NCBI RefSeq assembly: GCF_027531705.1
Contig: NZ_JAPZSP010000010.1
Location: 62,001 to 126,000 of the forward strand
From: Flavobacterium sp.
GTDB taxonomy: Bacteria > Bacteroidota > Bacteroidia > Flavobacteriales > Flavobacteriaceae
Length of the DNA: 64,000 nt
Direction of reading: 5' to 3'
The notes below the pieces were generated by a model. The model saw only the letters and a program-made list of their open reading frames with translations, did not search any database and was not told the origin of the DNA. Every line of letters starts with the position of its first letter. Position 1 is the stretch's first letter. Both the position numbers and the translations under genes were made by a program. Shown in pieces: positions 1 to 64,000 of this stretch.

Positions 1-1
1 A

Positions 2-199
2 GCTTACACTCATACTTCGATAGGAATTGGTGATGCGGTAAAAGCAATAAAATCTCCTGTTGTTGAAGTTCATATTTCTAATACCTTTTCAAGAGAAACT
101 TTCAGACATCAATCGTATATTTCGCCAAATGCTAAAGGAATAATTATCGGTTTTGGCTTGGAAAGTTACCGACTGGCAATTCAGTCTTTTCTAAAATAA
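2..199 (+). CDS. aroQ: 3-dehydroquinate dehydratase type II, C-terminal part (truncated by window start)
   Basis: Frame 2 reads AYTHTSIGIGDAVKAIKSPVVEVHISNTFSRETFRHQSYISPNAKGIIIGFGLESYRLAIQSFLK-stop, matching the AroQ pattern (AYTHTS..EVHISN..RE.FRH.SY..G.I.G.G..Y.LA). Confidence 0.93.
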   Translation, partial: AYTHTSIGIGDAVKAIKSPVVEVHISNTFSRETFRHQSYISPNAKGIIIGFGLESYRLAIQSFLK

Positions 200-272
200 A
201 GTTTTTTGATTTTCTTTTGCAGTAGCATGCAACCTTTTGACAATACTAATCGTCTATAATAAAAATAAAGCC

Positions 273-2747
273 ATGAAAAAAATCATTCTGCTCCTATTAT
301 TATTGTCAAATCCAATTTATTCTCAAGTAAGAGGAACCGTTACTGATACCAATGGCAATCCAATTTCGTTTGTAAATATCTATCTAAAAGATACCTATAC
401 AAGTACAACTTCTAATGATTTAGGGCGTTTTGAAATCAACTTAAAAATTCCTGGAACTTATGTTATTTTATTTCAATATCTTGGTTATAAAACAGAAAAA
501 GTTGTTGTAACTATCGAAAAAATACCTGTAAATATTGATATTCAGCTAAAAGAAGAAGATTTTCAGCTAAATGAAATCGTGGTTTCTAAAAAGGATAATC
601 CTGCAATTGCCATTATGAAAAATGCTATTGCAAGTAGAAAGGAAAATTCAGCTAAAACAGCCAAGTATAAATGTGATTTTTATTCAAGAGGTATTATTAA
701 GGTAAAGGATTTGCCTAAAAAATTTATGGGTCAAGAGATTACCGAATTTGATGATGTGGTTGACTCAACAAGAAGTGGCATTCTTTATTTATCAGAAACT
801 GTTTCTAAAATTATTTTTCAAAAACCCGACAAATTAAACGAAACTATTATTGCTTCAAAAGTTAGTGGTAACAGTCGCGGAGTGAGCTTTAATACAGCTT
901 CTCAAGCCAACTTTGATTTTTATGAAAACTACTTAGATTTTGATACAAAAGTCATTTCACCCATTGCAGACAATGCTTTTAATTATTATAAATTTCAATT
1001 TGAAGGCTCTTTTTATGATGAAAATAACCAACAAATCAATAAAATAAAAGTTACTCCAAAACGAGAAAACGAACCAGCCATGGAAGGCTACATCTATATA
1101 GTAGAAGATAGTTGGGCTATTTACGCGACTGATTTGACTATAAAAGGTTCCCAAATTCAGAATCCAGTAATCAATACATTGCAGATTAAACAAAATTTCA
1201 GTTATAATTCGAATACTAAAATTTGGGTGAAAAACATTCAAACATTAGATTTTAATGCAGGAATTTTTGCCTTCAAATTCAATGGAAGATTTACGCATGG
1301 CTATTCTAACTTTGAGTTTCCTGATAAATTTGACAAAAAAACATTTAGCAGAGAAATTCTAAAGTTTGAAGAAAATGCAACTAAAAAAGATGATGCTTTT
1401 TGGGCAACCATACGACCAGTTCCTTTGACCGATGAAGAAGCGATTGATTATGTCAAAAAAGAAAAATTACGTATCAAAAAAACTTCACAAGTTTACTTAG
1501 ATTCTATTGACAAAAAGCATAATAAATTCAAACTATCAAGCCCGATTATGGGTTATAGCTATTCTAATACTTTCAAAAAATGGTCGGCGCAATATGATGG
1601 CCCGCTAATGGCAACTTCTTATAATACTGTACAAGGTTTTAATTCAAATGTTGGAATTTACTTTAACAAAAGAGACGAAGAAAAAAACACATTTTCAAGC
1701 ACTGGCGCACGTTTTACCTATGGATTTGCTGAAGATAAAGTAAGAGTTGTTGCTAGTCATACCCAAAAATTCAACAATACTAACAAAGCAACTTTAACCA
1801 TTTTTGGAGGAAGTTCAGTTGGTCAATTCAACCAAAATAGACCCATTGCTAACATTGTAAATGCCGTAAGTTCACTTTTCTTCAAAAATAATTTTATGAA
1901 ATTATATGAGAAAAATTTTGTGACAGCCAATTTTAATAGAGAAGTTCTAAATGGTTTACATATGTCTTTTGGTGCCGAATATGCCGAAAGAAAACCACTT
2001 TACAACACAACCGATTATGCTTTTATAAAATCGGATGATTTGTATAGTTCAAACAATCCGTTGTTGCCAAACGATTTTTTAAACCAACCTTTTCAAAAAA
2101 ATAATTTGGTCAAAACCAATATAAATGCAACTATAAAATTTGGACAGCGTTATTATTCGCGACCAGATGGAAAATATAGTTTTAATAACGGAAAATTTCC
2201 AACTATCAATTTAGGTTACGAGAAAACATTTGCGGCAACCAACAAAGACTACGAATATGATCTTGTTACCGCAAAAGTTTCAGATGAATTTTCGATTGGA
2301 AATAAAGGAAATTTACAAGTTAATTTAATGGCTGGAAAGTTCTTTAATGCAGAAAATATAGCTTTTACCGATTTTAAACATTTCAACGGAAATCAAACGC
2401 ATATTAGTCATGGTATGAGTTATTTGAACGAATTTAATCTTTTGCCTTACTATTCATCAAGCACCAATGACAGTTATTTTGAAACACATTTGGAACACAA
2501 CGACAAAGGTTATTTGATGAATAAACTTCCTTTGCTCAAAAAACTACAATCGCAATTGGTTTTAGGATTTCATAATTTGTCAATTCCAAACAGAACTCCT
2601 TACAGAGAATTTACAGTTGGATTAGACAATTTAGGTTTTGGAAAATTTAGATTTTTGAGAATCGATTATATTCGTTCTTATCAAAATGGTTTTCAAGGTG
2701 ATGGCGTTTTATTTGGAATAAAACTTTTAGAAATGTCTAGAAACTAG
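273..2747 (+). CDS. DUF5686 / carboxypeptidase-like regulatory domain outer-membrane protein
   Basis: ORF 237..2747; start at MKKIILL (273) gives a signal peptide, then a CarboxypepD_reg-like domain (GTVTDTNGNPISFVNIYLKDTYTSTTSNDLGRFEI) and a long beta-rich C-terminus. Confidence 0.85.
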   Translation: MKKIILLLLLLSNPIYSQVRGTVTDTNGNPISFVNIYLKDTYTSTTSNDLGRFEINLKIPGTYVILFQYLGYKTEKVVVTIEKIPVNIDIQLKEEDFQLNEIVVSKKDNPAIAIMKNAIASRKENSAKTAKYKCDFYSRGIIKVKDLPKKFMGQEITEFDDVVDSTRSGILYLSETVSKIIFQKPDKLNETIIASKVSGNSRGVSFNTASQANFDFYENYLDFDTKVISPIADNAFNYYKFQFEGSFYDENNQQINKIKVTPKRENEPAMEGYIYIVEDSWAIYATDLTIKGSQIQNPVINTLQIKQNFSYNSNTKIWVKNIQTLDFNAGIFAFKFNGRFTHGYSNFEFPDKFDKKTFSREILKFEENATKKDDAFWATIRPVPLTDEEAIDYVKKEKLRIKKTSQVYLDSIDKKHNKFKLSSPIMGYSYSNTFKKWSAQYDGPLMATSYNTVQGFNSNVGIYFNKRDEEKNTFSSTGARFTYGFAEDKVRVVASHTQKFNNTNKATLTIFGGSSVGQFNQNRPIANIVNAVSSLFFKNNFMKLYEKNFVTANFNREVLNGLHMSFGAEYAERKPLYNTTDYAFIKSDDLYSSNNPLLPNDFLNQPFQKNNLVKTNINATIKFGQRYYSRPDGKYSFNNGKFPTINLGYEKTFAATNKDYEYDLVTAKVSDEFSIGNKGNLQVNLMAGKFFNAENIAFTDFKHFNGNQTHISHGMSYLNEFNLLPYYSSSTNDSYFETHLEHNDKGYLMNKLPLLKKLQSQLVLGFHNLSIPNRTPYREFTVGLDNLGFGKFRFLRIDYIRSYQNGFQGDGVLFGIKLLEMSRN

Positions 2748-2749
2748 TT

Positions 2750-3430
2750 TTATTTCTTAACATGTTCGAACAACCAATTATATAAAGCATCCGTGTGAAA
2801 TAATGATTCAACGCTACCATGAGTTCCGCCTGGTATTGTTGTAAAAGTAACATCGGCGTTTTTATCACATTTTTTGATGGCTTTTACAATTTTTTGAGAT
2901 TCCGAAATAGGAACTGCTTTGTCATTATCACCATGTTGAATCCATAAAGGCAATTTGGCTAGATTACAAGCATCTTTTTCGTTTCCACCACCACAAATAG
3001 CAACTGCAGCTGTTATCTTATCTGGATGCTTGCCTGCGATTTCTAGCGTGCCATAACCGCCAAGGCTCATACCGCAAACATAAACACGAGAAGTATCGGT
3101 TGTGTATTCTTTTTGAATATATTCTATCAATTCTAAAATTTTGTCAGCATTCCATGGACCACTTGCTAATTGTGGCGCAACGACTATTGCTTTGATTTTT
3201 CTACCTTTTTCAATAGCTTTAATAACACCATATCGTTTTACCTTATTGATATCAGTTCCCGAAAGACTTTTACCGTGAAGAAATACTAAAATTGGAAGTT
3301 TCTCAGTTTTATCTTCAACTACAGGAACATTTATCCAAAAAGGATAAGCTGTTTTTCCAACAATTGTTTTTAGTTGGGCGTTGGAAACAGATATTACTTG
3401 TAAGAATAATAAAATGTATATTTTTTTCAT
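2750..3430 (-). CDS. Secreted alpha/beta-hydrolase, prolyl-oligopeptidase/phospholipase-like esterase
   Basis: Signal peptide; VFLHGKSLSG, nucleophile elbow CGMSLGGYGT, WIQHGDNDKAVP, and GGTHGS histidine. Confidence 0.85.
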   Translation of the reverse strand: MKKIYILLFLQVISVSNAQLKTIVGKTAYPFWINVPVVEDKTEKLPILVFLHGKSLSGTDINKVKRYGVIKAIEKGRKIKAIVVAPQLASGPWNADKILELIEYIQKEYTTDTSRVYVCGMSLGGYGTLEIAGKHPDKITAAVAICGGGNEKDACNLAKLPLWIQHGDNDKAVPISESQKIVKAIKKCDKNADVTFTTIPGGTHGSVESLFHTDALYNWLFEHVKK

Positions 3431-3455
3431 TTTTTAAAATTTGAAGTTATAAAAA

Positions 3456-3484
3456 AAACCCAATCACATAGTAATTGGGTTTTG
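3456..3484 (-). terminator. Intrinsic terminator of the tRNA-Met gene
   Basis: AAACCCAAT-loop-ATTGGGTTT, followed on the minus strand by a T run. Confidence 0.75.
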
Positions 3485-3558
3485 TAGCGAGAGGGAGATT
3501 TGAACTCCCGACCTCAGGGTTATGAATCCTGCGCTCTAACCGACTGAGCTACCTCGCC
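3485..3558 (-). tRNA. tRNA-Met (CAT anticodon), elongator-type
   Basis: Reverse complement GGCGAGGTAGCTCAGTCGGTTAGAGCGCAGGATTCATAACCCTGAGGTCGGGAGTTCAAATCTCCCTCTCGCTA folds as a cloverleaf with anticodon CAT; CCA is not encoded. Confidence 0.95.
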
Positions 3559-3709
3559 ATTTTCGGTCAGAAATGTTATTTCATTGCGGGTGCAAATATA
3601 AAACTTAAATCAGATGTTGCAAATATAAATCACTAAAAAAAAATTATTTTTGAAAATGCTTTTTTTTTGAATTTTAATTCTATACTTTTCGGGAAATATT
3701 TTGCACATA

Positions 3710-4102
3710 ATGGAATCAAAAATACGTTACGAATTAGAATTTCCTATAAATTCATCCCCTCAATTGTTATATCAATATATATCAACACCTTCTGGACTTT
3801 CAGAGTGGTTTGCTGACAACGTAAATTCACGTGGTGAATTCTTTACTTTTATTTGGGATGATTCCGAAGAAAACGCCCGATTGGCGTCAAAGAAGACAGG
3901 CGAAAAAGTTAAATTCAAATGGGTTGATGAAGATAATAAAGATACCGAATACTTTTTTGAATTAAGAATTTTAGAAGACGAAATAACCAAAGATGTTTCT
4001 TTAATGATTGTGGATTTTGCCATTGAAGAAGAAGTTGAAGAAGCTTCTCTGTTATGGGAAAATCAAGTTTCTGAACTAAAACATGTTATTGGCTCTGTGT
4101 AA
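3710..4102 (+). CDS. START-like / SRPBCC domain protein
   Basis: MESKIRYELEFPINSSPQLLYQYISTPSGLSEWFADNV is the typical AHSA1/START-like N-terminus in Bacteroidota; start chosen at 3710. Confidence 0.85.
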   Translation: MESKIRYELEFPINSSPQLLYQYISTPSGLSEWFADNVNSRGEFFTFIWDDSEENARLASKKTGEKVKFKWVDEDNKDTEYFFELRILEDEITKDVSLMIVDFAIEEEVEEASLLWENQVSELKHVIGSV

Positions 4103-4126
4103 AACACATTATTAAACTTATATTTG

Positions 4127-4163
4127 TCCCGTCAATTTCTAATAAACTTGACGGGATTTTTTT
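4127..4163 (+). terminator. Intrinsic terminator hairpin whose T-tract directly abuts the next ATG
   Basis: TCCCGTCAA(4127-4135)...TTGACGGGA(4148-4156), then 7 T to 4163; ATG begins at 4164. Confidence 0.85.
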
Positions 4164-4997
4164 ATGGTAAATTTGAACGGCGAAATTGTTTCCTCAACTA
4201 CAACATTATCAAACACTAACAGAAGTTTTCTATATGGCGACGGTGTTTTTGAAACAATAAAAATTGTAAACGATAAGGTTTTATTTCTTGAAGAACACTA
4301 CTTCAGATTGGTTTCTTCTATGCGAATTGTACGAATGGAAATTCCAATGAATTTTACAATGGAATATTTTGAAGAACAAATACTAAATCTCGCAAAAGCA
4401 ACTAACTGTTCACAATCTTGCAAAGCTAGAATTACTGTTTTTAGAAATGACGGCGGTTTATATTCGCCTGAAACCAATACTGTTTCTTTCATCATTCAAA
4501 CCAATCCGATTGAAAATCCAAGTTATCAATTGAATCAATCTAGCTACGAAGTTGAATTGTATAAAGATTTTCTTGTAACGAAACAATTGCTTTCGACAAT
4601 CAAAACAACTAATAAAATAATTAATGTAACTGGTAGCATTTTTGCAAAAGAAAATGATTTTCAAAATTGTCTTTTACTAAATACCGATAAGAATGTTATT
4701 GAAGCATTAAATGGAAATATTTTTATGTTAATAGGAGACAAACTTATAACTCCAGCCCTATCTGAAGGTTGTTTGAACGGAATTATGCGTAAGCAAATCC
4801 TAAAAATTGCAAAAAAAATTGAAAATATCGAAGTAATTGAAGGTGTAATTTCCCCATTCGATTTACAAAAAGCAGATGAATTATTTATCACAAATGTTAT
4901 CGTAGGAATACAACCAATAACAAAATACCGCAAAAAAGAGTTTACTTCTACTCTTGCAATTAAATTGAACGAAAAGTTAAATGAATTAATTCAATAA
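4164..4997 (+). CDS. Aminotransferase class IV (branched-chain aminotransferase / aminodeoxychorismate lyase-like)
   Basis: MVNLNGEIV...NRSFLYGDGVFETIK, LEEHYFRL, class IV fold signatures. Confidence 0.88.
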   Translation: MVNLNGEIVSSTTTLSNTNRSFLYGDGVFETIKIVNDKVLFLEEHYFRLVSSMRIVRMEIPMNFTMEYFEEQILNLAKATNCSQSCKARITVFRNDGGLYSPETNTVSFIIQTNPIENPSYQLNQSSYEVELYKDFLVTKQLLSTIKTTNKIINVTGSIFAKENDFQNCLLLNTDKNVIEALNGNIFMLIGDKLITPALSEGCLNGIMRKQILKIAKKIENIEVIEGVISPFDLQKADELFITNVIVGIQPITKYRKKEFTSTLAIKLNEKLNELIQ

Positions 4998-5546
4998 AGG
5001 ATTTTCAGGTGCATTAGACCAAATAATGTATTCACCACCTAATTCTAGAATTTTTTCTTTCCAAAAATCAGTGGTTGGTTTTCCAATTATTTTATTTTTA
5101 TACAGATTTTCAACAACAATCCAAGAGTTTGCTTGCATTTCAGATTCTAGTTGTTGAGCATCCCAACCAGTATAACCTAGAAAAAATCTAATATTGTCTT
5201 TTTTTACAGAACCATCATTGATTAAATCTCGTGTCAGTTCAAAATCGCCACCCCAATAAATTCCATTAGAGATTTCTACGCTATTAGTAATTAACTCAGG
5301 AACATTATGTATAAAATACAAATTGTCTTGCTCGACTGGTCCACCATTATAAATTTTAAAATTAGCTTCAATTTCGGGAACTAAATCTTTGATAGTATAT
5401 TTTAGAGGCTTATTTATTATAAAACCAACAGAACCTTCATCGCTATGTTCTGCCAATAAAATTACAGACCTATTGAATGATAAATCTCCAATTATCGAGG
5501 GTTCAGCAATGAGCAAATGTCCTTTCTGTAGTTTTTCAGATGTCAT
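4986..5546 (-). CDS. YqgE/AlgH (DUF179) family protein
   Basis: GHLLIAEPSIIGDLSFNRSVILLAEHSDEGSVGFIINKPL...YNGGPVEQDNLYFIH...FLGYTGWDAQQLESE. Confidence 0.93.
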   Translation of the reverse strand: MTSEKLQKGHLLIAEPSIIGDLSFNRSVILLAEHSDEGSVGFIINKPLKYTIKDLVPEIEANFKIYNGGPVEQDNLYFIHNVPELITNSVEISNGIYWGGDFELTRDLINDGSVKKDNIRFFLGYTGWDAQQLESEMQANSWIVVENLYKNKIIGKPTTDFWKEKILELGGEYIIWSNAPENPLLN

Positions 5547-5601
5547 AAACTTGCAAATTTTTAATAAATATAAGAAAAAAAGGTAAAATTCCAAATTTTT
5601 A

Positions 5602-5633
5602 TTAAAAAAAACGCTTCGATAATATCGAAGCGT
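5602..5633 (-). terminator. Terminator of the HU gene
   Basis: AAACGCTTCGAT-aat-ATCGAAGCGTTT, with a T run on the minus strand (A run 5604-5611 on plus). Confidence 0.85.
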
Positions 5634-5659
5634 TTAATTTATATCAAAGTAAAACTAGA

Positions 5660-5932
5660 TTAGTTTACAGAACCTTCTAAGTCCGCTCCAGCTTTAAATT
5701 TCACTACATTTTTAGCAGCAATTTTGATAGTTTTTCCTGTTTGAGGATTTCTTCCGTCTCTAGCAGCTCTTTTAGAAACTGACCAAGATCCGAAACCTAC
5801 TAAAGATACTCTTCCACCTTTTTTCAAAGTACCACCTACGTTTCCTAAAAATGATTCTAAAGCTAATTTAGCTGCAGCTTTTGTAATTCCAGCATCGGCA
5901 GCAATAGCGTCGATTAATTCTGATTTGTTCAT
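5660..5932 (-). CDS. HU-family DNA-binding protein
   Basis: MNKSELIDAIAADAGITKAAAKLALESFLGNVGGTLKKGGRVSLVGFGSWSVSKRAARDGRNPQTGKTIKIAAKNVVKFKAGADL. Confidence 0.97.
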   Translation of the reverse strand: MNKSELIDAIAADAGITKAAAKLALESFLGNVGGTLKKGGRVSLVGFGSWSVSKRAARDGRNPQTGKTIKIAAKNVVKFKAGADLEGSVN

Positions 5933-6114
5933 AATAATAGTTATTAATTGTTGGTTAAACATTTTTTTGTTAATCATAACAAATTTAATAGAAAATATAC
6001 ACCTCGCAAGTGATAAGCCTCATTTTTACTGATTTTGTTAATAAATCATGGCTTTTGTTGATAAATCCAGCTTTTTAAAGTTGCATTTTTCCCATTATCA
6101 ACAAAATCATGGTC

Positions 6115-7062
6115 TCACGAAGCTTTAATTGTATTCGAAAATGTCATTCCGTTTAACAATTCAACCGTTTTCATCTTCTTTTTACCAGGAAATTGAAGGC
6201 TTAAAACCTCAATAAAGCCATCTTGAACAGCAATTTTCAATTCTTTTTTGGTAGAAATGATTGTTCCAATAGCAAATGAATGATTTTCTGAACTCAATTT
6301 TGCTTCATAAATTTTCACGCTCCATTCTTCATCACCATCTTTAAACAAGCACCAAGCAGCAGGATAAGGAGACAAACCACGAATTAAATCATGAATTTGT
6401 TTTCCTGAAATATTCCAATCTATTTTGCAATTTTCACGATTGAGTTTATAAGCCGTTTTTATGTCATTTGAATCTTTTTGAATGGTTGTAGTAACATTGC
6501 CACTTTCAATTAATGCTAACGTATCTACAACAGCTTCACTTCCTATTTGCATCAATCTATCATGTAATTCGCCAGCATTTTCAGTCTCTGAAATAGGCGT
6601 TTCTTTACTCAAAATCATGGCGCCTGTATCAATTTTATCATCAATAAAGAAAGTAGTAACGCCAGTTTTGGTTTCTCCATTAATAATAGCCCAGTTTATT
6701 GGGGCAGCTCCACGATAATTGGGTAACAACGATGCGTGAAGATTAAAAGTTCCTAGTTTTGGCATTTTCCAAACAACTTCTGGCAACATTCTGAAAGCTA
6801 CTACAACTTGTAAATTTGCATCCAAGCTTTTTAATTCAGCTAAAAAAGTTTCGTCTTTTAAATTGGTTGGTTGCAAAAGGTTTAAGTTGTTTTCTAGAGC
6901 ATATTCTTTGACAGCCGAATATTTTATTTTCTGACCGCGACCTGCTGGCTTATCGGCAGCCGTTATTACTCCAACAACTTCATACTTATTTTTGATTATG
7001 GTATCTAAAATGCCAACGGCGAATTCGGGTGTTCCCATAAAAACGATTCTTAGTTTTTCCAT
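6115..7062 (-). CDS. fmt: Methionyl-tRNA formyltransferase
   Basis: RIVFMGTPEFAVGILD...FNLHASLLPNYRGAAPINWAIINGETKTGVTTFFID..DTGAM. Confidence 0.97.
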   Translation of the reverse strand: MEKLRIVFMGTPEFAVGILDTIIKNKYEVVGVITAADKPAGRGQKIKYSAVKEYALENNLNLLQPTNLKDETFLAELKSLDANLQVVVAFRMLPEVVWKMPKLGTFNLHASLLPNYRGAAPINWAIINGETKTGVTTFFIDDKIDTGAMILSKETPISETENAGELHDRLMQIGSEAVVDTLALIESGNVTTTIQKDSNDIKTAYKLNRENCKIDWNISGKQIHDLIRGLSPYPAAWCLFKDGDEEWSVKIYEAKLSSENHSFAIGTIISTKKELKIAVQDGFIEVLSLQFPGKKKMKTVELLNGMTFSNTIKAS

Positions 7063-7084
7063 TCAGGCTGAATTTAGTTCAGTT

Positions 7085-8977
7085 TTATTTAAGTGAATAT
7101 AGATTGTTAGGTTTAACGATGACAATATCTTTTTCCAACAAATCTTGAAGGGCAAAGATAACATCGTCTTTGGGTAATTTGGTCATTTTTTGAATATCTC
7201 TCGAATTTAATTCTTGTATTTTCAACAAACCAATAATTTTTTCTGAAATTGACTTTGTGCTTTTCTTTGGGACAGCTTTGGAAATACAATACGAGCAAAC
7301 ACCACAATCTTCTTCTTTAATTTCACCAAAGTAGCGCAACAACAATTTGCTCTTGCAAGTATTTTTCTCCTTTATATAATACAAAACCGATTTTAACTGA
7401 TGTGTTTTCAATTGATTTTGTGCTTCCAAGTATTTGGAAACACGATTTATGGTTTTTTCGTCTTCGCGAACTTCATTAAAAACAATTGTAGCGTCATTAT
7501 TTTTGGCAATATATTCGATTATATCTTTTTCTTTCAACTTTTTTAAAACAGCCAAAACTTGATTTTCTGCTGAATTAGATTTTTTGGCAATCAATTGAAG
7601 ATTGAAAGCTGTCAAGGTTTCATAAATTCCGGGATAAGTTCTTAAAATGGCTAAAATAATTTCTTCATCTTGCGGATTCAAACTCATATATCTAATGACT
7701 TCTTTACTTTCGATGATGAATTGCAATGAAATTTTTTCTGAAAACTCTTGCGACAATGAAATAATACCTTGTCTATCCAAAAACTGCATAGCATTATAGA
7801 CTTTTAAAGTCGGAAAATTATATTTGGTGCAAAATTGGTTCAGGTTAAAACTAAATTGCTCATCAATTCCTTCTCCATATGCGATTTGGAAGAAATTGCA
7901 CAGTTTTACAAAAACCAAATTCAAGAAAACTTTATCAGGTAAACTTCCTAAAAATTGTTCTTCGGCGTGAATTAAGTCGGATGAATTGGCTAATAAAACA
8001 CCATAAGCTTTTTCACCATTTCGACCAGCACGACCAGCTTCTTGGTAATAATTTTCTAGATTTTGCGGAAAATGAAGATGTATGACCGTTTTTACATTGG
8101 CTTTGTCAATTCCCATTCCGAAAGCGTTTGTTGCCACCATAACTTGCACTTTTTCGTCCATCCAAAGTTGCATATGGTTGTTTTTTTCTTTAGCTGATAA
8201 GCCGCCATGATAAAAAGTTGCTGTAAATCCTAACGTTTCAAGTTGCGAAACGGTATCAGAGCAAGCTTTTCTATTGGTAACATATATGATGGATGGTTGT
8301 GGATTTTTACGAAGAATTTGCTCAATCATGTAGAGTTTATCTTCGACTTCAAAAACCATGTAGGCTAAATTATCTCGTGCAAATGATTTGGTAAATATTG
8401 CAGGATTATTGAGTTGAAGTTGCACAAAAATATCTTCTTGAACGCGTTTGGTCGCCGATGCTGTCAAAGCCAAAAAAGGCACTTTTGGAAAATATTCTTT
8501 AAGCTTTACAATTTTGAGATAAGCTGGTCTAAAATCGTGTCCCCATTGTGAAACGCAATGTGCTTCATCAATAGTGATAAGGTTTATTGGTAAGTTTTTA
8601 ATTCGTTCGACTATCCAATCGTTTTGTAATCTTTCTGGAGAAAGGTAAAGGAATTTGTAATTTCCGTATTGGCAATTGTCGAGCAAATCGATTATTTCAT
8701 CTTGACGAATTCCGCCTGTTAGTGCGATTGCTTTTATCCCTTTGCTTTGAAGGTTTTGCACTTGGTCTTTCATAAGTGCGACCAAAGGCGAAATGACCAA
8801 ACAAATTCCGTCCATCATCATGGCTGGAACATGAAAACAAATTGATTTTCCGCCACCAGTTGGCATTAATCCGAATGTGTCTTTTCCGCTTAAGACTGAT
8901 GAAATTATTTCCTCTTGCGGAGCTCTAAACGCATCGTGTTTCCAGTATTGTTGTAGGATTTCTAATGGTTTAGACAT
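7085..8977 (-). CDS. recQ: ATP-dependent DNA helicase RecQ-type
   Basis: FRAPQEEIISSVLSGKDTFGLMPTGGGKSICFHVPA, DEAHC motif, GMGIDKANVKTVIH, Zn cysteines DCGVCSYC. Confidence 0.95.
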   Translation of the reverse strand: MSKPLEILQQYWKHDAFRAPQEEIISSVLSGKDTFGLMPTGGGKSICFHVPAMMMDGICLVISPLVALMKDQVQNLQSKGIKAIALTGGIRQDEIIDLLDNCQYGNYKFLYLSPERLQNDWIVERIKNLPINLITIDEAHCVSQWGHDFRPAYLKIVKLKEYFPKVPFLALTASATKRVQEDIFVQLQLNNPAIFTKSFARDNLAYMVFEVEDKLYMIEQILRKNPQPSIIYVTNRKACSDTVSQLETLGFTATFYHGGLSAKEKNNHMQLWMDEKVQVMVATNAFGMGIDKANVKTVIHLHFPQNLENYYQEAGRAGRNGEKAYGVLLANSSDLIHAEEQFLGSLPDKVFLNLVFVKLCNFFQIAYGEGIDEQFSFNLNQFCTKYNFPTLKVYNAMQFLDRQGIISLSQEFSEKISLQFIIESKEVIRYMSLNPQDEEIILAILRTYPGIYETLTAFNLQLIAKKSNSAENQVLAVLKKLKEKDIIEYIAKNNDATIVFNEVREDEKTINRVSKYLEAQNQLKTHQLKSVLYYIKEKNTCKSKLLLRYFGEIKEEDCGVCSYCISKAVPKKSTKSISEKIIGLLKIQELNSRDIQKMTKLPKDDVIFALQDLLEKDIVIVKPNNLYSLK

Positions 8978-9043
8978 TTTTATTTAGGATTTACGAATTA
9001 TGGATTTTGGATTTTTTTTCGTAAAAATAATAAAAGTACACTA

Positions 9044-9598
9044 TTATAGTGAATTTAGTATAAAAAGAATGCGTTCTTCTACTGTTCCTTTTGGAACTTC
9101 TATCAGATTGTAACCGTAAGTTTGATAGGTTTCTTTGAGATGTTCAAAGATAAGTTTGGCTTGTTCGTAGTTTTCGTAGCGAGCTTCGTCACTTATATAA
9201 ATTTCTTGCCAAGGTGGCAAAACAAAGACTTTGGTATAAGCATGATCTTTACAAGCTTGGTCAAAAAAAGAAGGATAACTATCGCCGATATAATGCATGT
9301 AAGCCAAAATATCTGGAATTCCGCGGTCTAGGAAAACAAAATCGGCTGCGTCTTGTTTGGCGCTTTCAAATTGTTTTTTTCTGCCTTCGAGAAGCAATTC
9401 GCTAAAAAGTAATGGTTTTTCGAGAAAAAGTTGTTCGATTCCTTGTTTTTTGGCTTCGAGAGTTATTTGGCGTGAAATCTCAGGAAAACACGAGTAACCT
9501 TGTTCGATAAGTCCATCGATTATGGTGGTTTTTCCAGTTCCTGGACCGCCTGTTATAACTACAAGTTCTTTTCTCAATTTTTTTGAAATAAGGCGCAA
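9044..9598 (-). CDS. P-loop ATPase (AAA_28 / NadR kinase-like)
   Basis: VVITGGPGTGKTTIIDGL Walker A; FLDRGIPDILAYM. Confidence 0.85.
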   Translation of the reverse strand: MRLISKKLRKELVVITGGPGTGKTTIIDGLIEQGYSCFPEISRQITLEAKKQGIEQLFLEKPLLFSELLLEGRKKQFESAKQDAADFVFLDRGIPDILAYMHYIGDSYPSFFDQACKDHAYTKVFVLPPWQEIYISDEARYENYEQAKLIFEHLKETYQTYGYNLIEVPKGTVEERILFILNSL

Positions 9599-9669
9599 AT
9601 TTATTGAAATGTTTTAGATAAAAGAATACGTTTTTGAAATTTTATTTTTTATTCAATGCAAAAACTCAC

Positions 9670-9711
9670 TAGCCCCGATTGCAGCGGCACAAAGTAGAGC
9701 GGAAAGCGGGA
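9670..9711 (+). ncRNA. Candidate structured RNA element, copy 1
   Basis: TAGCCCCGATTGCAGCGGCACAAAGTAGAGCGGAAAGCGGGA; matches copy 2 (37801-37876, minus) with three compensatory pair changes between its two arms. Confidence 0.55.
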
Positions 9712-9744
9712 AAATGGAAACCTAAAATGCCCGAACCATTCGCT

Positions 9745-9788
9745 CCTAAAATTCCTAAATCATAAAATCGTAAATCCTAAATCTAAAA
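9745..9788 (+). repeat. AT-rich degenerate short tandem repeat (TAAATCC/TAAAAT-like)
   Basis: CCTAAAATTCCTAAATCATAAAATCGTAAATCCTAAATCTAAAAT; TAAA recurs at 9747, 9756, 9763, 9771, 9778, 9784. Confidence 0.6.
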
Positions 9789-9791
9789 TTG

Positions 9792-9799
9792 TATATTTG
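9792..9799 (+). promoter_or_regulatory. Candidate Bacteroidota -7 promoter element TATATTTG for DUF493
   Basis: Matches TAnnTTTG, 22 nt upstream of the ATG at 9821. Confidence 0.5.
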
Positions 9800-9820
9800 C
9801 TTTTATTTTCAAATTTAAGA

Positions 9821-10105
9821 ATGGATAAGAAGACCGAAGAATTTTATGTTAGGTTAAAGGAAGAGCTAAGCTCTACATCTGAATGGCCAAGTGAATATTT
9901 GTACAAATTTATTGTGCCAACTGACCCGAAAAAAGTGGAAGAAGTTGAAAATGCTTTTGATAATATGGGTGCGGTTATCAATACGCACCAGTCTAAAACT
10001 GGAAAATATACCAGTCTTTCTATAAATGTAACTATGCAAAGTCCTGCTGATGTTGTAGAAAAATACATTGAAGTTTCTAACATTGAAGGGATAATCTCAT
10101 TATAA
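9821..10105 (+). CDS. DUF493 family protein
   Basis: MDKKTEEFYVRLKEELSSTSEWPSEYLYKFIVPTDPKKVEEVENAF...SKTGKYTSLSINVTMQSPADVVEKYIEVSNIEGIISL. Confidence 0.9.
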   Translation: MDKKTEEFYVRLKEELSSTSEWPSEYLYKFIVPTDPKKVEEVENAFDNMGAVINTHQSKTGKYTSLSINVTMQSPADVVEKYIEVSNIEGIISL

Positions 10106-10818
10106 TGGTACCAAAATATATAAAAGAAAATGCCAACGATACGGTTCAGTATTTAGAATACAATGCCGAGCGTCCGCATTTAATCATTCCGGAATATGGT
10201 CGTCATTTGCAAAAATTGATTGATCAAGCTACCGCAATTGAAGACAGAGAATTGCGTAACAAAACGGCAAAATACATTATTTATGTAATGGGTGGATTGA
10301 ATCCGCATTTGAGAGATGTACCCGATTTTCAGCATAAATTATGGGATCAGTTGTTTATCATGTCTAATTTTAAGATTGATGTAGATTCGCCTTATCCTAT
10401 TCCGTCAAGAGAAGTTTTGCAATTGAAACCTGAAGTTCTTCAGTATCCGCAGAATTTCCCTAAATACCGTTATTATGGAAACAATATCAAGTATATGATA
10501 GATGTTGCCAACAAATGGGAAGAAGGCGAAATGAAAGGCGCATTAATAAAAGTGATTGCCAATCATATGAAAAAATCGTATTTGAGTTGGAATAAAGACA
10601 CGGTAACAGATGCCGTAATATTTGAACATCTTTACGAATTATCAGGCGGAACAATAAACTTGATTCAAAGTGATGAAGAGTTGTTGAATACCACCGACTT
10701 GATGCGAACCAATAAGCGAGTTTCTAACAAAATAATGCCAGCTGGACAGCCAAAAATTCAAAGCAACAAGAAAAAACCATTTGTTAAGAAAAATAATAAT
10801 CAAAATAAAATTCAATAA
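10105..10818 (+). CDS. DUF4290 family protein
   Basis: LEYNAERPHLIIPEYGRHLQKLIDQA...NPHLRDVPDFQHKLWDQLFIMSNF; overlaps the upstream stop by 1 nt. Confidence 0.88.
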   Translation: MVPKYIKENANDTVQYLEYNAERPHLIIPEYGRHLQKLIDQATAIEDRELRNKTAKYIIYVMGGLNPHLRDVPDFQHKLWDQLFIMSNFKIDVDSPYPIPSREVLQLKPEVLQYPQNFPKYRYYGNNIKYMIDVANKWEEGEMKGALIKVIANHMKKSYLSWNKDTVTDAVIFEHLYELSGGTINLIQSDEELLNTTDLMRTNKRVSNKIMPAGQPKIQSNKKKPFVKKNNNQNKIQ

Positions 10819-10854
10819 GTGTTTTACATAACATTTAATCATAACCAATAATCT

Positions 10855-12165
10855 ATGAGCGTTTTTAAAATAGAAGGTGGAAAATCATTAAAAGGAGAAA
10901 TTACACCACAAGGAGCCAAAAACGAAGCTTTACAAATTTTATGTGCAGTGCTTTTAACTCCAGAAAAAGTAACCATCAATAACATTCCTGATATTATTGA
11001 TGTCAATAAACTGATAACCCTTTTGGGAAATTTGGGTGTTAAAATCCAAAAAAACGGAAAAGGATCTATCACTTTTCAGGCAGACGAAGTAAATGTTGGT
11101 TATCTTGAAACGGAAGCTTTCAAAAAAGAAGGTGGTTCGCTCAGAGGTTCTATCATGATTGTTGGTCCATTATTAGCACGATTTGGAAAAGGATATATTC
11201 CTAAACCAGGTGGTGATAAAATTGGAAGACGACGTTTGGACACACACTTTGAAGGATTTATAAATCTTGGTGCAAAATTTAGATACGAAAGAGAAGACCA
11301 TTTTTATGGTGTAGAAATGGACGGGCGTTTGAAAGGTGCTTATATGCTACTTGACGAAGCATCAGTTACTGGAACAGCTAATATCGTTATGGCAGCTGTT
11401 TTAGCTGAAGGTACAACTTCTATTTATAATGCCGCTTGCGAACCTTACTTACAACAATTATGCAAGATGTTGAACTCAATGGGTGCTAAAATCACTGGTG
11501 TTGGTTCTAATTTGTTGGTAATTGAAGGTGTAGAATCACTTGGTGGTTGTGAGCACAGAATTCTTCCAGATATGATTGAAATTGGAAGTTGGATCGGTCT
11601 TGCAGCTATGACAAGAAGTGAAATTACAATTAAAAATGTTAGTTGGGATAATTTAGGTGTTATACCAAGTACATTTAGAAAACTAGGAATTACATTAGAA
11701 CGTCGTGGTGATGATATTTACATTCCAGCTCACAAAGATGGTTATGAAATAAAAACAGATATTGACGGTTCTATCTTGACTGTTGCTGATGCACCTTGGC
11801 CAGGATTTACTCCAGATTTATTGAGTATTGTTTTGGTAGTAGCAACACAAGCACGTGGAGATGTTTTGATACACCAAAAAATGTTTGAAAGTCGTTTATT
11901 CTTTGTAGATAAATTGATTGATATGGGTGCCAAAATTATGTTGTGTGATCCGCACAGAGCTGTTGTTATGGGACATGATTTCAAATCGCAACTGAAAGCA
12001 ACCGTAATGAGTTCGCCAGATATTAGAGCGGGAATTTCGTTATTGATAGCCGCACTTTCTGCAAAAGGAACAAGTACGATTCAAAATATTGAACAAATCG
12101 ATAGAGGTTACGAAAATATTGACGAACGTTTGAGAGCTATTGGTGCTAATATTGTGAGAGCTTAA
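10855..12165 (+). CDS. murA: UDP-N-acetylglucosamine 1-carboxyvinyltransferase
   Basis: GGKSLKGEITPQGAKNEALQILCAVLLT...GSWIGLAAMTRS...SPDIRAGISLLIAALSAKGTSTIQNIEQIDRGYENIDERL. Confidence 0.97.
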   Translation: MSVFKIEGGKSLKGEITPQGAKNEALQILCAVLLTPEKVTINNIPDIIDVNKLITLLGNLGVKIQKNGKGSITFQADEVNVGYLETEAFKKEGGSLRGSIMIVGPLLARFGKGYIPKPGGDKIGRRRLDTHFEGFINLGAKFRYEREDHFYGVEMDGRLKGAYMLLDEASVTGTANIVMAAVLAEGTTSIYNAACEPYLQQLCKMLNSMGAKITGVGSNLLVIEGVESLGGCEHRILPDMIEIGSWIGLAAMTRSEITIKNVSWDNLGVIPSTFRKLGITLERRGDDIYIPAHKDGYEIKTDIDGSILTVADAPWPGFTPDLLSIVLVVATQARGDVLIHQKMFESRLFFVDKLIDMGAKIMLCDPHRAVVMGHDFKSQLKATVMSSPDIRAGISLLIAALSAKGTSTIQNIEQIDRGYENIDERLRAIGANIVRA

Positions 12166-12190
12166 AACTTAAAATTCCAATAATATAAAT

Positions 12191-12235
12191 TCCAAATTCC
12201 AACTGATGTACTACTTGGAATTTGGATTTTTTTTT
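12191..12235 (+). terminator. Terminator of murA
   Basis: Perfect 12-bp stem TCCAAATTCCAA/TTGGAATTTGGA, 12-nt loop, then T9. Confidence 0.85.
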
Positions 12236-12252
12236 GAGTTTAAAAACTATTT

Positions 12253-13020
12253 ATGGAAACATATATAATTGTAATTCTTTGTATCGCTTCTTTTTTCGCA
12301 GGCTTTGTTGATGCAATTGTTGGCGGTGGCGGATTGATACAAACTCCAGTTGCTTTGATTTTGTTGCCAAATTATGCGGTTTCTTCTATTATTGGATCTT
12401 TAAAAATTCCGGCTTTTAGTGGTACTAGTTTTGCTGCCAATCAATATTTGAAAAAAGTAGACATGAATTGGAAACTACTTTTGATAATGGCTATTATTGC
12501 TTTTTGCGCTGCTTTTTTGGGTTCCAATTTGCTGACTATGGTTAGTAATGATTTTATGAAGCCTTTATTGCTAGTTGTACTTACTTTAATTGCCATTTAT
12601 ACTTTTACCAAAAAGAATTTTGGACAACATCAAGCCAAAGATTTTTCTACCAACAAACAACTTTTATATGCTATATTAATGAGTGTTTGTATCGGCTTTT
12701 ATGACGGATTTATTGGTCCAGGAACGGGAAGTTTTCTGGTTTTGGGATTTGTAGCCATTCTTGGGTTTGATTTTCTTCACGCTTCTGCCAATGCTAAAAT
12801 GGTGAATTTAGCGACCAATTTTGGTTCGATTTGTCTTTTTGTTATTAAAGGAAAAATCATTTGGGCAATAGCAATTCCAATGGCTATTTGCAATGCTCTT
12901 GGTGGCTGGATTGGAGCCAAAGTTGCTATAAAAAAAGGAAATGGATTTATTAGAGTTTTCTTTTTGATTATTGTAATCGGAACACTAATTCGATTTGGTT
13001 ATGATGTGTTTTTTAAATAA
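12253..13020 (+). CDS. TSUP (TauE/SafE) family permease
   Basis: ASFFAGFVDAIVGGGGLIQTPVALIL..., second half GFYDGFIGPGTGSFLVLGFVAI; polytopic. Confidence 0.92.
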   Translation: METYIIVILCIASFFAGFVDAIVGGGGLIQTPVALILLPNYAVSSIIGSLKIPAFSGTSFAANQYLKKVDMNWKLLLIMAIIAFCAAFLGSNLLTMVSNDFMKPLLLVVLTLIAIYTFTKKNFGQHQAKDFSTNKQLLYAILMSVCIGFYDGFIGPGTGSFLVLGFVAILGFDFLHASANAKMVNLATNFGSICLFVIKGKIIWAIAIPMAICNALGGWIGAKVAIKKGNGFIRVFFLIIVIGTLIRFGYDVFFK

Positions 13021-13050
13021 AAAAATCCCACTTGCTTAACAAATGGGATT
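13019..13050 (-). terminator. Intrinsic terminator of rho
   Basis: AATCCCAcTTG...CAAaTGGGATT with a T7 tract on the minus strand. Confidence 0.75.
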
Positions 13051-13075
13051 CTATAATTTAATATTAAAACAGTAA

Positions 13076-14875
13076 CTAGTCGTTCATCGAAATCAAAAAC
13101 TCGTCGTTATTTCTTGTTTTCTTAATTTTATCACTAATAGTATCCATCGCCTCCACTGGATTCATATCGGCTAGATATTTTCTTAAAATCCACATCAACT
13201 GTAATGTTTTTGGATCTAACAATAAATCATCACGCCTTGTACTTGACGAAGTTAAATCGATAGCAGGGAAAATTCTACGATTTGCAATTTTTCTATCCAA
13301 TTGTAACTCCATATTTCCAGTTCCTTTGAATTCCTCAAAGATAACCTCATCCATTTTAGAACCTGTTTCAGTCAATGCTGTTGCGATGATACTTAACGAA
13401 CCACCGTTTTCAACATTACGAGCTGCACCAAAGAAACGTTTAGGTTTCTGTAACGCATTAGCATCAACACCACCACTCAATACTTTTCCAGAAGCTGGTT
13501 GAACCGTATTATATGCTCGCGCTAATCTGGTAATTGAATCTAACAAAATCACAACATCGTGACCACATTCTACCAAACGTTTTGCTTTTTCTAAAACAAT
13601 GTTCGCAATTTTTACGTGTTCTTGTGGTTCTTTATCAAAAGTCGAAGCGATCACTTCACCACGAACACTACGTTGCATATCGGTAACCTCTTCAGGACGT
13701 TCATCTATCAAAAGCACAATCAAATAAACTTCTGGATGATTAGCAGCAATGGCATTGGCAATGTCTTTTAACAACATTGTTTTACCAGTTTTAGGTTGTG
13801 CCACAATCATACCACGTTGACCTTTTCCTATTGGAGAAAACAAATCGATAATTCTTGTTGAAACTGAACTTCCTCTTTCGGCAATTTTGAATTTTTCTGT
13901 TGGAAAAACGGGCGTTAAATGTTCAAATGAAACTCTATCTCTTACGACTTGTGGATCATGTCCATTTATTTTTAAAACTCTTACTAATGGAAAAAACTTC
14001 TCGCCTTCTTTTGGCGGACGAACCACACCTTTGACAGTATCTCCCGTTTTTAAACCAAATAATCTAATTTGAGAAGTTGACAAATAAATATCATCTGGCG
14101 AAGCTAAATAATTATAATCGGAAGAACGCAAGAAACCGTAACCATCAGGCATCATTTCTAGAACACCTTCACTTTCTATAATTCCGTCAAACTCAAAATC
14201 GGAATCTCTAAAATTATTTTTCTTGTTTTTAAAATTCGGATTTTGGTTCCCGTTTCCGTTGCCATTTTGGTTTACTTCATCAGTTCGCTTTCGCTCGTGT
14301 GGATTACCATTACCATTTCCGTTTTGATTCGGGTTTTGGTTCGGATTTTTGTTTTTGTTTTGATTCGGATTGAATTTCTTTTCTTTAGGTTGATTTTCTT
14401 CTCCTTCTTTACTTTCTACTGGTGAAGCTACTTCGTCGTTTACTGTTTCGGCAGTTTCAGCTACTACTTGTTCTTCTGTATTTTGATTTGTTTTTTTAGC
14501 AATTTTTTTCTCGTAATCCGCTTTTTTGAATTTTGCCACCTTCTTTTCAAAAGGTTTTGGAGCGACTTCTTTTTCTTCTACAATAACTTCTTTTTCAACT
14601 AAAATTTCTGGCTCAGAAAATAACGTTACCGATGCTTCTTTCGGTTGAATGTCTTTTTTATCCGAAATAATTCTAGCGCGTTTTTGCTTATTTTCAACGG
14701 ATTTTTCAGATGATTTTGGAGCTTCTGTCGGTTCATCCAAAGAGTTTTGAGCGGTAAGAATCATATCGATTAATGCTTCTTTTTTTACGCCAGCATATTT
14801 TATGGTTTTAGCTAATTTAGCAATGTCTTGAAGCTCAGTAAGCTTCATTACTTTTAATGCAGAAATGTCAAACAT
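13076..14875 (-). CDS. rho: Transcription termination factor Rho with long N/G-rich insertion
   Basis: [63 protein letters not shown]; low-complexity [23 protein letters not shown] segment. Confidence 0.97.
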
Positions 14876-15030
14876 AAATGTTTATATAAATTTAAATTTT
14901 TCTTGAGAAATTGAATAAGTAGTAAAGTTTGTGGTTTTGGAATCGTCGTAAAATGAAGTATTTACCGATTTATACTGCAATACTACAAATAAAATTTCAA
15001 TTTGCAATAGTATTTCTAAAAAAGAAAATA

Positions 15031-15038
15031 TATTTTTG
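15031..15038 (+). promoter_or_regulatory. Candidate -7 element TATTTTTG for the DUF4293 gene
   Basis: TAnnTTTG match 19 nt upstream of the ATG at 15057. Confidence 0.4.
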
Positions 15039-15056
15039 CGAAACAAAATTTCACAA

Positions 15057-15470
15057 ATGATTCAAAGGATACAAACTATTTACTTAATTCTGGCACTTGT
15101 AGTAACTGGTGTGTTGCCATTTGTTTTTAGTTTATGGACATTAGACACCAAAGTAGCGTATTATTTTATGCAAAATCAAGTGTATTTGGTACTTTTTGCT
15201 TTGAGCACCGTTTTATCGGCTGTAAGTATTGTGAGTTATAAAAAGAGACAAAATCAATTTGTAATGGGCAGATTGAATATCATATTAAATTTAATTTTAT
15301 TAGGATTATTTGTATATCGTTCGCTAAATTTATCTGGAGAAACTCCTGTAGTTTCGGAGAAAGGTATTGGGATGTTTCTACCTATTGTTGCTATCGTGTT
15401 ATTGGTTTTGGCCAATAAAGCCATCAAGAAGGATGAAGAGCTCGTAAAATCTGTTGATCGATTGAGGTAA
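15057..15470 (+). CDS. DUF4293 family membrane protein
   Basis: MIQRIQTIYLILALVVTGVLPFVFSLW, four predicted TM segments. Confidence 0.85.
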   Translation: MIQRIQTIYLILALVVTGVLPFVFSLWTLDTKVAYYFMQNQVYLVLFALSTVLSAVSIVSYKKRQNQFVMGRLNIILNLILLGLFVYRSLNLSGETPVVSEKGIGMFLPIVAIVLLVLANKAIKKDEELVKSVDRLR

Positions 15471-15504
15471 ACCTATAAACTTAGTTTATTAGTGCGAAGA
15501 AAAG

Positions 15505-15533
15505 TCCGAAATGTATGTTTCGGATTTTTTTTT
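15505..15533 (+). terminator. Terminator of the DUF4293 gene
   Basis: TCCGAAA-TGTATG-TTTCGGA followed by T9. Confidence 0.85.
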
Positions 15534-15725
15534 GTTTTAGGGTTTTTAAGTTGTGATTATTTTTGAAAAAAAATAAAATTTGTACAAAAGTTTGTGATAA
15601 TTTTCTATTTAAATTATTAAAAAAAAATAGATTTAATTCAATAATTATTTCATTACTATTTGACAAAATTATATCATTATATCTATTTGCTAACCCCTAA
15701 TTTTACGCTTACAAAATTCGCTTTT

Positions 15726-16817
15726 ATGAAATATTTGTTTCTTTTAATTTCAACAACTCTACTTACTTTTTGCAATGCTCAAAAAACCGAAATAGATTCA
15801 ACAAAATATTTGTATTCAGGTAGAATTGAAAAACTTGAAAATAATAAATGTATTTTAATAAGTTCCGCTTCTTCAATTTCATTTAATTTTAAAGGAAATA
15901 AATGCGATATTTATTTAAAAAGTCTCGATTCTTATGAGCATCATAACTATGTTTCATTAGAATTAGATGGAAACTATATAGGAAGAATAAAAGTAGAAAA
16001 AGGTGAAACAAAATCTTATCCAATTTCAATTACAGAAGATTTAAAAGAACATAATCTAACCATCTACAAAGCTACGGAAGCATCAAATGGAGGGGTTTTA
16101 TTTGAAAGTACTACAGCAAATCTAACAGAAATAAAACATCAGAAAAAAAAGAAAATAGAGTTCATCGGTAATTCTATAACTTGCGGAATGGGAAATGACA
16201 CCAAAGAAATTCCGTGTGGAACTGGCGAATGGTTTGACCAACACAATGCGTATTGGGCTTATGGTCCTATCATATCAAGAACTTTAAAAGCTGATTTTTT
16301 ATTGAGCTCGGTTTCTGGTATTGGAATGTATCGCAATTGGAATGATGAACATATTGACGAAGCTATTATGCCAGATGTCTATGAAAATTTGTACTTAAAT
16401 AAAGACAAATCTAAACCTTATAGCTTTAATTTTCAGCCTGATATAGTTAGCATTTGTCTTGGAACAAACGACTTATCTGATGGAGATGGAAAAAAACTAA
16501 GATTGCCATTTAATGAAAAAAAATATATTTCAAATTATATTAATTTCATCAAGACGGTATACAGTCATTCCCCAAATACAAGAATTGTTCTACTAAACAG
16601 CCCTATGGTTTCAGGTGATAAAAACACTGTCTTTGTTAACTGTCTAAAAAAAGTAATTGCAGCTTTTAAAAAAGACAAAATGCATAAAAAAATTCAACTT
16701 TTTGAATACCAGCCAATGAATCCAAAAGGATGCGGATATCATCCTGACATAGATGACCACAAAAAAATGGCACAACAACTCGAATCTTTTTTTAAAAAAC
16801 TATTAGATGAAGAATAA
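15726..16817 (+). CDS. SGNH/GDSL carbohydrate esterase, CE2-like (putative acetyl-mannan esterase)
   Basis: Signal peptide; N-terminal jelly-roll segment (ISFNFKGNKCDIYLKSLDSYEHHNYVSLELDG), then IEFIGNSITCGMG, SICLGTNDLS, and terminal GCGYHPDIDDHKKMA. Confidence 0.85.
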   Translation: MKYLFLLISTTLLTFCNAQKTEIDSTKYLYSGRIEKLENNKCILISSASSISFNFKGNKCDIYLKSLDSYEHHNYVSLELDGNYIGRIKVEKGETKSYPISITEDLKEHNLTIYKATEASNGGVLFESTTANLTEIKHQKKKKIEFIGNSITCGMGNDTKEIPCGTGEWFDQHNAYWAYGPIISRTLKADFLLSSVSGIGMYRNWNDEHIDEAIMPDVYENLYLNKDKSKPYSFNFQPDIVSICLGTNDLSDGDGKKLRLPFNEKKYISNYINFIKTVYSHSPNTRIVLLNSPMVSGDKNTVFVNCLKKVIAAFKKDKMHKKIQLFEYQPMNPKGCGYHPDIDDHKKMAQQLESFFKKLLDEE

Positions 16818-18177
16818 GTTATACTTTTTAATCATTATTGTTTCAAATTCAATGATGGCAAACATCACACTTCCTAGTATATTTTCGGATGATATGGTGT
16901 TGCAACGCAATTCGGAAATAAAAATTTGGGGTTGGGCAAATCCAAAAGAAGAAGTAAAAATTACCCCGAGTTGGAATAATCAAGAATATAAAATTGTTGC
17001 CGATAGCAATGCAAATTGGAGCATTACAATTCCAACTCCAAAAGAAGGAGGACCATATATAATTTCATTAAATGGTTATAACTCAATCATTCTGAAAAAT
17101 ATTATGATTGGTGAAGTATGGCTTTGCTCAGGTCAATCTAATATGGAGATGAATGCAAATTGGGGAATTAAAAATGGTGATGAAGAAGCAACAAAAGCAA
17201 CAAACACAAACATTCGTTTTTTCTCAGTTGAAAAAGCCTCAGCAGAGACACCTCAAAACAATCTATCAGGAAATTGGACAGAATGTTCTCCTCAAATAAT
17301 GAAAAAAAATAGCGCTGTTGCTTACTTCTTTGCAAACAGAATTACTGAAGATTTAAGGGATGTTCCTATAGGAATGATTGTTTCTGCATGGGGAGCAACA
17401 TCAGCCGAAGTTTGGATACCCAAAAAAGAAATTGAAAGTAATCAAGATTTGTTAGAAGCTTCAAAAAAAATAAATCCAAATGAGTATTGTCCAGTTGGGG
17501 CTGGTAAAACTTTTAATGCAATGATTAATCCTTTAATTGGATACAAAATTGCGGGAGTTTTGTGGTATCAAGGCGAATCAAATGTTGGATCAACTATTTA
17601 TGACAAAACATTTTCGGCTTTAATTACTTCATGGCGATCGCTTTGGAAACAAGATTTCCCTTTTTATTTTGTGCAAATTGCTCCGTATAAAAATGGTGAC
17701 GATCGTTACAGTAGTGTTCTAATAAGGGATTTCCAACGACGCACCTTGCAACTTCCCAATACCGCAATGGTGGTAACGAGTGACATTTCAACAACTGACG
17801 ATATTCATCCAAAAGATAAAAAATCGGTGGGTGTTCGATTGGCAAATTTAGCTTTATCAAATATTTACAAAACTAATTCTAATGTAGTAAATGGACCGCT
17901 TTATAAAGAACAAAAAATAACTAAAAATAAAATTACTGTTTTATTTGATTATGCAGACGGATTATATTTTAAAGACAAAAAAAACAATCAATTTGAAATT
18001 GCTGGTTCGGATACTATATTTTATAATGCTAAAGCAGAAATAAAAAACAATGAAATTATATTAACTTCCGATAAAGTAAAAAAACCAACGAAAGTTCGCT
18101 TTGCATGGGAAAATGCAGTGCAATCGCAACTTTTTAACAAAGCTAATTTACCAGCATCTTCATTCATCTCTGAATAA
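16807..18177 (+). CDS. Sialate O-acetylesterase-like SGNH esterase
   Basis: LPSIFSDDMVLQRNSEIKIWGWA, WLCSGQSNMEMN, GVLWYQGESNVG, DIHPKDK. Confidence 0.9.
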   Translation: MKNKLYFLIIIVSNSMMANITLPSIFSDDMVLQRNSEIKIWGWANPKEEVKITPSWNNQEYKIVADSNANWSITIPTPKEGGPYIISLNGYNSIILKNIMIGEVWLCSGQSNMEMNANWGIKNGDEEATKATNTNIRFFSVEKASAETPQNNLSGNWTECSPQIMKKNSAVAYFFANRITEDLRDVPIGMIVSAWGATSAEVWIPKKEIESNQDLLEASKKINPNEYCPVGAGKTFNAMINPLIGYKIAGVLWYQGESNVGSTIYDKTFSALITSWRSLWKQDFPFYFVQIAPYKNGDDRYSSVLIRDFQRRTLQLPNTAMVVTSDISTTDDIHPKDKKSVGVRLANLALSNIYKTNSNVVNGPLYKEQKITKNKITVLFDYADGLYFKDKKNNQFEIAGSDTIFYNAKAEIKNNEIILTSDKVKKPTKVRFAWENAVQSQLFNKANLPASSFISE

Positions 18178-18184
18178 AAAAAAT

Positions 18185-20467
18185 ATGAAAACAAGAATAA
18201 CAATAATCTTCTTAACTGCAATCACAATTATGAACGCCCAAAAAAAACCTCATTTAGATAAAACAAAACCTATTGAAGAACGCATTGATTTATTAATGGG
18301 TCAAATGACTTTGGAAGAAAAAGTGGGGCAAATGAACCAATACAATGGTTTTTGGGAAGTAACTGGTCCAGCTCCAAAAGGCGGTTATGCTGAAACTAAA
18401 TATGAACATTTACGTAAGGGTTGGGTAGGCTCTATGTTATCGGTTCGTGGGGTTAAAAATGTAAAAGCCGTTCAAAAAATTGCAGTTGAGAAAACTCGAT
18501 TAGGAATCCCTTTAATTATTGGTTTTGATGTAATTCATGGATACAAAACTCTAAGTCCAATTCCGTTAGCAGAAGCAGCAAGCTGGGATTTGGAAGCCAT
18601 AAAAAAATCAGCACAAGTAGCCGCTGACGAAGCATCTGCATCTGGTATAAACTGGACTTTTGGACCAATGATGGATATTGCACGTGATGCACGTTGGGGA
18701 AGAGTTATGGAAGGTTCAGGTGAAGATCCATTTTTAGGAAGCAAAATTGCCTATGCCAGAGTAAAAGGTTTTCAAGGTGAAACAATTCAAGATTTATTAA
18801 AAGTAAATACAATTGCAGCTTGCGCAAAACATTTTGCAGCCTATGGATTTGCAGAAGCAGGTCGCGATTACAACACAGTTGACATAAGTAATTCAACACT
18901 TTATAATATAGTTTTACCACCGTTTAAAGCGGCCAATGATGCAGGTGTTCGCACGTATATGAATTCGTTTAATATTCTAAATGGAGTTCCTGCCACTGGG
19001 AGTTCTTTTTTACAAAGAGACATTTTAAAAGGGAAATGGAATTTTAATGGATTTGTGGTTTCTGATTGGGCATCAGTTCGCGAAATGGTAAACCATGGTT
19101 TTGCAAAAGATGCCGCTGATGCAACTGCAAAAGCCGTTATTGCTGGTTCTGACATGGATATGGAAGCGCATTATTATGTAGCCGAATTAGTGAATTTAGT
19201 AAAATCAGGAAAGGTAAATGAAAGTTTGATAGATGATGCTGTTCGAAGAATACTTCGAGTAAAATTTGAGTTGGGATTATTTGATGATCCATACAAATAT
19301 TGTGATGAAGTAAGGGAAAAAGCTGCCATTGGTAGCAAAGCCAATAATGATGCAGTTTTAGATATGGCAAAAAAATCGATTGTACTTCTAAAAAATGACA
19401 ATAACTTACTTCCTTTAAAAAAAACAGGGCAAAAAATTGCCTTGATTGGTTCACTAGCAAATGATAAAACTAGTCCATTAGGAAGTTGGCGAATTGCCTC
19501 TGATGATGAAACCGCAGTTTCGGTTTTAGAGGGTATGCAACAATATAAAGGCAATCAACTATCTTATGAAAAAGGAGCTGATTTAACTATTGGCAAAACC
19601 ACTTTTGTTGACGAGTTAGTCTTTAATACAACCGACAAAAGCGGATTTGAAGCTGCAAAAAAAATTGCCAAAAATGCGAATGTTGTCATAATGGTTTTAG
19701 GCGAACATGGCTTTCAAAGTGGTGAAGGCAGAAGCAGAACTGATTTGAATTTGCCTGGAGTTCAACAAGAATTACTGGAGGAAATTTATAAAGTAAATCC
19801 AAATATTGTATTGGTTTTAAACAATGGAAGACCTTTGTCAATTCCTTGGGCAGCAGAACATATTCCGGCAATTGTAGAAGCGTGGCAACTTGGAACACAA
19901 ACTGGAAATGCTGTAGCTCAAGTGCTTTATGGTGATTATAACCCAAGCGGAAAATTGCCTATAAGCTTTCCAAGAAATGTAGGTCAATGTCCTATTTACT
20001 ATAATAACTATAACACCGGAAGACCTATCAATACTGATAACAATGTTTTTTGGTCACACTATACCGATGTTGAAAAAACGCCTCTATTTCCATTCGGATT
20101 CGGATTGAGTTATACTTCATTTGAATACAAAAATCTAAATATTAACCAACCCGAATTCGCTAAAGGTGAAACTGTAAAAATTACTGTTGATGTAACCAAT
20201 TCTGGAAATTATGACGGAAAAGAAGTTGTTCAATTGTACCTTCATGATGTAGCGGCAAGTTTGGCTCGACCAATAAAAGAGTTGAAAGGATTTGAATTAG
20301 TGACTTTAAAAAAAGGAGAAACCAAAACTGTAAATTTCACATTAACAGATGCTGAATTAGGATTTTTTGATAATGACGGGAATTATTTAGTTGAACCTGG
20401 CACATTTAAAATTACCGTTGGAGGAAGTTCTGACAAAGGATTGGAAAGTAGTTTTGAAGTAAAATAA
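18185..20467 (+). CDS. GH3 beta-glucosidase (BglX-like), secreted
   Basis: RIDLLMGQMTLEEKVGQMNQY, GFVVSDWASV nucleophile region, C-terminal fibronectin III-like domain. Confidence 0.94.
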   Translation: MKTRITIIFLTAITIMNAQKKPHLDKTKPIEERIDLLMGQMTLEEKVGQMNQYNGFWEVTGPAPKGGYAETKYEHLRKGWVGSMLSVRGVKNVKAVQKIAVEKTRLGIPLIIGFDVIHGYKTLSPIPLAEAASWDLEAIKKSAQVAADEASASGINWTFGPMMDIARDARWGRVMEGSGEDPFLGSKIAYARVKGFQGETIQDLLKVNTIAACAKHFAAYGFAEAGRDYNTVDISNSTLYNIVLPPFKAANDAGVRTYMNSFNILNGVPATGSSFLQRDILKGKWNFNGFVVSDWASVREMVNHGFAKDAADATAKAVIAGSDMDMEAHYYVAELVNLVKSGKVNESLIDDAVRRILRVKFELGLFDDPYKYCDEVREKAAIGSKANNDAVLDMAKKSIVLLKNDNNLLPLKKTGQKIALIGSLANDKTSPLGSWRIASDDETAVSVLEGMQQYKGNQLSYEKGADLTIGKTTFVDELVFNTTDKSGFEAAKKIAKNANVVIMVLGEHGFQSGEGRSRTDLNLPGVQQELLEEIYKVNPNIVLVLNNGRPLSIPWAAEHIPAIVEAWQLGTQTGNAVAQVLYGDYNPSGKLPISFPRNVGQCPIYYNNYNTGRPINTDNNVFWSHYTDVEKTPLFPFGFGLSYTSFEYKNLNINQPEFAKGETVKITVDVTNSGNYDGKEVVQLYLHDVAASLARPIKELKGFELVTLKKGETKTVNFTLTDAELGFFDNDGNYLVEPGTFKITVGGSSDKGLESSFEVK

Positions 20468-20489
20468 ATATTGTTTGGTTTAAGTATAG

Positions 20490-20515
20490 AGGATTGAATT
20501 CAATTTCAATCCTTT
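20490..20515 (+). terminator. Terminator/attenuator hairpin after GH3
   Basis: AGGATTGAA-ttcaat-TTCAATCCT followed by TTTT. Confidence 0.7.
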
Positions 20516-20536
20516 TTCATTCAAATTATTAAATAC

Positions 20537-21496
20537 ATGAAATACAATAGATGTGGTAAGAGTGGCTTATTATTACCACAAATTTCATTAGGATTATGGC
20601 ATAATTTCGGTTCGGTTGATGATTTCAAAAATGGAGAAGAAATTGTAAAAGTTGCTTTTGATAAAGGAATCACGCATTTTGATTTAGCAAATAATTATGG
20701 TCCAATTCCGGGTTCAGCAGAAAGTAATTTTGGTCAAATTCTTAAGAATAATTTTCAAGGAAATTTACGAGATGAACTAGTTATTTCAACAAAAGCTGGT
20801 TATAAAATGTGGGATGGTCCCTATGGTGATTGGGGTTCGAGAAAGTATTTACTGTCAAGTTTGGATCAAAGTTTAAAACGAATGAATTTGGATTATGTCG
20901 ACATTTTTTATTCACATCGATTTGATCCCGAAACTCCTCTTGAAGAAACAATGATGGCATTGGATTATGCTGTTAAAAGCGGAAAAGCCTTGTACATTGG
21001 AATATCAAATTATAATGCAGAACAAACTGCGAAAGCAACCGATATTTTAAAACAATTAGGAACACCATGTTTGATCAATCAAACAAAACATTCGATGTTT
21101 GTTCGAGATCCTGAGAATGGTTTGTTAGATGTTTTAGAAGAAAAAGGAATTGGTTGTATTGCCTTTTCTCCATTGGCACAAGGACTTTTAACAGATAAAT
21201 ATTTGAACGGAATTCCTGAAAACTCAAGAGCTTTCAATCCGAATGGGCATTTACAGACAAATGCAATTACCGATGTTCTTCAAAATAAAATCTACCACCT
21301 TAATGAATTGGCTAAAGAGCGAAGTCAATCTTTAGCCCAGATGGCATTAGCTTGGTTGTTAAAAGACAATAGAGTAACTTCTGTTTTGGTCGGAGCCAGT
21401 TCGGTAGCACAATTGATGGACAGTTTACAAAGTTTGAAGAAATGCAGTTTCTCAACCTATGAATTGATAGAAATTGAAAAGATATTAGACTGCTAA
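20537..21496 (+). CDS. Aldo/keto reductase (L-glyceraldehyde-3-phosphate reductase/YghZ-like)
   Basis: KYNRCGKSGLLLPQISLGLWHNFG, LDYVDIFYSHRFDPETPLEETM, ALYIGISNY. Confidence 0.9.
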   Translation: MKYNRCGKSGLLLPQISLGLWHNFGSVDDFKNGEEIVKVAFDKGITHFDLANNYGPIPGSAESNFGQILKNNFQGNLRDELVISTKAGYKMWDGPYGDWGSRKYLLSSLDQSLKRMNLDYVDIFYSHRFDPETPLEETMMALDYAVKSGKALYIGISNYNAEQTAKATDILKQLGTPCLINQTKHSMFVRDPENGLLDVLEEKGIGCIAFSPLAQGLLTDKYLNGIPENSRAFNPNGHLQTNAITDVLQNKIYHLNELAKERSQSLAQMALAWLLKDNRVTSVLVGASSVAQLMDSLQSLKKCSFSTYELIEIEKILDC

Positions 21497-21506
21497 AAAA
21501 ATAATT

Positions 21507-22793
21507 TTATTTACTATTGACTTCAATTATTTTTAAATTATACTTTCTAATCAAATCTAGAGTACTTATTTCATCAGAAAAAACGGAGTTCAATCCTTGA
21601 GGTTCTTGTGGTGGATCGGTTGTAAAATCTACACCAATTTTCCATTTGCCATCTTTTGGATTATTTTTTGCAATTCCGGCATAACCCCAGAAGTTCAATG
21701 CTACAAATGGTTCGTTATTTGAGATTGCCTTTTCTAAACGTTCAAAAATAGCTTTGTAAAATTGATTTCTATATTCAACGGAAGCATTTCTATCTAAACT
21801 TTCTTGACTTCTTGGATAACCGAACTCTTCTAAAACTATAGGTTTTTGCAATATTTTGGCAACTTTAATATGCTCATCGATGTAGGCAATTGTCTTTTCT
21901 ATAGCTACTGGTGTTGAACCTTTTTCATCTTCTATTTTATACCAACCCCAATTTTTTGGCCAAATATGCATAGTTAAATAATCGATATTTTTATTGGAGT
22001 GTGTTCTTTCAAAAGTATCAATATCATCATTTGAACCTGCTTTTCCTTCAGAGCCAGTTGTTATCAAATGATTACTATCCAAACGATTAATTTCGTCAAC
22101 CGTTTCATTCAACCATTTTGTAAAAGCTGCTTCATTTTCTTTAGTAAAAACACGAGGTTCATTGGCAACTTCCCAAGCCATAATAGCTGTATCCTCAATA
22201 TATTTTTTTCCTGTAATCGAATTTGTTCTACCAATAATAAATTGCATATGCTTTTTAAAATCGTCTTTACAAGGTTCACAAGAATGAAATTGAGAAGTAA
22301 AATTCATAAATTGAGGCCAAGTATTCGGGGCAATATTAGGGTTTGGAACTTTTCCGTAACCATTCCATTCCAAATATTTAGCCATACCTCCACTCCATTC
22401 CCAATTATTGTTAAGATATAAAATAGCATTTAAATTACGTTTTCCCATTTCGGCTAAAACAAAATCCAAACCTTCCAATAATTCTTGATTGTATTTTCCT
22501 TTTTCTGTTTGTAAAGCTGGTGTAACCGTAAAATCTTGATCACCACCTTCGGCGCCAACTAAAATTCGTAGGTTAGTAATTCTATTGGCTTTTAATTCAT
22601 CTAATTCTTTTAAAAGTCGAGTTCTATCTCCGTTTTTTGCGCCAATCATTGCACCATACCAATAGTTTGTTCCAATAAAATTATATGGCTTTCCATCTTT
22701 TATGAATTCAGAATCTTTGACAGATATGAATTTTTTGGAACTGCATGATGCTAATAAAACTAAAGTTAATAGTGAAAGAATTGAGTTTTTCAT
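21507..22793 (-). CDS. GH5 (probably subfamily 7) beta-mannanase/mannosidase lipoprotein
   Basis: Lipobox LLASCSS; GTNYWYGAMIGAKNGDRTRLLKELDELKANRITNLRILVGAEGG, WEVANEPR acid/base, IVLEEFGYPR nucleophile. Confidence 0.88.
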   Translation of the reverse strand: MKNSILSLLTLVLLASCSSKKFISVKDSEFIKDGKPYNFIGTNYWYGAMIGAKNGDRTRLLKELDELKANRITNLRILVGAEGGDQDFTVTPALQTEKGKYNQELLEGLDFVLAEMGKRNLNAILYLNNNWEWSGGMAKYLEWNGYGKVPNPNIAPNTWPQFMNFTSQFHSCEPCKDDFKKHMQFIIGRTNSITGKKYIEDTAIMAWEVANEPRVFTKENEAAFTKWLNETVDEINRLDSNHLITTGSEGKAGSNDDIDTFERTHSNKNIDYLTMHIWPKNWGWYKIEDEKGSTPVAIEKTIAYIDEHIKVAKILQKPIVLEEFGYPRSQESLDRNASVEYRNQFYKAIFERLEKAISNNEPFVALNFWGYAGIAKNNPKDGKWKIGVDFTTDPPQEPQGLNSVFSDEISTLDLIRKYNLKIIEVNSK

Positions 22794-22803
22794 TTTAAAA
22801 AAA

Positions 22804-24021
22804 TTAATTTGGTAGAACGTACATATTTGGTAATGTATTTTGCAAAACTGATTTTGGTTTACTAGCAAAACTATTAAAATCAGAGGCATTAGAAGCGGTT
22901 GGTGTTGGAACATAATAGCCGCCGTTTCCGTTATTCCAAAACATAACAAATGCGAGTTGCACATTGTTTTTGGTCATTGCGTCATACAAATAAGTTGAAA
23001 ACCAATTTGGAATAGCAGGAGTTGTACTAGTTACATGATAGCCCGTTTCAGTTAGTGCTGCAATTTTCTTTTTTTCAATTGCTAAGTCCGATAAGTATTT
23101 CAATTTGCTGTTTGCAGTATTGGAACCATTAACACCTTGATTATTGAAATCGCCATAATTATCCATACCCAAAACATCTACATAACCATCACCAGGATAA
23201 CGAGATAAATAAGCACTAGTTGTTGTATAGGTATTATCTGGTGAAAACGAGTATAAAATATTATGAACGTTTTTAGTGTTTTTCAAATAATCAACTGTAA
23301 ACTGAAAGACAGTTTTGTATTCTTGAGGTGAACAATAATTAGCACCCCACCAAAACCAATTTCCATCAAATTCATGAAAAGGTCTAAAAATCACTGGAAT
23401 TAATTTATTATTGTTATCTTTTAAATTAGAAATTACCGAAGCAACTTTGTCCAATTTCAATTTGTACCAATCATGTTTTGATCCGCCAGGCAAAATACTT
23501 CTAAAAGCAGTGTTTTTTTGTTCAGGCGTCATATCCGAAGCATAAAAACTGTCTTCGTTGTTTGGTTCGCGCAAATGCCAGCAAAAAACATTAATCATCC
23601 CTTTAGAATAGGCTTCTTTTACATCATCTGTAATTATTATCTCTTGTTGATAAAACCAATTATTTGACAATCCGTTGTTGCTTTTATCGGTAATAAACAT
23701 AAAATCAGAACCTAAAAGTGCTGGATCATTTCCTGTGGTTTTTCTTATATCAGAATTGCCACTTACACCATAAAAAGCATTGAAAGCATCTTGCTGACCG
23801 ATAGCAAATTTAGATTGAGAGAGCTTTCTTAGATTATAAAATAAAGCAACCGTTTCATCAGTTGCATAAGGATCGATCATAAAAGTCCTGACATTTTGAG
23901 GCGTTACAGGATCTGGAATTGTAACTACTGGAGGTGATGGAGTTGGAACAACATCATTTTCTTTACTACACGATATCAGTATAGTTGTAACTACTATTAA
24001 AAAAGAAATCATTTCTTTCAT
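22804..24021 (-). CDS. GH26 beta-mannanase lipoprotein
   Basis: Lipobox ILISCSK; IFRPFHEFDGNWFWWGANYCSPQEYK acid/base, IAALTETGYHVTS nucleophile. Confidence 0.92.
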   Translation of the reverse strand: MKEMISFLIVVTTILISCSKENDVVPTPSPPVVTIPDPVTPQNVRTFMIDPYATDETVALFYNLRKLSQSKFAIGQQDAFNAFYGVSGNSDIRKTTGNDPALLGSDFMFITDKSNNGLSNNWFYQQEIIITDDVKEAYSKGMINVFCWHLREPNNEDSFYASDMTPEQKNTAFRSILPGGSKHDWYKLKLDKVASVISNLKDNNNKLIPVIFRPFHEFDGNWFWWGANYCSPQEYKTVFQFTVDYLKNTKNVHNILYSFSPDNTYTTTSAYLSRYPGDGYVDVLGMDNYGDFNNQGVNGSNTANSKLKYLSDLAIEKKKIAALTETGYHVTSTTPAIPNWFSTYLYDAMTKNNVQLAFVMFWNNGNGGYYVPTPTASNASDFNSFASKPKSVLQNTLPNMYVLPN

Positions 24022-24032
24022 TTTACTAATTT

Positions 24033-25238
24033 CTATAATCTTTTAAATAACTCTAAACAGGCTCTAACGTTATGATAAGGACATTTCCAAAACCCAGCTT
24101 TATCTTTCTCTATTTTGGAATAGTCTTCATAAATTCCCCATATCCATTCTCCTTTATTCCCATCAACAATAAATTTTTGAACGAAATAAAAATTAGCTTT
24201 CGCAATCTTTATAAACTCTTCATCACCTGTCAATTGCCAAGCGTTTACCATTCCAATCCATAATTCTGCTTGTGGCCACCAATGTTTTTCAGTAATCATT
24301 TCATTTTTTCGTGGATCATATTCATACCATAATCCGCCATCAATGTCTATCCCCTCTTTTGTAGCTTTAGCAAGTTCAACAGCATATTTTTGGTACTTGT
24401 TTATCAATTCTTTATCTTCAATAACTTCTGCACACCATTGCAACAACCAAGACGCCTCAATATCATGACCATATGAAATTACATCTGGTTTTTCTATCCA
24501 ATTCTCATCAAAAAATAATTTTAGGTGCCACGTTTTTTTATCGATAAAATAGACACTTATCACATTAAGAAGTTTTTTTATTTTGGCTTTCAAATCGAAA
24601 TCAGGCCATACTTGATATAAATTTGCATAAGCTTCAACTATGTGCAAATGTGTGTTCATGGTCTTTTTTTCATTGGCATCTTTATCACTTAATCGCAAAT
24701 CTTCAATTGGAAGCCAGTCGCGAGTAAACGCTTCAAAATAACCTTCTTTATCTTTATCATAACTATATTTTTCAATCTTGTTATATAAATTAATTGCTAA
24801 TTGAAGGGCTTCGTCTTTTTGAGAAATTTTATAATATTCTGATAAACCATATATCGTAAATGCTAGAGAATATATTTGATTTTTTGTATCTTTTGGAGTT
24901 CCATCATAATTTAGTGACCAAAAAATTCCTCCAAATTCAGTATCATAAAAATAGTTATCAATATAATTGAAAGCTCTTTCTGCAATAGACAAATGATTTT
25001 TATTTTTTGTTACTTGATAAGCTGCTGAAAATGTCCATAGAATTCTTGCATTTAACACTGATCCTTTGTCTGCAAATTCATTTTTAGTATTGTCAAAATC
25101 AATTTGTCCCCAAAAACCTCCATTCTTATTATCGAGAGCATTCTTTTCCCAAAAACTCAAAATTGACTCGAACTCATTTACAACATCTAAAAAAAACTGA
25201 CTTATAGTATCATTTGATGTATTTGTATTTAATATCAT
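24033..25238 (-). CDS. AGE family 2-epimerase (probable mannobiose/cellobiose 2-epimerase)
   Basis: SFWEKNALDNKNGGFWGQIDFDN, SLAFTIYGLSEYY, THLHIVEAYANLY, YGHDIEASWLL, KHWWPQAE; no signal peptide. Confidence 0.9.
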   Translation of the reverse strand: MILNTNTSNDTISQFFLDVVNEFESILSFWEKNALDNKNGGFWGQIDFDNTKNEFADKGSVLNARILWTFSAAYQVTKNKNHLSIAERAFNYIDNYFYDTEFGGIFWSLNYDGTPKDTKNQIYSLAFTIYGLSEYYKISQKDEALQLAINLYNKIEKYSYDKDKEGYFEAFTRDWLPIEDLRLSDKDANEKKTMNTHLHIVEAYANLYQVWPDFDLKAKIKKLLNVISVYFIDKKTWHLKLFFDENWIEKPDVISYGHDIEASWLLQWCAEVIEDKELINKYQKYAVELAKATKEGIDIDGGLWYEYDPRKNEMITEKHWWPQAELWIGMVNAWQLTGDEEFIKIAKANFYFVQKFIVDGNKGEWIWGIYEDYSKIEKDKAGFWKCPYHNVRACLELFKRL

Positions 25239-25239
25239 T

Positions 25240-26223
25240 TTAATAATTAATTTTCTGTATTATCAATTCTCCTTTTTCATCATACTGTTTAAGATATTCT
25301 CTTGCTTGCTTTCCAGAGTCTTTCAAATCGTTTTCCTTCCAATTTCCAGATGTCGAAGCTGATTTTTTTAATACTGAACAAGTTTCATCTTTATCAGAAA
25401 CCGACCAAGTAACCCAACTTAGTTTTCTGTCATTCATCCAATCAATATAAAGTTGCCATTCTTTATAATCAATTGCACTATCTCCCGTTGCTTCCATACC
25501 TGCACATTCTGACACAAAAACTGCAATACCTTTTTTTATTGCTGCATCTGTCCTGTCTCTTAACCATTGTTTGTGAGTTCCTGCATAAAAATGCATTGTG
25601 TACATAATATTTGTAAAATCTTTAATTGGGTTTTCAGCAGGTAGATTAATATCTTGATCCCAATGTGGGCAACCAACTAGAATGATGTTATCTGGATCAT
25701 TTTTTCTAATTGTTGCAATAATTTCCTCCGAATAATTTTTTACATCTTGCCAAGATTCTTCATCGGGTTCATTCACTATTTCATAAATGACATTAGGATG
25801 TTTTCCATACTTTTTTGACATTTTATCAAAAAAAGCATTTGCTTCTTTAAGTTGTAAATTATGACTATGCCAATCTATAATTACATAAATATTGTTCTTA
25901 ATTGCAGCATCTACAACAGAGGTAACTAATTTTTCTGATTCTCTAGGATTCTGTAAATATCCATTTTCAGGTTCAATTCCCATTGCTGCTCTTAATACAG
26001 TACAATTCCAATCTTCTTTGAGCCATTTCACCACTTTTTTAGTATAAAATTTTGGATGATAACAACTCCATCCAAAACTCATTCCGTGAAGAGCAATAGG
26101 GTTACCTTTTTGATTACATAATTGAGTTCCTATAACTTGAAGACTTCCATTATTTGAAACCACTTGAGCACTTGCAAATGAGCTTATAAAAAAGAAAATG
26201 AATAGTCTTTTCATGAATAACAT
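25240..26223 (-). CDS. GH5 endo-beta-glycanase (subfamily 2-like endoglucanase/glucomannanase)
   Basis: Signal peptide; GTQLCNQKGNPIALHGMSFGWSCYHPKFYTKKVVKWLKEDWNCTVLRAAMG, YEIVNEPDEESW, VFVSECAG. Confidence 0.9.
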   Translation of the reverse strand: MLFMKRLFIFFFISSFASAQVVSNNGSLQVIGTQLCNQKGNPIALHGMSFGWSCYHPKFYTKKVVKWLKEDWNCTVLRAAMGIEPENGYLQNPRESEKLVTSVVDAAIKNNIYVIIDWHSHNLQLKEANAFFDKMSKKYGKHPNVIYEIVNEPDEESWQDVKNYSEEIIATIRKNDPDNIILVGCPHWDQDINLPAENPIKDFTNIMYTMHFYAGTHKQWLRDRTDAAIKKGIAVFVSECAGMEATGDSAIDYKEWQLYIDWMNDRKLSWVTWSVSDKDETCSVLKKSASTSGNWKENDLKDSGKQAREYLKQYDEKGELIIQKINY

Positions 26224-27420
26224 TTAATAAGAACTTTTATTTTTCTCTATTAGATTGATTATTGTGTTTACAGAACCTGCAGATGTAAAAGTATCTTCAG
26301 GAGTATTTGTAACATAATCAACCAATTTTTCTATTGTTGTAGCAGCTACATGCATCAAAGTATCTGACGAAGCATAATAAATAAAAACTTTACCGTCGTT
26401 ATCTGCAATCCAACCATTAGAAAATAATACATTTGAAACATCACCCACACGTTCTTCATTTTCTGGAGCCATGAAATAACCAGCAGGCACATGTGTTACT
26501 TTGGTAATATCTTCTAATGAAGTCATAAACATGTATAATGTATATCTTAGCCCTGCAGCTGTATTTCTAACGCCATGTGCTAAATGCAACCAGCCTTTAT
26601 CTGTTTTTATAGGCGCTGGTCCAAGTCCATTTTTAAGCTCATAAATAGTATGATAAACTTTACCAAAAATGATTGTTTCGTTTTTAACTTCAGGATTTGA
26701 CATATCATCTATAAATCCCAATCCGATTCCGCCACCATTACCAACATCTATAAATCCATCTTGAGGTCTGGTATAAATTACATATTTATTATTTACAAAT
26801 TCAGGATGAATGACAACATTTCTTTGCTGACCAGAGTTTGATATTAAATCTGGAAGTCTTTCCCAGTTTACAAGATCTTTTGTTCGAACAATTCCTGCAT
26901 TTGCTATTGCTGAACTTGTATCACCTTTTGGAGCATTTGAATCTTTTCTTTCTGTACAAAATATACCATAAATCCATCCATCTTCATGCTCTACTAAACG
27001 CATATCATATGCATTTGTATCTGGATTTCCTTTCAATTGTGGAATTACACATGGTTTTTCCCAAAAAACAAAATTGTCTATTCCATTTGGACTTTCTGCT
27101 ATTGCAAAAAATGATTTTCTATCATTTCCTTCAACACGAACACAAATGATATATTTATTGTTAAACTTAATTGCTCCAGCATTAAAAGTTGCATTGAAAC
27201 CAATCCTTTCTTGTAAAAATGGATTTGCATCTTCATTAAAATCATATCGCCAATTCAAAGGAATATGTGCCGGCGTAACTATAGGATTTATAAAACGATC
27301 GTATATACCATTTCCTGCACTATCTTTTGGTTTATTTATTTTTACTACTAATGTATTATATTCTTTTTCAAGTATAACTTTTCTTTGTTCAAAAATGGAA
27401 GATATTGATATTGTATTCAT
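26224..27420 (-). CDS. GH130 4-O-beta-D-mannosyl-D-glucose phosphorylase
   Basis: RFNATFNAGAIKFNNKYIICVRVEGNDRKSFFAIAESPNGIDNF, YDMRLVEHEDGWIYGIFC, GPAPIKTDKGWLHLAHGVR; cytoplasmic. Confidence 0.93.
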   Translation of the reverse strand: MNTISISSIFEQRKVILEKEYNTLVVKINKPKDSAGNGIYDRFINPIVTPAHIPLNWRYDFNEDANPFLQERIGFNATFNAGAIKFNNKYIICVRVEGNDRKSFFAIAESPNGIDNFVFWEKPCVIPQLKGNPDTNAYDMRLVEHEDGWIYGIFCTERKDSNAPKGDTSSAIANAGIVRTKDLVNWERLPDLISNSGQQRNVVIHPEFVNNKYVIYTRPQDGFIDVGNGGGIGLGFIDDMSNPEVKNETIIFGKVYHTIYELKNGLGPAPIKTDKGWLHLAHGVRNTAAGLRYTLYMFMTSLEDITKVTHVPAGYFMAPENEERVGDVSNVLFSNGWIADNDGKVFIYYASSDTLMHVAATTIEKLVDYVTNTPEDTFTSAGSVNTIINLIEKNKSSY

Positions 27421-27447
27421 AAATTTAAAATATTCTATTAAAAAAAT

Positions 27448-28836
27448 TTAATTATTATTCCTTTTGTATTCAAGGTCTTTTTCAATTATCTCTAACTTTT
27501 TTTCACTTAATGGGTAAAATACTATAAAAGCGACTGAAATAACTGCTGCAATTGCAGGTAGAATACTTAACATAAGCTGTATTCCATTTTGAGTTAGAGC
27601 GGATTGTTCTACATTAGCCTGAAAACCATAATACCCTAAAAGCCAACCAGTAGCGGCTCCACCTATAGTCCAGCCAAATTTTTGAGACATTGATGATGCA
27701 GAAAAGACAAGACCAGTGGCCCTTCTACCTTGTTTCCATTCTGAATAATCTGCGCTATCAGCATACATTGACCATATCAAAGGAAAAATAGATCCTGCAC
27801 AGATACTTATTAAAACTTGGAAAAGCATAATTAGTATGCTGTCATTCTTACCAAAGAAATAGAAAACAACACTCAATATTGCAGCCAATGCCATAGCTCC
27901 AAAAAAAGTATTCTTTTTGCCAATTCTATTAGCAATAGGAGTTGCAATTATAACTCCAATGATGTTTGCTGCTTGGCCGAGAACTAGATACAGTGAAGTT
28001 GGTGTCATTGCAAAATCTTCACCAAAAATTGCTATCGTATAATTCACAGACGAGGTCATGTAATATTTAAAATAATATATAGCGGCTCCATCTCTAATCG
28101 AATTAAAAATTAATGCACCTACTCCAGCTCCAAGTAGTATCCACCATGGTTTATTTTTTAAAAGATCTTTTAAATCTTCTTTTAAAACTGTTTTTTCATC
28201 TGAAATTGGTTTTACTCTTTCTTTAGTAAAAAAGAAACATCCCCAGAAAAAAATGGTTGTTATAATTCCAAATATTCCAATTGTAAGCAACCACCCTTTT
28301 TCAGAATTCAAATTTCCTCCAAAATAAAGAACTAAAGGTTCTATAAGCCACAATGCAAGCAAGCTCCCACCAAAAGCGAAAACCATTCTATAAGAAGAAA
28401 GAGTAGTTCTTTCTTTTCTATCAGATGAAATAACTCCTAAAAGTGAAGCATATGGAACATTAATTAAGGAATAAACCATCATCATTAAAGAATAAGTAAC
28501 ATAGGCGTAAATAATTTTTCCTTTTTCATCAAAATTGGGCGTGTAAAATGTAAGAATTCCAACTACTGCAAAGGGAATCGCTACCCATAATAAGTAAGGT
28601 CTAAATTTCCCCCATTTACTGACTGTTCTATCGGCTAAAACACCAACTATTGGATCAAAACATGAATCCCAAATCCTTGTTATAAGAAACATAGTACCAA
28701 CCACAGCAGGAGCAAGACCAAAAACATCTGTATAAAAAAACATCAAATACATACTGAAAATCTTCCAAAACATTGATGATGCAGCATCTCCTAAACCATA
28801 ACCGACTTTTTCCTTGAGACTAATTTTATCTTGCAT
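27448..28836 (-). CDS. GPH-type MFS sugar:cation symporter (manno-oligosaccharide transporter)
   Basis: SLKEKVGYGLGDAASSMFWKIFSMYLMFFYTDVFGL, DRTVSKWGKFRPYLLW, 12 TM segments. Confidence 0.93.
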   Translation of the reverse strand: MQDKISLKEKVGYGLGDAASSMFWKIFSMYLMFFYTDVFGLAPAVVGTMFLITRIWDSCFDPIVGVLADRTVSKWGKFRPYLLWVAIPFAVVGILTFYTPNFDEKGKIIYAYVTYSLMMMVYSLINVPYASLLGVISSDRKERTTLSSYRMVFAFGGSLLALWLIEPLVLYFGGNLNSEKGWLLTIGIFGIITTIFFWGCFFFTKERVKPISDEKTVLKEDLKDLLKNKPWWILLGAGVGALIFNSIRDGAAIYYFKYYMTSSVNYTIAIFGEDFAMTPTSLYLVLGQAANIIGVIIATPIANRIGKKNTFFGAMALAAILSVVFYFFGKNDSILIMLFQVLISICAGSIFPLIWSMYADSADYSEWKQGRRATGLVFSASSMSQKFGWTIGGAATGWLLGYYGFQANVEQSALTQNGIQLMLSILPAIAAVISVAFIVFYPLSEKKLEIIEKDLEYKRNNN

Positions 28837-28837
28837 G

Positions 28838-29992
28838 TTATTTTTTATTTTTATAAACATTTCTTTTTACTACTTCTTTTTCAAAAAATGTATTTTTAAG
28901 ATTATAATAATCTACAAAATCTTTTTCATTTGAATGCCCCTTAAACGGAACGTAATAATGCATTTTCTTTTCATTTTCCTGCCAACCATGATTTCTCCAC
29001 GCTAAAACATATGAGACTTTATATTTCCCCATTGACTCTACAAGTGTTTTAGTCCAGAATTTGTCATACGGAATCGTTTCATATCCTGTCTCTGCAAAGG
29101 CAATTAATTTATTTTGCTCTTTAGCTATTTCATCCATGATCCCGAATAACTTCAAATTGTTTTCTACAAAAGAGTTGTCTTTAGTTGGATTGTTGTATTC
29201 GTAATTATCAAAACTCAAAATATCGACATAAGCTTCACCAGGATAATATTCAAGAAATTCTTCACGCGATTTTACCATTGAAGTATTATAAACATAAATT
29301 AGATTATGAACTCCTTTAGACTTATAATAATCGACTGTAAATTTCCAAACCTCTACAAATTGCTCAGGTGTGGCATTATTTTTACACCACCAAAACCAAT
29401 TTCCTGTAAGTTCATGAAAAGGCCTATATAGAATTGGAATTGATTTTCCATCACTCCCTTTTAAGGATAAGAAAAATGCACATGAGTTATCAAGCCATGA
29501 TTTATAAAGTTCATGTTTACTTCCATTTGGCAATATAGATGCAAATGAATTGGGAGTAGTATCCCATGAATCTCCACCTGTATATGGATTGTCCATATGC
29601 CAACTTATAGTATTTATCCCTCCACGATCATAGATTTCTCTAATCCACTGTTTCATCTTAGCAAAAGGAACTCCATCAATATCGTTTTCCAACTTATACT
29701 CTGTATTTCCAATATCCCAACCATACAATCCTGGATAGTCACCGCAAACCTCTTTTACATCACTCCTTCCCTCTTCATACTTCCAATTTACTCCATAAGC
29801 AAGATCATGCTGATGCCCAAAAATAACACCGTCTTCTTTGAGCAAATTCAAATTATACAAAAGATTTACAGTTTCACCGGTGGCGTTTTTATCTGAAACT
29901 TGAGAATAACCTAACTTGACTAAACTACAAGAGGTTACAAATAATAAAAATAATAAATATTTTTTTGAAAGCATTTTTTTATTTATTGGCAT
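28838..29992 (-). CDS. GH26 beta-mannanase (second copy)
   Basis: ILYRPFHELTGNWFWWCKNNATPEQF acid/base, LIAFAETGYETIP nucleophile; N-terminus LLFVTSCSLVKLGYSQ. Confidence 0.92.
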   Translation of the reverse strand: MPINKKMLSKKYLLFLLFVTSCSLVKLGYSQVSDKNATGETVNLLYNLNLLKEDGVIFGHQHDLAYGVNWKYEEGRSDVKEVCGDYPGLYGWDIGNTEYKLENDIDGVPFAKMKQWIREIYDRGGINTISWHMDNPYTGGDSWDTTPNSFASILPNGSKHELYKSWLDNSCAFFLSLKGSDGKSIPILYRPFHELTGNWFWWCKNNATPEQFVEVWKFTVDYYKSKGVHNLIYVYNTSMVKSREEFLEYYPGEAYVDILSFDNYEYNNPTKDNSFVENNLKLFGIMDEIAKEQNKLIAFAETGYETIPYDKFWTKTLVESMGKYKVSYVLAWRNHGWQENEKKMHYYVPFKGHSNEKDFVDYYNLKNTFFEKEVVKRNVYKNKK

Positions 29993-30160
29993 GTTTATTA
30001 AATTTTTTTGAACATTCTCAATTATCGGCAATATTTTTATGTTTTTAATCAAAAAATGTCTTTAAATTTTCATAAACGTCAAAGATACTTTTCAATATTT
30101 ACATTAGATAATATTATTTTATCATTTTTATATCATATAATTGCAAAAAAAATAAACAAT

Positions 30161-31039
30161 ATGTCTGAAATAAATAAATTTCATCGTGAAATCACTCCTT
30201 TATCTAAGGACGATAGCTTTCTTGTTTTCGATAGAGTTAAAGATAATTTTGATTTCCCAATCCACTATCATCCTGAATATGAAATAAATTTCATAAAAAA
30301 TGGTAAGGGTGTAAAAAGAGTGGTTGGTGATCATATTGAAGAAATTGATGAAATAGAATTAGTCTTGGTAGGACCTAACTTATATCACGGATGGGAGTTA
30401 CATAATTGCAAAAGCAAGAAAATTCATGAAATAACAATTCAATTCCACAACAATCTATTTGACAACTCGCTCTTATCTAAGAGAATAATGGGCTCAATAA
30501 AGGAAATGTTTAATCGATCCATTCATGGGATTTTGTTTTCAAAAAAAACAGCAAATGAGCTAACAAACAGAATTTGCCAGTTATCAAAATTAGACGGAAT
30601 GGATTATTTTTTAGAAATAATATCAATTCTTCAAGATATGGCCAACTCAAGAAATCAAAAACTTCTATCAACTTACACTGTTGATTATGATGTATTTGAA
30701 GACGATGACAAAATGAAATTGGTTTATGAATATGTGCAAAAATATTTTTCAGACAAAATTACTTTAGACGATGCATCTGAAATAGCAATGATGAGTCCAG
30801 CATCTTTTAATAGGTTTATTAAAAAGAGAACAGGAAAGACTTTTGTTAATTATTTAAATGACATAAGAGTTGGATATGCTGCAAGATGGCTTGTAGAAAA
30901 AGACTTAAGCATTTCTGAAATCGCATTCAAATCTGGATTCAATAACATGGCAAATTTTAATAGAATTTTTAAAAGCATAAAAAACAATACCCCAAGCCAA
31001 TACAGAGAAGAATTTCATGGCATAAAACGATTCCTATAG
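30161..31039 (+). CDS. AraC-family transcriptional regulator with N-terminal cupin
   Basis: FPIHYHPEYEINFIKNGKGVKRVVGDHIEEI cupin; C-terminal HTH SEIAFKSGFNNMANFNRIFKSIKNNTPSQYRE. Confidence 0.92.
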   Translation: MSEINKFHREITPLSKDDSFLVFDRVKDNFDFPIHYHPEYEINFIKNGKGVKRVVGDHIEEIDEIELVLVGPNLYHGWELHNCKSKKIHEITIQFHNNLFDNSLLSKRIMGSIKEMFNRSIHGILFSKKTANELTNRICQLSKLDGMDYFLEIISILQDMANSRNQKLLSTYTVDYDVFEDDDKMKLVYEYVQKYFSDKITLDDASEIAMMSPASFNRFIKKRTGKTFVNYLNDIRVGYAARWLVEKDLSISEIAFKSGFNNMANFNRIFKSIKNNTPSQYREEFHGIKRFL

Positions 31040-31296
31040 CATAAAAAGAATATAATATTATATCGTCAAAAAATTGAATAATATTTACGAAATCGATAGA
31101 GGAAATAATAGAATGAAATGATAAAATAATATTAACGTTAGATTCATAAGTCTCATAAATTTGTTTTTTAATAATAAACCGCTTAAATAATTGTTTATAA
31201 CATATTTTTATTAAGCCTTTATTTATATATTATTAATATTAACTAACTAACAAAATTATGAGGGATTATTTATTTTACTTCAAACGATGTTTCAAT

Positions 31297-34200
31297 ATGA
31301 AGAACAAAATTCTGTTCTTTTTACTATTTGGAACATTTAATTTATTAAACGCACAAACAAAAGTATCTGGAACTGTTACAGATTCAAACGGGGTAACGCT
31401 TCCTGGTGTCAACATCTCTTCAAAAAATTCAACGATAAACGTATCTACAGATATCAATGGAAAATATCTAATAAGCGTTTCCGAAAATTCAACACTTGTT
31501 TTTTCTTTCATTGGATTTAGCACTCAAGAAATTAAAGTTTCTGGAAAAACAGTTATCAATGTTAAACTAGTTGAAAGTTCTCAAAAACTCGATGAAATTG
31601 TAGTAATTGGTTATGGTACACAAAAGAAAAAAGACGTTAACTCATCTGTGTCCTCTATAGGTTCAAAAGACATAGCCAACCTAAAGCAAGTCTCAGTAGA
31701 TCAAATGCTTCAAGGAAAGCTTGCCGGAGTAAGCGTTACTAACTCAAGTGGGCAACCAGGTGCAGCAGCTTCAGTAAAAGTTAGGGGAGCGACTTCTATT
31801 AATGGTACTAATGAACCTCTTTACATTATAGATGGTGTACCTATTTCAGGAGATGCAACTGGAAGTTCTACAAGCGGACGACCTATTGCAGGTAATGACT
31901 TCTCTTCAACAGGTGGTTCTGGGAGTGTAGCAGTTTCAGCAATATCTTTTCTAAACCCAAATGATATCGAAACTATAGATGTATTAAAAGATGCTTCAGC
32001 TACAGCTATTTATGGTTCGAGAGGTGCAAATGGTGTTATCATTATCACAACAAAATCAGGAAAAAAAGGAACTGGAAAAATTTCTTATGAAGGAACAACT
32101 TCTGTTTCAAGTATATATAAATATTTGGACGTTTTAGATTTACAACAGTATGCAGTATATCAAAACAACTTATCAGCATTATTTGGTGCACAACCAAGAG
32201 CAGAATTTGCACATCCTGAATTACTTGGAAAAGGGACTGACTGGCAAAAAGAAGTATATCAAACAGCTTTATCTCACTCTCACCAAATTTCATTCTCAGG
32301 AAGTAATGACAATACAAACTACTATTTATCAACAAATTTTCTAAATCAAGAAGGTATAATCTTGAATACAGGATTAAAAAGATACACATTAAGAGTGAAT
32401 CTTGATAGTAAAATTAAATCTTGGTTAAAGGTTGGTACAAACATTACAAGTGGTATTTCAAATGAAAAATACACTGTAAATCAAAGTTTTCAAGGACTTA
32501 TTGGTAATACATTGTTACAGTCTCCTGATATGCCAGTAAGAAATTTAGATGGTAGCTTTGCCGCACCACCTTCTTCTGATCAAAATGTTAATTACTTCAA
32601 TCCGGTTGCTGAAGCATTAACAAAAAAACATAACCTAGTAAGAAAAAACTTTTTAGGAAATGTTTTTGCTGAAGTTGATCTTTTCAAAGGTCTTAAATAT
32701 AGAGTTGAAATTGCAGCAAATACAGAGTTTTCTGAAAATACAGAATTCAACCCACAATATGATAGAGGTACACAAAGCAATGCTACAGCTGATCTTTTTG
32801 AAAGAAGACAGAATTGGTACTCTATTAATGCAAAAAACTTGTTGACTTACGACTTTGGCTTTAGCAAACATAAGTTTACTATCTTATTAGGACAAGAAGC
32901 TTTAGACTCACATTGGGAAGGTATATTAGGAGAAGGACATGGATTTAAAACCAATGATACTTTTGGACTTAACTTAGCAGATGATACAAGTGTTACAAGT
33001 TACAAAGGTAGTAGCTCTATCAATTCTTACTTTGGTCGTTTATTATATGATTTTGATGGAAGATATAGTTTGTCAGCTTCGATAAGAAGAGATCAATCAT
33101 CAAAATTTGATCCTAAAGGAAATTCTCAAACAGGGTATTTTCCTTCAATAGCTGCTTCTTGGAAAGTTAGCAATGAAAAATTTATGGATTGGCTACCTGA
33201 GAGCATTAGCAACTTAAAATTCCGAGCTGGTTATGGAGAAACTGGAAATCAACAAATTCCTAATAACAGATATTCATCACTTTTAACAGTTTATAATTTA
33301 CCTGCTAACATGAATAACCCAGAATTAAAATGGGAAGCAATGCAACAAACAAACTTTGGAGTAGATTTAACCTTATTTAATAAATTCAATCTAGCTTTTG
33401 ATTGGTATAATAAAAAATCTAAAGACTTCTTGTTCAAAAAACCCTTATCAACAATATTAACCGGTCAACACGGAAATGATGATGCTTCTCAATACGGTGG
33501 TATTGATTCTCCTTGGTCTAATCTAGGATCTATGCAAAATAGAGGATTTGATATTGCTGTATCTTACGATAGTAAAACAGAAATTGTAAACTGGACTTCT
33601 AATTTAGTTTTCTCACATTACGCAAATGAACTATTAAGTTTGGCTGATGGTCTATCAAACATTACAAGAGACGCTAACTTAAATGGCTATCAGCCATTTA
33701 CAGTAACCAACACAGTAATTGGACAACCAATAGGTGCATTTTATGGTTATAAAACAAATGGTTTATATAGAACACCTCAAGATTTAGTTGGTGCTCCGAC
33801 ATTTAACGGTGATGTTGTTCAATTAGGTGATGTTAGATATATAGATATGAATGGTGATGGTAACATTACTGATGCAGATAGAACTTCTATTGGAAACGCC
33901 AACCCTAAATTTACATATGGTTTTACAAACACCTTTAAATATAAAAATGTTGATCTTTCTATCTTTATCCAAGGTTCAGTTGGAAATGACATTCTTAATC
34001 TTACTCGAAGAAATGGTGTTGAAAACGCATCTTTATACAAAAATGCTCTTGTAGAAGCTATGGATTATTGGACACCATCTAATCCGGATGCAGTAAATCC
34101 ACGCCCAATATTTGGAACCAGTAATTATAACATTGAAATTTCAGATAGATTTGTTGAAAAAGGTGATTATGCAAGATTACAAAATATTACTATTGGCTAT

Positions 34201-34407
34201 TCAATTCCTTCAAGTCTTGCTTCAAAAATGAAACTTTCTAGATTTAGAGTCTATTTGAGCGCTCAAAATATTTACACATTAACTGATTACTCTGGTTATG
34301 ACCCAGAAATTGGCTCTTTTAATCAAGATGTTTTACTTTCTGGTATTGATAATGGTAGATATCCTACCCCAAAAGTATTTTCCTTTGGTGTTAATTTAGA
34401 TTTTTAA
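31297..34407 (+). CDS. SusC/RagA TonB-dependent outer-membrane transporter
   Basis: CarboxypepD_reg-like KVSGTVTDSNGVTLPGVNI; LDEIVVIGYGTQKKKDVNSSVSS; plug LKDASATAIYGSRGANGVIIITTKSGK. Confidence 0.96.
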   Translation: MKNKILFFLLFGTFNLLNAQTKVSGTVTDSNGVTLPGVNISSKNSTINVSTDINGKYLISVSENSTLVFSFIGFSTQEIKVSGKTVINVKLVESSQKLDEIVVIGYGTQKKKDVNSSVSSIGSKDIANLKQVSVDQMLQGKLAGVSVTNSSGQPGAAASVKVRGATSINGTNEPLYIIDGVPISGDATGSSTSGRPIAGNDFSSTGGSGSVAVSAISFLNPNDIETIDVLKDASATAIYGSRGANGVIIITTKSGKKGTGKISYEGTTSVSSIYKYLDVLDLQQYAVYQNNLSALFGAQPRAEFAHPELLGKGTDWQKEVYQTALSHSHQISFSGSNDNTNYYLSTNFLNQEGIILNTGLKRYTLRVNLDSKIKSWLKVGTNITSGISNEKYTVNQSFQGLIGNTLLQSPDMPVRNLDGSFAAPPSSDQNVNYFNPVAEALTKKHNLVRKNFLGNVFAEVDLFKGLKYRVEIAANTEFSENTEFNPQYDRGTQSNATADLFERRQNWYSINAKNLLTYDFGFSKHKFTILLGQEALDSHWEGILGEGHGFKTNDTFGLNLADDTSVTSYKGSSSINSYFGRLLYDFDGRYSLSASIRRDQSSKFDPKGNSQTGYFPSIAASWKVSNEKFMDWLPESISNLKFRAGYGETGNQQIPNNRYSSLLTVYNLPANMNNPELKWEAMQQTNFGVDLTLFNKFNLAFDWYNKKSKDFLFKKPLSTILTGQHGNDDASQYGGIDSPWSNLGSMQNRGFDIAVSYDSKTEIVNWTSNLVFSHYANELLSLADGLSNITRDANLNGYQPFTVTNTVIGQPIGAFYGYKTNGLYRTPQDLVGAPTFNGDVVQLGDVRYIDMNGDGNITDADRTSIGNANPKFTYGFTNTFKYKNVDLSIFIQGSVGNDILNLTRRNGVENASLYKNALVEAMDYWTPSNPDAVNPRPIFGTSNYNIEISDRFVEKGDYARLQNITIGYSIPSSLASKMKLSRFRVYLSAQNIYTLTDYSGYDPEIGSFNQDVLLSGIDNGRYPTPKVFSFGVNLDF

Positions 34408-34409
34408 AA

Positions 34410-36026
34410 ATGAAAAAAATGAAAAATACAAAAAATTTAAAAACAAGTGGGTTGTTAGTATGCTTACTAATAGCTTTCAATAGTATATTATCATGTAGTA
34501 ATGATTTTACCGATAGGCCGTCAGAGGACAGCATCGGAGTTGATAACTATTACAAAAATGATGATCAAGTAATCTCTGCAACAAATGCAATGTATTACAA
34601 AACATGGTTTCAATTTGGTAATAAATTTTTCTATGCTATTGGTGAAGTTGGCTCAGGAAATATGTATTCTGGTTCTGCTGATGTTGCCGCTATGAGAAAT
34701 TTTTCAATAACATCTTCTGATCCAGAGCTATACAGTGCATGGTCTTCTTTATGGGCAAATATAGCTCAATCCAATTTTTTAATTAACAATCTTCAAACTA
34801 GAGCTGGTGAAGCAGTTAGCCAAAGTGTTATAGATAATGCTATCGGTGAAGCCTATTTCATGAGAGCTACATCCTATTTTTATCTTGTTAGATTGTGGGG
34901 ACCAGTCCCAATTATTGAAAACAGTTTAAACTATATTAACAGTCCAAATATATACACTAACAGAACTGAGGATGTATATGAACTTATCACAAGAGATTAT
35001 ACAAAAGCTATTGATTTATTAAATTCAAAAGTCAGAACAGCTAATTATTCTAATAATAGTAAAGTTTCAAAAGGTTCGGCTAAAGCAATGTTAGCAAAAG
35101 TTTATCTTTATAATAAAAACTATGTAAAAGCAAAAGAACTAGCTGAAGATGTTATAAATAGTGGAGAATTTAAACTACTTGGTGGAAACTCTCAATTTTC
35201 ACTTTCTTCAAAATCATTTGCAGATTTGTTTACTTATCAAAATAATAACAACGAAGAATCAATTTTCGCTATTCAATGGAAAGGAGATATAAACTACGGT
35301 TCTGCGAATAATGCAAATACACAATTTGGAATTAGTAATGGTAACCTTTCTACTTCGAATGCTTCATATGGAGGTGTTTTTGCTCCTTCTCAAGATATTT
35401 TATCTCTATACGAGTCGAATGATTTAAGAAAAAATGAAACCATAATGTTTCCTGGCAACACCTACCCAACAATGAAAGTTAAGGTTGGTACCGCATACCA
35501 AACAGGATTTACAGTTCCTGCCGCTGATCAAATCGGTGGACAAAATGCAGGAGCCGCAATAAAAAAATATTGTGTGGGTATTGTAAATGGACCTGTTACA
35601 GGACCAATAGATGGTTGGGCTATGATGGACAACAATACTTACATAATGAGATATGCAGAATTGTTATTAATTCATGCTGAAGCAATTTTGGCTGGTGCAA
35701 GCTCAACTTCAGATGCCTCAGCACTAAACTCATATAACGCTGTAAGAAATAGAGCGGGATTAGCTTCTGTAAGTTCTTTCACATTTGATGACCTTTTTAC
35801 TGAAAGAAGAAAAGAACTTGCTTTTGAGGGGGACTATTGGTACGATTTAGGAAGAATCCCTAGATCAAAAGCAATAACAATAATATCAGCTCAAAATAGA
35901 GGAAATCGTATTACTGCAGAAACATATACTCCTCAAGAAAAAGATTTTATTTTACCATATCCAGCAAGCGATGTGGCTAAAAACCCAAAATTATTAGAAG
36001 ATCCAATACCTTATAACTTTAACTAG
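34410..36026 (+). CDS. SusD/RagB surface lipoprotein
   Basis: Lipobox ILSCSN; directly downstream of SusC; ERRKELAFEGDYWYDLGR, C-terminal LPYPASDVAKNPKL. Confidence 0.95.
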   Translation: MKKMKNTKNLKTSGLLVCLLIAFNSILSCSNDFTDRPSEDSIGVDNYYKNDDQVISATNAMYYKTWFQFGNKFFYAIGEVGSGNMYSGSADVAAMRNFSITSSDPELYSAWSSLWANIAQSNFLINNLQTRAGEAVSQSVIDNAIGEAYFMRATSYFYLVRLWGPVPIIENSLNYINSPNIYTNRTEDVYELITRDYTKAIDLLNSKVRTANYSNNSKVSKGSAKAMLAKVYLYNKNYVKAKELAEDVINSGEFKLLGGNSQFSLSSKSFADLFTYQNNNNEESIFAIQWKGDINYGSANNANTQFGISNGNLSTSNASYGGVFAPSQDILSLYESNDLRKNETIMFPGNTYPTMKVKVGTAYQTGFTVPAADQIGGQNAGAAIKKYCVGIVNGPVTGPIDGWAMMDNNTYIMRYAELLLIHAEAILAGASSTSDASALNSYNAVRNRAGLASVSSFTFDDLFTERRKELAFEGDYWYDLGRIPRSKAITIISAQNRGNRITAETYTPQEKDFILPYPASDVAKNPKLLEDPIPYNFN

Positions 36027-36032
36027 TAAAAC

Positions 36033-37094
36033 ATGAAAAATATGAAAAAAATCATTAATCTTTTAGGATGTTTATCTTTTCTATTAGCCACTTTCGTTGC
36101 CACATCATGTAGTAATGATGACAATGCTAATAGTAGCTCTAATCCTCCTACAATTACATCTGTTAGTGCTTCTGCAGATGAAGAAGGTCAACCTTTAGCG
36201 CTAACACCAACTTCGGTAGGTTATGCTAACAATGTTTACATTATCAATGGTAGTGGATTCTCTTCTTTACAACATGTGTATTTTAACGATTTTGAATCTT
36301 ACTTCAATCCAAATTTCGTTACTGATAATACCATTTTTGTTACAATTAACACTAATACACCATATGCTAATGGTAGTAACAAACTAAAAGTAGTTACCAA
36401 AAATGGGACTGCCGAATTTGATTTTGTTATCGCACCTCCTTCTCCTATAGTAACAGGTTACAACTCTATTAATGCTGCCAATGGAGATCAAATTAAAATT
36501 AAAGGAAATTACTTTGTAAACCCTGTAGTTAAAATTGGTAACAATCAAGCAACAATAGTAAGTAGTACATTAACTGAAATTATTGCTACTTTACCTAATA
36601 ATTCTCAAGGAAATACTGTTTCTGTTTCTACTCTATCTGGAACCGCAACTTACTACACTCAAATAGGAACAGCTTTTTATGACGATATTCTTTACGGTTC
36701 TACAGTCAACTCTGGTTGGGGAGAAACTCACGACACGGGATATTCTGAAGATGCTAGCAATGTTAAACAAGGTGATAAATCTATAAAATTAGACATAAGT
36801 GCATGGTCGGGATTTCAGTTTGATAATGCTCCTGCATTTGCTTCTACTGCAAATGGTATTAGATTTTTTGCAAAAGCAAAAACTTCAGGCACTCAGAATA
36901 TGCAAGTTATGATAAATTACAATTGGAATGATAGAGCAACTATTGATATTACTAATGAATTTAAAGAATTTAGAATTCCTTGGTCAACTTTTGGATTATC
37001 ATCTGCTCCAACTGGTTCATCAAGCAACATCATCTTCTTTAACCAAGGTACAGCAAATATTTATTATATAGATGATTTGGGATATTATAACTAA
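36033..37094 (+). CDS. IPT/TIG-domain surface glycan-binding lipoprotein with C-terminal CBM-like domain
   Basis: Lipobox ATSCSN; two IPT-like repeats (YIINGSGFSSLQHVYFND, IKIKGNYFVNPVVKIGN); beta-sandwich-like C-terminus ending YYIDDLGYYN. Confidence 0.85.
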   Translation: MKNMKKIINLLGCLSFLLATFVATSCSNDDNANSSSNPPTITSVSASADEEGQPLALTPTSVGYANNVYIINGSGFSSLQHVYFNDFESYFNPNFVTDNTIFVTINTNTPYANGSNKLKVVTKNGTAEFDFVIAPPSPIVTGYNSINAANGDQIKIKGNYFVNPVVKIGNNQATIVSSTLTEIIATLPNNSQGNTVSVSTLSGTATYYTQIGTAFYDDILYGSTVNSGWGETHDTGYSEDASNVKQGDKSIKLDISAWSGFQFDNAPAFASTANGIRFFAKAKTSGTQNMQVMINYNWNDRATIDITNEFKEFRIPWSTFGLSSAPTGSSSNIIFFNQGTANIYYIDDLGYYN

Positions 37095-37160
37095 TATGAA
37101 TAAGTAATATACTTATTTTATACTAAATAATTAAGTTGAATTGGTTTTGTTTTAGTTTTT

Positions 37161-37193
37161 AACCCTGATAAACATTGTTTGTCAGGGTTTTGC
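37161..37193 (+). terminator. Terminator at the end of the susCD operon
   Basis: AACCCTGATAAACA / TGTTTGTCAGGGTT stem followed by TTT. Confidence 0.75.
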
Positions 37194-37293
37194 ATTTCTA
37201 TACAAAAACCTACCATAGAAAAACATTTCATAAAAAATCATCTCTTAAAATACTGAAAAAATTATCATATATTTTTTCTAGTAATCTAAAAAC

Positions 37294-37788
37294 CTATCTC
37301 TTCCCCAACTCAATAACCTCCAAATCTTTTATTTTATCAGCTTCTATTACAAATCGCAACATGGTTCGCACTTCATGAAAACCACTTTTGCCACAAGCAC
37401 CGGGATTCATGTGTAGCAAATTATTTTTCTTATCAAAAATCACTTTCAAAATATGGGAATGTCCGCAAATGAACAACTTTGGTGGATTTCTCTGTAATTC
37501 TTCTCTTACCGACGGATTGTATTTTCCAGGATAACCGCCAATATGTGTAATCCAAACATCGACACCTTCACACCAAAAACGATTGTGCAACGGAAACTCC
37601 ATTCGCGCCTTGTCACCATCAATATTTCCATAAACAGCTCGCAAAGGCTTTACTTTTTTCAGTGTATCGGTTACAACCAAATCTCCAATATCACCCGCAT
37701 GCCAAACCTCATCAGCTTGTTGTACGTATTTCAAAATCACATCATCCATATGACCATGCGTATCCGATAAAAGTAAAATTTTCTTCAT
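37294..37788 (-). CDS. YfcE-like metallophosphoesterase
   Basis: KKILLLSDTHGHMDD, WHAGDIGDL, YGNIDGD, ICGHSHI; start set at MKKILL. Confidence 0.92.
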   Translation of the reverse strand: MKKILLLSDTHGHMDDVILKYVQQADEVWHAGDIGDLVVTDTLKKVKPLRAVYGNIDGDKARMEFPLHNRFWCEGVDVWITHIGGYPGKYNPSVREELQRNPPKLFICGHSHILKVIFDKKNNLLHMNPGACGKSGFHEVRTMLRFVIEADKIKDLEVIELGKR

Positions 37789-37800
37789 GTTTTTTTTAGA

Positions 37801-37876
37801 AGCTAATCCAGCTATCCACTCTATCTTTCCTTGTCTAAAGAAGACAAGCAAAGGATGCCGTTGCTATCTGGGCTAG
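37801..37876 (-). ncRNA. Candidate structured RNA element, copy 2, in the 5' region of the metallophosphoesterase gene
   Basis: Reverse complement CTAGCCCAGATAGCAACGGCATCCTTTGCTTGTCTTCTTTAGACAAGGAAAGATAGAGTGGATAGCTGGATTAGCT; inner hairpin CTTTgCTTGTCT/AGACAAGgAAAG; covaries with copy 1. Confidence 0.6.
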
Positions 37877-37952
37877 GGCATTCGGTAAAAATAGACATTC
37901 TTCTCTAAATTAAAAATTCACAAACACACATTCTACCAAAATATATATTAAG

Positions 37953-37960
37953 TATCTTTG
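37953..37960 (+). promoter_or_regulatory. Candidate -7 element TATCTTTG for truA
   Basis: TAnnTTTG match upstream of the ATG at 37998. Confidence 0.5.
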
Positions 37961-37968
37961 CACCTGCA

Positions 37969-37991
37969 AACTGCGACTGAACACTGATTAC
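37969..37991 (+). repeat. Dispersed intergenic repeat AACTGCGACTGAACACTGATTAC
   Basis: 21/23 identical to the reverse complement of 62073-62095. Confidence 0.65.
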
Positions 37992-37997
37992 TTTAAA

Positions 37998-38735
37998 ATG
38001 CGCTATTTCATTCAAATTTCTTACAACGGAACAAACTATCACGGTTGGCAACAACAACCTAACGCTAGTTCTGTACAAGAAACACTAAACAAATCCTTGT
38101 CAACTGTTTTGAATTGCAAAATCGATTGCATGGGCGCAGGTCGCACCGATACAGGTGTACACGCAACACAAATGTACGCTCACTTTGATTGTGACGAATT
38201 GCAAAATACAACTTCAATCATTCACAAACTCAATTCTTTTTTGCCTCAAGATATTGTTGTGCATGATTTAATTCAAGTTCACGAAGATGCTCATGCGCGC
38301 TTTGATGCAACTAAAAGAACTTACGAATACCATATTCATTCGTTCAAAAATGCTTTTTTTCAAAACAAAAGCTGGTATTTTCATCAAAAACTAAATGTTG
38401 ACTTAATGAATCAAGCTTGCAAAATCCTTTTCAATCATACCGATTTTCAATGTTTTTCTAAAGTTCATACCGATGTTAACACTTTTGATTGCAAAATTTA
38501 TGAAGCTTTTTGGAAACAAGAAAATGCAAATCTTATCTTTACCATTTCGGCAGATAGATTCTTGCGGAATATGGTAAGAGCCATTGTCGGCACAATGGTA
38601 AACGTAGGTTTAGAAAAAATAACATTAGAAGAATTTCAAACTATTATAGAAAGCAAAGACCGCAACAAAGCAGGTTTTTCAGTTCCAGCACACGGATTAT
38701 ATTTAACTGAAATAAAGTACGATTATTTAAAATAG
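37998..38735 (+). CDS. truA: tRNA pseudouridine(38-40) synthase
   Basis: RYFIQISYNGTNYHGWQQQPNASSVQETL, GAGRTDTGVHATQMYAHFD, FLRNMVRAIVGT. Confidence 0.97.
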   Translation: MRYFIQISYNGTNYHGWQQQPNASSVQETLNKSLSTVLNCKIDCMGAGRTDTGVHATQMYAHFDCDELQNTTSIIHKLNSFLPQDIVVHDLIQVHEDAHARFDATKRTYEYHIHSFKNAFFQNKSWYFHQKLNVDLMNQACKILFNHTDFQCFSKVHTDVNTFDCKIYEAFWKQENANLIFTISADRFLRNMVRAIVGTMVNVGLEKITLEEFQTIIESKDRNKAGFSVPAHGLYLTEIKYDYLK

Positions 38736-38753
38736 AGAATAAATCTAATATTA

Positions 38754-40514
38754 ATGAAAGCGAAAGCATTCGACACTAACATATTCAAACGAATTCTTAA
38801 ATACACCAAACCCTTTCAATGGCGTTTTAATGGTGTGATTATTTTTGCCGTGTCGTTGTCTATTTTTGCAGCACTTCGCCCCTATTTACTCAAGCAAACT
38901 GTTGATGGTTATATCAAAACGCACGATCAGCAAGGATTACTTTTCTATATAATCCTGATGATACTTGTTCTTATGGCAGAAGTTTTTTCTCAATTTTATT
39001 TTGTTTATTGGGCCAACTGGTTAGGGCAAGATATTGTAAAAGACATTCGCATAAAACTTTTCAAACACATGTTGAGTTTTAGAATGAAATATTATGACAA
39101 TGCGCCTGTTGGTCAACTAGTAACCCGTTCGGTTTCTGATATTGAAGCGATTGCAAAAATATTCAGTCAAGGCCTTTTTATGATTATAAGTGACTTGATG
39201 AAAATGTTGGTTGTTCTCCTTTTTATGTTCTACATGAACTGGCGATTAACTTGGATTGTTATTGTTGCCATGCCGATTTTGGTTTATTTCACCCGAATAT
39301 TTCAAAAGAAAATGCAAGTAGCTTTTGAAGAAGTACGTACCCAAATTGCCAACCTCAACACGTTTGTACAAGAACGCGTAACAGGTATGAAAATCGTTCA
39401 ACTTTTTAACCGTGAAACTATTGAAGCCGAAAAGTTTAGCGAAATCAATCAAAAGCACAACAAAGCATGGATAAAAACAATTTTATATAACTCTATATTT
39501 TTTCCAATTGCCGATATTATTTCGTCGCTAACATTAGGTTTTGTAGTGCTTTATGGCGGCATTAAGATTTTGAATGGCGATCACTTTACCACTTTTGGCG
39601 ATTTGTTTTCCTATACTATGTTTATCGGAATGTTGTTTAATCCATTGCGACAAATTGCAGATAAATTCAACGAGATGCAAATGGGAATGATTGCTGCTAA
39701 CAGAGTTTTTGATATTCTAGATACCGACGACCAAATTCAAGATACAGGAACGGTTGAAGCACCAGTTTTTAAAGGTTCAATTGAATTTAAAGATGTTCAT
39801 TTTGGTTATTTGGCCAATGAAGAAGTGATAAAAGGAATAAGTTTCAAAGTAAATCCTGGCGAAACAATTGCAATTGTAGGTGCTACTGGCGCAGGAAAAT
39901 CAACCATTATCAATCTTTTGAATCGTTTTTACGAAATTAATAGTGGCTCGATTTTCATTGATAATCACAATGTTAAAGAGTACTCTCTGAGTTCTATTAG
40001 AAAACAAATTGCGGTGGTTTTGCAAGACGTTTTTCTTTTTGCTGATACTATTTTGAATAACATAACACTCAATCATCCCGAAATTTCACGTGAGCAAGTT
40101 GTTGAAGCTGCTAAGAAAATTGGTGTTCACGATTTCATTATGAGTTTGCCAGACAACTACGATTATAACGTGAAAGAACGCGGAATTATGCTATCATCAG
40201 GACAACGACAATTAATTGCTTTTTTGAGAGCTTATGTCAGCAATCCGAGTATTTTAATTTTGGATGAAGCCACATCTTCTATCGATACTTACAGCGAAGA
40301 ATTGATTCAGAGAGCAACCGAAACCATCACTAAAGACAGAACTTCAATAGTAATTGCACACCGATTGGCAACTATTATGAATGCAGACACTATTATTGTT
40401 ATGGACAAAGGTTTAATTGTTGAACAAGGAACGCATCAAGAACTAATTACTAGAACCGACGGCTATTATAAAAAACTATACGATTCACAGTTTTCTGTAG
40501 CAATCGCTAACTAA
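38754..40514 (+). CDS. ABC transporter, fused permease-ATPase (MsbA/MDR-like)
   Basis: Six TM segments, IAIVGATGAGKSTIINLL Walker A, LSSGQRQLIAFLRA signature, ILILDEATSSID. Confidence 0.95.
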   Translation: MKAKAFDTNIFKRILKYTKPFQWRFNGVIIFAVSLSIFAALRPYLLKQTVDGYIKTHDQQGLLFYIILMILVLMAEVFSQFYFVYWANWLGQDIVKDIRIKLFKHMLSFRMKYYDNAPVGQLVTRSVSDIEAIAKIFSQGLFMIISDLMKMLVVLLFMFYMNWRLTWIVIVAMPILVYFTRIFQKKMQVAFEEVRTQIANLNTFVQERVTGMKIVQLFNRETIEAEKFSEINQKHNKAWIKTILYNSIFFPIADIISSLTLGFVVLYGGIKILNGDHFTTFGDLFSYTMFIGMLFNPLRQIADKFNEMQMGMIAANRVFDILDTDDQIQDTGTVEAPVFKGSIEFKDVHFGYLANEEVIKGISFKVNPGETIAIVGATGAGKSTIINLLNRFYEINSGSIFIDNHNVKEYSLSSIRKQIAVVLQDVFLFADTILNNITLNHPEISREQVVEAAKKIGVHDFIMSLPDNYDYNVKERGIMLSSGQRQLIAFLRAYVSNPSILILDEATSSIDTYSEELIQRATETITKDRTSIVIAHRLATIMNADTIIVMDKGLIVEQGTHQELITRTDGYYKKLYDSQFSVAIAN

Positions 40515-40528
40515 ATTCAAAATAAAAT

Positions 40529-41167
40529 ATGGCATTTACAATTGCAATTTCAGAGGAAAGAATTCCACTAAAGAAAAATAATTGGCTTAAATTATTCATC
40601 GTTGTTTTTCTAATCAATTGGGCAAATTCCTATATCGGAAATACTGATACTGCCAACTGGATTCTCGAAAACACTTTGGTTTTTCTTTTCTTAGGATTTT
40701 TGGGTTTTAGCTACAAAAAATTTCAATTTAGCGACTTGAGTTATTTGCTAGTTTGCGTTTATTTGTGTCTTCATGTTTATGGTTCCAAATATACTTATGC
40801 CGAAAATCCGTTTGGCTATTGGTTGAAAGATGCTTTGGATTTATCCCGAAATCATTATGATAGAATTGTACATTTCAGTTTTGGCTTTTTATTAGCTTAT
40901 CCAATGCGCGAAATGTTCTTGAAATGGTTAAAATTCCCAAGTTGGGTTGCATGGACATTGCCTATTGAAATCACATTATCGGTTAGTGGATTTTATGAAT
41001 TGATAGAATGGGCAGTTGCCGATGTTTTCTTCAAAGCGCAAGGCGATGCCTATTTAGGAACGCAAGGCGATATTTGGGATGCCCAAAAAGATATTTTTTT
41101 AGCATTTATAGGTTCAATCATTGCTACTACAATAGTTTCTGTAGTAAAAAAGTTAGCTCGTAAGTAG
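40529..41167 (+). CDS. DUF2238/YjdF-family membrane protein
   Basis: YGSKYTYAENPFGYWLKDALDLSRNHYDRIVHFSFGFLLAYPMREM, GFYELIEWAVADV, GDIWDAQKD. Confidence 0.88.
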   Translation: MAFTIAISEERIPLKKNNWLKLFIVVFLINWANSYIGNTDTANWILENTLVFLFLGFLGFSYKKFQFSDLSYLLVCVYLCLHVYGSKYTYAENPFGYWLKDALDLSRNHYDRIVHFSFGFLLAYPMREMFLKWLKFPSWVAWTLPIEITLSVSGFYELIEWAVADVFFKAQGDAYLGTQGDIWDAQKDIFLAFIGSIIATTIVSVVKKLARK

Positions 41168-41174
41168 GAATTTT

Positions 41175-41696
41175 ATGGAATTCAAAAAAATAAAAAATAA
41201 AATAGACATCTTTCATTCTGAAGGAAGAACGATAGATGCAACTTTATGGCTTTTGAAGAAATTCAATTTAGAAACTCCCAATCTCAAAAGAATTGAATTA
41301 CGAGAAGTTGCCAAACCCGATTTTATTTTGATGACTACCGAAGGAAATTTTGGAGAACCTCAAATTTTGAGAGTACCCGAAAACACCTTTGAATTTCCTT
41401 TACCCTTAATGCTATGCTTACTAACACACGAAATGGTTCATGTACGTCAAAAAACGGTTAAACCTTATGTTGAAGATAAAAATGAAAGAGAATGGCAAGC
41501 CTATTACGAAATGAATTTTCACAAAGAATTTCCTGAAACACTTGAAATCTCGACTTTTCACAAACTATTTTTTGCCAAAAAAGGATTAGAATATTATGCT
41601 CGAATGGGAGAAGATTCAGAATTGCAACTCAAATATGCCGAACAAAAAAAAGAAGTGGAATTGTTGATTGATGAGTTGGAAGTTAGACGCTTTTAA
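41175..41696 (+). CDS. Uncharacterised protein with HEMVH (HExxH) motif, possible small metallopeptidase-like fold
   Basis: LLTHEMVHVRQKTVKPYVEDKNEREWQAYYEM. Confidence 0.6.
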   Translation: MEFKKIKNKIDIFHSEGRTIDATLWLLKKFNLETPNLKRIELREVAKPDFILMTTEGNFGEPQILRVPENTFEFPLPLMLCLLTHEMVHVRQKTVKPYVEDKNEREWQAYYEMNFHKEFPETLEISTFHKLFFAKKGLEYYARMGEDSELQLKYAEQKKEVELLIDELEVRRF

Positions 41697-41742
41697 ACTC
41701 ATAAACTTTTAAACCTTTAAACTCTTAAACTTTTAAACTTTT
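41695..41742 (+). repeat. 8-bp tandem repeat, six units of AAACTYTT
   Basis: AAAC starts at 41695, 41703, 41711, 41719, 41727, 41735 (exact period 8). Confidence 0.85.
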
Positions 41743-41746
41743 TTAC

Positions 41747-41754
41747 TAATTTTG
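41747..41754 (+). promoter_or_regulatory. Candidate -7 element TAATTTTG for lpdA
   Basis: TAnnTTTG match 34 nt upstream of the ATG at 41788. Confidence 0.5.
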
Positions 41755-41787
41755 CAATCTCAATTAATTTAGAAAATCATACAAGAA

Positions 41788-43176
41788 ATGAAATACGATA
41801 TTATAGTTTTAGGAAGTGGACCAGGCGGATATGTTACTGCTATTCGTGCCTCACAATTAGGCTTTAAAGTAGCTGTTGTAGAAAAAGAAAATCTTGGTGG
41901 CGTTTGTTTAAATTGGGGTTGTATCCCAACAAAAGCGTTGTTAAAATCTGCTCAAGTTTTTGACTATTTAAAACATGCTTCCGATTATGGATTAACTGTT
42001 TCTTCGTATGATAAAGATTTTGGAGCTGTTGTTGGAAGAAGCCGAAGTGTTGCAGATGGAATGAGTAAAGGTGTTCAATTTTTGATGAAAAAAAATAAAA
42101 TTGACGTTATCGAAGGTTTCGGAAAACTAAAACCTGGAAAAAAAGTTGATGTAACTGCTGCTGACGGAAAAGTAACTGAATATTCAGCTGACCACATTAT
42201 CATTGCAACTGGTGCTCGCTCAAGAGAATTGCCTAACTTGCCTCAAGATGGTGTAAAAGTTATTGGTTACAGACAAGCAATGACGTTGCCAACTCAACCA
42301 AAATCGATGATTATTGTTGGTTCTGGAGCTATTGGTGTTGAGTTTGCTCATTTTTATAACTCAATGGGAACAAATGTTACTATTGTAGAATTTATGCCAA
42401 ATATCGTTCCTGTTGAAGATGAAGATATTTCTAAACAAATGGAACGTTCAATGAAAAAAGCGGGTGTTTCAATCATGACAAGTTCGTCTGTTGAACGCAT
42501 TGATACTTCTGGTGCTGGTGTAAAAGCTTATGTAAAAACAGCAAAAGGTGAAGAAGTTTTAGAAGCAGATATTTTACTTTCGGCAGTTGGAATTAAAACA
42601 AACATAGAAAACATTGGTCTTGAAGAAGTTGGAATTGCAACTGATAAAGATAAAATTTTGGTAAATGCTTATAACCAAACTAATGTTCCTGGTTATTATG
42701 CGATTGGTGATGTAACTCCTGGGCAAGCATTGGCTCACGTTGCTTCTGCTGAAGGAATTAACTGTGTTGAAAAAATCGCAGGCTTACACGTAGAACCAAT
42801 TGATTACGGAAACGTTCCTGGTTGTACTTATGCAACTCCAGAAATTGCTTCAGTAGGTTTGACCGAAAAACAAGCTAAAGAAAAAGGATACGAATTGAAA
42901 ATTGGAAAATTCCCATTCTCAGCATCTGGAAAAGCAAAAGCAGCAGGTGCTTCTGATGGTTTTGTAAAAGTAATTTTTGATGCCAAATACGGCGAATGGT
43001 TAGGTTGTCACATGATTGGTGCTGGTGTTACCGACATGATTGCAGAAGCAGTTGTAGCAAGAAAACTAGAAACAACTGGACACGAAATCCTAAAAGCAAT
43101 ACATCCACACCCAACTATGAGTGAAGCGGTTATGGAAGCTGTTGCTGATGCTTATGGAGAAGTAATTCACTTGTAG
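41788..43176 (+). CDS. lpdA: Dihydrolipoyl dehydrogenase
   Basis: YDIIVLGSGPGGYVTAIRASQLGFKVAVVEKENLGGVCLNWGCIPTKALL, HPHPTMSEAVMEA. Confidence 0.97.
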   Translation: MKYDIIVLGSGPGGYVTAIRASQLGFKVAVVEKENLGGVCLNWGCIPTKALLKSAQVFDYLKHASDYGLTVSSYDKDFGAVVGRSRSVADGMSKGVQFLMKKNKIDVIEGFGKLKPGKKVDVTAADGKVTEYSADHIIIATGARSRELPNLPQDGVKVIGYRQAMTLPTQPKSMIIVGSGAIGVEFAHFYNSMGTNVTIVEFMPNIVPVEDEDISKQMERSMKKAGVSIMTSSSVERIDTSGAGVKAYVKTAKGEEVLEADILLSAVGIKTNIENIGLEEVGIATDKDKILVNAYNQTNVPGYYAIGDVTPGQALAHVASAEGINCVEKIAGLHVEPIDYGNVPGCTYATPEIASVGLTEKQAKEKGYELKIGKFPFSASGKAKAAGASDGFVKVIFDAKYGEWLGCHMIGAGVTDMIAEAVVARKLETTGHEILKAIHPHPTMSEAVMEAVADAYGEVIHL

Positions 43177-43199
43177 AAATACTAAGTTTAAATAGCAAA

Positions 43200-43231
43200 A
43201 ATCCGTTTAGGTTTCTAAACGGATTTTTTTT
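43200..43231 (+). terminator. Terminator of lpdA
   Basis: AATCCGTTTAG-gttt-CTAAACGGATT + T run. Confidence 0.88.
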
Positions 43232-43244
43232 GTGGCAACAATAA

Positions 43245-43278
43245 ATAAAAAAGCCTTTCCAAAAATGAAAAGGCTTTT
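43245..43278 (-). terminator. Terminator of the minus-strand T9SS protein
   Basis: AAGCCTTT/AAAGGCTT stem with T run on minus strand. Confidence 0.75.
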
Positions 43279-43297
43279 CCAAAATATATAGTTTGTT

Positions 43298-46200
43298 TTA
43301 GTTTATTACTTTTTTATTAATCACAACATCATCTATTGTAGTTATTTGTACGATCACAACTTGATTAGTTGCTTTTGTAGACACTTTAGTAGTTGAAGCA
43401 TTTATATTTTTTTCTTCCAACAAAAGTCTTCCATTAATGTCGTATACTCTAACTTTATTCATTTTCACTTTTCCAGTGTTTATAACAATGTACTGATCTT
43501 GTTTGTAAACTATCACATTATTTGCATCTAAAACCTGTGTTTGTGTTGCTAAAGTAGATTGGTAAATAATTTCAAATCTTGTATTAAAAACACCTACTTC
43601 TGAAGCAAATGAATAAGAACCATTTGAGAAATTATGAATAGTATTTGTTAAATTATCTTTTAGGAAAATCTCTTGTCCTTCGGCAAACAAACCATCTATA
43701 TTATCAATGCTTATTGTAAACTCACCTGCTGTTTGTGCTTTAAATCCTAATAAGACTACATCAGAAGCATTAAAAGTTGGTCTTCCTTGCACAGAGAATT
43801 CTTCACCATTTATAATTGAAGTCAAAGCTGTTTGGCTATCATTAAAATAATGACCATCAATAGCAGTGTCAATTCCTAAAGTGGCAGTTGGCATATAAGC
43901 AATCATTGTTTGGCTAAACAATCCAGCAGCATTTGTAAGGTTTAACCAAATTCTACTTTTATTGTTAGCGGCTGTTCTAAAAAATTGATTACCATTATCA
44001 GCCACTCTCATATTGTTAGTAAATGAAATTGTTGAAGATGTTGCTTTTACAATAAACCCTTGCCCTACTTGTAGTGTTCCATTTGGCACTAAACCTAGTG
44101 GATCACCAGCATTTGATTTTGTTCTAGTTCCACCCGCTAAAGTATAAGTTGCATAAGATGTATTAGCATCATTATTGGTTTTTCTCCATAAATAAATTGC
44201 TTCTGTTATATTATTTTGGACTATAAAAGTATCAGTATCTATTGTTGAAGGATATGGATTTCCAATTGCATTATAAGTTCCGCTAGTTACAGGAATTGTT
44301 ACAGTACCATTATTTGGAACACCAGTAAAAGTACCTTGCCAAATCGTTGGTGTTGTAGGATGCCAATTAGACATTCTTATTAAATATCCTTTTCCAGTAG
44401 TAAAATTGGTTGCAGATGGTGAAGCAACAACTTCATATAAATTTGTTGATGGGCTATAAGTGTAAAATCTGTTAGCAACAGTACCAGTTGAAAAAGATTG
44501 CAATTGTTGTCCCACAACAGGTGCTGACCACAAAACATAATCTAAACGCATTAACGGTTCTGTTTTTCTTTTAATACTGATAGCTCCGGTATTTTGAGCA
44601 TTTGTTGTTTGAACAAGATTTGCATTGCTCTCAAAAGTCAATGTTCCTCCGTTTACGGCAACACTTCCACCTACTGTCATGTTATGACCTGAGTTGATGA
44701 CTACGTTTCCGCTATTGACAGTACAACTACAACCTGAAATAGATGCTGTTGAATTAAAATTGTCATTAAAAACCAAACTTGAATATCCAGTTGGTTCTAC
44801 ATTCCAGCTTGTTCCATTCCAAACTGAGGTTCCTCCAACAGTGATTGTTACATAACTTGAAATTGCATTAGAACAACTTCCACTTTGGATAACAGCTCTA
44901 AAATAAGTTGTTACATTAAGAAACCCTATACTTTCACCTGATAAAACTGTAGTATTATTTCCAATATCAACTGGTAAAGTAAATGAACTATTAGTAGCTT
45001 TTTGCCATTTTACAACAGCTCCAACATTTCCCGACAGTACCAAATCATCTGGTAATTTATTAGAACAAATTGTTTGATTATTTGAAACCGTTCCTCCTAT
45101 AGCTGTTGGAGTAACCGTGATTCTTACAACATTTGAATTTAACGATGTACATCCGCCAGTTACTACCGCTCTAAAATATTTTGTAACAGAAAGATTTCCA
45201 ATTGTTGCTGCTGCTAATGTTGCAGTTGTAGCTCCAGTAATGTTGGAGAAAGTGGCATTATCAAGCGATGATTGCCATTGGATTGTTCCTGTATTACCAG
45301 ACAATGTAATGGATGCTGGCAGAGCACCTGCGCAAATTGTTTGATTAGCCGAAACAGTTCCTACTGTAGGTAAAGTTGTTACAGTAACCGCTAGAGTTCT
45401 AGTTCCACTTGTACCACAACCATTAATTGCTCTAACCGTTATATTTCCGTTTTGTCCTATTGTTCCTGCTGTAACAGTTATTGTGTTAGTTGTATTTCCT
45501 GAAGTAATTGTCCATCCTGTTGGCACTGTCCATGCATAAGAAGTTGCATTCGTCACATTTGCAACACTGTATGTCTGATTTGTTGCAGACGGACATTGAA
45601 TAGTTACTCCTGAAATAACACTTGGTGTTGCAGGATTTCCGGTTGGACTTGTTATTATTGTAATTACGTTACTTGTAGAAAAACAACTATTTGCATTTGT
45701 TCCAACTGCACTAACAATTCTTCTGTAATATCTCACTGCATTTGTACCAGTCGCCGTAATAGCTATTGGTGTATAATCTTCAGTAGTTGCTCCAGAAATA
45801 TTTGTAAAAGTGCTATTATTAGTTGAAATTTGCCATTGAAAAGAGATTGATGGATTGGTTGTATTTCCATTATAAACATACGAAGTTCCATTAATCAAGC
45901 CTGGCGAATTACCTGAACAAACAGCAGTATTTGTTGCTACAAGTGTATTCGAATCTATAACAAAAGGCGTCAAACTAAAGTTGACAATATTATTTCCTCC
46001 ATTTTCATAATAATCAAAAACGATATCACTATTTCCATTTAAATAAAGTAAAACGTTACCATAAGAAGTTGGTGCTTGTTCTTTCCATTCATCAAATACT
46101 TTTACACCATTAACATATACTCTAACACCATCATCTCCGCTAAAGTTAGCCATATAGCATCCAGTTTTAGTTGAATGCATTCTATATCTAACGGCATATT

Positions 46201-48049
46201 GTTGTGTATAAATACTTGTTCTTACAGCTCCATTTGAATATATTGGGAAACAAACGAAGTCGCCTGTAAAATTTTCGGTAATAGTTTCGGTTGGAATAGT
46301 ATAATATCCAGCATAATTTGCATCTATAAATGGCGTTACAGAAGCTGGTGTAGTTGGATTTGTAGCAGCTGGAGAAGTTCCTGTCCAATTATAAACATGC
46401 CCAACCCAATTATCATTTCCAAAAGCCAATTGCGAATCCTGTGTGTTCCCAATACTATTTAAAACTAACGTAATCATTCCTCCAGCAGAGTTATTATTTA
46501 CGCATCCACCTTTGCTTAGAAGCAACTTTATTTGTCCTGAAAATATTGCTGTCCAGGTTAAAGATGTCCCATTTAATCCATACGAAAATGCCGTAGAACC
46601 AATATTTAAGTTTGTTGCAGCATCTATAACTGTCAAAGTTTCTACATCAGAAGGAAAGACATTACCAACTGAAAAAGTATAAGTAAAACCTTTTACAATA
46701 TCGATTAGTAAATATTGTCCAGCATTAACCGTTGGTGAATAAATTGTATTTGAACTATCTATACAAAAAGTATTTAATGCTCCTACTTGTGTCATTGTGT
46801 TTGAATAAGAACATGGCTCAAATGCAATTGTATTTATAACAACAACATTGCTTATATAAACACATGATTGTGAAGCAGCAGAAGCAGTTACTAATCGTCT
46901 GTAACTAGTGGCAACAGTAGTTGAATTTGTTATTGCAAGTGGTGTATAATCTTTGGAAGTTGCACCACTAATATTTGTAAAGGTAACACCATTTGTAGAA
47001 GATTGCCATTGATAGGAGATTGTTGGATTTACGACAGTACCAGAATAAACATAATTTGTTCCTGTGATTATTCCAGGTGCAGAACCGCTATTTACAGAAG
47101 TTACTGTAGATGATATAGAATTAGAACTTGGATCGAAAGGAGCAAGACTAAAATTTACCACATTTCCTCCTCCATTTTCATAATAATCAAAAACAATTTC
47201 ACTGTTTCCAGTTAAATATAGCATAACATTTCCATAAGCCGATACACCTTGTTCTTTCCATTCATCAAATATTCTTACTCCATCCACATAAACACGAATT
47301 CCGTCGTCTCCGCTGAAAGTAGCCATATAGCAACCAACTTTGGTAGACCTCATTCTGTATCTAACGGCAAATTGTTCGGTATAAATATTTGTTACATTAT
47401 TTCCATTTGAATTTAGAGGAAAACAAGCTCCATTACCTCCAAAAGTTTCTGCAATTGTTTCAGAATTGATTGCATAATTTCCGGCATAGTTAGCACCAAC
47501 AAAAGGAGTTGTAGCTGATATAGTTGTTGGTGAAGTTCCTCCCGGCGGTGCATTTCCTGTCCAGTTGTAAACATGTCCAATCCATTGATTAACACCAAAA
47601 GCTGCTTGCGAATCTTGTGTGTTTCCAATTGAATTTAACTTCAAGGTTAGAGCGCCACCAGCAGAATTGTCATTAACACAATTCCCTTTTGACACTAAAA
47701 TTTTAATTGAGCCTGATAAACTTGCTGTCCAAGTTATTGACGCTCCTGAGAAAGAAGAGGCAAAAGCGCCAAGACTAGCATTAGTCGAAGCATTAAGAAT
47801 TGTCAAATTCTCATTTTCAAAAAAGAAAGCATTTCCAATAGAAAAGGTATAATTAAATCCTTTTACAACATTAACAACAACATATTGTCCTGCGCGAACA
47901 CTAGACGTTGTAATTGTGGTTGTATTATCAATGCAAAATATATTTGTTGTACCAACTTGAGTTAAGGGTGTTCCAGTATAATTACATTGTGAAAAACCTA
48001 CTAAACCCAACATAAAAAAACCTAAACTTGCAAAAAACTTCATTTTCAA
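43298..48049 (-). CDS. Large secreted protein with duplicated PA14-like modules, Ig-like repeats and T9SS type-C-like sorting domain
   Basis: Signal peptide; two copies of GCYMA.FSGDDG.RVYV.GV..FDEWKEQ...YGNV.LYL.GNS.IVFDYYENGG; C-terminal VRVYDINGRLLLEEKNINASTTKVSTKATNQVVIVQITTIDDVVINKKVIN. Confidence 0.9.
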   Translation of the reverse strand: MKMKFFASLGFFMLGLVGFSQCNYTGTPLTQVGTTNIFCIDNTTTITTSSVRAGQYVVVNVVKGFNYTFSIGNAFFFENENLTILNASTNASLGAFASSFSGASITWTASLSGSIKILVSKGNCVNDNSAGGALTLKLNSIGNTQDSQAAFGVNQWIGHVYNWTGNAPPGGTSPTTISATTPFVGANYAGNYAINSETIAETFGGNGACFPLNSNGNNVTNIYTEQFAVRYRMRSTKVGCYMATFSGDDGIRVYVDGVRIFDEWKEQGVSAYGNVMLYLTGNSEIVFDYYENGGGNVVNFSLAPFDPSSNSISSTVTSVNSGSAPGIITGTNYVYSGTVVNPTISYQWQSSTNGVTFTNISGATSKDYTPLAITNSTTVATSYRRLVTASAASQSCVYISNVVVINTIAFEPCSYSNTMTQVGALNTFCIDSSNTIYSPTVNAGQYLLIDIVKGFTYTFSVGNVFPSDVETLTVIDAATNLNIGSTAFSYGLNGTSLTWTAIFSGQIKLLLSKGGCVNNNSAGGMITLVLNSIGNTQDSQLAFGNDNWVGHVYNWTGTSPAATNPTTPASVTPFIDANYAGYYTIPTETITENFTGDFVCFPIYSNGAVRTSIYTQQYAVRYRMHSTKTGCYMANFSGDDGVRVYVNGVKVFDEWKEQAPTSYGNVLLYLNGNSDIVFDYYENGGNNIVNFSLTPFVIDSNTLVATNTAVCSGNSPGLINGTSYVYNGNTTNPSISFQWQISTNNSTFTNISGATTEDYTPIAITATGTNAVRYYRRIVSAVGTNANSCFSTSNVITIITSPTGNPATPSVISGVTIQCPSATNQTYSVANVTNATSYAWTVPTGWTITSGNTTNTITVTAGTIGQNGNITVRAINGCGTSGTRTLAVTVTTLPTVGTVSANQTICAGALPASITLSGNTGTIQWQSSLDNATFSNITGATTATLAAATIGNLSVTKYFRAVVTGGCTSLNSNVVRITVTPTAIGGTVSNNQTICSNKLPDDLVLSGNVGAVVKWQKATNSSFTLPVDIGNNTTVLSGESIGFLNVTTYFRAVIQSGSCSNAISSYVTITVGGTSVWNGTSWNVEPTGYSSLVFNDNFNSTASISGCSCTVNSGNVVINSGHNMTVGGSVAVNGGTLTFESNANLVQTTNAQNTGAISIKRKTEPLMRLDYVLWSAPVVGQQLQSFSTGTVANRFYTYSPSTNLYEVVASPSATNFTTGKGYLIRMSNWHPTTPTIWQGTFTGVPNNGTVTIPVTSGTYNAIGNPYPSTIDTDTFIVQNNITEAIYLWRKTNNDANTSYATYTLAGGTRTKSNAGDPLGLVPNGTLQVGQGFIVKATSSTISFTNNMRVADNGNQFFRTAANNKSRIWLNLTNAAGLFSQTMIAYMPTATLGIDTAIDGHYFNDSQTALTSIINGEEFSVQGRPTFNASDVVLLGFKAQTAGEFTISIDNIDGLFAEGQEIFLKDNLTNTIHNFSNGSYSFASEVGVFNTRFEIIYQSTLATQTQVLDANNVIVYKQDQYIVINTGKVKMNKVRVYDINGRLLLEEKNINASTTKVSTKATNQVVIVQITTIDDVVINKKVIN
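45650..47986 (-). repeat. Tandem duplication of a ~390-aa module inside the CDS (units 46814-47986 and ~45650-46813)
   Basis: CNYTGTPLTQVG... and CSYSNTMTQVG... align over their whole length. Confidence 0.88.
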
Positions 48050-48257
48050 AATAAATTTTTTAAAATTAACAACTTCTTATGCCAGTTGTGCTTGCAAAAA
48101 AGTGGCAAAATTATTCCAAAAATATTTCAATTGAATAAAAAATCGATGAAATGCATTTTTTTGATTTAAAAATAAGAATATACGTGCGAACAAAAAATAA
48201 GTAAACACAGATTTAAAAAAATATTCCAATTTTTTGGATGAAAATAAGCAAAAAATA

Positions 48258-48285
48258 AAGCCTCTTTATTGCTAAAGAGGCTTTT
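48258..48285 (-). terminator. Terminator of the second T9SS protein
   Basis: AAAGCCTCTTTA-ttgc-TAAAGAGGCTTT. Confidence 0.8.
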
Positions 48286-48305
48286 ATAAAAAATTTAGTA
48301 AATTT

Positions 48306-51300
48306 TTAGAACAATACTTTCTTAGTAACTACTGAAGAATCTTTAGCTGTTACTTTAACAATCAATACTTGATTAGTTGAACTAATAGCCAATTTAGCTG
48401 TTGCAGCATTAACGTCTTTTTGTTCTACTAACAATCTTCCTTGTATGTCGTAAACTTTTACGTCTTTCATTTGAATAGCACCTGTGTTTACTACTAAATT
48501 TTGGTTTTGTTTGTAAACAGCAACCATGTTTTCATTTAAAACAGGGTTTTGAGTTGCCAATGTAGATTGGTAAACAATTTCAAATCTTGTATTTGCTGTA
48601 CCAGCAGGAGCAGTAAAGTTATACGGTTCATTAGTTAAATTATGAACTGCATTAGTTACATTATCTTTTAAGAAAACTTCTTGTCCATTAGCAAACAATC
48701 CATCTACATGGTCAATTGCTATTGTGTAGTTGCCTTCCGTTTGTGTTTTGAATCCTAAAGCAACTACATCTGAAGCTGTAAATACTGGTTTTCCTTGTAC
48801 TGCAAATTCTTCTCCGTTGATTAATGAGCTCAATTGAGTTGGAATATTATTTTCTAAGAAACGACCGTCTATTGCAGCATCGATTCCTGTTGTAGCAGAT
48901 GGCATATAAGCAACTAGTGCTTGGTTAACAAAACCATTATTATCAGACAAGTTTAACCACACTCTACTTCTTTCTATCGAACTAGTTCTAAAGAATTGTG
49001 TGCTCAATTCACCATTTCTCATTGCATTTGTAAAATTCAATGATGTTGAAGTAGCTTTAGCAATAAATCCTTGTCCAACTTGTATAATTCCATTTGGAAC
49101 TACAGAAGATCCTCCTGCAGTATTAGCAGCTGTACCAACTCCACCAGCTAAAGTATAGGTAGCATAAGATGGACTAGTAGAACTATTTTTCTTTCTCCAG
49201 AAATATAAAGCCTCCGTTAAATTATTAGCTGTAATAAATTCATCCGCATTTATTGTTGATGGGTAAGGATTTCCAACTGCATTATACGTACCACTAGCAA
49301 CAGATAAGCTCACATTCCCATTATTTGGTACACCTGTAAAAGTTCCCATCCAATTAACTTCTGGAGCTGGTGCATTAGCGAACCAATTAGAAGCACGAAT
49401 TAAATATCCATTCCCTTCAGCAAATGGTGTACTTAATGGTGTAGGAACTACTTGAAAAGCTCCTTGACCTGCACTACCTCCAATAGGAGTTGATGTAGGG
49501 TTGAAGAAATAAAAACGATCTGAAACTGTACCTGGTGAAAATGCTTTTAGCATTTGTCCATCAACTGGAGAAGACCATAATGTATAATCTAATCTATTAA
49601 TTGGTGCACTTTCGCGTTTAACAATAATACTTCCTGAGTTATTTACATCAGCATTTTGAATAAGGTTTGCGTTATTTTCTAGGGTAAAAGTTCCTGAACT
49701 TACAGTCAAAGCACCCTCTAAACTAACATTTCTTAAAGATGGAATTGACACGATAGCATTATTATTTACCGTTAAGTTACATGCATTTACATCAGCAACT
49801 TCAGAATAATTTGCAGCAATAACAGCTGTATCTATACTTGTTGGAGTGCCATTATCCCAAAAATTAGGAGAACCTGCCGTCCAAGTTGTTACTTTACCAA
49901 CTACAACCGAAACAGTTTTACCACTAAAAGTTGTTGTACAACCAGTCGCAGTAACAGTACCGCTGGTAATAGTGATAATAGCTCCGTTGGCAACAGCTGG
50001 AAGGTTTGGAGTAACAAAACTAAAATTACCACTAGCATCAGAAGTTCCTGAAACAACAGTAACTAAAGGTCCAGTCATAGAATTAGTATAAGTAAATGAA
50101 CCTGCAGTATTTGGTAACAATCCTGTCATTGTAACAGTTGATGGAGTGTTTATACAAGCAGCAGTAGCTGTAATTGAATCTAAAGTTGGAAGAGGATTAA
50201 CAGTAACTACTGCATTTCCTGTCATTGTTAAATTAATACTACATGCAACATTTGTTGCTTCTACTGTATATGTTCCAGCTACTGTTTGATTTCCGAATGC
50301 AAGAGCTGTTCCAGTTCCTGCTACTAAACTACCTACATTAGAACCATCTCTTTTTAACTGATAGCTAACTCCTAATTGAGAATTAGATAGCCCAACAGCA
50401 ACTCCTGCACCACCAGCACATAAAGACCCAGTACCTGTAACAGTGTAAGCAACTGGATCAACACAAACGATAGTACCATTAAAAGCTAGACCATTTGTTC
50501 CTGATGATGGAGAATTAAATCCCCAACCTCCTGTTGTTGTTTGACCTGATGCGTAATATCTAAAAGTAACTGTTGTTCCTGAAGGAAGATTTTGTAATGC
50601 TGTAACTCCTGATAAATCAATTGCTAAAGTAGCTGGAGTTCCAATCGTTACTGTTGGCGAACCAATTAATGTAAAAGTTGTACCATCTAAACTATAAGCA
50701 AATTGACTCGAAACTCCAGGAGAATTAGCAAATGATGCAGTACCCGAAAAATTAGCTCCAATGTTTGATAAATTTAATGAATATCCTAAATCTGTTTTTA
50801 AAGTGGTTTGGAAATAATCAGTATTTGCGGTTGAAATTCCATTATTTTGAAAACCTTGTGTTCTGAAACTATTACCTGCTGTACTCCAAGCAGCCCCAGC
50901 ACCTCTTGTAACATTACTTAAAGTTGTCGAATTGTCTAAATTGTTATTGAAAGTTGTTGCAGCTAATGATGCAATTGTTGTAGTACCAACACCTGTAAAA
51001 TCCCATCCCGCAATTACAGGATAAGTTACAACTAAGTTTTGATTAACGACAGTTGCTGGATTATAGTTGGTATCACCTGCTTGAGAAGCTGTTATAGTAG
51101 TAGTTCCTGGAGCTACAATTGTAACTGTATTTCCAGAAATTGTTGCTACAGCTGTATTTGAACTTGCATAAGTTACTGTTAATCCAGACGATGCTGTTCC
51201 AGTTAATGCAAAAGGAGCTGTTGCCGTTGTAGCCGAAGCTAGTGCACCAAAAGTTATTGTTTGATTTGCTTTTGCAATTGTAAATGAAAGAGTTGCAGGT

Positions 51301-53633
51301 AAACTAGTTCCTCCACCATTTGTAGCAGTTACATCTACAGAAAAAGAACCAGCGGCTGTTGGTGTACCAGTAATTTCACCAGTAGTAGTATTAAGTGATA
51401 AACCAGTTGGCAATGTTCCTGAACTTATTGCATATGATGTTGGAGCATTAGTAGCAACAATATTGTAACTAAACACAACATTGTATGTACCTGATGGCGT
51501 AGCTGTAGTAACTACAGGAATAGCTTGATTAACAGTTAAAGTACCATTATCGTTATTCCAAACACCAGCTGTTCCTCCATAAACATATTGAGAACTTCCC
51601 GTTTTTTGAAATCTTGAAGCATAATAATATACCCCAGGTGTTAAACTTGAACCAATATTTGCAACATATTCATCATCATTTCCTTGATCAGCATTAAAAG
51701 TTGCTGGTACCCATGTCCAAGAGCCTGAGTTAGGGTTAATATTAGATGAGCTATATCCAATCCAAGCTGTGATTCCAGAACCAGGACTTCCTGTGTTTGT
51801 AACACCTGGCTCATATACTTTGGCATAAACATTAAAATTATCACCTTGTGTTATTGTACCCGAAGTTGGGAATTGCACATTGGCAAAATCAACCACGTTA
51901 GAAGTAACAGTCATTACTGCTGAATCAGCTGTTGATGACCATATATTGTTATTTACACCACCGTAAACAAATGTCCCTCCATTAATACTGAATCTTGAAA
52001 CAACATAATAAGTTCCAGGTGTTAATCCTGAACCTATTGTAGTTGAATATTCATCATTATTAGAACCATCATCTCCAAAATAAGGAGCAGCTACCCAAGT
52101 CCATGTATTATCAGGTGTTCCGTTAGTTGGGCTGTATCCTATCCAAGCATCAATTGCAGTTCCTTCACCAGCAGCATTAGTAATACCTCCTTCATAAACT
52201 CTTGCATAAACAAGTGTACTTCCTCCTTCAGGGAAAGTATTAGTAACTAAAGGTTGGATATTACACCAATCAACCGTTTGAACGGCTAAAGTAGTTCCAG
52301 AAGCTGTTGCTCCAAAAGCCGTTTCAGCATTTGCACCATTACGAGCTTTAGTTTGAAATGTATAAGTTGTATTTCCCGTTAAACCTATTACAGTTTTAGT
52401 TGCCCATGTTGCAGCAGTTTGCCAAACAGCAGAAGCACCAAGACTACCGTTAGCTTGAACATATAATGAACCTGTTGTTTCTTGAATAGCATATTCAGTT
52501 GAAGTAGGATTTCCATCGGTAGTAGCTATTGTAACATCTAATGTTGAAGTTTGCGGATTTGCAACAGTTACAGCATTTGGAGTATTAGCAGATGTGTAAA
52601 AACTTGATTCTGTTCCATAAGCTGTATTTACACTATTTGTTGCATAAGCACGATAAAAATATTGTGTGTTTGGCGATAAGCTAGTCAATGAACTTGTAAA
52701 TGTTCCTGTACCGCTTCCATTTGAAGTTCCTGTTGTTGGATTGGCTGAAGTTCCAAAAGCAACTCCTCTCGCTGAAACAGTAGCACCACCGTCAGCAGTA
52801 ACATCTCCTCCTGAAGAAGCTGAAGTTGTGGTTATTGCAGAAACTGAAGTTGTAGTTACAGTTGGAGCACTTATAGAAGCATTTGCAGTAATACTAATAT
52901 CATCAACCCCTAAAGCTTGAGCGTTACTTGTAGTTGCACCTGATGTCACAGAATACCTCCATGCAAAATACACAACTCCATTTTGAGCAATTGCAACTGA
53001 TGGAGTATATGTTTTAGAAGTTACTGCAACTGTAGAACCTGGAGATGTTGCAAAACCATTATTATTAGCATCAGCAGCAAAACTTGTTGTAAAATCTGCT
53101 CCACAAGATGTCCAAAAAGTACCATTTGTTGAATAAAATAACTCTATAGAAAAACCTGCAGCATTTGAACCATTTCTGAATTTTTCCACATTATATGAAA
53201 TTGTAAAATTTCCAATAGCAGTTGCCGCATTATTTCTTAAACGCGTATATAATGTAACTGTTTTATTGGCACTACCAGAAGACAAGCCTCCAATTGCAGA
53301 CTCCGATGTAACATTATTAGCATTGTATCTATATATACCCGCCGTAGCAGAAGTTGACATAGAATTGCCACCAACTTGACCAATAGTTGAAGCAGATGCT
53401 GAAAAATTAGTTATAGTTCTCTCAGTTGTATTAGCCTGTGCTGTCCATTCAGTAGGCAAAGTACCTGGCGAACCAACTATAGCATTAAAATTTTGAGTAA
53501 CAGCAGAACCACCAGCAGTTATATTAATCTGCCCAAAAGAAGCATTCCCAAAGAACAAAGCTAGTAGCAAACCAACTGTTGTCAAAAATTTGTTAAACTT
53601 TACAGTAACATTAAATTGAGTAAAATTATTCAT
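48306..53633 (-). CDS. Large secreted protein with Ig-like domains and T9SS type-C-like sorting domain
   Basis: Signal peptide; TTTSVSAITTTSASSGGDV, putative Ig domain ATPSGTYNVVFSYNIVATNAPTSYAISSGTLPTGLSLNTTTGEITGTPTAAGSFSVDVTATNGGG; C-terminus VKVYDIQGRLLVEQKDVNAATAKLAISSTNQVLIVKVTAKDSSVVTKKVLF. Confidence 0.9.
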   Translation of the reverse strand: MNNFTQFNVTVKFNKFLTTVGLLLALFFGNASFGQINITAGGSAVTQNFNAIVGSPGTLPTEWTAQANTTERTITNFSASASTIGQVGGNSMSTSATAGIYRYNANNVTSESAIGGLSSGSANKTVTLYTRLRNNAATAIGNFTISYNVEKFRNGSNAAGFSIELFYSTNGTFWTSCGADFTTSFAADANNNGFATSPGSTVAVTSKTYTPSVAIAQNGVVYFAWRYSVTSGATTSNAQALGVDDISITANASISAPTVTTTSVSAITTTSASSGGDVTADGGATVSARGVAFGTSANPTTGTSNGSGTGTFTSSLTSLSPNTQYFYRAYATNSVNTAYGTESSFYTSANTPNAVTVANPQTSTLDVTIATTDGNPTSTEYAIQETTGSLYVQANGSLGASAVWQTAATWATKTVIGLTGNTTYTFQTKARNGANAETAFGATASGTTLAVQTVDWCNIQPLVTNTFPEGGSTLVYARVYEGGITNAAGEGTAIDAWIGYSPTNGTPDNTWTWVAAPYFGDDGSNNDEYSTTIGSGLTPGTYYVVSRFSINGGTFVYGGVNNNIWSSTADSAVMTVTSNVVDFANVQFPTSGTITQGDNFNVYAKVYEPGVTNTGSPGSGITAWIGYSSSNINPNSGSWTWVPATFNADQGNDDEYVANIGSSLTPGVYYYASRFQKTGSSQYVYGGTAGVWNNDNGTLTVNQAIPVVTTATPSGTYNVVFSYNIVATNAPTSYAISSGTLPTGLSLNTTTGEITGTPTAAGSFSVDVTATNGGGTSLPATLSFTIAKANQTITFGALASATTATAPFALTGTASSGLTVTYASSNTAVATISGNTVTIVAPGTTTITASQAGDTNYNPATVVNQNLVVTYPVIAGWDFTGVGTTTIASLAATTFNNNLDNSTTLSNVTRGAGAAWSTAGNSFRTQGFQNNGISTANTDYFQTTLKTDLGYSLNLSNIGANFSGTASFANSPGVSSQFAYSLDGTTFTLIGSPTVTIGTPATLAIDLSGVTALQNLPSGTTVTFRYYASGQTTTGGWGFNSPSSGTNGLAFNGTIVCVDPVAYTVTGTGSLCAGGAGVAVGLSNSQLGVSYQLKRDGSNVGSLVAGTGTALAFGNQTVAGTYTVEATNVACSINLTMTGNAVVTVNPLPTLDSITATAACINTPSTVTMTGLLPNTAGSFTYTNSMTGPLVTVVSGTSDASGNFSFVTPNLPAVANGAIITITSGTVTATGCTTTFSGKTVSVVVGKVTTWTAGSPNFWDNGTPTSIDTAVIAANYSEVADVNACNLTVNNNAIVSIPSLRNVSLEGALTVSSGTFTLENNANLIQNADVNNSGSIIVKRESAPINRLDYTLWSSPVDGQMLKAFSPGTVSDRFYFFNPTSTPIGGSAGQGAFQVVPTPLSTPFAEGNGYLIRASNWFANAPAPEVNWMGTFTGVPNNGNVSLSVASGTYNAVGNPYPSTINADEFITANNLTEALYFWRKKNSSTSPSYATYTLAGGVGTAANTAGGSSVVPNGIIQVGQGFIAKATSTSLNFTNAMRNGELSTQFFRTSSIERSRVWLNLSDNNGFVNQALVAYMPSATTGIDAAIDGRFLENNIPTQLSSLINGEEFAVQGKPVFTASDVVALGFKTQTEGNYTIAIDHVDGLFANGQEVFLKDNVTNAVHNLTNEPYNFTAPAGTANTRFEIVYQSTLATQNPVLNENMVAVYKQNQNLVVNTGAIQMKDVKVYDIQGRLLVEQKDVNAATAKLAISSTNQVLIVKVTAKDSSVVTKKVLF

Positions 53634-53825
53634 AAATAAAAATATTTAATTATTTTAGTATCAGCATTTAAAATTATAGTTGCCAATACTATCAACTCGC
53701 AAAATTATAGTTTTTATTGAGATATAAAAACCCGTGTTTACAATTTGATAATAAAATCGTTGAACTACATATTTATTCGTTTAAAAACGCAAAAAAGTAA
53801 ATTGAAACTTACTTAATTAAAACAA

Positions 53826-53857
53826 AAAAAAGGCGCATGAAAATCATGCGCCTTTTT
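53826..53857 (-). terminator. Terminator of the third T9SS protein
   Basis: AAAAAGGCGCATGA-aaa-TCATGCGCCTTTTT. Confidence 0.88.
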
Positions 53858-53877
53858 AGGTATGTATTAGGTAGCTA

Positions 53878-56800
53878 TTACCTTTTAATCATACGAACCG
53901 ATTTAACGGTATCACCTTGAGAAACAATTACATTGTAAACTCCAGCAGGATAGTTAGCACCTAGTTGTAAGTCGCTACTTTCGTTAGCATTTACTTCAAG
54001 GTTTTCTAGTTGTTTTCCAATCATATCGTATACTTGTACTTTAACATTTTGATCGTTAGTTGTAGTAACATTCAAAGTAAAGTTAGTAGCAAATGGGTTT
54101 GGATAACCAACAGCTTTAAATTCAGCATCAACATTTCCTTTAGCAATTCTAAATGGTGCTGGTGTATTAATTGTACAAGTAGTTCCATATTCAGATTGAA
54201 CACCACTAGATGTTACTGCTACTGAAATACTATATTGAGTAGCTGTAGAATATCCTGGTATCAATGCTGTTGGGAAGTTGTTAACTGGTTTGTTAATAAT
54301 TTGCTCAGCCAAAGTAGTTAAATTCACCACTTTGAAAGAATATTGTGTAACCCCAAATTGTGCAGAAGTTAGAACTGAGCTACCAAAAGCAACCGTTTGG
54401 CCACATGAAGTAATTGCAGGAATTGAAGGTCCACCAATTACACATGGTTCACTGTAAGCAGAATAAGCACCACTTGTTTTAACTGCGATTTCAACAGTAT
54501 AAGAATCACCATAAGTATAAATTGGCAATTGATTTAATCTAAACCAGTTGAAAGTTCTGTCTAAAATTTGAACACCAGCTGAACTAGTTACTTTATATCT
54601 ATAACCAGTAACACCAGTTAATGCAGTTGTTTTTATATCAGCAAACATTGAATCAACGCTTCTACCACAAGATGGACTTACTAATGAAGGTGCACTTGGA
54701 GAATTTACTATACAAGCATTACCATAATATCCTAACCATACACCACCAACTTGCATCATTACTTTAACAGAATAAGCTGTTCCATAGTCGTATCTAGGTA
54801 ATTCAGTTAATCTGAACCAGTGAACATTTTTAGTTATTACTTGAACAGGATCAGCAGGAGTAGTTAGGTTAGTAACTTCAAATCTGTATCCAGTTGCAGC
54901 TGGCAAAATTGTTGAAGTGATTGAAGTATAAACAAATGGCAAAGTAACACCACATGCTGAAGGGCTTAATTGTGTTAATACTGGTACATACGTAAAATCA
55001 GTACTGCTTAGAGGAATAACAGTATTGCTTCCAGTCCAATTAGCAGCGTTGTTTACTGTATTTTTATAAAGAACTATAGCAATCTGTCCTGATCTTGAAT
55101 CAGTATATTCATAATTATCTAATATTCCTGTAACTAAATTACCGTTAGCAACATTTAAAGCAGCTGGTAAATAAGAGGTGTTTGTGCTTGCAGTTCCTGT
55201 TGTTATCCAAGCGATATTAGAGAAACCATAAATAAAGTTAGGAGTTGTTGACAAACCTTCGAAGATAAATACATTTTCATTAGCAGATGATAGTCCATTT
55301 AATGAACCTGAAATAACCGTACCAAGATCAGTTGTAGCTGCACCTGCTGCAGGGCAAGTTACTGTAATTACAGTTCCAGAAGGAATTGCACTACCTGTAT
55401 TATTTCTCCAAACCAAAGTTTGTTCATTAGAATTTAATGCAGTCCCATTATAGGCATTATCAGTAAAAGATAATTGAGCATTTACAGGGATGTCAACCCA
55501 GTTTACAAAACTAAAAGCATCAGATGTAGTAGTTACACCTACAAAGCTAATATCACCTGGTTGGAAGTTTAATGTTACAGCATCAGCAGTAATAGCGAAT
55601 GAATAAGTAGCTTCGTCAGCATCGTCACTTAACACTTCGATAGTATTGTTGAAAGTTCCAGCAGTTGCGCTAGAAAAAGCAACAGAGAAAGTAGTTGAAC
55701 CAGCTGGTGGAATAGTAGTCAAAGCAGGTTGTGTGATTGTATACTGAGTACTAGCAGTACCTAATTGTACATAAGGCGCCGTTAAAACTAAATTACCAGT
55801 ACCCGTATTTTGAATTGTATACGTTCTAGTTAAAGTATTACCAGTTGCTAGAGTTCCAAAAGAAGTATGGTCTGCTAACAATGGTGTTGTAGCACCATCA
55901 ACTATGTTTGTTGAATTTCCTCTGATGTTAATTTCAGGAGTTGGAGCTTCAGCCGTTGCCGAAATATCAAATGAATAATTAGCTTCATCATCATCGTTAC
56001 TTAACACTTCTATTCCATCATCAAAAAGACCTGCTGTAGCACTATTAAAAGTTACAGAAAAAGTAGTTGAACCTCCAGCCGCAATAGTTGTTGAAGCAGG
56101 CTGAGCAATAGTATATTGTGCACTACTAAGCGTTAACGAAACAGGATTCGCAGGTAAAACTAAATCAGCAGAACCAAGATTTTCGATAGTATAAGTTCTA
56201 GTTACAGAAGTGTTTGTAGAAACAGTTCCGAATAATGTGTGATTGGCTAAAGAAGCAGGGGTTGCACCATCAACGATAGAAGCACCATTTCCTTTGATGT
56301 TAATTTCTGGAGCTGTAGCTCCGCCACCATTTACATAAATAGAAAAATCATCAATTGCCATACCGTCATCAGCTCCAGTAGCATCAAAATCTGACCATCT
56401 AATCCAGAAAGTGGCTCCATTAACTATTCCTAATCCTGAAACTGTAGAAGATAGGTTGGCCATGTGAAGTTGAGACCCATTAGCGACAGCTTGTCCAGGA
56501 TTTGCATAATCTAAAGTATTTTCATCTGTCCAAGTTCCTGTTGTTAAAGAGGTAGCATTAACTGAATATTGAAAATCCAATCTATCAGATCTATTTAATG
56601 CTCCAATTCTCCAAGTTTCACCTTTGTAAGTTATTACTAAACTAGTAATTGTTGCACCCGTATTATTGGTAAAAGATGCTCCAATTGTTGGAATATTTGA
56701 ACCTGACCTAAGTCCTCCAAAAGCTCTTTCAGTACTTGCAGCTGTTCCAAAACTATAAGTATCACCACTATTAGCACTACCAGTCCCTGCAGTATATAGA

Positions 56801-56991
56801 GTATTTGCTGGAGCGGTTGCACTTGTCTCAGAAAATGCCCAGCCTGAAGGAACCGTGCTGCTAGTTCCTGTAATTGCTAAGGCATCAAAGTTTTGCGAAT
56901 AAGTATTCGCAACGCCAGTACCAGAAATGGATATTTGACCATATCCTAACGCAATACTTAAAAACGTTACTAAAAATAAAATTTTCTTCAT
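53878..56991 (-). CDS. Secreted protein with choice-of-anchor-D repeats, three ~95-aa repeats and T9SS type A sorting domain
   Basis: Signal peptide; two APEINI.GN...IVDGAT repeats; C-terminus AVGYPNPFATNFTLNVTTTNDQNVKVQVYDMIGKQLENLEVNANESSDLQLGANYPAGVYNVIVSQGDTVKSVRMIKR. Confidence 0.92.
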   Translation of the reverse strand: MKKILFLVTFLSIALGYGQISISGTGVANTYSQNFDALAITGTSSTVPSGWAFSETSATAPANTLYTAGTGSANSGDTYSFGTAASTERAFGGLRSGSNIPTIGASFTNNTGATITSLVITYKGETWRIGALNRSDRLDFQYSVNATSLTTGTWTDENTLDYANPGQAVANGSQLHMANLSSTVSGLGIVNGATFWIRWSDFDATGADDGMAIDDFSIYVNGGGATAPEINIKGNGASIVDGATPASLANHTLFGTVSTNTSVTRTYTIENLGSADLVLPANPVSLTLSSAQYTIAQPASTTIAAGGSTTFSVTFNSATAGLFDDGIEVLSNDDDEANYSFDISATAEAPTPEINIRGNSTNIVDGATTPLLADHTSFGTLATGNTLTRTYTIQNTGTGNLVLTAPYVQLGTASTQYTITQPALTTIPPAGSTTFSVAFSSATAGTFNNTIEVLSDDADEATYSFAITADAVTLNFQPGDISFVGVTTTSDAFSFVNWVDIPVNAQLSFTDNAYNGTALNSNEQTLVWRNNTGSAIPSGTVITVTCPAAGAATTDLGTVISGSLNGLSSANENVFIFEGLSTTPNFIYGFSNIAWITTGTASTNTSYLPAALNVANGNLVTGILDNYEYTDSRSGQIAIVLYKNTVNNAANWTGSNTVIPLSSTDFTYVPVLTQLSPSACGVTLPFVYTSITSTILPAATGYRFEVTNLTTPADPVQVITKNVHWFRLTELPRYDYGTAYSVKVMMQVGGVWLGYYGNACIVNSPSAPSLVSPSCGRSVDSMFADIKTTALTGVTGYRYKVTSSAGVQILDRTFNWFRLNQLPIYTYGDSYTVEIAVKTSGAYSAYSEPCVIGGPSIPAITSCGQTVAFGSSVLTSAQFGVTQYSFKVVNLTTLAEQIINKPVNNFPTALIPGYSTATQYSISVAVTSSGVQSEYGTTCTINTPAPFRIAKGNVDAEFKAVGYPNPFATNFTLNVTTTNDQNVKVQVYDMIGKQLENLEVNANESSDLQLGANYPAGVYNVIVSQGDTVKSVRMIKR

Positions 56992-57130
56992 TTTTTTATT
57001 GTTTTATATTAAAAAATATTTTTTACAAAGTTAATTCAAATAGTACACACCAAGTATCTTTTTGTATTAAGATTTTGTTAACCAATTTAGATTACATATT
57101 AACAATTTAGCAATACAAGTTGTACTAAAT

Positions 57131-57161
57131 AAAAAACTCCCCAATTTCTTGAGGAGTAGTT
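57131..57161 (-). terminator. Probable terminator of the DUF3467 gene
   Basis: ACTCCCCAA-tttc-TTGAGGAGT (one mismatch) with T run on minus strand. Confidence 0.55.
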
Positions 57162-57163
57162 TG

Positions 57164-57475
57164 TTACGCTTGACCGGTTGGTCCAAAATTTAAAGGAATT
57201 GGTGGTTGTTCAGAGTCTTTGATTTCTCCATGCGCCATTTCAAATCGGTGTACGTTTTCTGCCAGTGCTTTTACCAGTCTTTTGGCATGTTGCGGCGTTA
57301 AAACGATTCTTGATTTTACTTTAGACTTCGGAGTTCCGGGCATAATGCATACGAAATCGACAACAAATTCTGAAGCAGAATGGTTGATAATAGCTAGATT
57401 GGAATAGATTCCTTCAGCAGTTGCTTCGTCTAGTTCTATATTTATTTGTCCTTGTGGTTGTTTTTGATCACTCAT
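57164..57475 (-). CDS. DUF3467 family protein
   Basis: INIELDEATAEGIYSNLAIINHSASEFVVDFVCIMPGTPKSKVKSRIVLTPQHAKRLVKALAENV; adjacent to rpoC. Confidence 0.93.
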   Translation of the reverse strand: MSDQKQPQGQINIELDEATAEGIYSNLAIINHSASEFVVDFVCIMPGTPKSKVKSRIVLTPQHAKRLVKALAENVHRFEMAHGEIKDSEQPPIPLNFGPTGQA

Positions 57476-57503
57476 TTTATATTGGGTGTTAGATGTTGAT
57501 TAA

Positions 57504-57552
57504 GAAAAAATGCCGCTAACTCACTAGTTTTGAAAATAGGAATTAGCGGCAT
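57504..57552 (-). terminator. Terminator downstream of rpoC
   Basis: ATGCCGCTAA...TTAGCGGCAT with T run on minus strand. Confidence 0.7.
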
Positions 57553-57571
57553 GATTATTTAGTTATGATTT

Positions 57572-60500
57572 TTAATAAATGTATTCTTCTTTATTAGCCA
57601 TCATTTCATTGTAATCGTCTTTAGAACCAACAATTGTGTTGTCGTATTCTCTCATACCTGTTCCAGCTGGAATTCTATGACCTACAATTACATTTTCTTT
57701 CAATCCTTCTAAGAAATCAACTTTACCAGCTACTGCTGCTTCGTTTAATACTTTAGTTGTTTCCTGGAATGATGCCGCAGAGATAAATGATTTCGTTTGT
57801 AACGAAGCTCTCGTAATACCTTGTAATACTGGTGTTGCTGTTGCTGTGATTACATCTCTTGCTACTACTAGATTTTTGTCATTACGTTTTAGTAATGAAT
57901 TTTCATCACGTAGTTCACGAGGCGAAATAATTTGTCCTGGTTTCAAGTTGCTAGAATCTCCAGCATCTTCTACCACTTTCATTCCGTACAATTTATCATT
58001 TTCAAGAATAAAGTCTTTAGTATGAATTAATTGCTCTTCTAGGAATAAAGTATCTCCTGGATCTTCTACTCTTACTTTACGCATCATTTGACGAATTACA
58101 ACTTCAAAGTGTTTGTCGTTGATTTTTACCCCTTGAAGACGGTATACTTCTTGAATTTCGTTAACCAAATACTGTTGAACAGCTGCTGGTCCTTGGATTC
58201 TTAAGATATCATCTGGTGTAATTGCTCCGTCAGACAATGGAACTCCTGCTCTTACGAAGTCATTTTCTTGAACAAGAATTTGACTAGATAATTTCACAAG
58301 ATATTTTTTAACCTCACCAAATTTAGATTCGATGATGATTTCACGGTTACCTCTTTTAATTTTACCAAAAGAAACTACACCATCAATCTCAGAAACTACC
58401 GCTGGGTTTGAAGGATTACGAGCTTCTAACAACTCTGTAATTCTTGGTAAACCTCCTGTAATATCACCAGATTTAGAAGAACGACGAGGAATTTTTACTA
58501 AAACTTTACCCGCTTTAATTTTTTCTCCATCTTCTACCATAAGGTGTGCACCAACTGGTAAGTTATAAGAACGAATTAACTCATTATCTTTTCCGTAAAT
58601 CAATAAAGTTGGAATTAATTTTTTGTTTCTTCCTTCAGAAATTACTTTTTCTTGGAAACCTGTTTGCTCATCAATTTCAACTTGGAACGATTGTCCTTGT
58701 TCTAAATCTTCGTAAGCAATTTTTCCAGTAAATTCAGAAACGATAACTCCATTATATGGATCCCATTTACAGATAGCAGTTCCTTTAGTTACCATATCTC
58801 CGTCTTTCACGAAAATACTAGAACCGTAAGGAATGTTATGTGTATTTAATACGATTCCAGTTTTTGGTTCAACCAATTTTAATTCAGTTGAACGAGAAAC
58901 TACGATATCTACTTTATTTCCTTCGCTATCTTCACCTACAACTGTTTTAAGATCTTCTATTTCTAGTTTACCATCAAAACGCATTACGATGCTAGATTCT
59001 TCAGAAATTCCTCCCGCAACCCCACCAACGTGGAATGTACGAAGTGTTAACTGTGTTCCTGGTTCCCCAATAGACTGAGCAGCGATAACTCCGACTGCTT
59101 CACCTCTTTGAGTCATTTTTCCAGTAGCAAGGTTTCTACCGTAACATTTAGCACAAATACCTTTTAATGCTTCACATGTTAAAGGCGAACGAACTTCCAC
59201 TTTTTCGATTGGAGATTCTTCGATTGTTTTTACGATTGCTTCTGTAATTTGCTCACCTGCGCGAACAACTACTTCAGAACTTAAAGGATTGATAACATCT
59301 TGTAATGCTACACGACCTAAAATTCTTTCACCTAATGATTCAACAATTTCTTCATTTTTCTTCAATGCAGAAACTTCGATTCCTCTAAGAGTACCACAAT
59401 CTTCTGTATTTACAATAACATCTTGAGAAACGTCATGTAATCTACGAGTAAGGTAACCAGCATCAGCTGTTTTAAGAGCGGTATCGGCAAGACCTTTACG
59501 AGCACCGTGCGTAGAGATGAAGTATTCTAAGATTGAAAGTCCTTCTTTAAAGTTAGAAAGAATTGGATTCTCGATAATCTCTCCACCACCTGCAGTCGAT
59601 TTTTTAGGTTTAGCCATCAAACCACGCATACCTGTAAGCTGACGAATTTGCTCTTTAGATCCACGCGCTCCAGAATCAAGCATCATATATACCGAGTTAA
59701 AACCTTGTTGGTCTTCACGGATATTTTTCATTGCTAACTCTGTAAGTTGTGCATTTGCAGATGTCCAGATATCAATAACTTGGTTGTAACGTTCGTTATT
59801 GGTAATCAATCCCATGTTATAGTTCAAAGAGATTCCTTCAACTTGTTCACGAGCATCAGCAATTAATTTTGTTTTTTGTTCTGGGATTCTAATATCACCT
59901 AAAGAGAAAGATAAACCTCCTTTGAAAGCGAATTTATAACCCATATCTTTCATATTATCAAGGAAAGCTGCAGTAGTAGGAACATCTGTTACAGCAAGGA
60001 TTTTACCAATAATATCACGTAATGATTTTTTGGTTAATACCTCATTGATATATCCAGCTGCTTGAGGAACTACTTCATTAAATAATACTCTACCTGCAGT
60101 AGTTTGGATTATTTTGTAAACTAATTCACCTGCTTCATTGAAATCTTTTGCTCTAATTTTTACTCTTGCGTTCAATTCTAATCTTCCTTCGTTTAAAGCA
60201 ATATTAGTTTCTTCGGCAGAATAGAAAGTTAATCCTTCTCCTAAAATTTTGTGTTCTGGAGTAGACAAACGCTCTTTGGTCATATAATATAGACCCAAAA
60301 CCATGTCTTGAGAAGGTACTGTGATAGGTGCACCATTAGCAGGATTCAGAATGTTATGAGAAGCTAATAATAATAATTGTGCTTCTAATATTGCTTCTGG
60401 TCCTAACGGCAAGTGAACTGCCATCTGGTCACCATCAAAATCCGCGTTGAACGCCGTACACACTAATGGGTGCAATTGGATAGCTTTTCCTTCAATTAAT

Positions 60501-61885
60501 TTTGGTTGGAAAGACTGAATACCCAAACGGTGTAATGTAGGAGCACGGTTTAGTAATACTGGATGTCCTTTGATTACATTTTCAAGAATATCCCATACAA
60601 CTGGCTCTTTTTTATCTATAATTTTCTTTGCAGATTTTACAGTTTTAACGATTCCTCTTTCGATTAATTTACGAATAACGAATGGTTTGTATAGTTCGGC
60701 TGCCATATCTTTTGGGATACCACATTCGAATAATTTTAATTCAGGTCCAACAACAATTACCGAACGAGCAGAATAATCCACACGTTTTCCAAGTAAGTTT
60801 TGACGGAAACGACCTTGTTTACCTTTTAACGAGTCAGAAAGAGATTTTAATGGTCTATTTGATTCTGTTTTAACTGCAGAAGCTTTACGAGTATTATCGA
60901 AAAGTGAATCTACAGATTCTTGCAACATACGTTTTTCGTTTCTTAAGATAACTTCTGGAGCTTTGATTTCCATTAATCTTTTCAAACGATTGTTACGGAT
61001 GATTACACGACGGTAAAGGTCATTTAAATCTGAAGTTGCAAAACGACCTCCATCAAGAGGTACAAGAGGACGCAATTCTGGTGGAATAACCGGAACTACT
61101 TTCATAATCATCCATTCAGGACGATTTTCTCTGTTTTTGTTTGAATCACGGAATGACTCAACCACTTGCAATCTTTTTAATGCTTCTGTTTTTCTTTGTT
61201 TAGAAGTTTCGTTGTTAGCACTATGACGTAATTCATAAGATAATGAATCAAGGTCGATACGTGCTAATAAGTCCATAATACATTCAGCTCCCATTTTGGC
61301 AACGAATTTATTTGGATCAAAATCATCTAAATATTGGTTTTCCATAGGAAGTGTATCTAAAATATTTAGATATTCTTCTTCTGTTAAAAAGTCTAATCTA
61401 TGGATTGGCTCACCTTCTGCATTTTTGGCAATACCTGGTTGGATTACTACATATCTTTCGTAGTAGATAATCATATCTAATTTCTTAGATGGCAATCCTA
61501 AAATATAACCAATTTTGTTTGGAAGTGAACGGAAATACCAGATATGAGCGATTGGAACAACAAGATTAATGTGCCCTACTCTATCACGACGTACTTTCTT
61601 TTCGGTAACTTCAACACCACAACGGTCACAAATGATTCCTTTGTAGCGAATTCTTTTATACTTACCACAAGCACATTCAAAATCTTTTACTGGACCGAAA
61701 ATTCTTTCGCAGAAAAGACCATCACGCTCTGGTTTGTGCGTTCTATAATTGATAGTTTCAGGTTTTAAAACTTCACCTCTTGACTCAGCCAAGATTGATT
61801 CTGGAGAAGCTAATCCTATCGAGATTTTGTTAAACCTTTTGATTGGGTTTTTATCTCTGTTGTTGTTATTTCTATTATTCATCAT
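57572..61885 (-). CDS. rpoC: DNA-directed RNA polymerase subunit beta'
   Basis: [52 protein letters not shown]. Confidence 0.99.
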
Positions 61886-62072
61886 AGTTTTTACTATTGA
61901 TTTATTGCAATTAAAAATTGATTTTAGACTTCTGATATTTTTATTTTTATCAGTAAGCTACCACGAATTACTTCTCTAAACTTCAACTAAATTTTTGAAG
62001 TGCTAATTATTAAGTCTTAATAAAAAATCGGAACGGGTTACGGGTATAAATCCTAAAAACTCTATAAATTAA

Positions 62073-62135
62073 GTAATCAGTTTTCAGTCACAGTTTTCAG
62101 CTTTAACACTGTAAACTGCGACTGTGACTGTTTAC
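62073..62135. repeat. Imperfect palindromic repeat in the rpoB-rpoC intergenic region
   Basis: GTAATCAGTTTTCAGTCACAGTT (62073-62095) opposed to AACTGCGACTGTGACTGTTTAC (62114-62135); same family as 37969-37991. Confidence 0.7.
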
Positions 62136-62140
62136 TATTA

Positions 62141-64000
62141 TTATTCTTCTAATCTGATGTCTAAACCTAGACCTTTTAATTCGTGCATTAATACGTTGAA
62201 AGATTCTGGCAATCCTGGTTCTGGCATTGATTCACCTTTTACGATAGCTTCGTAAGTTTTGGCTCTACCAATAACATCATCCGATTTTACTGTTAAAATT
62301 TCACGTAATGTACTTGATGCACCGTATGCTTCAAGCGCCCAAACCTCCATCTCTCCAAAACGTTGACCTCCAAATTGAGCTTTACCTCCAAGTGGTTGTT
62401 GCGTAATAAGTGAGTATGGTCCGATAGAACGAGCGTGCATTTTATCGTCAACCATGTGTCCAAGTTTCAACATATAGATAACTCCAACTGTTGCTGCTTG
62501 GTGGAAACGTTCTCCAGTACCACCATCATAAAGATAAGTGTGTCCGAATCTTGGAATTCCAGCTTCATCTGTTAACTCATTGATTTGATCTAAAGATGCA
62601 CCATCAAAGATTGGTGTTGCATATTTACGACCTAATTTTTGACCAGCCCATCCAAGAACTGTTTCATAAATTTGACCAATGTTCATACGAGAAGGTACCC
62701 CAAGTGGATTCAATACTATATCAACAGGTGTTCCATCTTCTAAGAAAGGCATATCTTCGTGACGAACAATACGAGCAACAATACCTTTGTTACCGTGACG
62801 TCCTGCCATTTTATCCCCAACTTTTAGTTTACGTTTTTTAGCGATATATACTTTAGCTAGTTTCAAAATACCTGCTGGTAATTCGTCTCCAACTGTAATA
62901 GTAAATTTCTCTCTACGTAAAGCACCTTGAAGGTCATTCAACTTAATTTTATAGTTATGGATTAAGTCGTTTACCATTGTATTGGTAGCATCGTCTGCAA
63001 CCCATTGTCCTTTTGTTAAGTGAGCGAAATCTTCAACAGCATAAAGCATTTTTTGAGTATATTTTTTACCTTTTGGTAAAACCTCTTCACCCAAATCATT
63101 CATTACACCTTGCGATGTTTTTCCGTTAACGATTAAGAAAAGTTTTTCGATTAATTTGTCTTTCAATTCAACAAATTTAGTTTCGAATTCCATTTCTAAA
63201 GCACCCAAATCGTCTTTATCTTTGGTACGTTTCTTTTTATCTTTTACCGCTCTCGCGAATAATTTTTTGTCTAAAACCACACCATGTAATGAAGGAGAAG
63301 CTTTTAATGAAGCATCTTTTACATCACCCGCTTTATCACCGAAGATAGCTCTTAAAAGTTTTTCTTCAGGAGTTGGATCTGATTCTCCTTTTGGAGTAAT
63401 TTTTCCGATAAGAATGTCGCCAGGTTTTACTTCGGCTCCTATTCTAATCATTCCGTTTTCATCTAAATCTTTAGTAGCTTCTTCAGAAACATTAGGAATA
63501 TCGTTAGTTAACTCTTCGTTACCTAATTTAGTATCTCTTACTTCTAATGAATAATCATCTACGTGGATAGAAGTGAAAATATCATCACGAACCACTTTTT
63601 CAGAAATTACAATCGCATCCTCAAAGTTATACCCTTTCCAAGGCATGAACGCTACTTTTAGGTTTCTTCCTAAAGCAAGCTCACCATTTTGAGTTGCATA
63701 ACCTTCAGATAAAACTTGACCAGGAATAACTCTATCACCTTTTCTAACAATAGGTTTAAGGTTGATAGAAGTACTTTGATTGGTTTTTCTGAATTTGATT
63801 AAATTATAAGTTTTTTCATCTGATTCAAAACTTACCATTCTTTCTTCTTCAGTTCTGTCGTATTTGATAGTAATAATATTAGCATCAACATATTCTACAG
63901 TTCCATGACCTTCAGCATTAATTAATACTCTCGAGTCAGATGCTACTTGTCTTTCAAGACCTGTACCAACAATTGGAGCTTCTGGACGTAATAAAGGAAC
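62141..64000 (-). CDS. rpoB: DNA-directed RNA polymerase subunit beta, C-terminal part (truncated by window end)
   Basis: Frame stays open through 64000 ([41 protein letters not shown]...); [38 protein letters not shown]. Confidence 0.99.

Follow-up and report, generated by a model that had tools for sequence, protein, structure and literature searches.

Two copies of a catalogued hairpin

Two intergenic elements in a 64,000-nucleotide stretch of a Flavobacterium sp. genome (the window) differ by substitutions that keep their arms paired, which raises the question of what they are: genes for small RNAs, regulatory parts of the neighboring mRNAs, or members of a repeat scattered through the genome. 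A sequence-only reading of the window had placed them at 9670–9711 on the plus strand (CTAGCCCCGATTGCAGCGGCA..GTAGAGCGGAAAGCGGGA) and 37801–37876 on the minus strand (CTAGCCCAGATAGCAACGGCA-hairpin-TAGAGTGGATAGCTGGA), and both are found there, with exactly three substitutions in each arm that pair with each other. Divergent genes flank both copies and each copy points the same way as the gene that follows it; for copy 2 the neighbors are a yfcE-like metallophosphoesterase gene, whose ATG begins 12 nt beyond the element, as had been proposed, and truA diverging on the other side. The window also contains a tRNA gene at 3485–3558 (−) (Rfam RF00005, 67.2 bits).

The same reading had guessed that the pair might belong to the Flavo-1 motif and had suggested an Rfam search, and that guess was right: both copies reach the gathering score of RF01705 (42 bits; Table 1) over all 76 positions of the model, with the same pairs and the same oppositions, and both are ordinary Flavo-1 members. 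Because Rfam already holds it, the window element is known rather than novel, a catalogued hairpin family of unknown function. The pair is also far beyond chance, since both copies reach the gathering score and the genome of origin matches a degenerate 21-mer of the 5′ arm at 32 places but its reversed pattern at 0. Copy 1 extends past 9711, as a member of a subfamily of this genome with a common 5′ flank and 3′ tail.

Table 1 Features of the two Flavo-1 copies in the window.
Feature	Positions	Strand	Remarks
Flavo-1 copy 2, full hairpin, type B, ends AGCTTCTAA	37801..37878	−	between truA and yfcE; RF01705 66.3 bits
5′ arm of copy 2, CTAGCCCAGATAGCAACGGC	37857..37876	−	read directly; pairs with 3′ arm
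3′ arm of copy 2 and conserved end, AGAGTGGATAGCTGGATTAGCT	37801..37821	−	read directly
Central variable hairpin of copy 2	37822..37856	−	sequence and length differ among copies
Flavo-1 copy 1, short form without central hairpin	9667..9717	+	RF01705 42.9 bits
3′ tail of type A subfamily, ATGGAAACCTAAAATGCCCGAACCATTCGCTCCTAA	9714..9749 (about)	+	common to 25 aligned copies of own genome
Shared 5′ flank of type A, TATTCAATGCAAAAACT	9650..9666 (about)	+	seen in type A copies

Flavo-1 came to light through comparative genomics (Weinberg et al. 2010, PMC2864571); that study rated it “y” in small letter as an RNA, not cis-regulatory and not a switch. Rfam types RF01705 as “Gene; sRNA”. In the tally of a review (PMC9029176), which assigns it no function, it ranks with the most abundant sRNA families of Rfam.

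Copy number and architecture

The genome of origin (G000, 3.15 Mb) contains 94 Flavo-1 matches, 82 of them over the cut-off, and its relatives in the genus carry 3 to 89 copies, the richest being G004 with 89; six of eight genomes from other families of the order have none. Copies resemble their own genome-mates: for 81 of 90 and for 44 of 55 copies, the nearest by sequence is another copy of that genome.

Structurally, the copies come in three architectures. Type A combines the common 5′ flank with a 3′ tail ending TTCGCTCCTAA, is represented by 25 aligned copies, all from G000, and includes window copy 1, whereas type B, to which window copy 2 belongs, ends AGCTCCTAA directly 3′ of the hairpin. 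Type C has the layout GCGTTAGGGAT...AGCCCGACC-(second, variable hairpin)-GGnAACGCCC (conserved end also written GGnAACGCCCAAA), in which an outer stem, GCGTT/AACGC, encloses both the Flavo-1 hairpin and the second hairpin; 26 of 61 Flavobacterium genomes match its pattern and none matches the reversed control, and type C was seen at L105 3020–3104, L108, L110, L113, L235, and L303–L332. The Rfam model, by contrast, describes a single hairpin without the type A tail and covers only the inner hairpin of type C. The type C outer stem is invariant, and covariation thus speaks neither for nor against it; complementary ends are confined to this type, those of types A and B not being complementary. 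Some copies carry other repeats within their loops or arms, among them a second repeat of ~50 nt (TACYTCAC..TTTATTTTTTATTTGAGTTCAGTGAAC) inserted in either arm (L126–L142 and others; G000:C43:157560, C51:126326, C53:97367, and C24:3650).

Covariation and the folding strand

The sequence-only reading had taken the three compensatory changes as the mark of a candidate structured RNA. An alignment of 38 copies, drawn from G000 and from G010 (a complete genome within the genus), supports a conserved single-strand hairpin, with those three pairs among the covarying ones. The Rfam-like structure pairs 91.5% of cells versus 79.4% in shuffles, 101 cells are changed on both sides versus 28.3, and the covariation score is 0.378 versus 0.159, a value that none of 500 shuffles reached; sliding one arm along destroyed the signal. 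In the core helix, where purine–purine oppositions interrupt the pairs, 98.7–99.1% of cells are paired even as the pairs themselves vary (U-A/C-G/A-U; A-U/U-A/G-C/C-G; G-C/A-U; U-A/C-G). Single-sequence RNA folds of the window copies are not usefully better than shuffles (z −1.5 and −1.1), so the case rests on covariation. Two further pairings were tried and set aside: one between the 3′ arm and the type A tail, which a fold of 9667–9752 had suggested, has no covariation behind it, and an extra outer stem, CUA/UAG, is 68% paired with no double changes.

Which strand folds can be read from the wobble pairs. Counts that took in G000, G010, and other species give 62 G.U cells to 10 A.C cells (44 to 8 in the central stems, 18 to 2 in the core; joint p 2.7e-10), which shows that the Rfam strand is the one that folds as a single strand, be it as RNA or as DNA. 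The purine–purine oppositions had been put forward as typical of RNA rather than of a DNA site; taken with covariation they show that one strand folds, but they do not separate RNA from single-stranded DNA.

This structural evidence is what speaks for each copy being an independent small RNA with a gene of its own, as the Rfam typing implies and the review repeats: the covariation is strong, the wobble counts are asymmetric between the strands, the oppositions are conserved, and the upstream flank of type A could hold a promoter. That flank, however, was seen in only one subfamily of the genome of origin, and by eye it contains no Bacteroidota-type promoter (TAnnTTTG). Transcript data from F. 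psychrophilum cut both ways, in that Flavo-1 hits coincide with several 5′ transcribed regions, yet overall fall indistinctly sense or antisense, and in many cases outside any transcribed region (PMC9723704). Together with presence that flips between sister species (see below), this makes small RNA genes an unlikely account of the family.

Position and orientation relative to genes

Copies are intergenic: by ORF-plus-codon-usage calls on the surrounding stretches, rather than curated annotation, only 1 of 90 in G000 overlaps a called gene. Divergent genes flank 17 of the 90 copies and convergent genes 14, while in gaps between codirectional genes 46 are antisense and 12 sense with respect to both neighbors (p 8e-6). 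The corresponding counts in G010 are 24 antisense, 15 sense, 11 divergent, and 3 convergent, giving 70 antisense versus 27 sense in codirectional gaps of both genomes together (joint p 1.5e-5). Scores do not separate the two orientations (medians 69.9 bits antisense and 73.4 bits sense, p 0.68). The claim that the element shares the direction of the gene after it therefore stands for the two window copies and fails for the family, where few copies sit between divergent genes and the codirectional gaps lean the other way; likewise, a leader on the strand of the gene it regulates describes these two copies only. Relative to replication, 25 of 55 copies in the complete genome G010 are co-oriented, with no bias overall; the 25 best of them tend to oppose the leading strand (7 of 25, p 0.04), a signal too weak to use.

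A cis-acting leader or intercistronic RNA element should not show such an orientation. As an mRNA element, Flavo-1 would be a leader at yfcE, an intercistronic element at truA-msbA, or a 3′-end element elsewhere, and at these two junctions the placement is suggestive, with copy 2 so close to the yfcE ATG and, in many species, the truA stop codon lying within the element and its end just ahead of msbA. Against this stand the bias opposite to what a sense element needs, antisense copies that are equally intact, inversion at two orthologous junctions, absence of the truA-msbA copy from sister species, and neighbors with no common function that we could see, so that a cis-acting role is distinctly improbable for the family. 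Function from the other strand, as the 3′ UTR or terminator of antisense genes, would fit the closeness of the antisense gene's stop codon, a median of 32 nt away from the 3′ end of Flavo-1; we regard it as very unlikely, since the distance to sense stops is much alike (30 nt), no T-run follows the reverse strand, and the wobble asymmetry points to the Rfam strand as the folding one.

Turnover at shared junctions

Nine intergenic gaps with orthologous flanks on both sides hold a copy in G000 as well as in G010; seven pairs have the same orientation and two are inverted (C5:35105 with 1408575; C51:362283 with 342634). Some shared gaps hold copies with matching arms but unrelated central hairpins, the hairpins being alike within each genome; copies may have been exchanged or re-inserted. 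Even where two species share a junction, pairing is kept through double changes, a sign of selection on the resident copies, unless conversion replaces them.

Two sites were followed more widely, in 80 Flavobacterium loci around yfcE, with states mapped on a 63-species tree. Upstream of yfcE, 17 of 63 species, including the species of origin, have a copy, and the 16 others carry it oriented like window copy 2; two further species, L178 and L216, have eroded copies, and inserts interrupt the element in several others. At the truA-msbA junction a sense copy occurs in 22 species among the yfcE-region loci. On the tree, the yfcE site requires at least 6 to 8 changes and truA-msbA, with a copy in 18 of 63 species, at least 11, counts in which gain and loss are not distinguishable. 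Residue identity over YfcE, TruA, and MsbA is 94.7 to 98.2% between paired species of which one has the truA-msbA copy and the other lacks it, and the genome of origin has an 18-nt gap there without the element. Where the element is present, the TAG of its TAGCCC is the truA stop codon in many species (L149, L151, L182, L189, L224, and others), so that the element defines the TruA C-terminus, and its end lies 8–12 nt ahead of msbA in many species. Gaps without Flavo-1 often hold another repeat, CTATAAGCTGTAGGCAATAAGC..GCCTAAAGCTTAAAG (L165, L188, L206, L212, and others), as if repeats competed for the slot. Because such repeats occupy the truA-msbA gap in species that have no Flavo-1, no clean empty site could be read there; none was found upstream of yfcE either, and no target duplication was found.

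Search for a mobilizing enzyme

The genome of origin encodes two Y1 transposases, one IS200-like and one RAYT-like. The latter (L062 1246–1794, −) is accompanied by three or more REP copies of its own (about 1195–1226, 1801–1843, and 2011–2150), GCTAGCGCGAGCTTCTAGCTCGTGCCCAC, a hairpin of CTAG CGCGAGC TTCTA GCTCGTG. That Flavo-1 is itself the REP of a RAYT transposase, its TAG and hairpin standing for the REP tetranucleotide and hairpin, is invited by the 5′ YTAG followed by a hairpin with mismatches and by the CTAG-hairpin form of the local REP, but is the least probable of the readings considered: the local REP differs in sequence, no Flavo-1 lies at the RAYT locus, 31 Y1 loci from the genus hold one Flavo-1, about as expected by chance, and G004, with its 89 copies, has no Y1 transposase gene. 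RAYT/Y1 transposases were accordingly rejected as movers, and the search found no mobilizing enzyme.

Among plasmids and phages, one match is genuine: Leptospira biflexa replicon p74 carries a well-formed Flavo-1 between two codirectional genes (L302 2499–2562, 57.6 bits). In this copy the first variable position is a G-C pair and the 5′ TAG is missing. Flavo-1 thus occurs on an extrachromosomal replicon in another phylum. A Salmonella phage match is a chance T/A-run, and viral contigs searched with an exact pattern yielded none.

Flavo-1 as a probable dispersed hairpin repeat

Orientation, copy number, and turnover favor a dispersed REP/MITE-like repeat over sRNA genes or cis elements, and the best-supported reading, to which we give a probability of about 0.6, is that Flavo-1 is a dispersed, non-autonomous hairpin repeat of this kind. 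Its likeness to REP/REPIN elements lies in tens of dispersed, intergenic, palindromic copies in either orientation, with a short unpaired tetranucleotide 5′ of the hairpin; its differences are that no association with a RAYT gene, by flanking or otherwise, was found, and that it is unlike the REP of the local RAYT. With MITEs it shares its short, non-coding, multi-copy nature, nested insertions, and presence/absence polymorphism at orthologous sites, and it may differ from them, as neither terminal inverted repeats of a known transposase nor target duplications were seen.

Mechanistically, we posit that Flavo-1 would spread or be exchanged within a genome, that copies would settle in intergenic gaps near stop codons in either orientation and turn over between sister species, and that the Rfam-strand hairpin would be under selection, presumably because it is recognized as single-stranded nucleic acid during copying. 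Both the movement of copies and the folded strand as the recognized form are what we infer; the observations that weigh against a repeat are that no transposition was seen and no transposase is linked. Part of the set is old, because some positions are common to distant species. The strand asymmetry and the pair-keeping changes are the observations that a repeat explains least well, and an RNA role of resident copies is possible.

The new part is the genome-wide picture of Flavo-1, its copy number, orientation, and turnover. A more specific proposal, which we offer tentatively and hold to be somewhat doubtful, is that Flavo-1 is a mobile hairpin repeat of Flavobacteria, copied through its folded single strand by some machinery. 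If so, the Rfam sRNA label would be wrong, and dozens of annotated “sRNA” per Flavobacterium genome would mislead, as would the expression and target predictions built on them, since they would be dispersed mobile hairpins rather than RNA genes.
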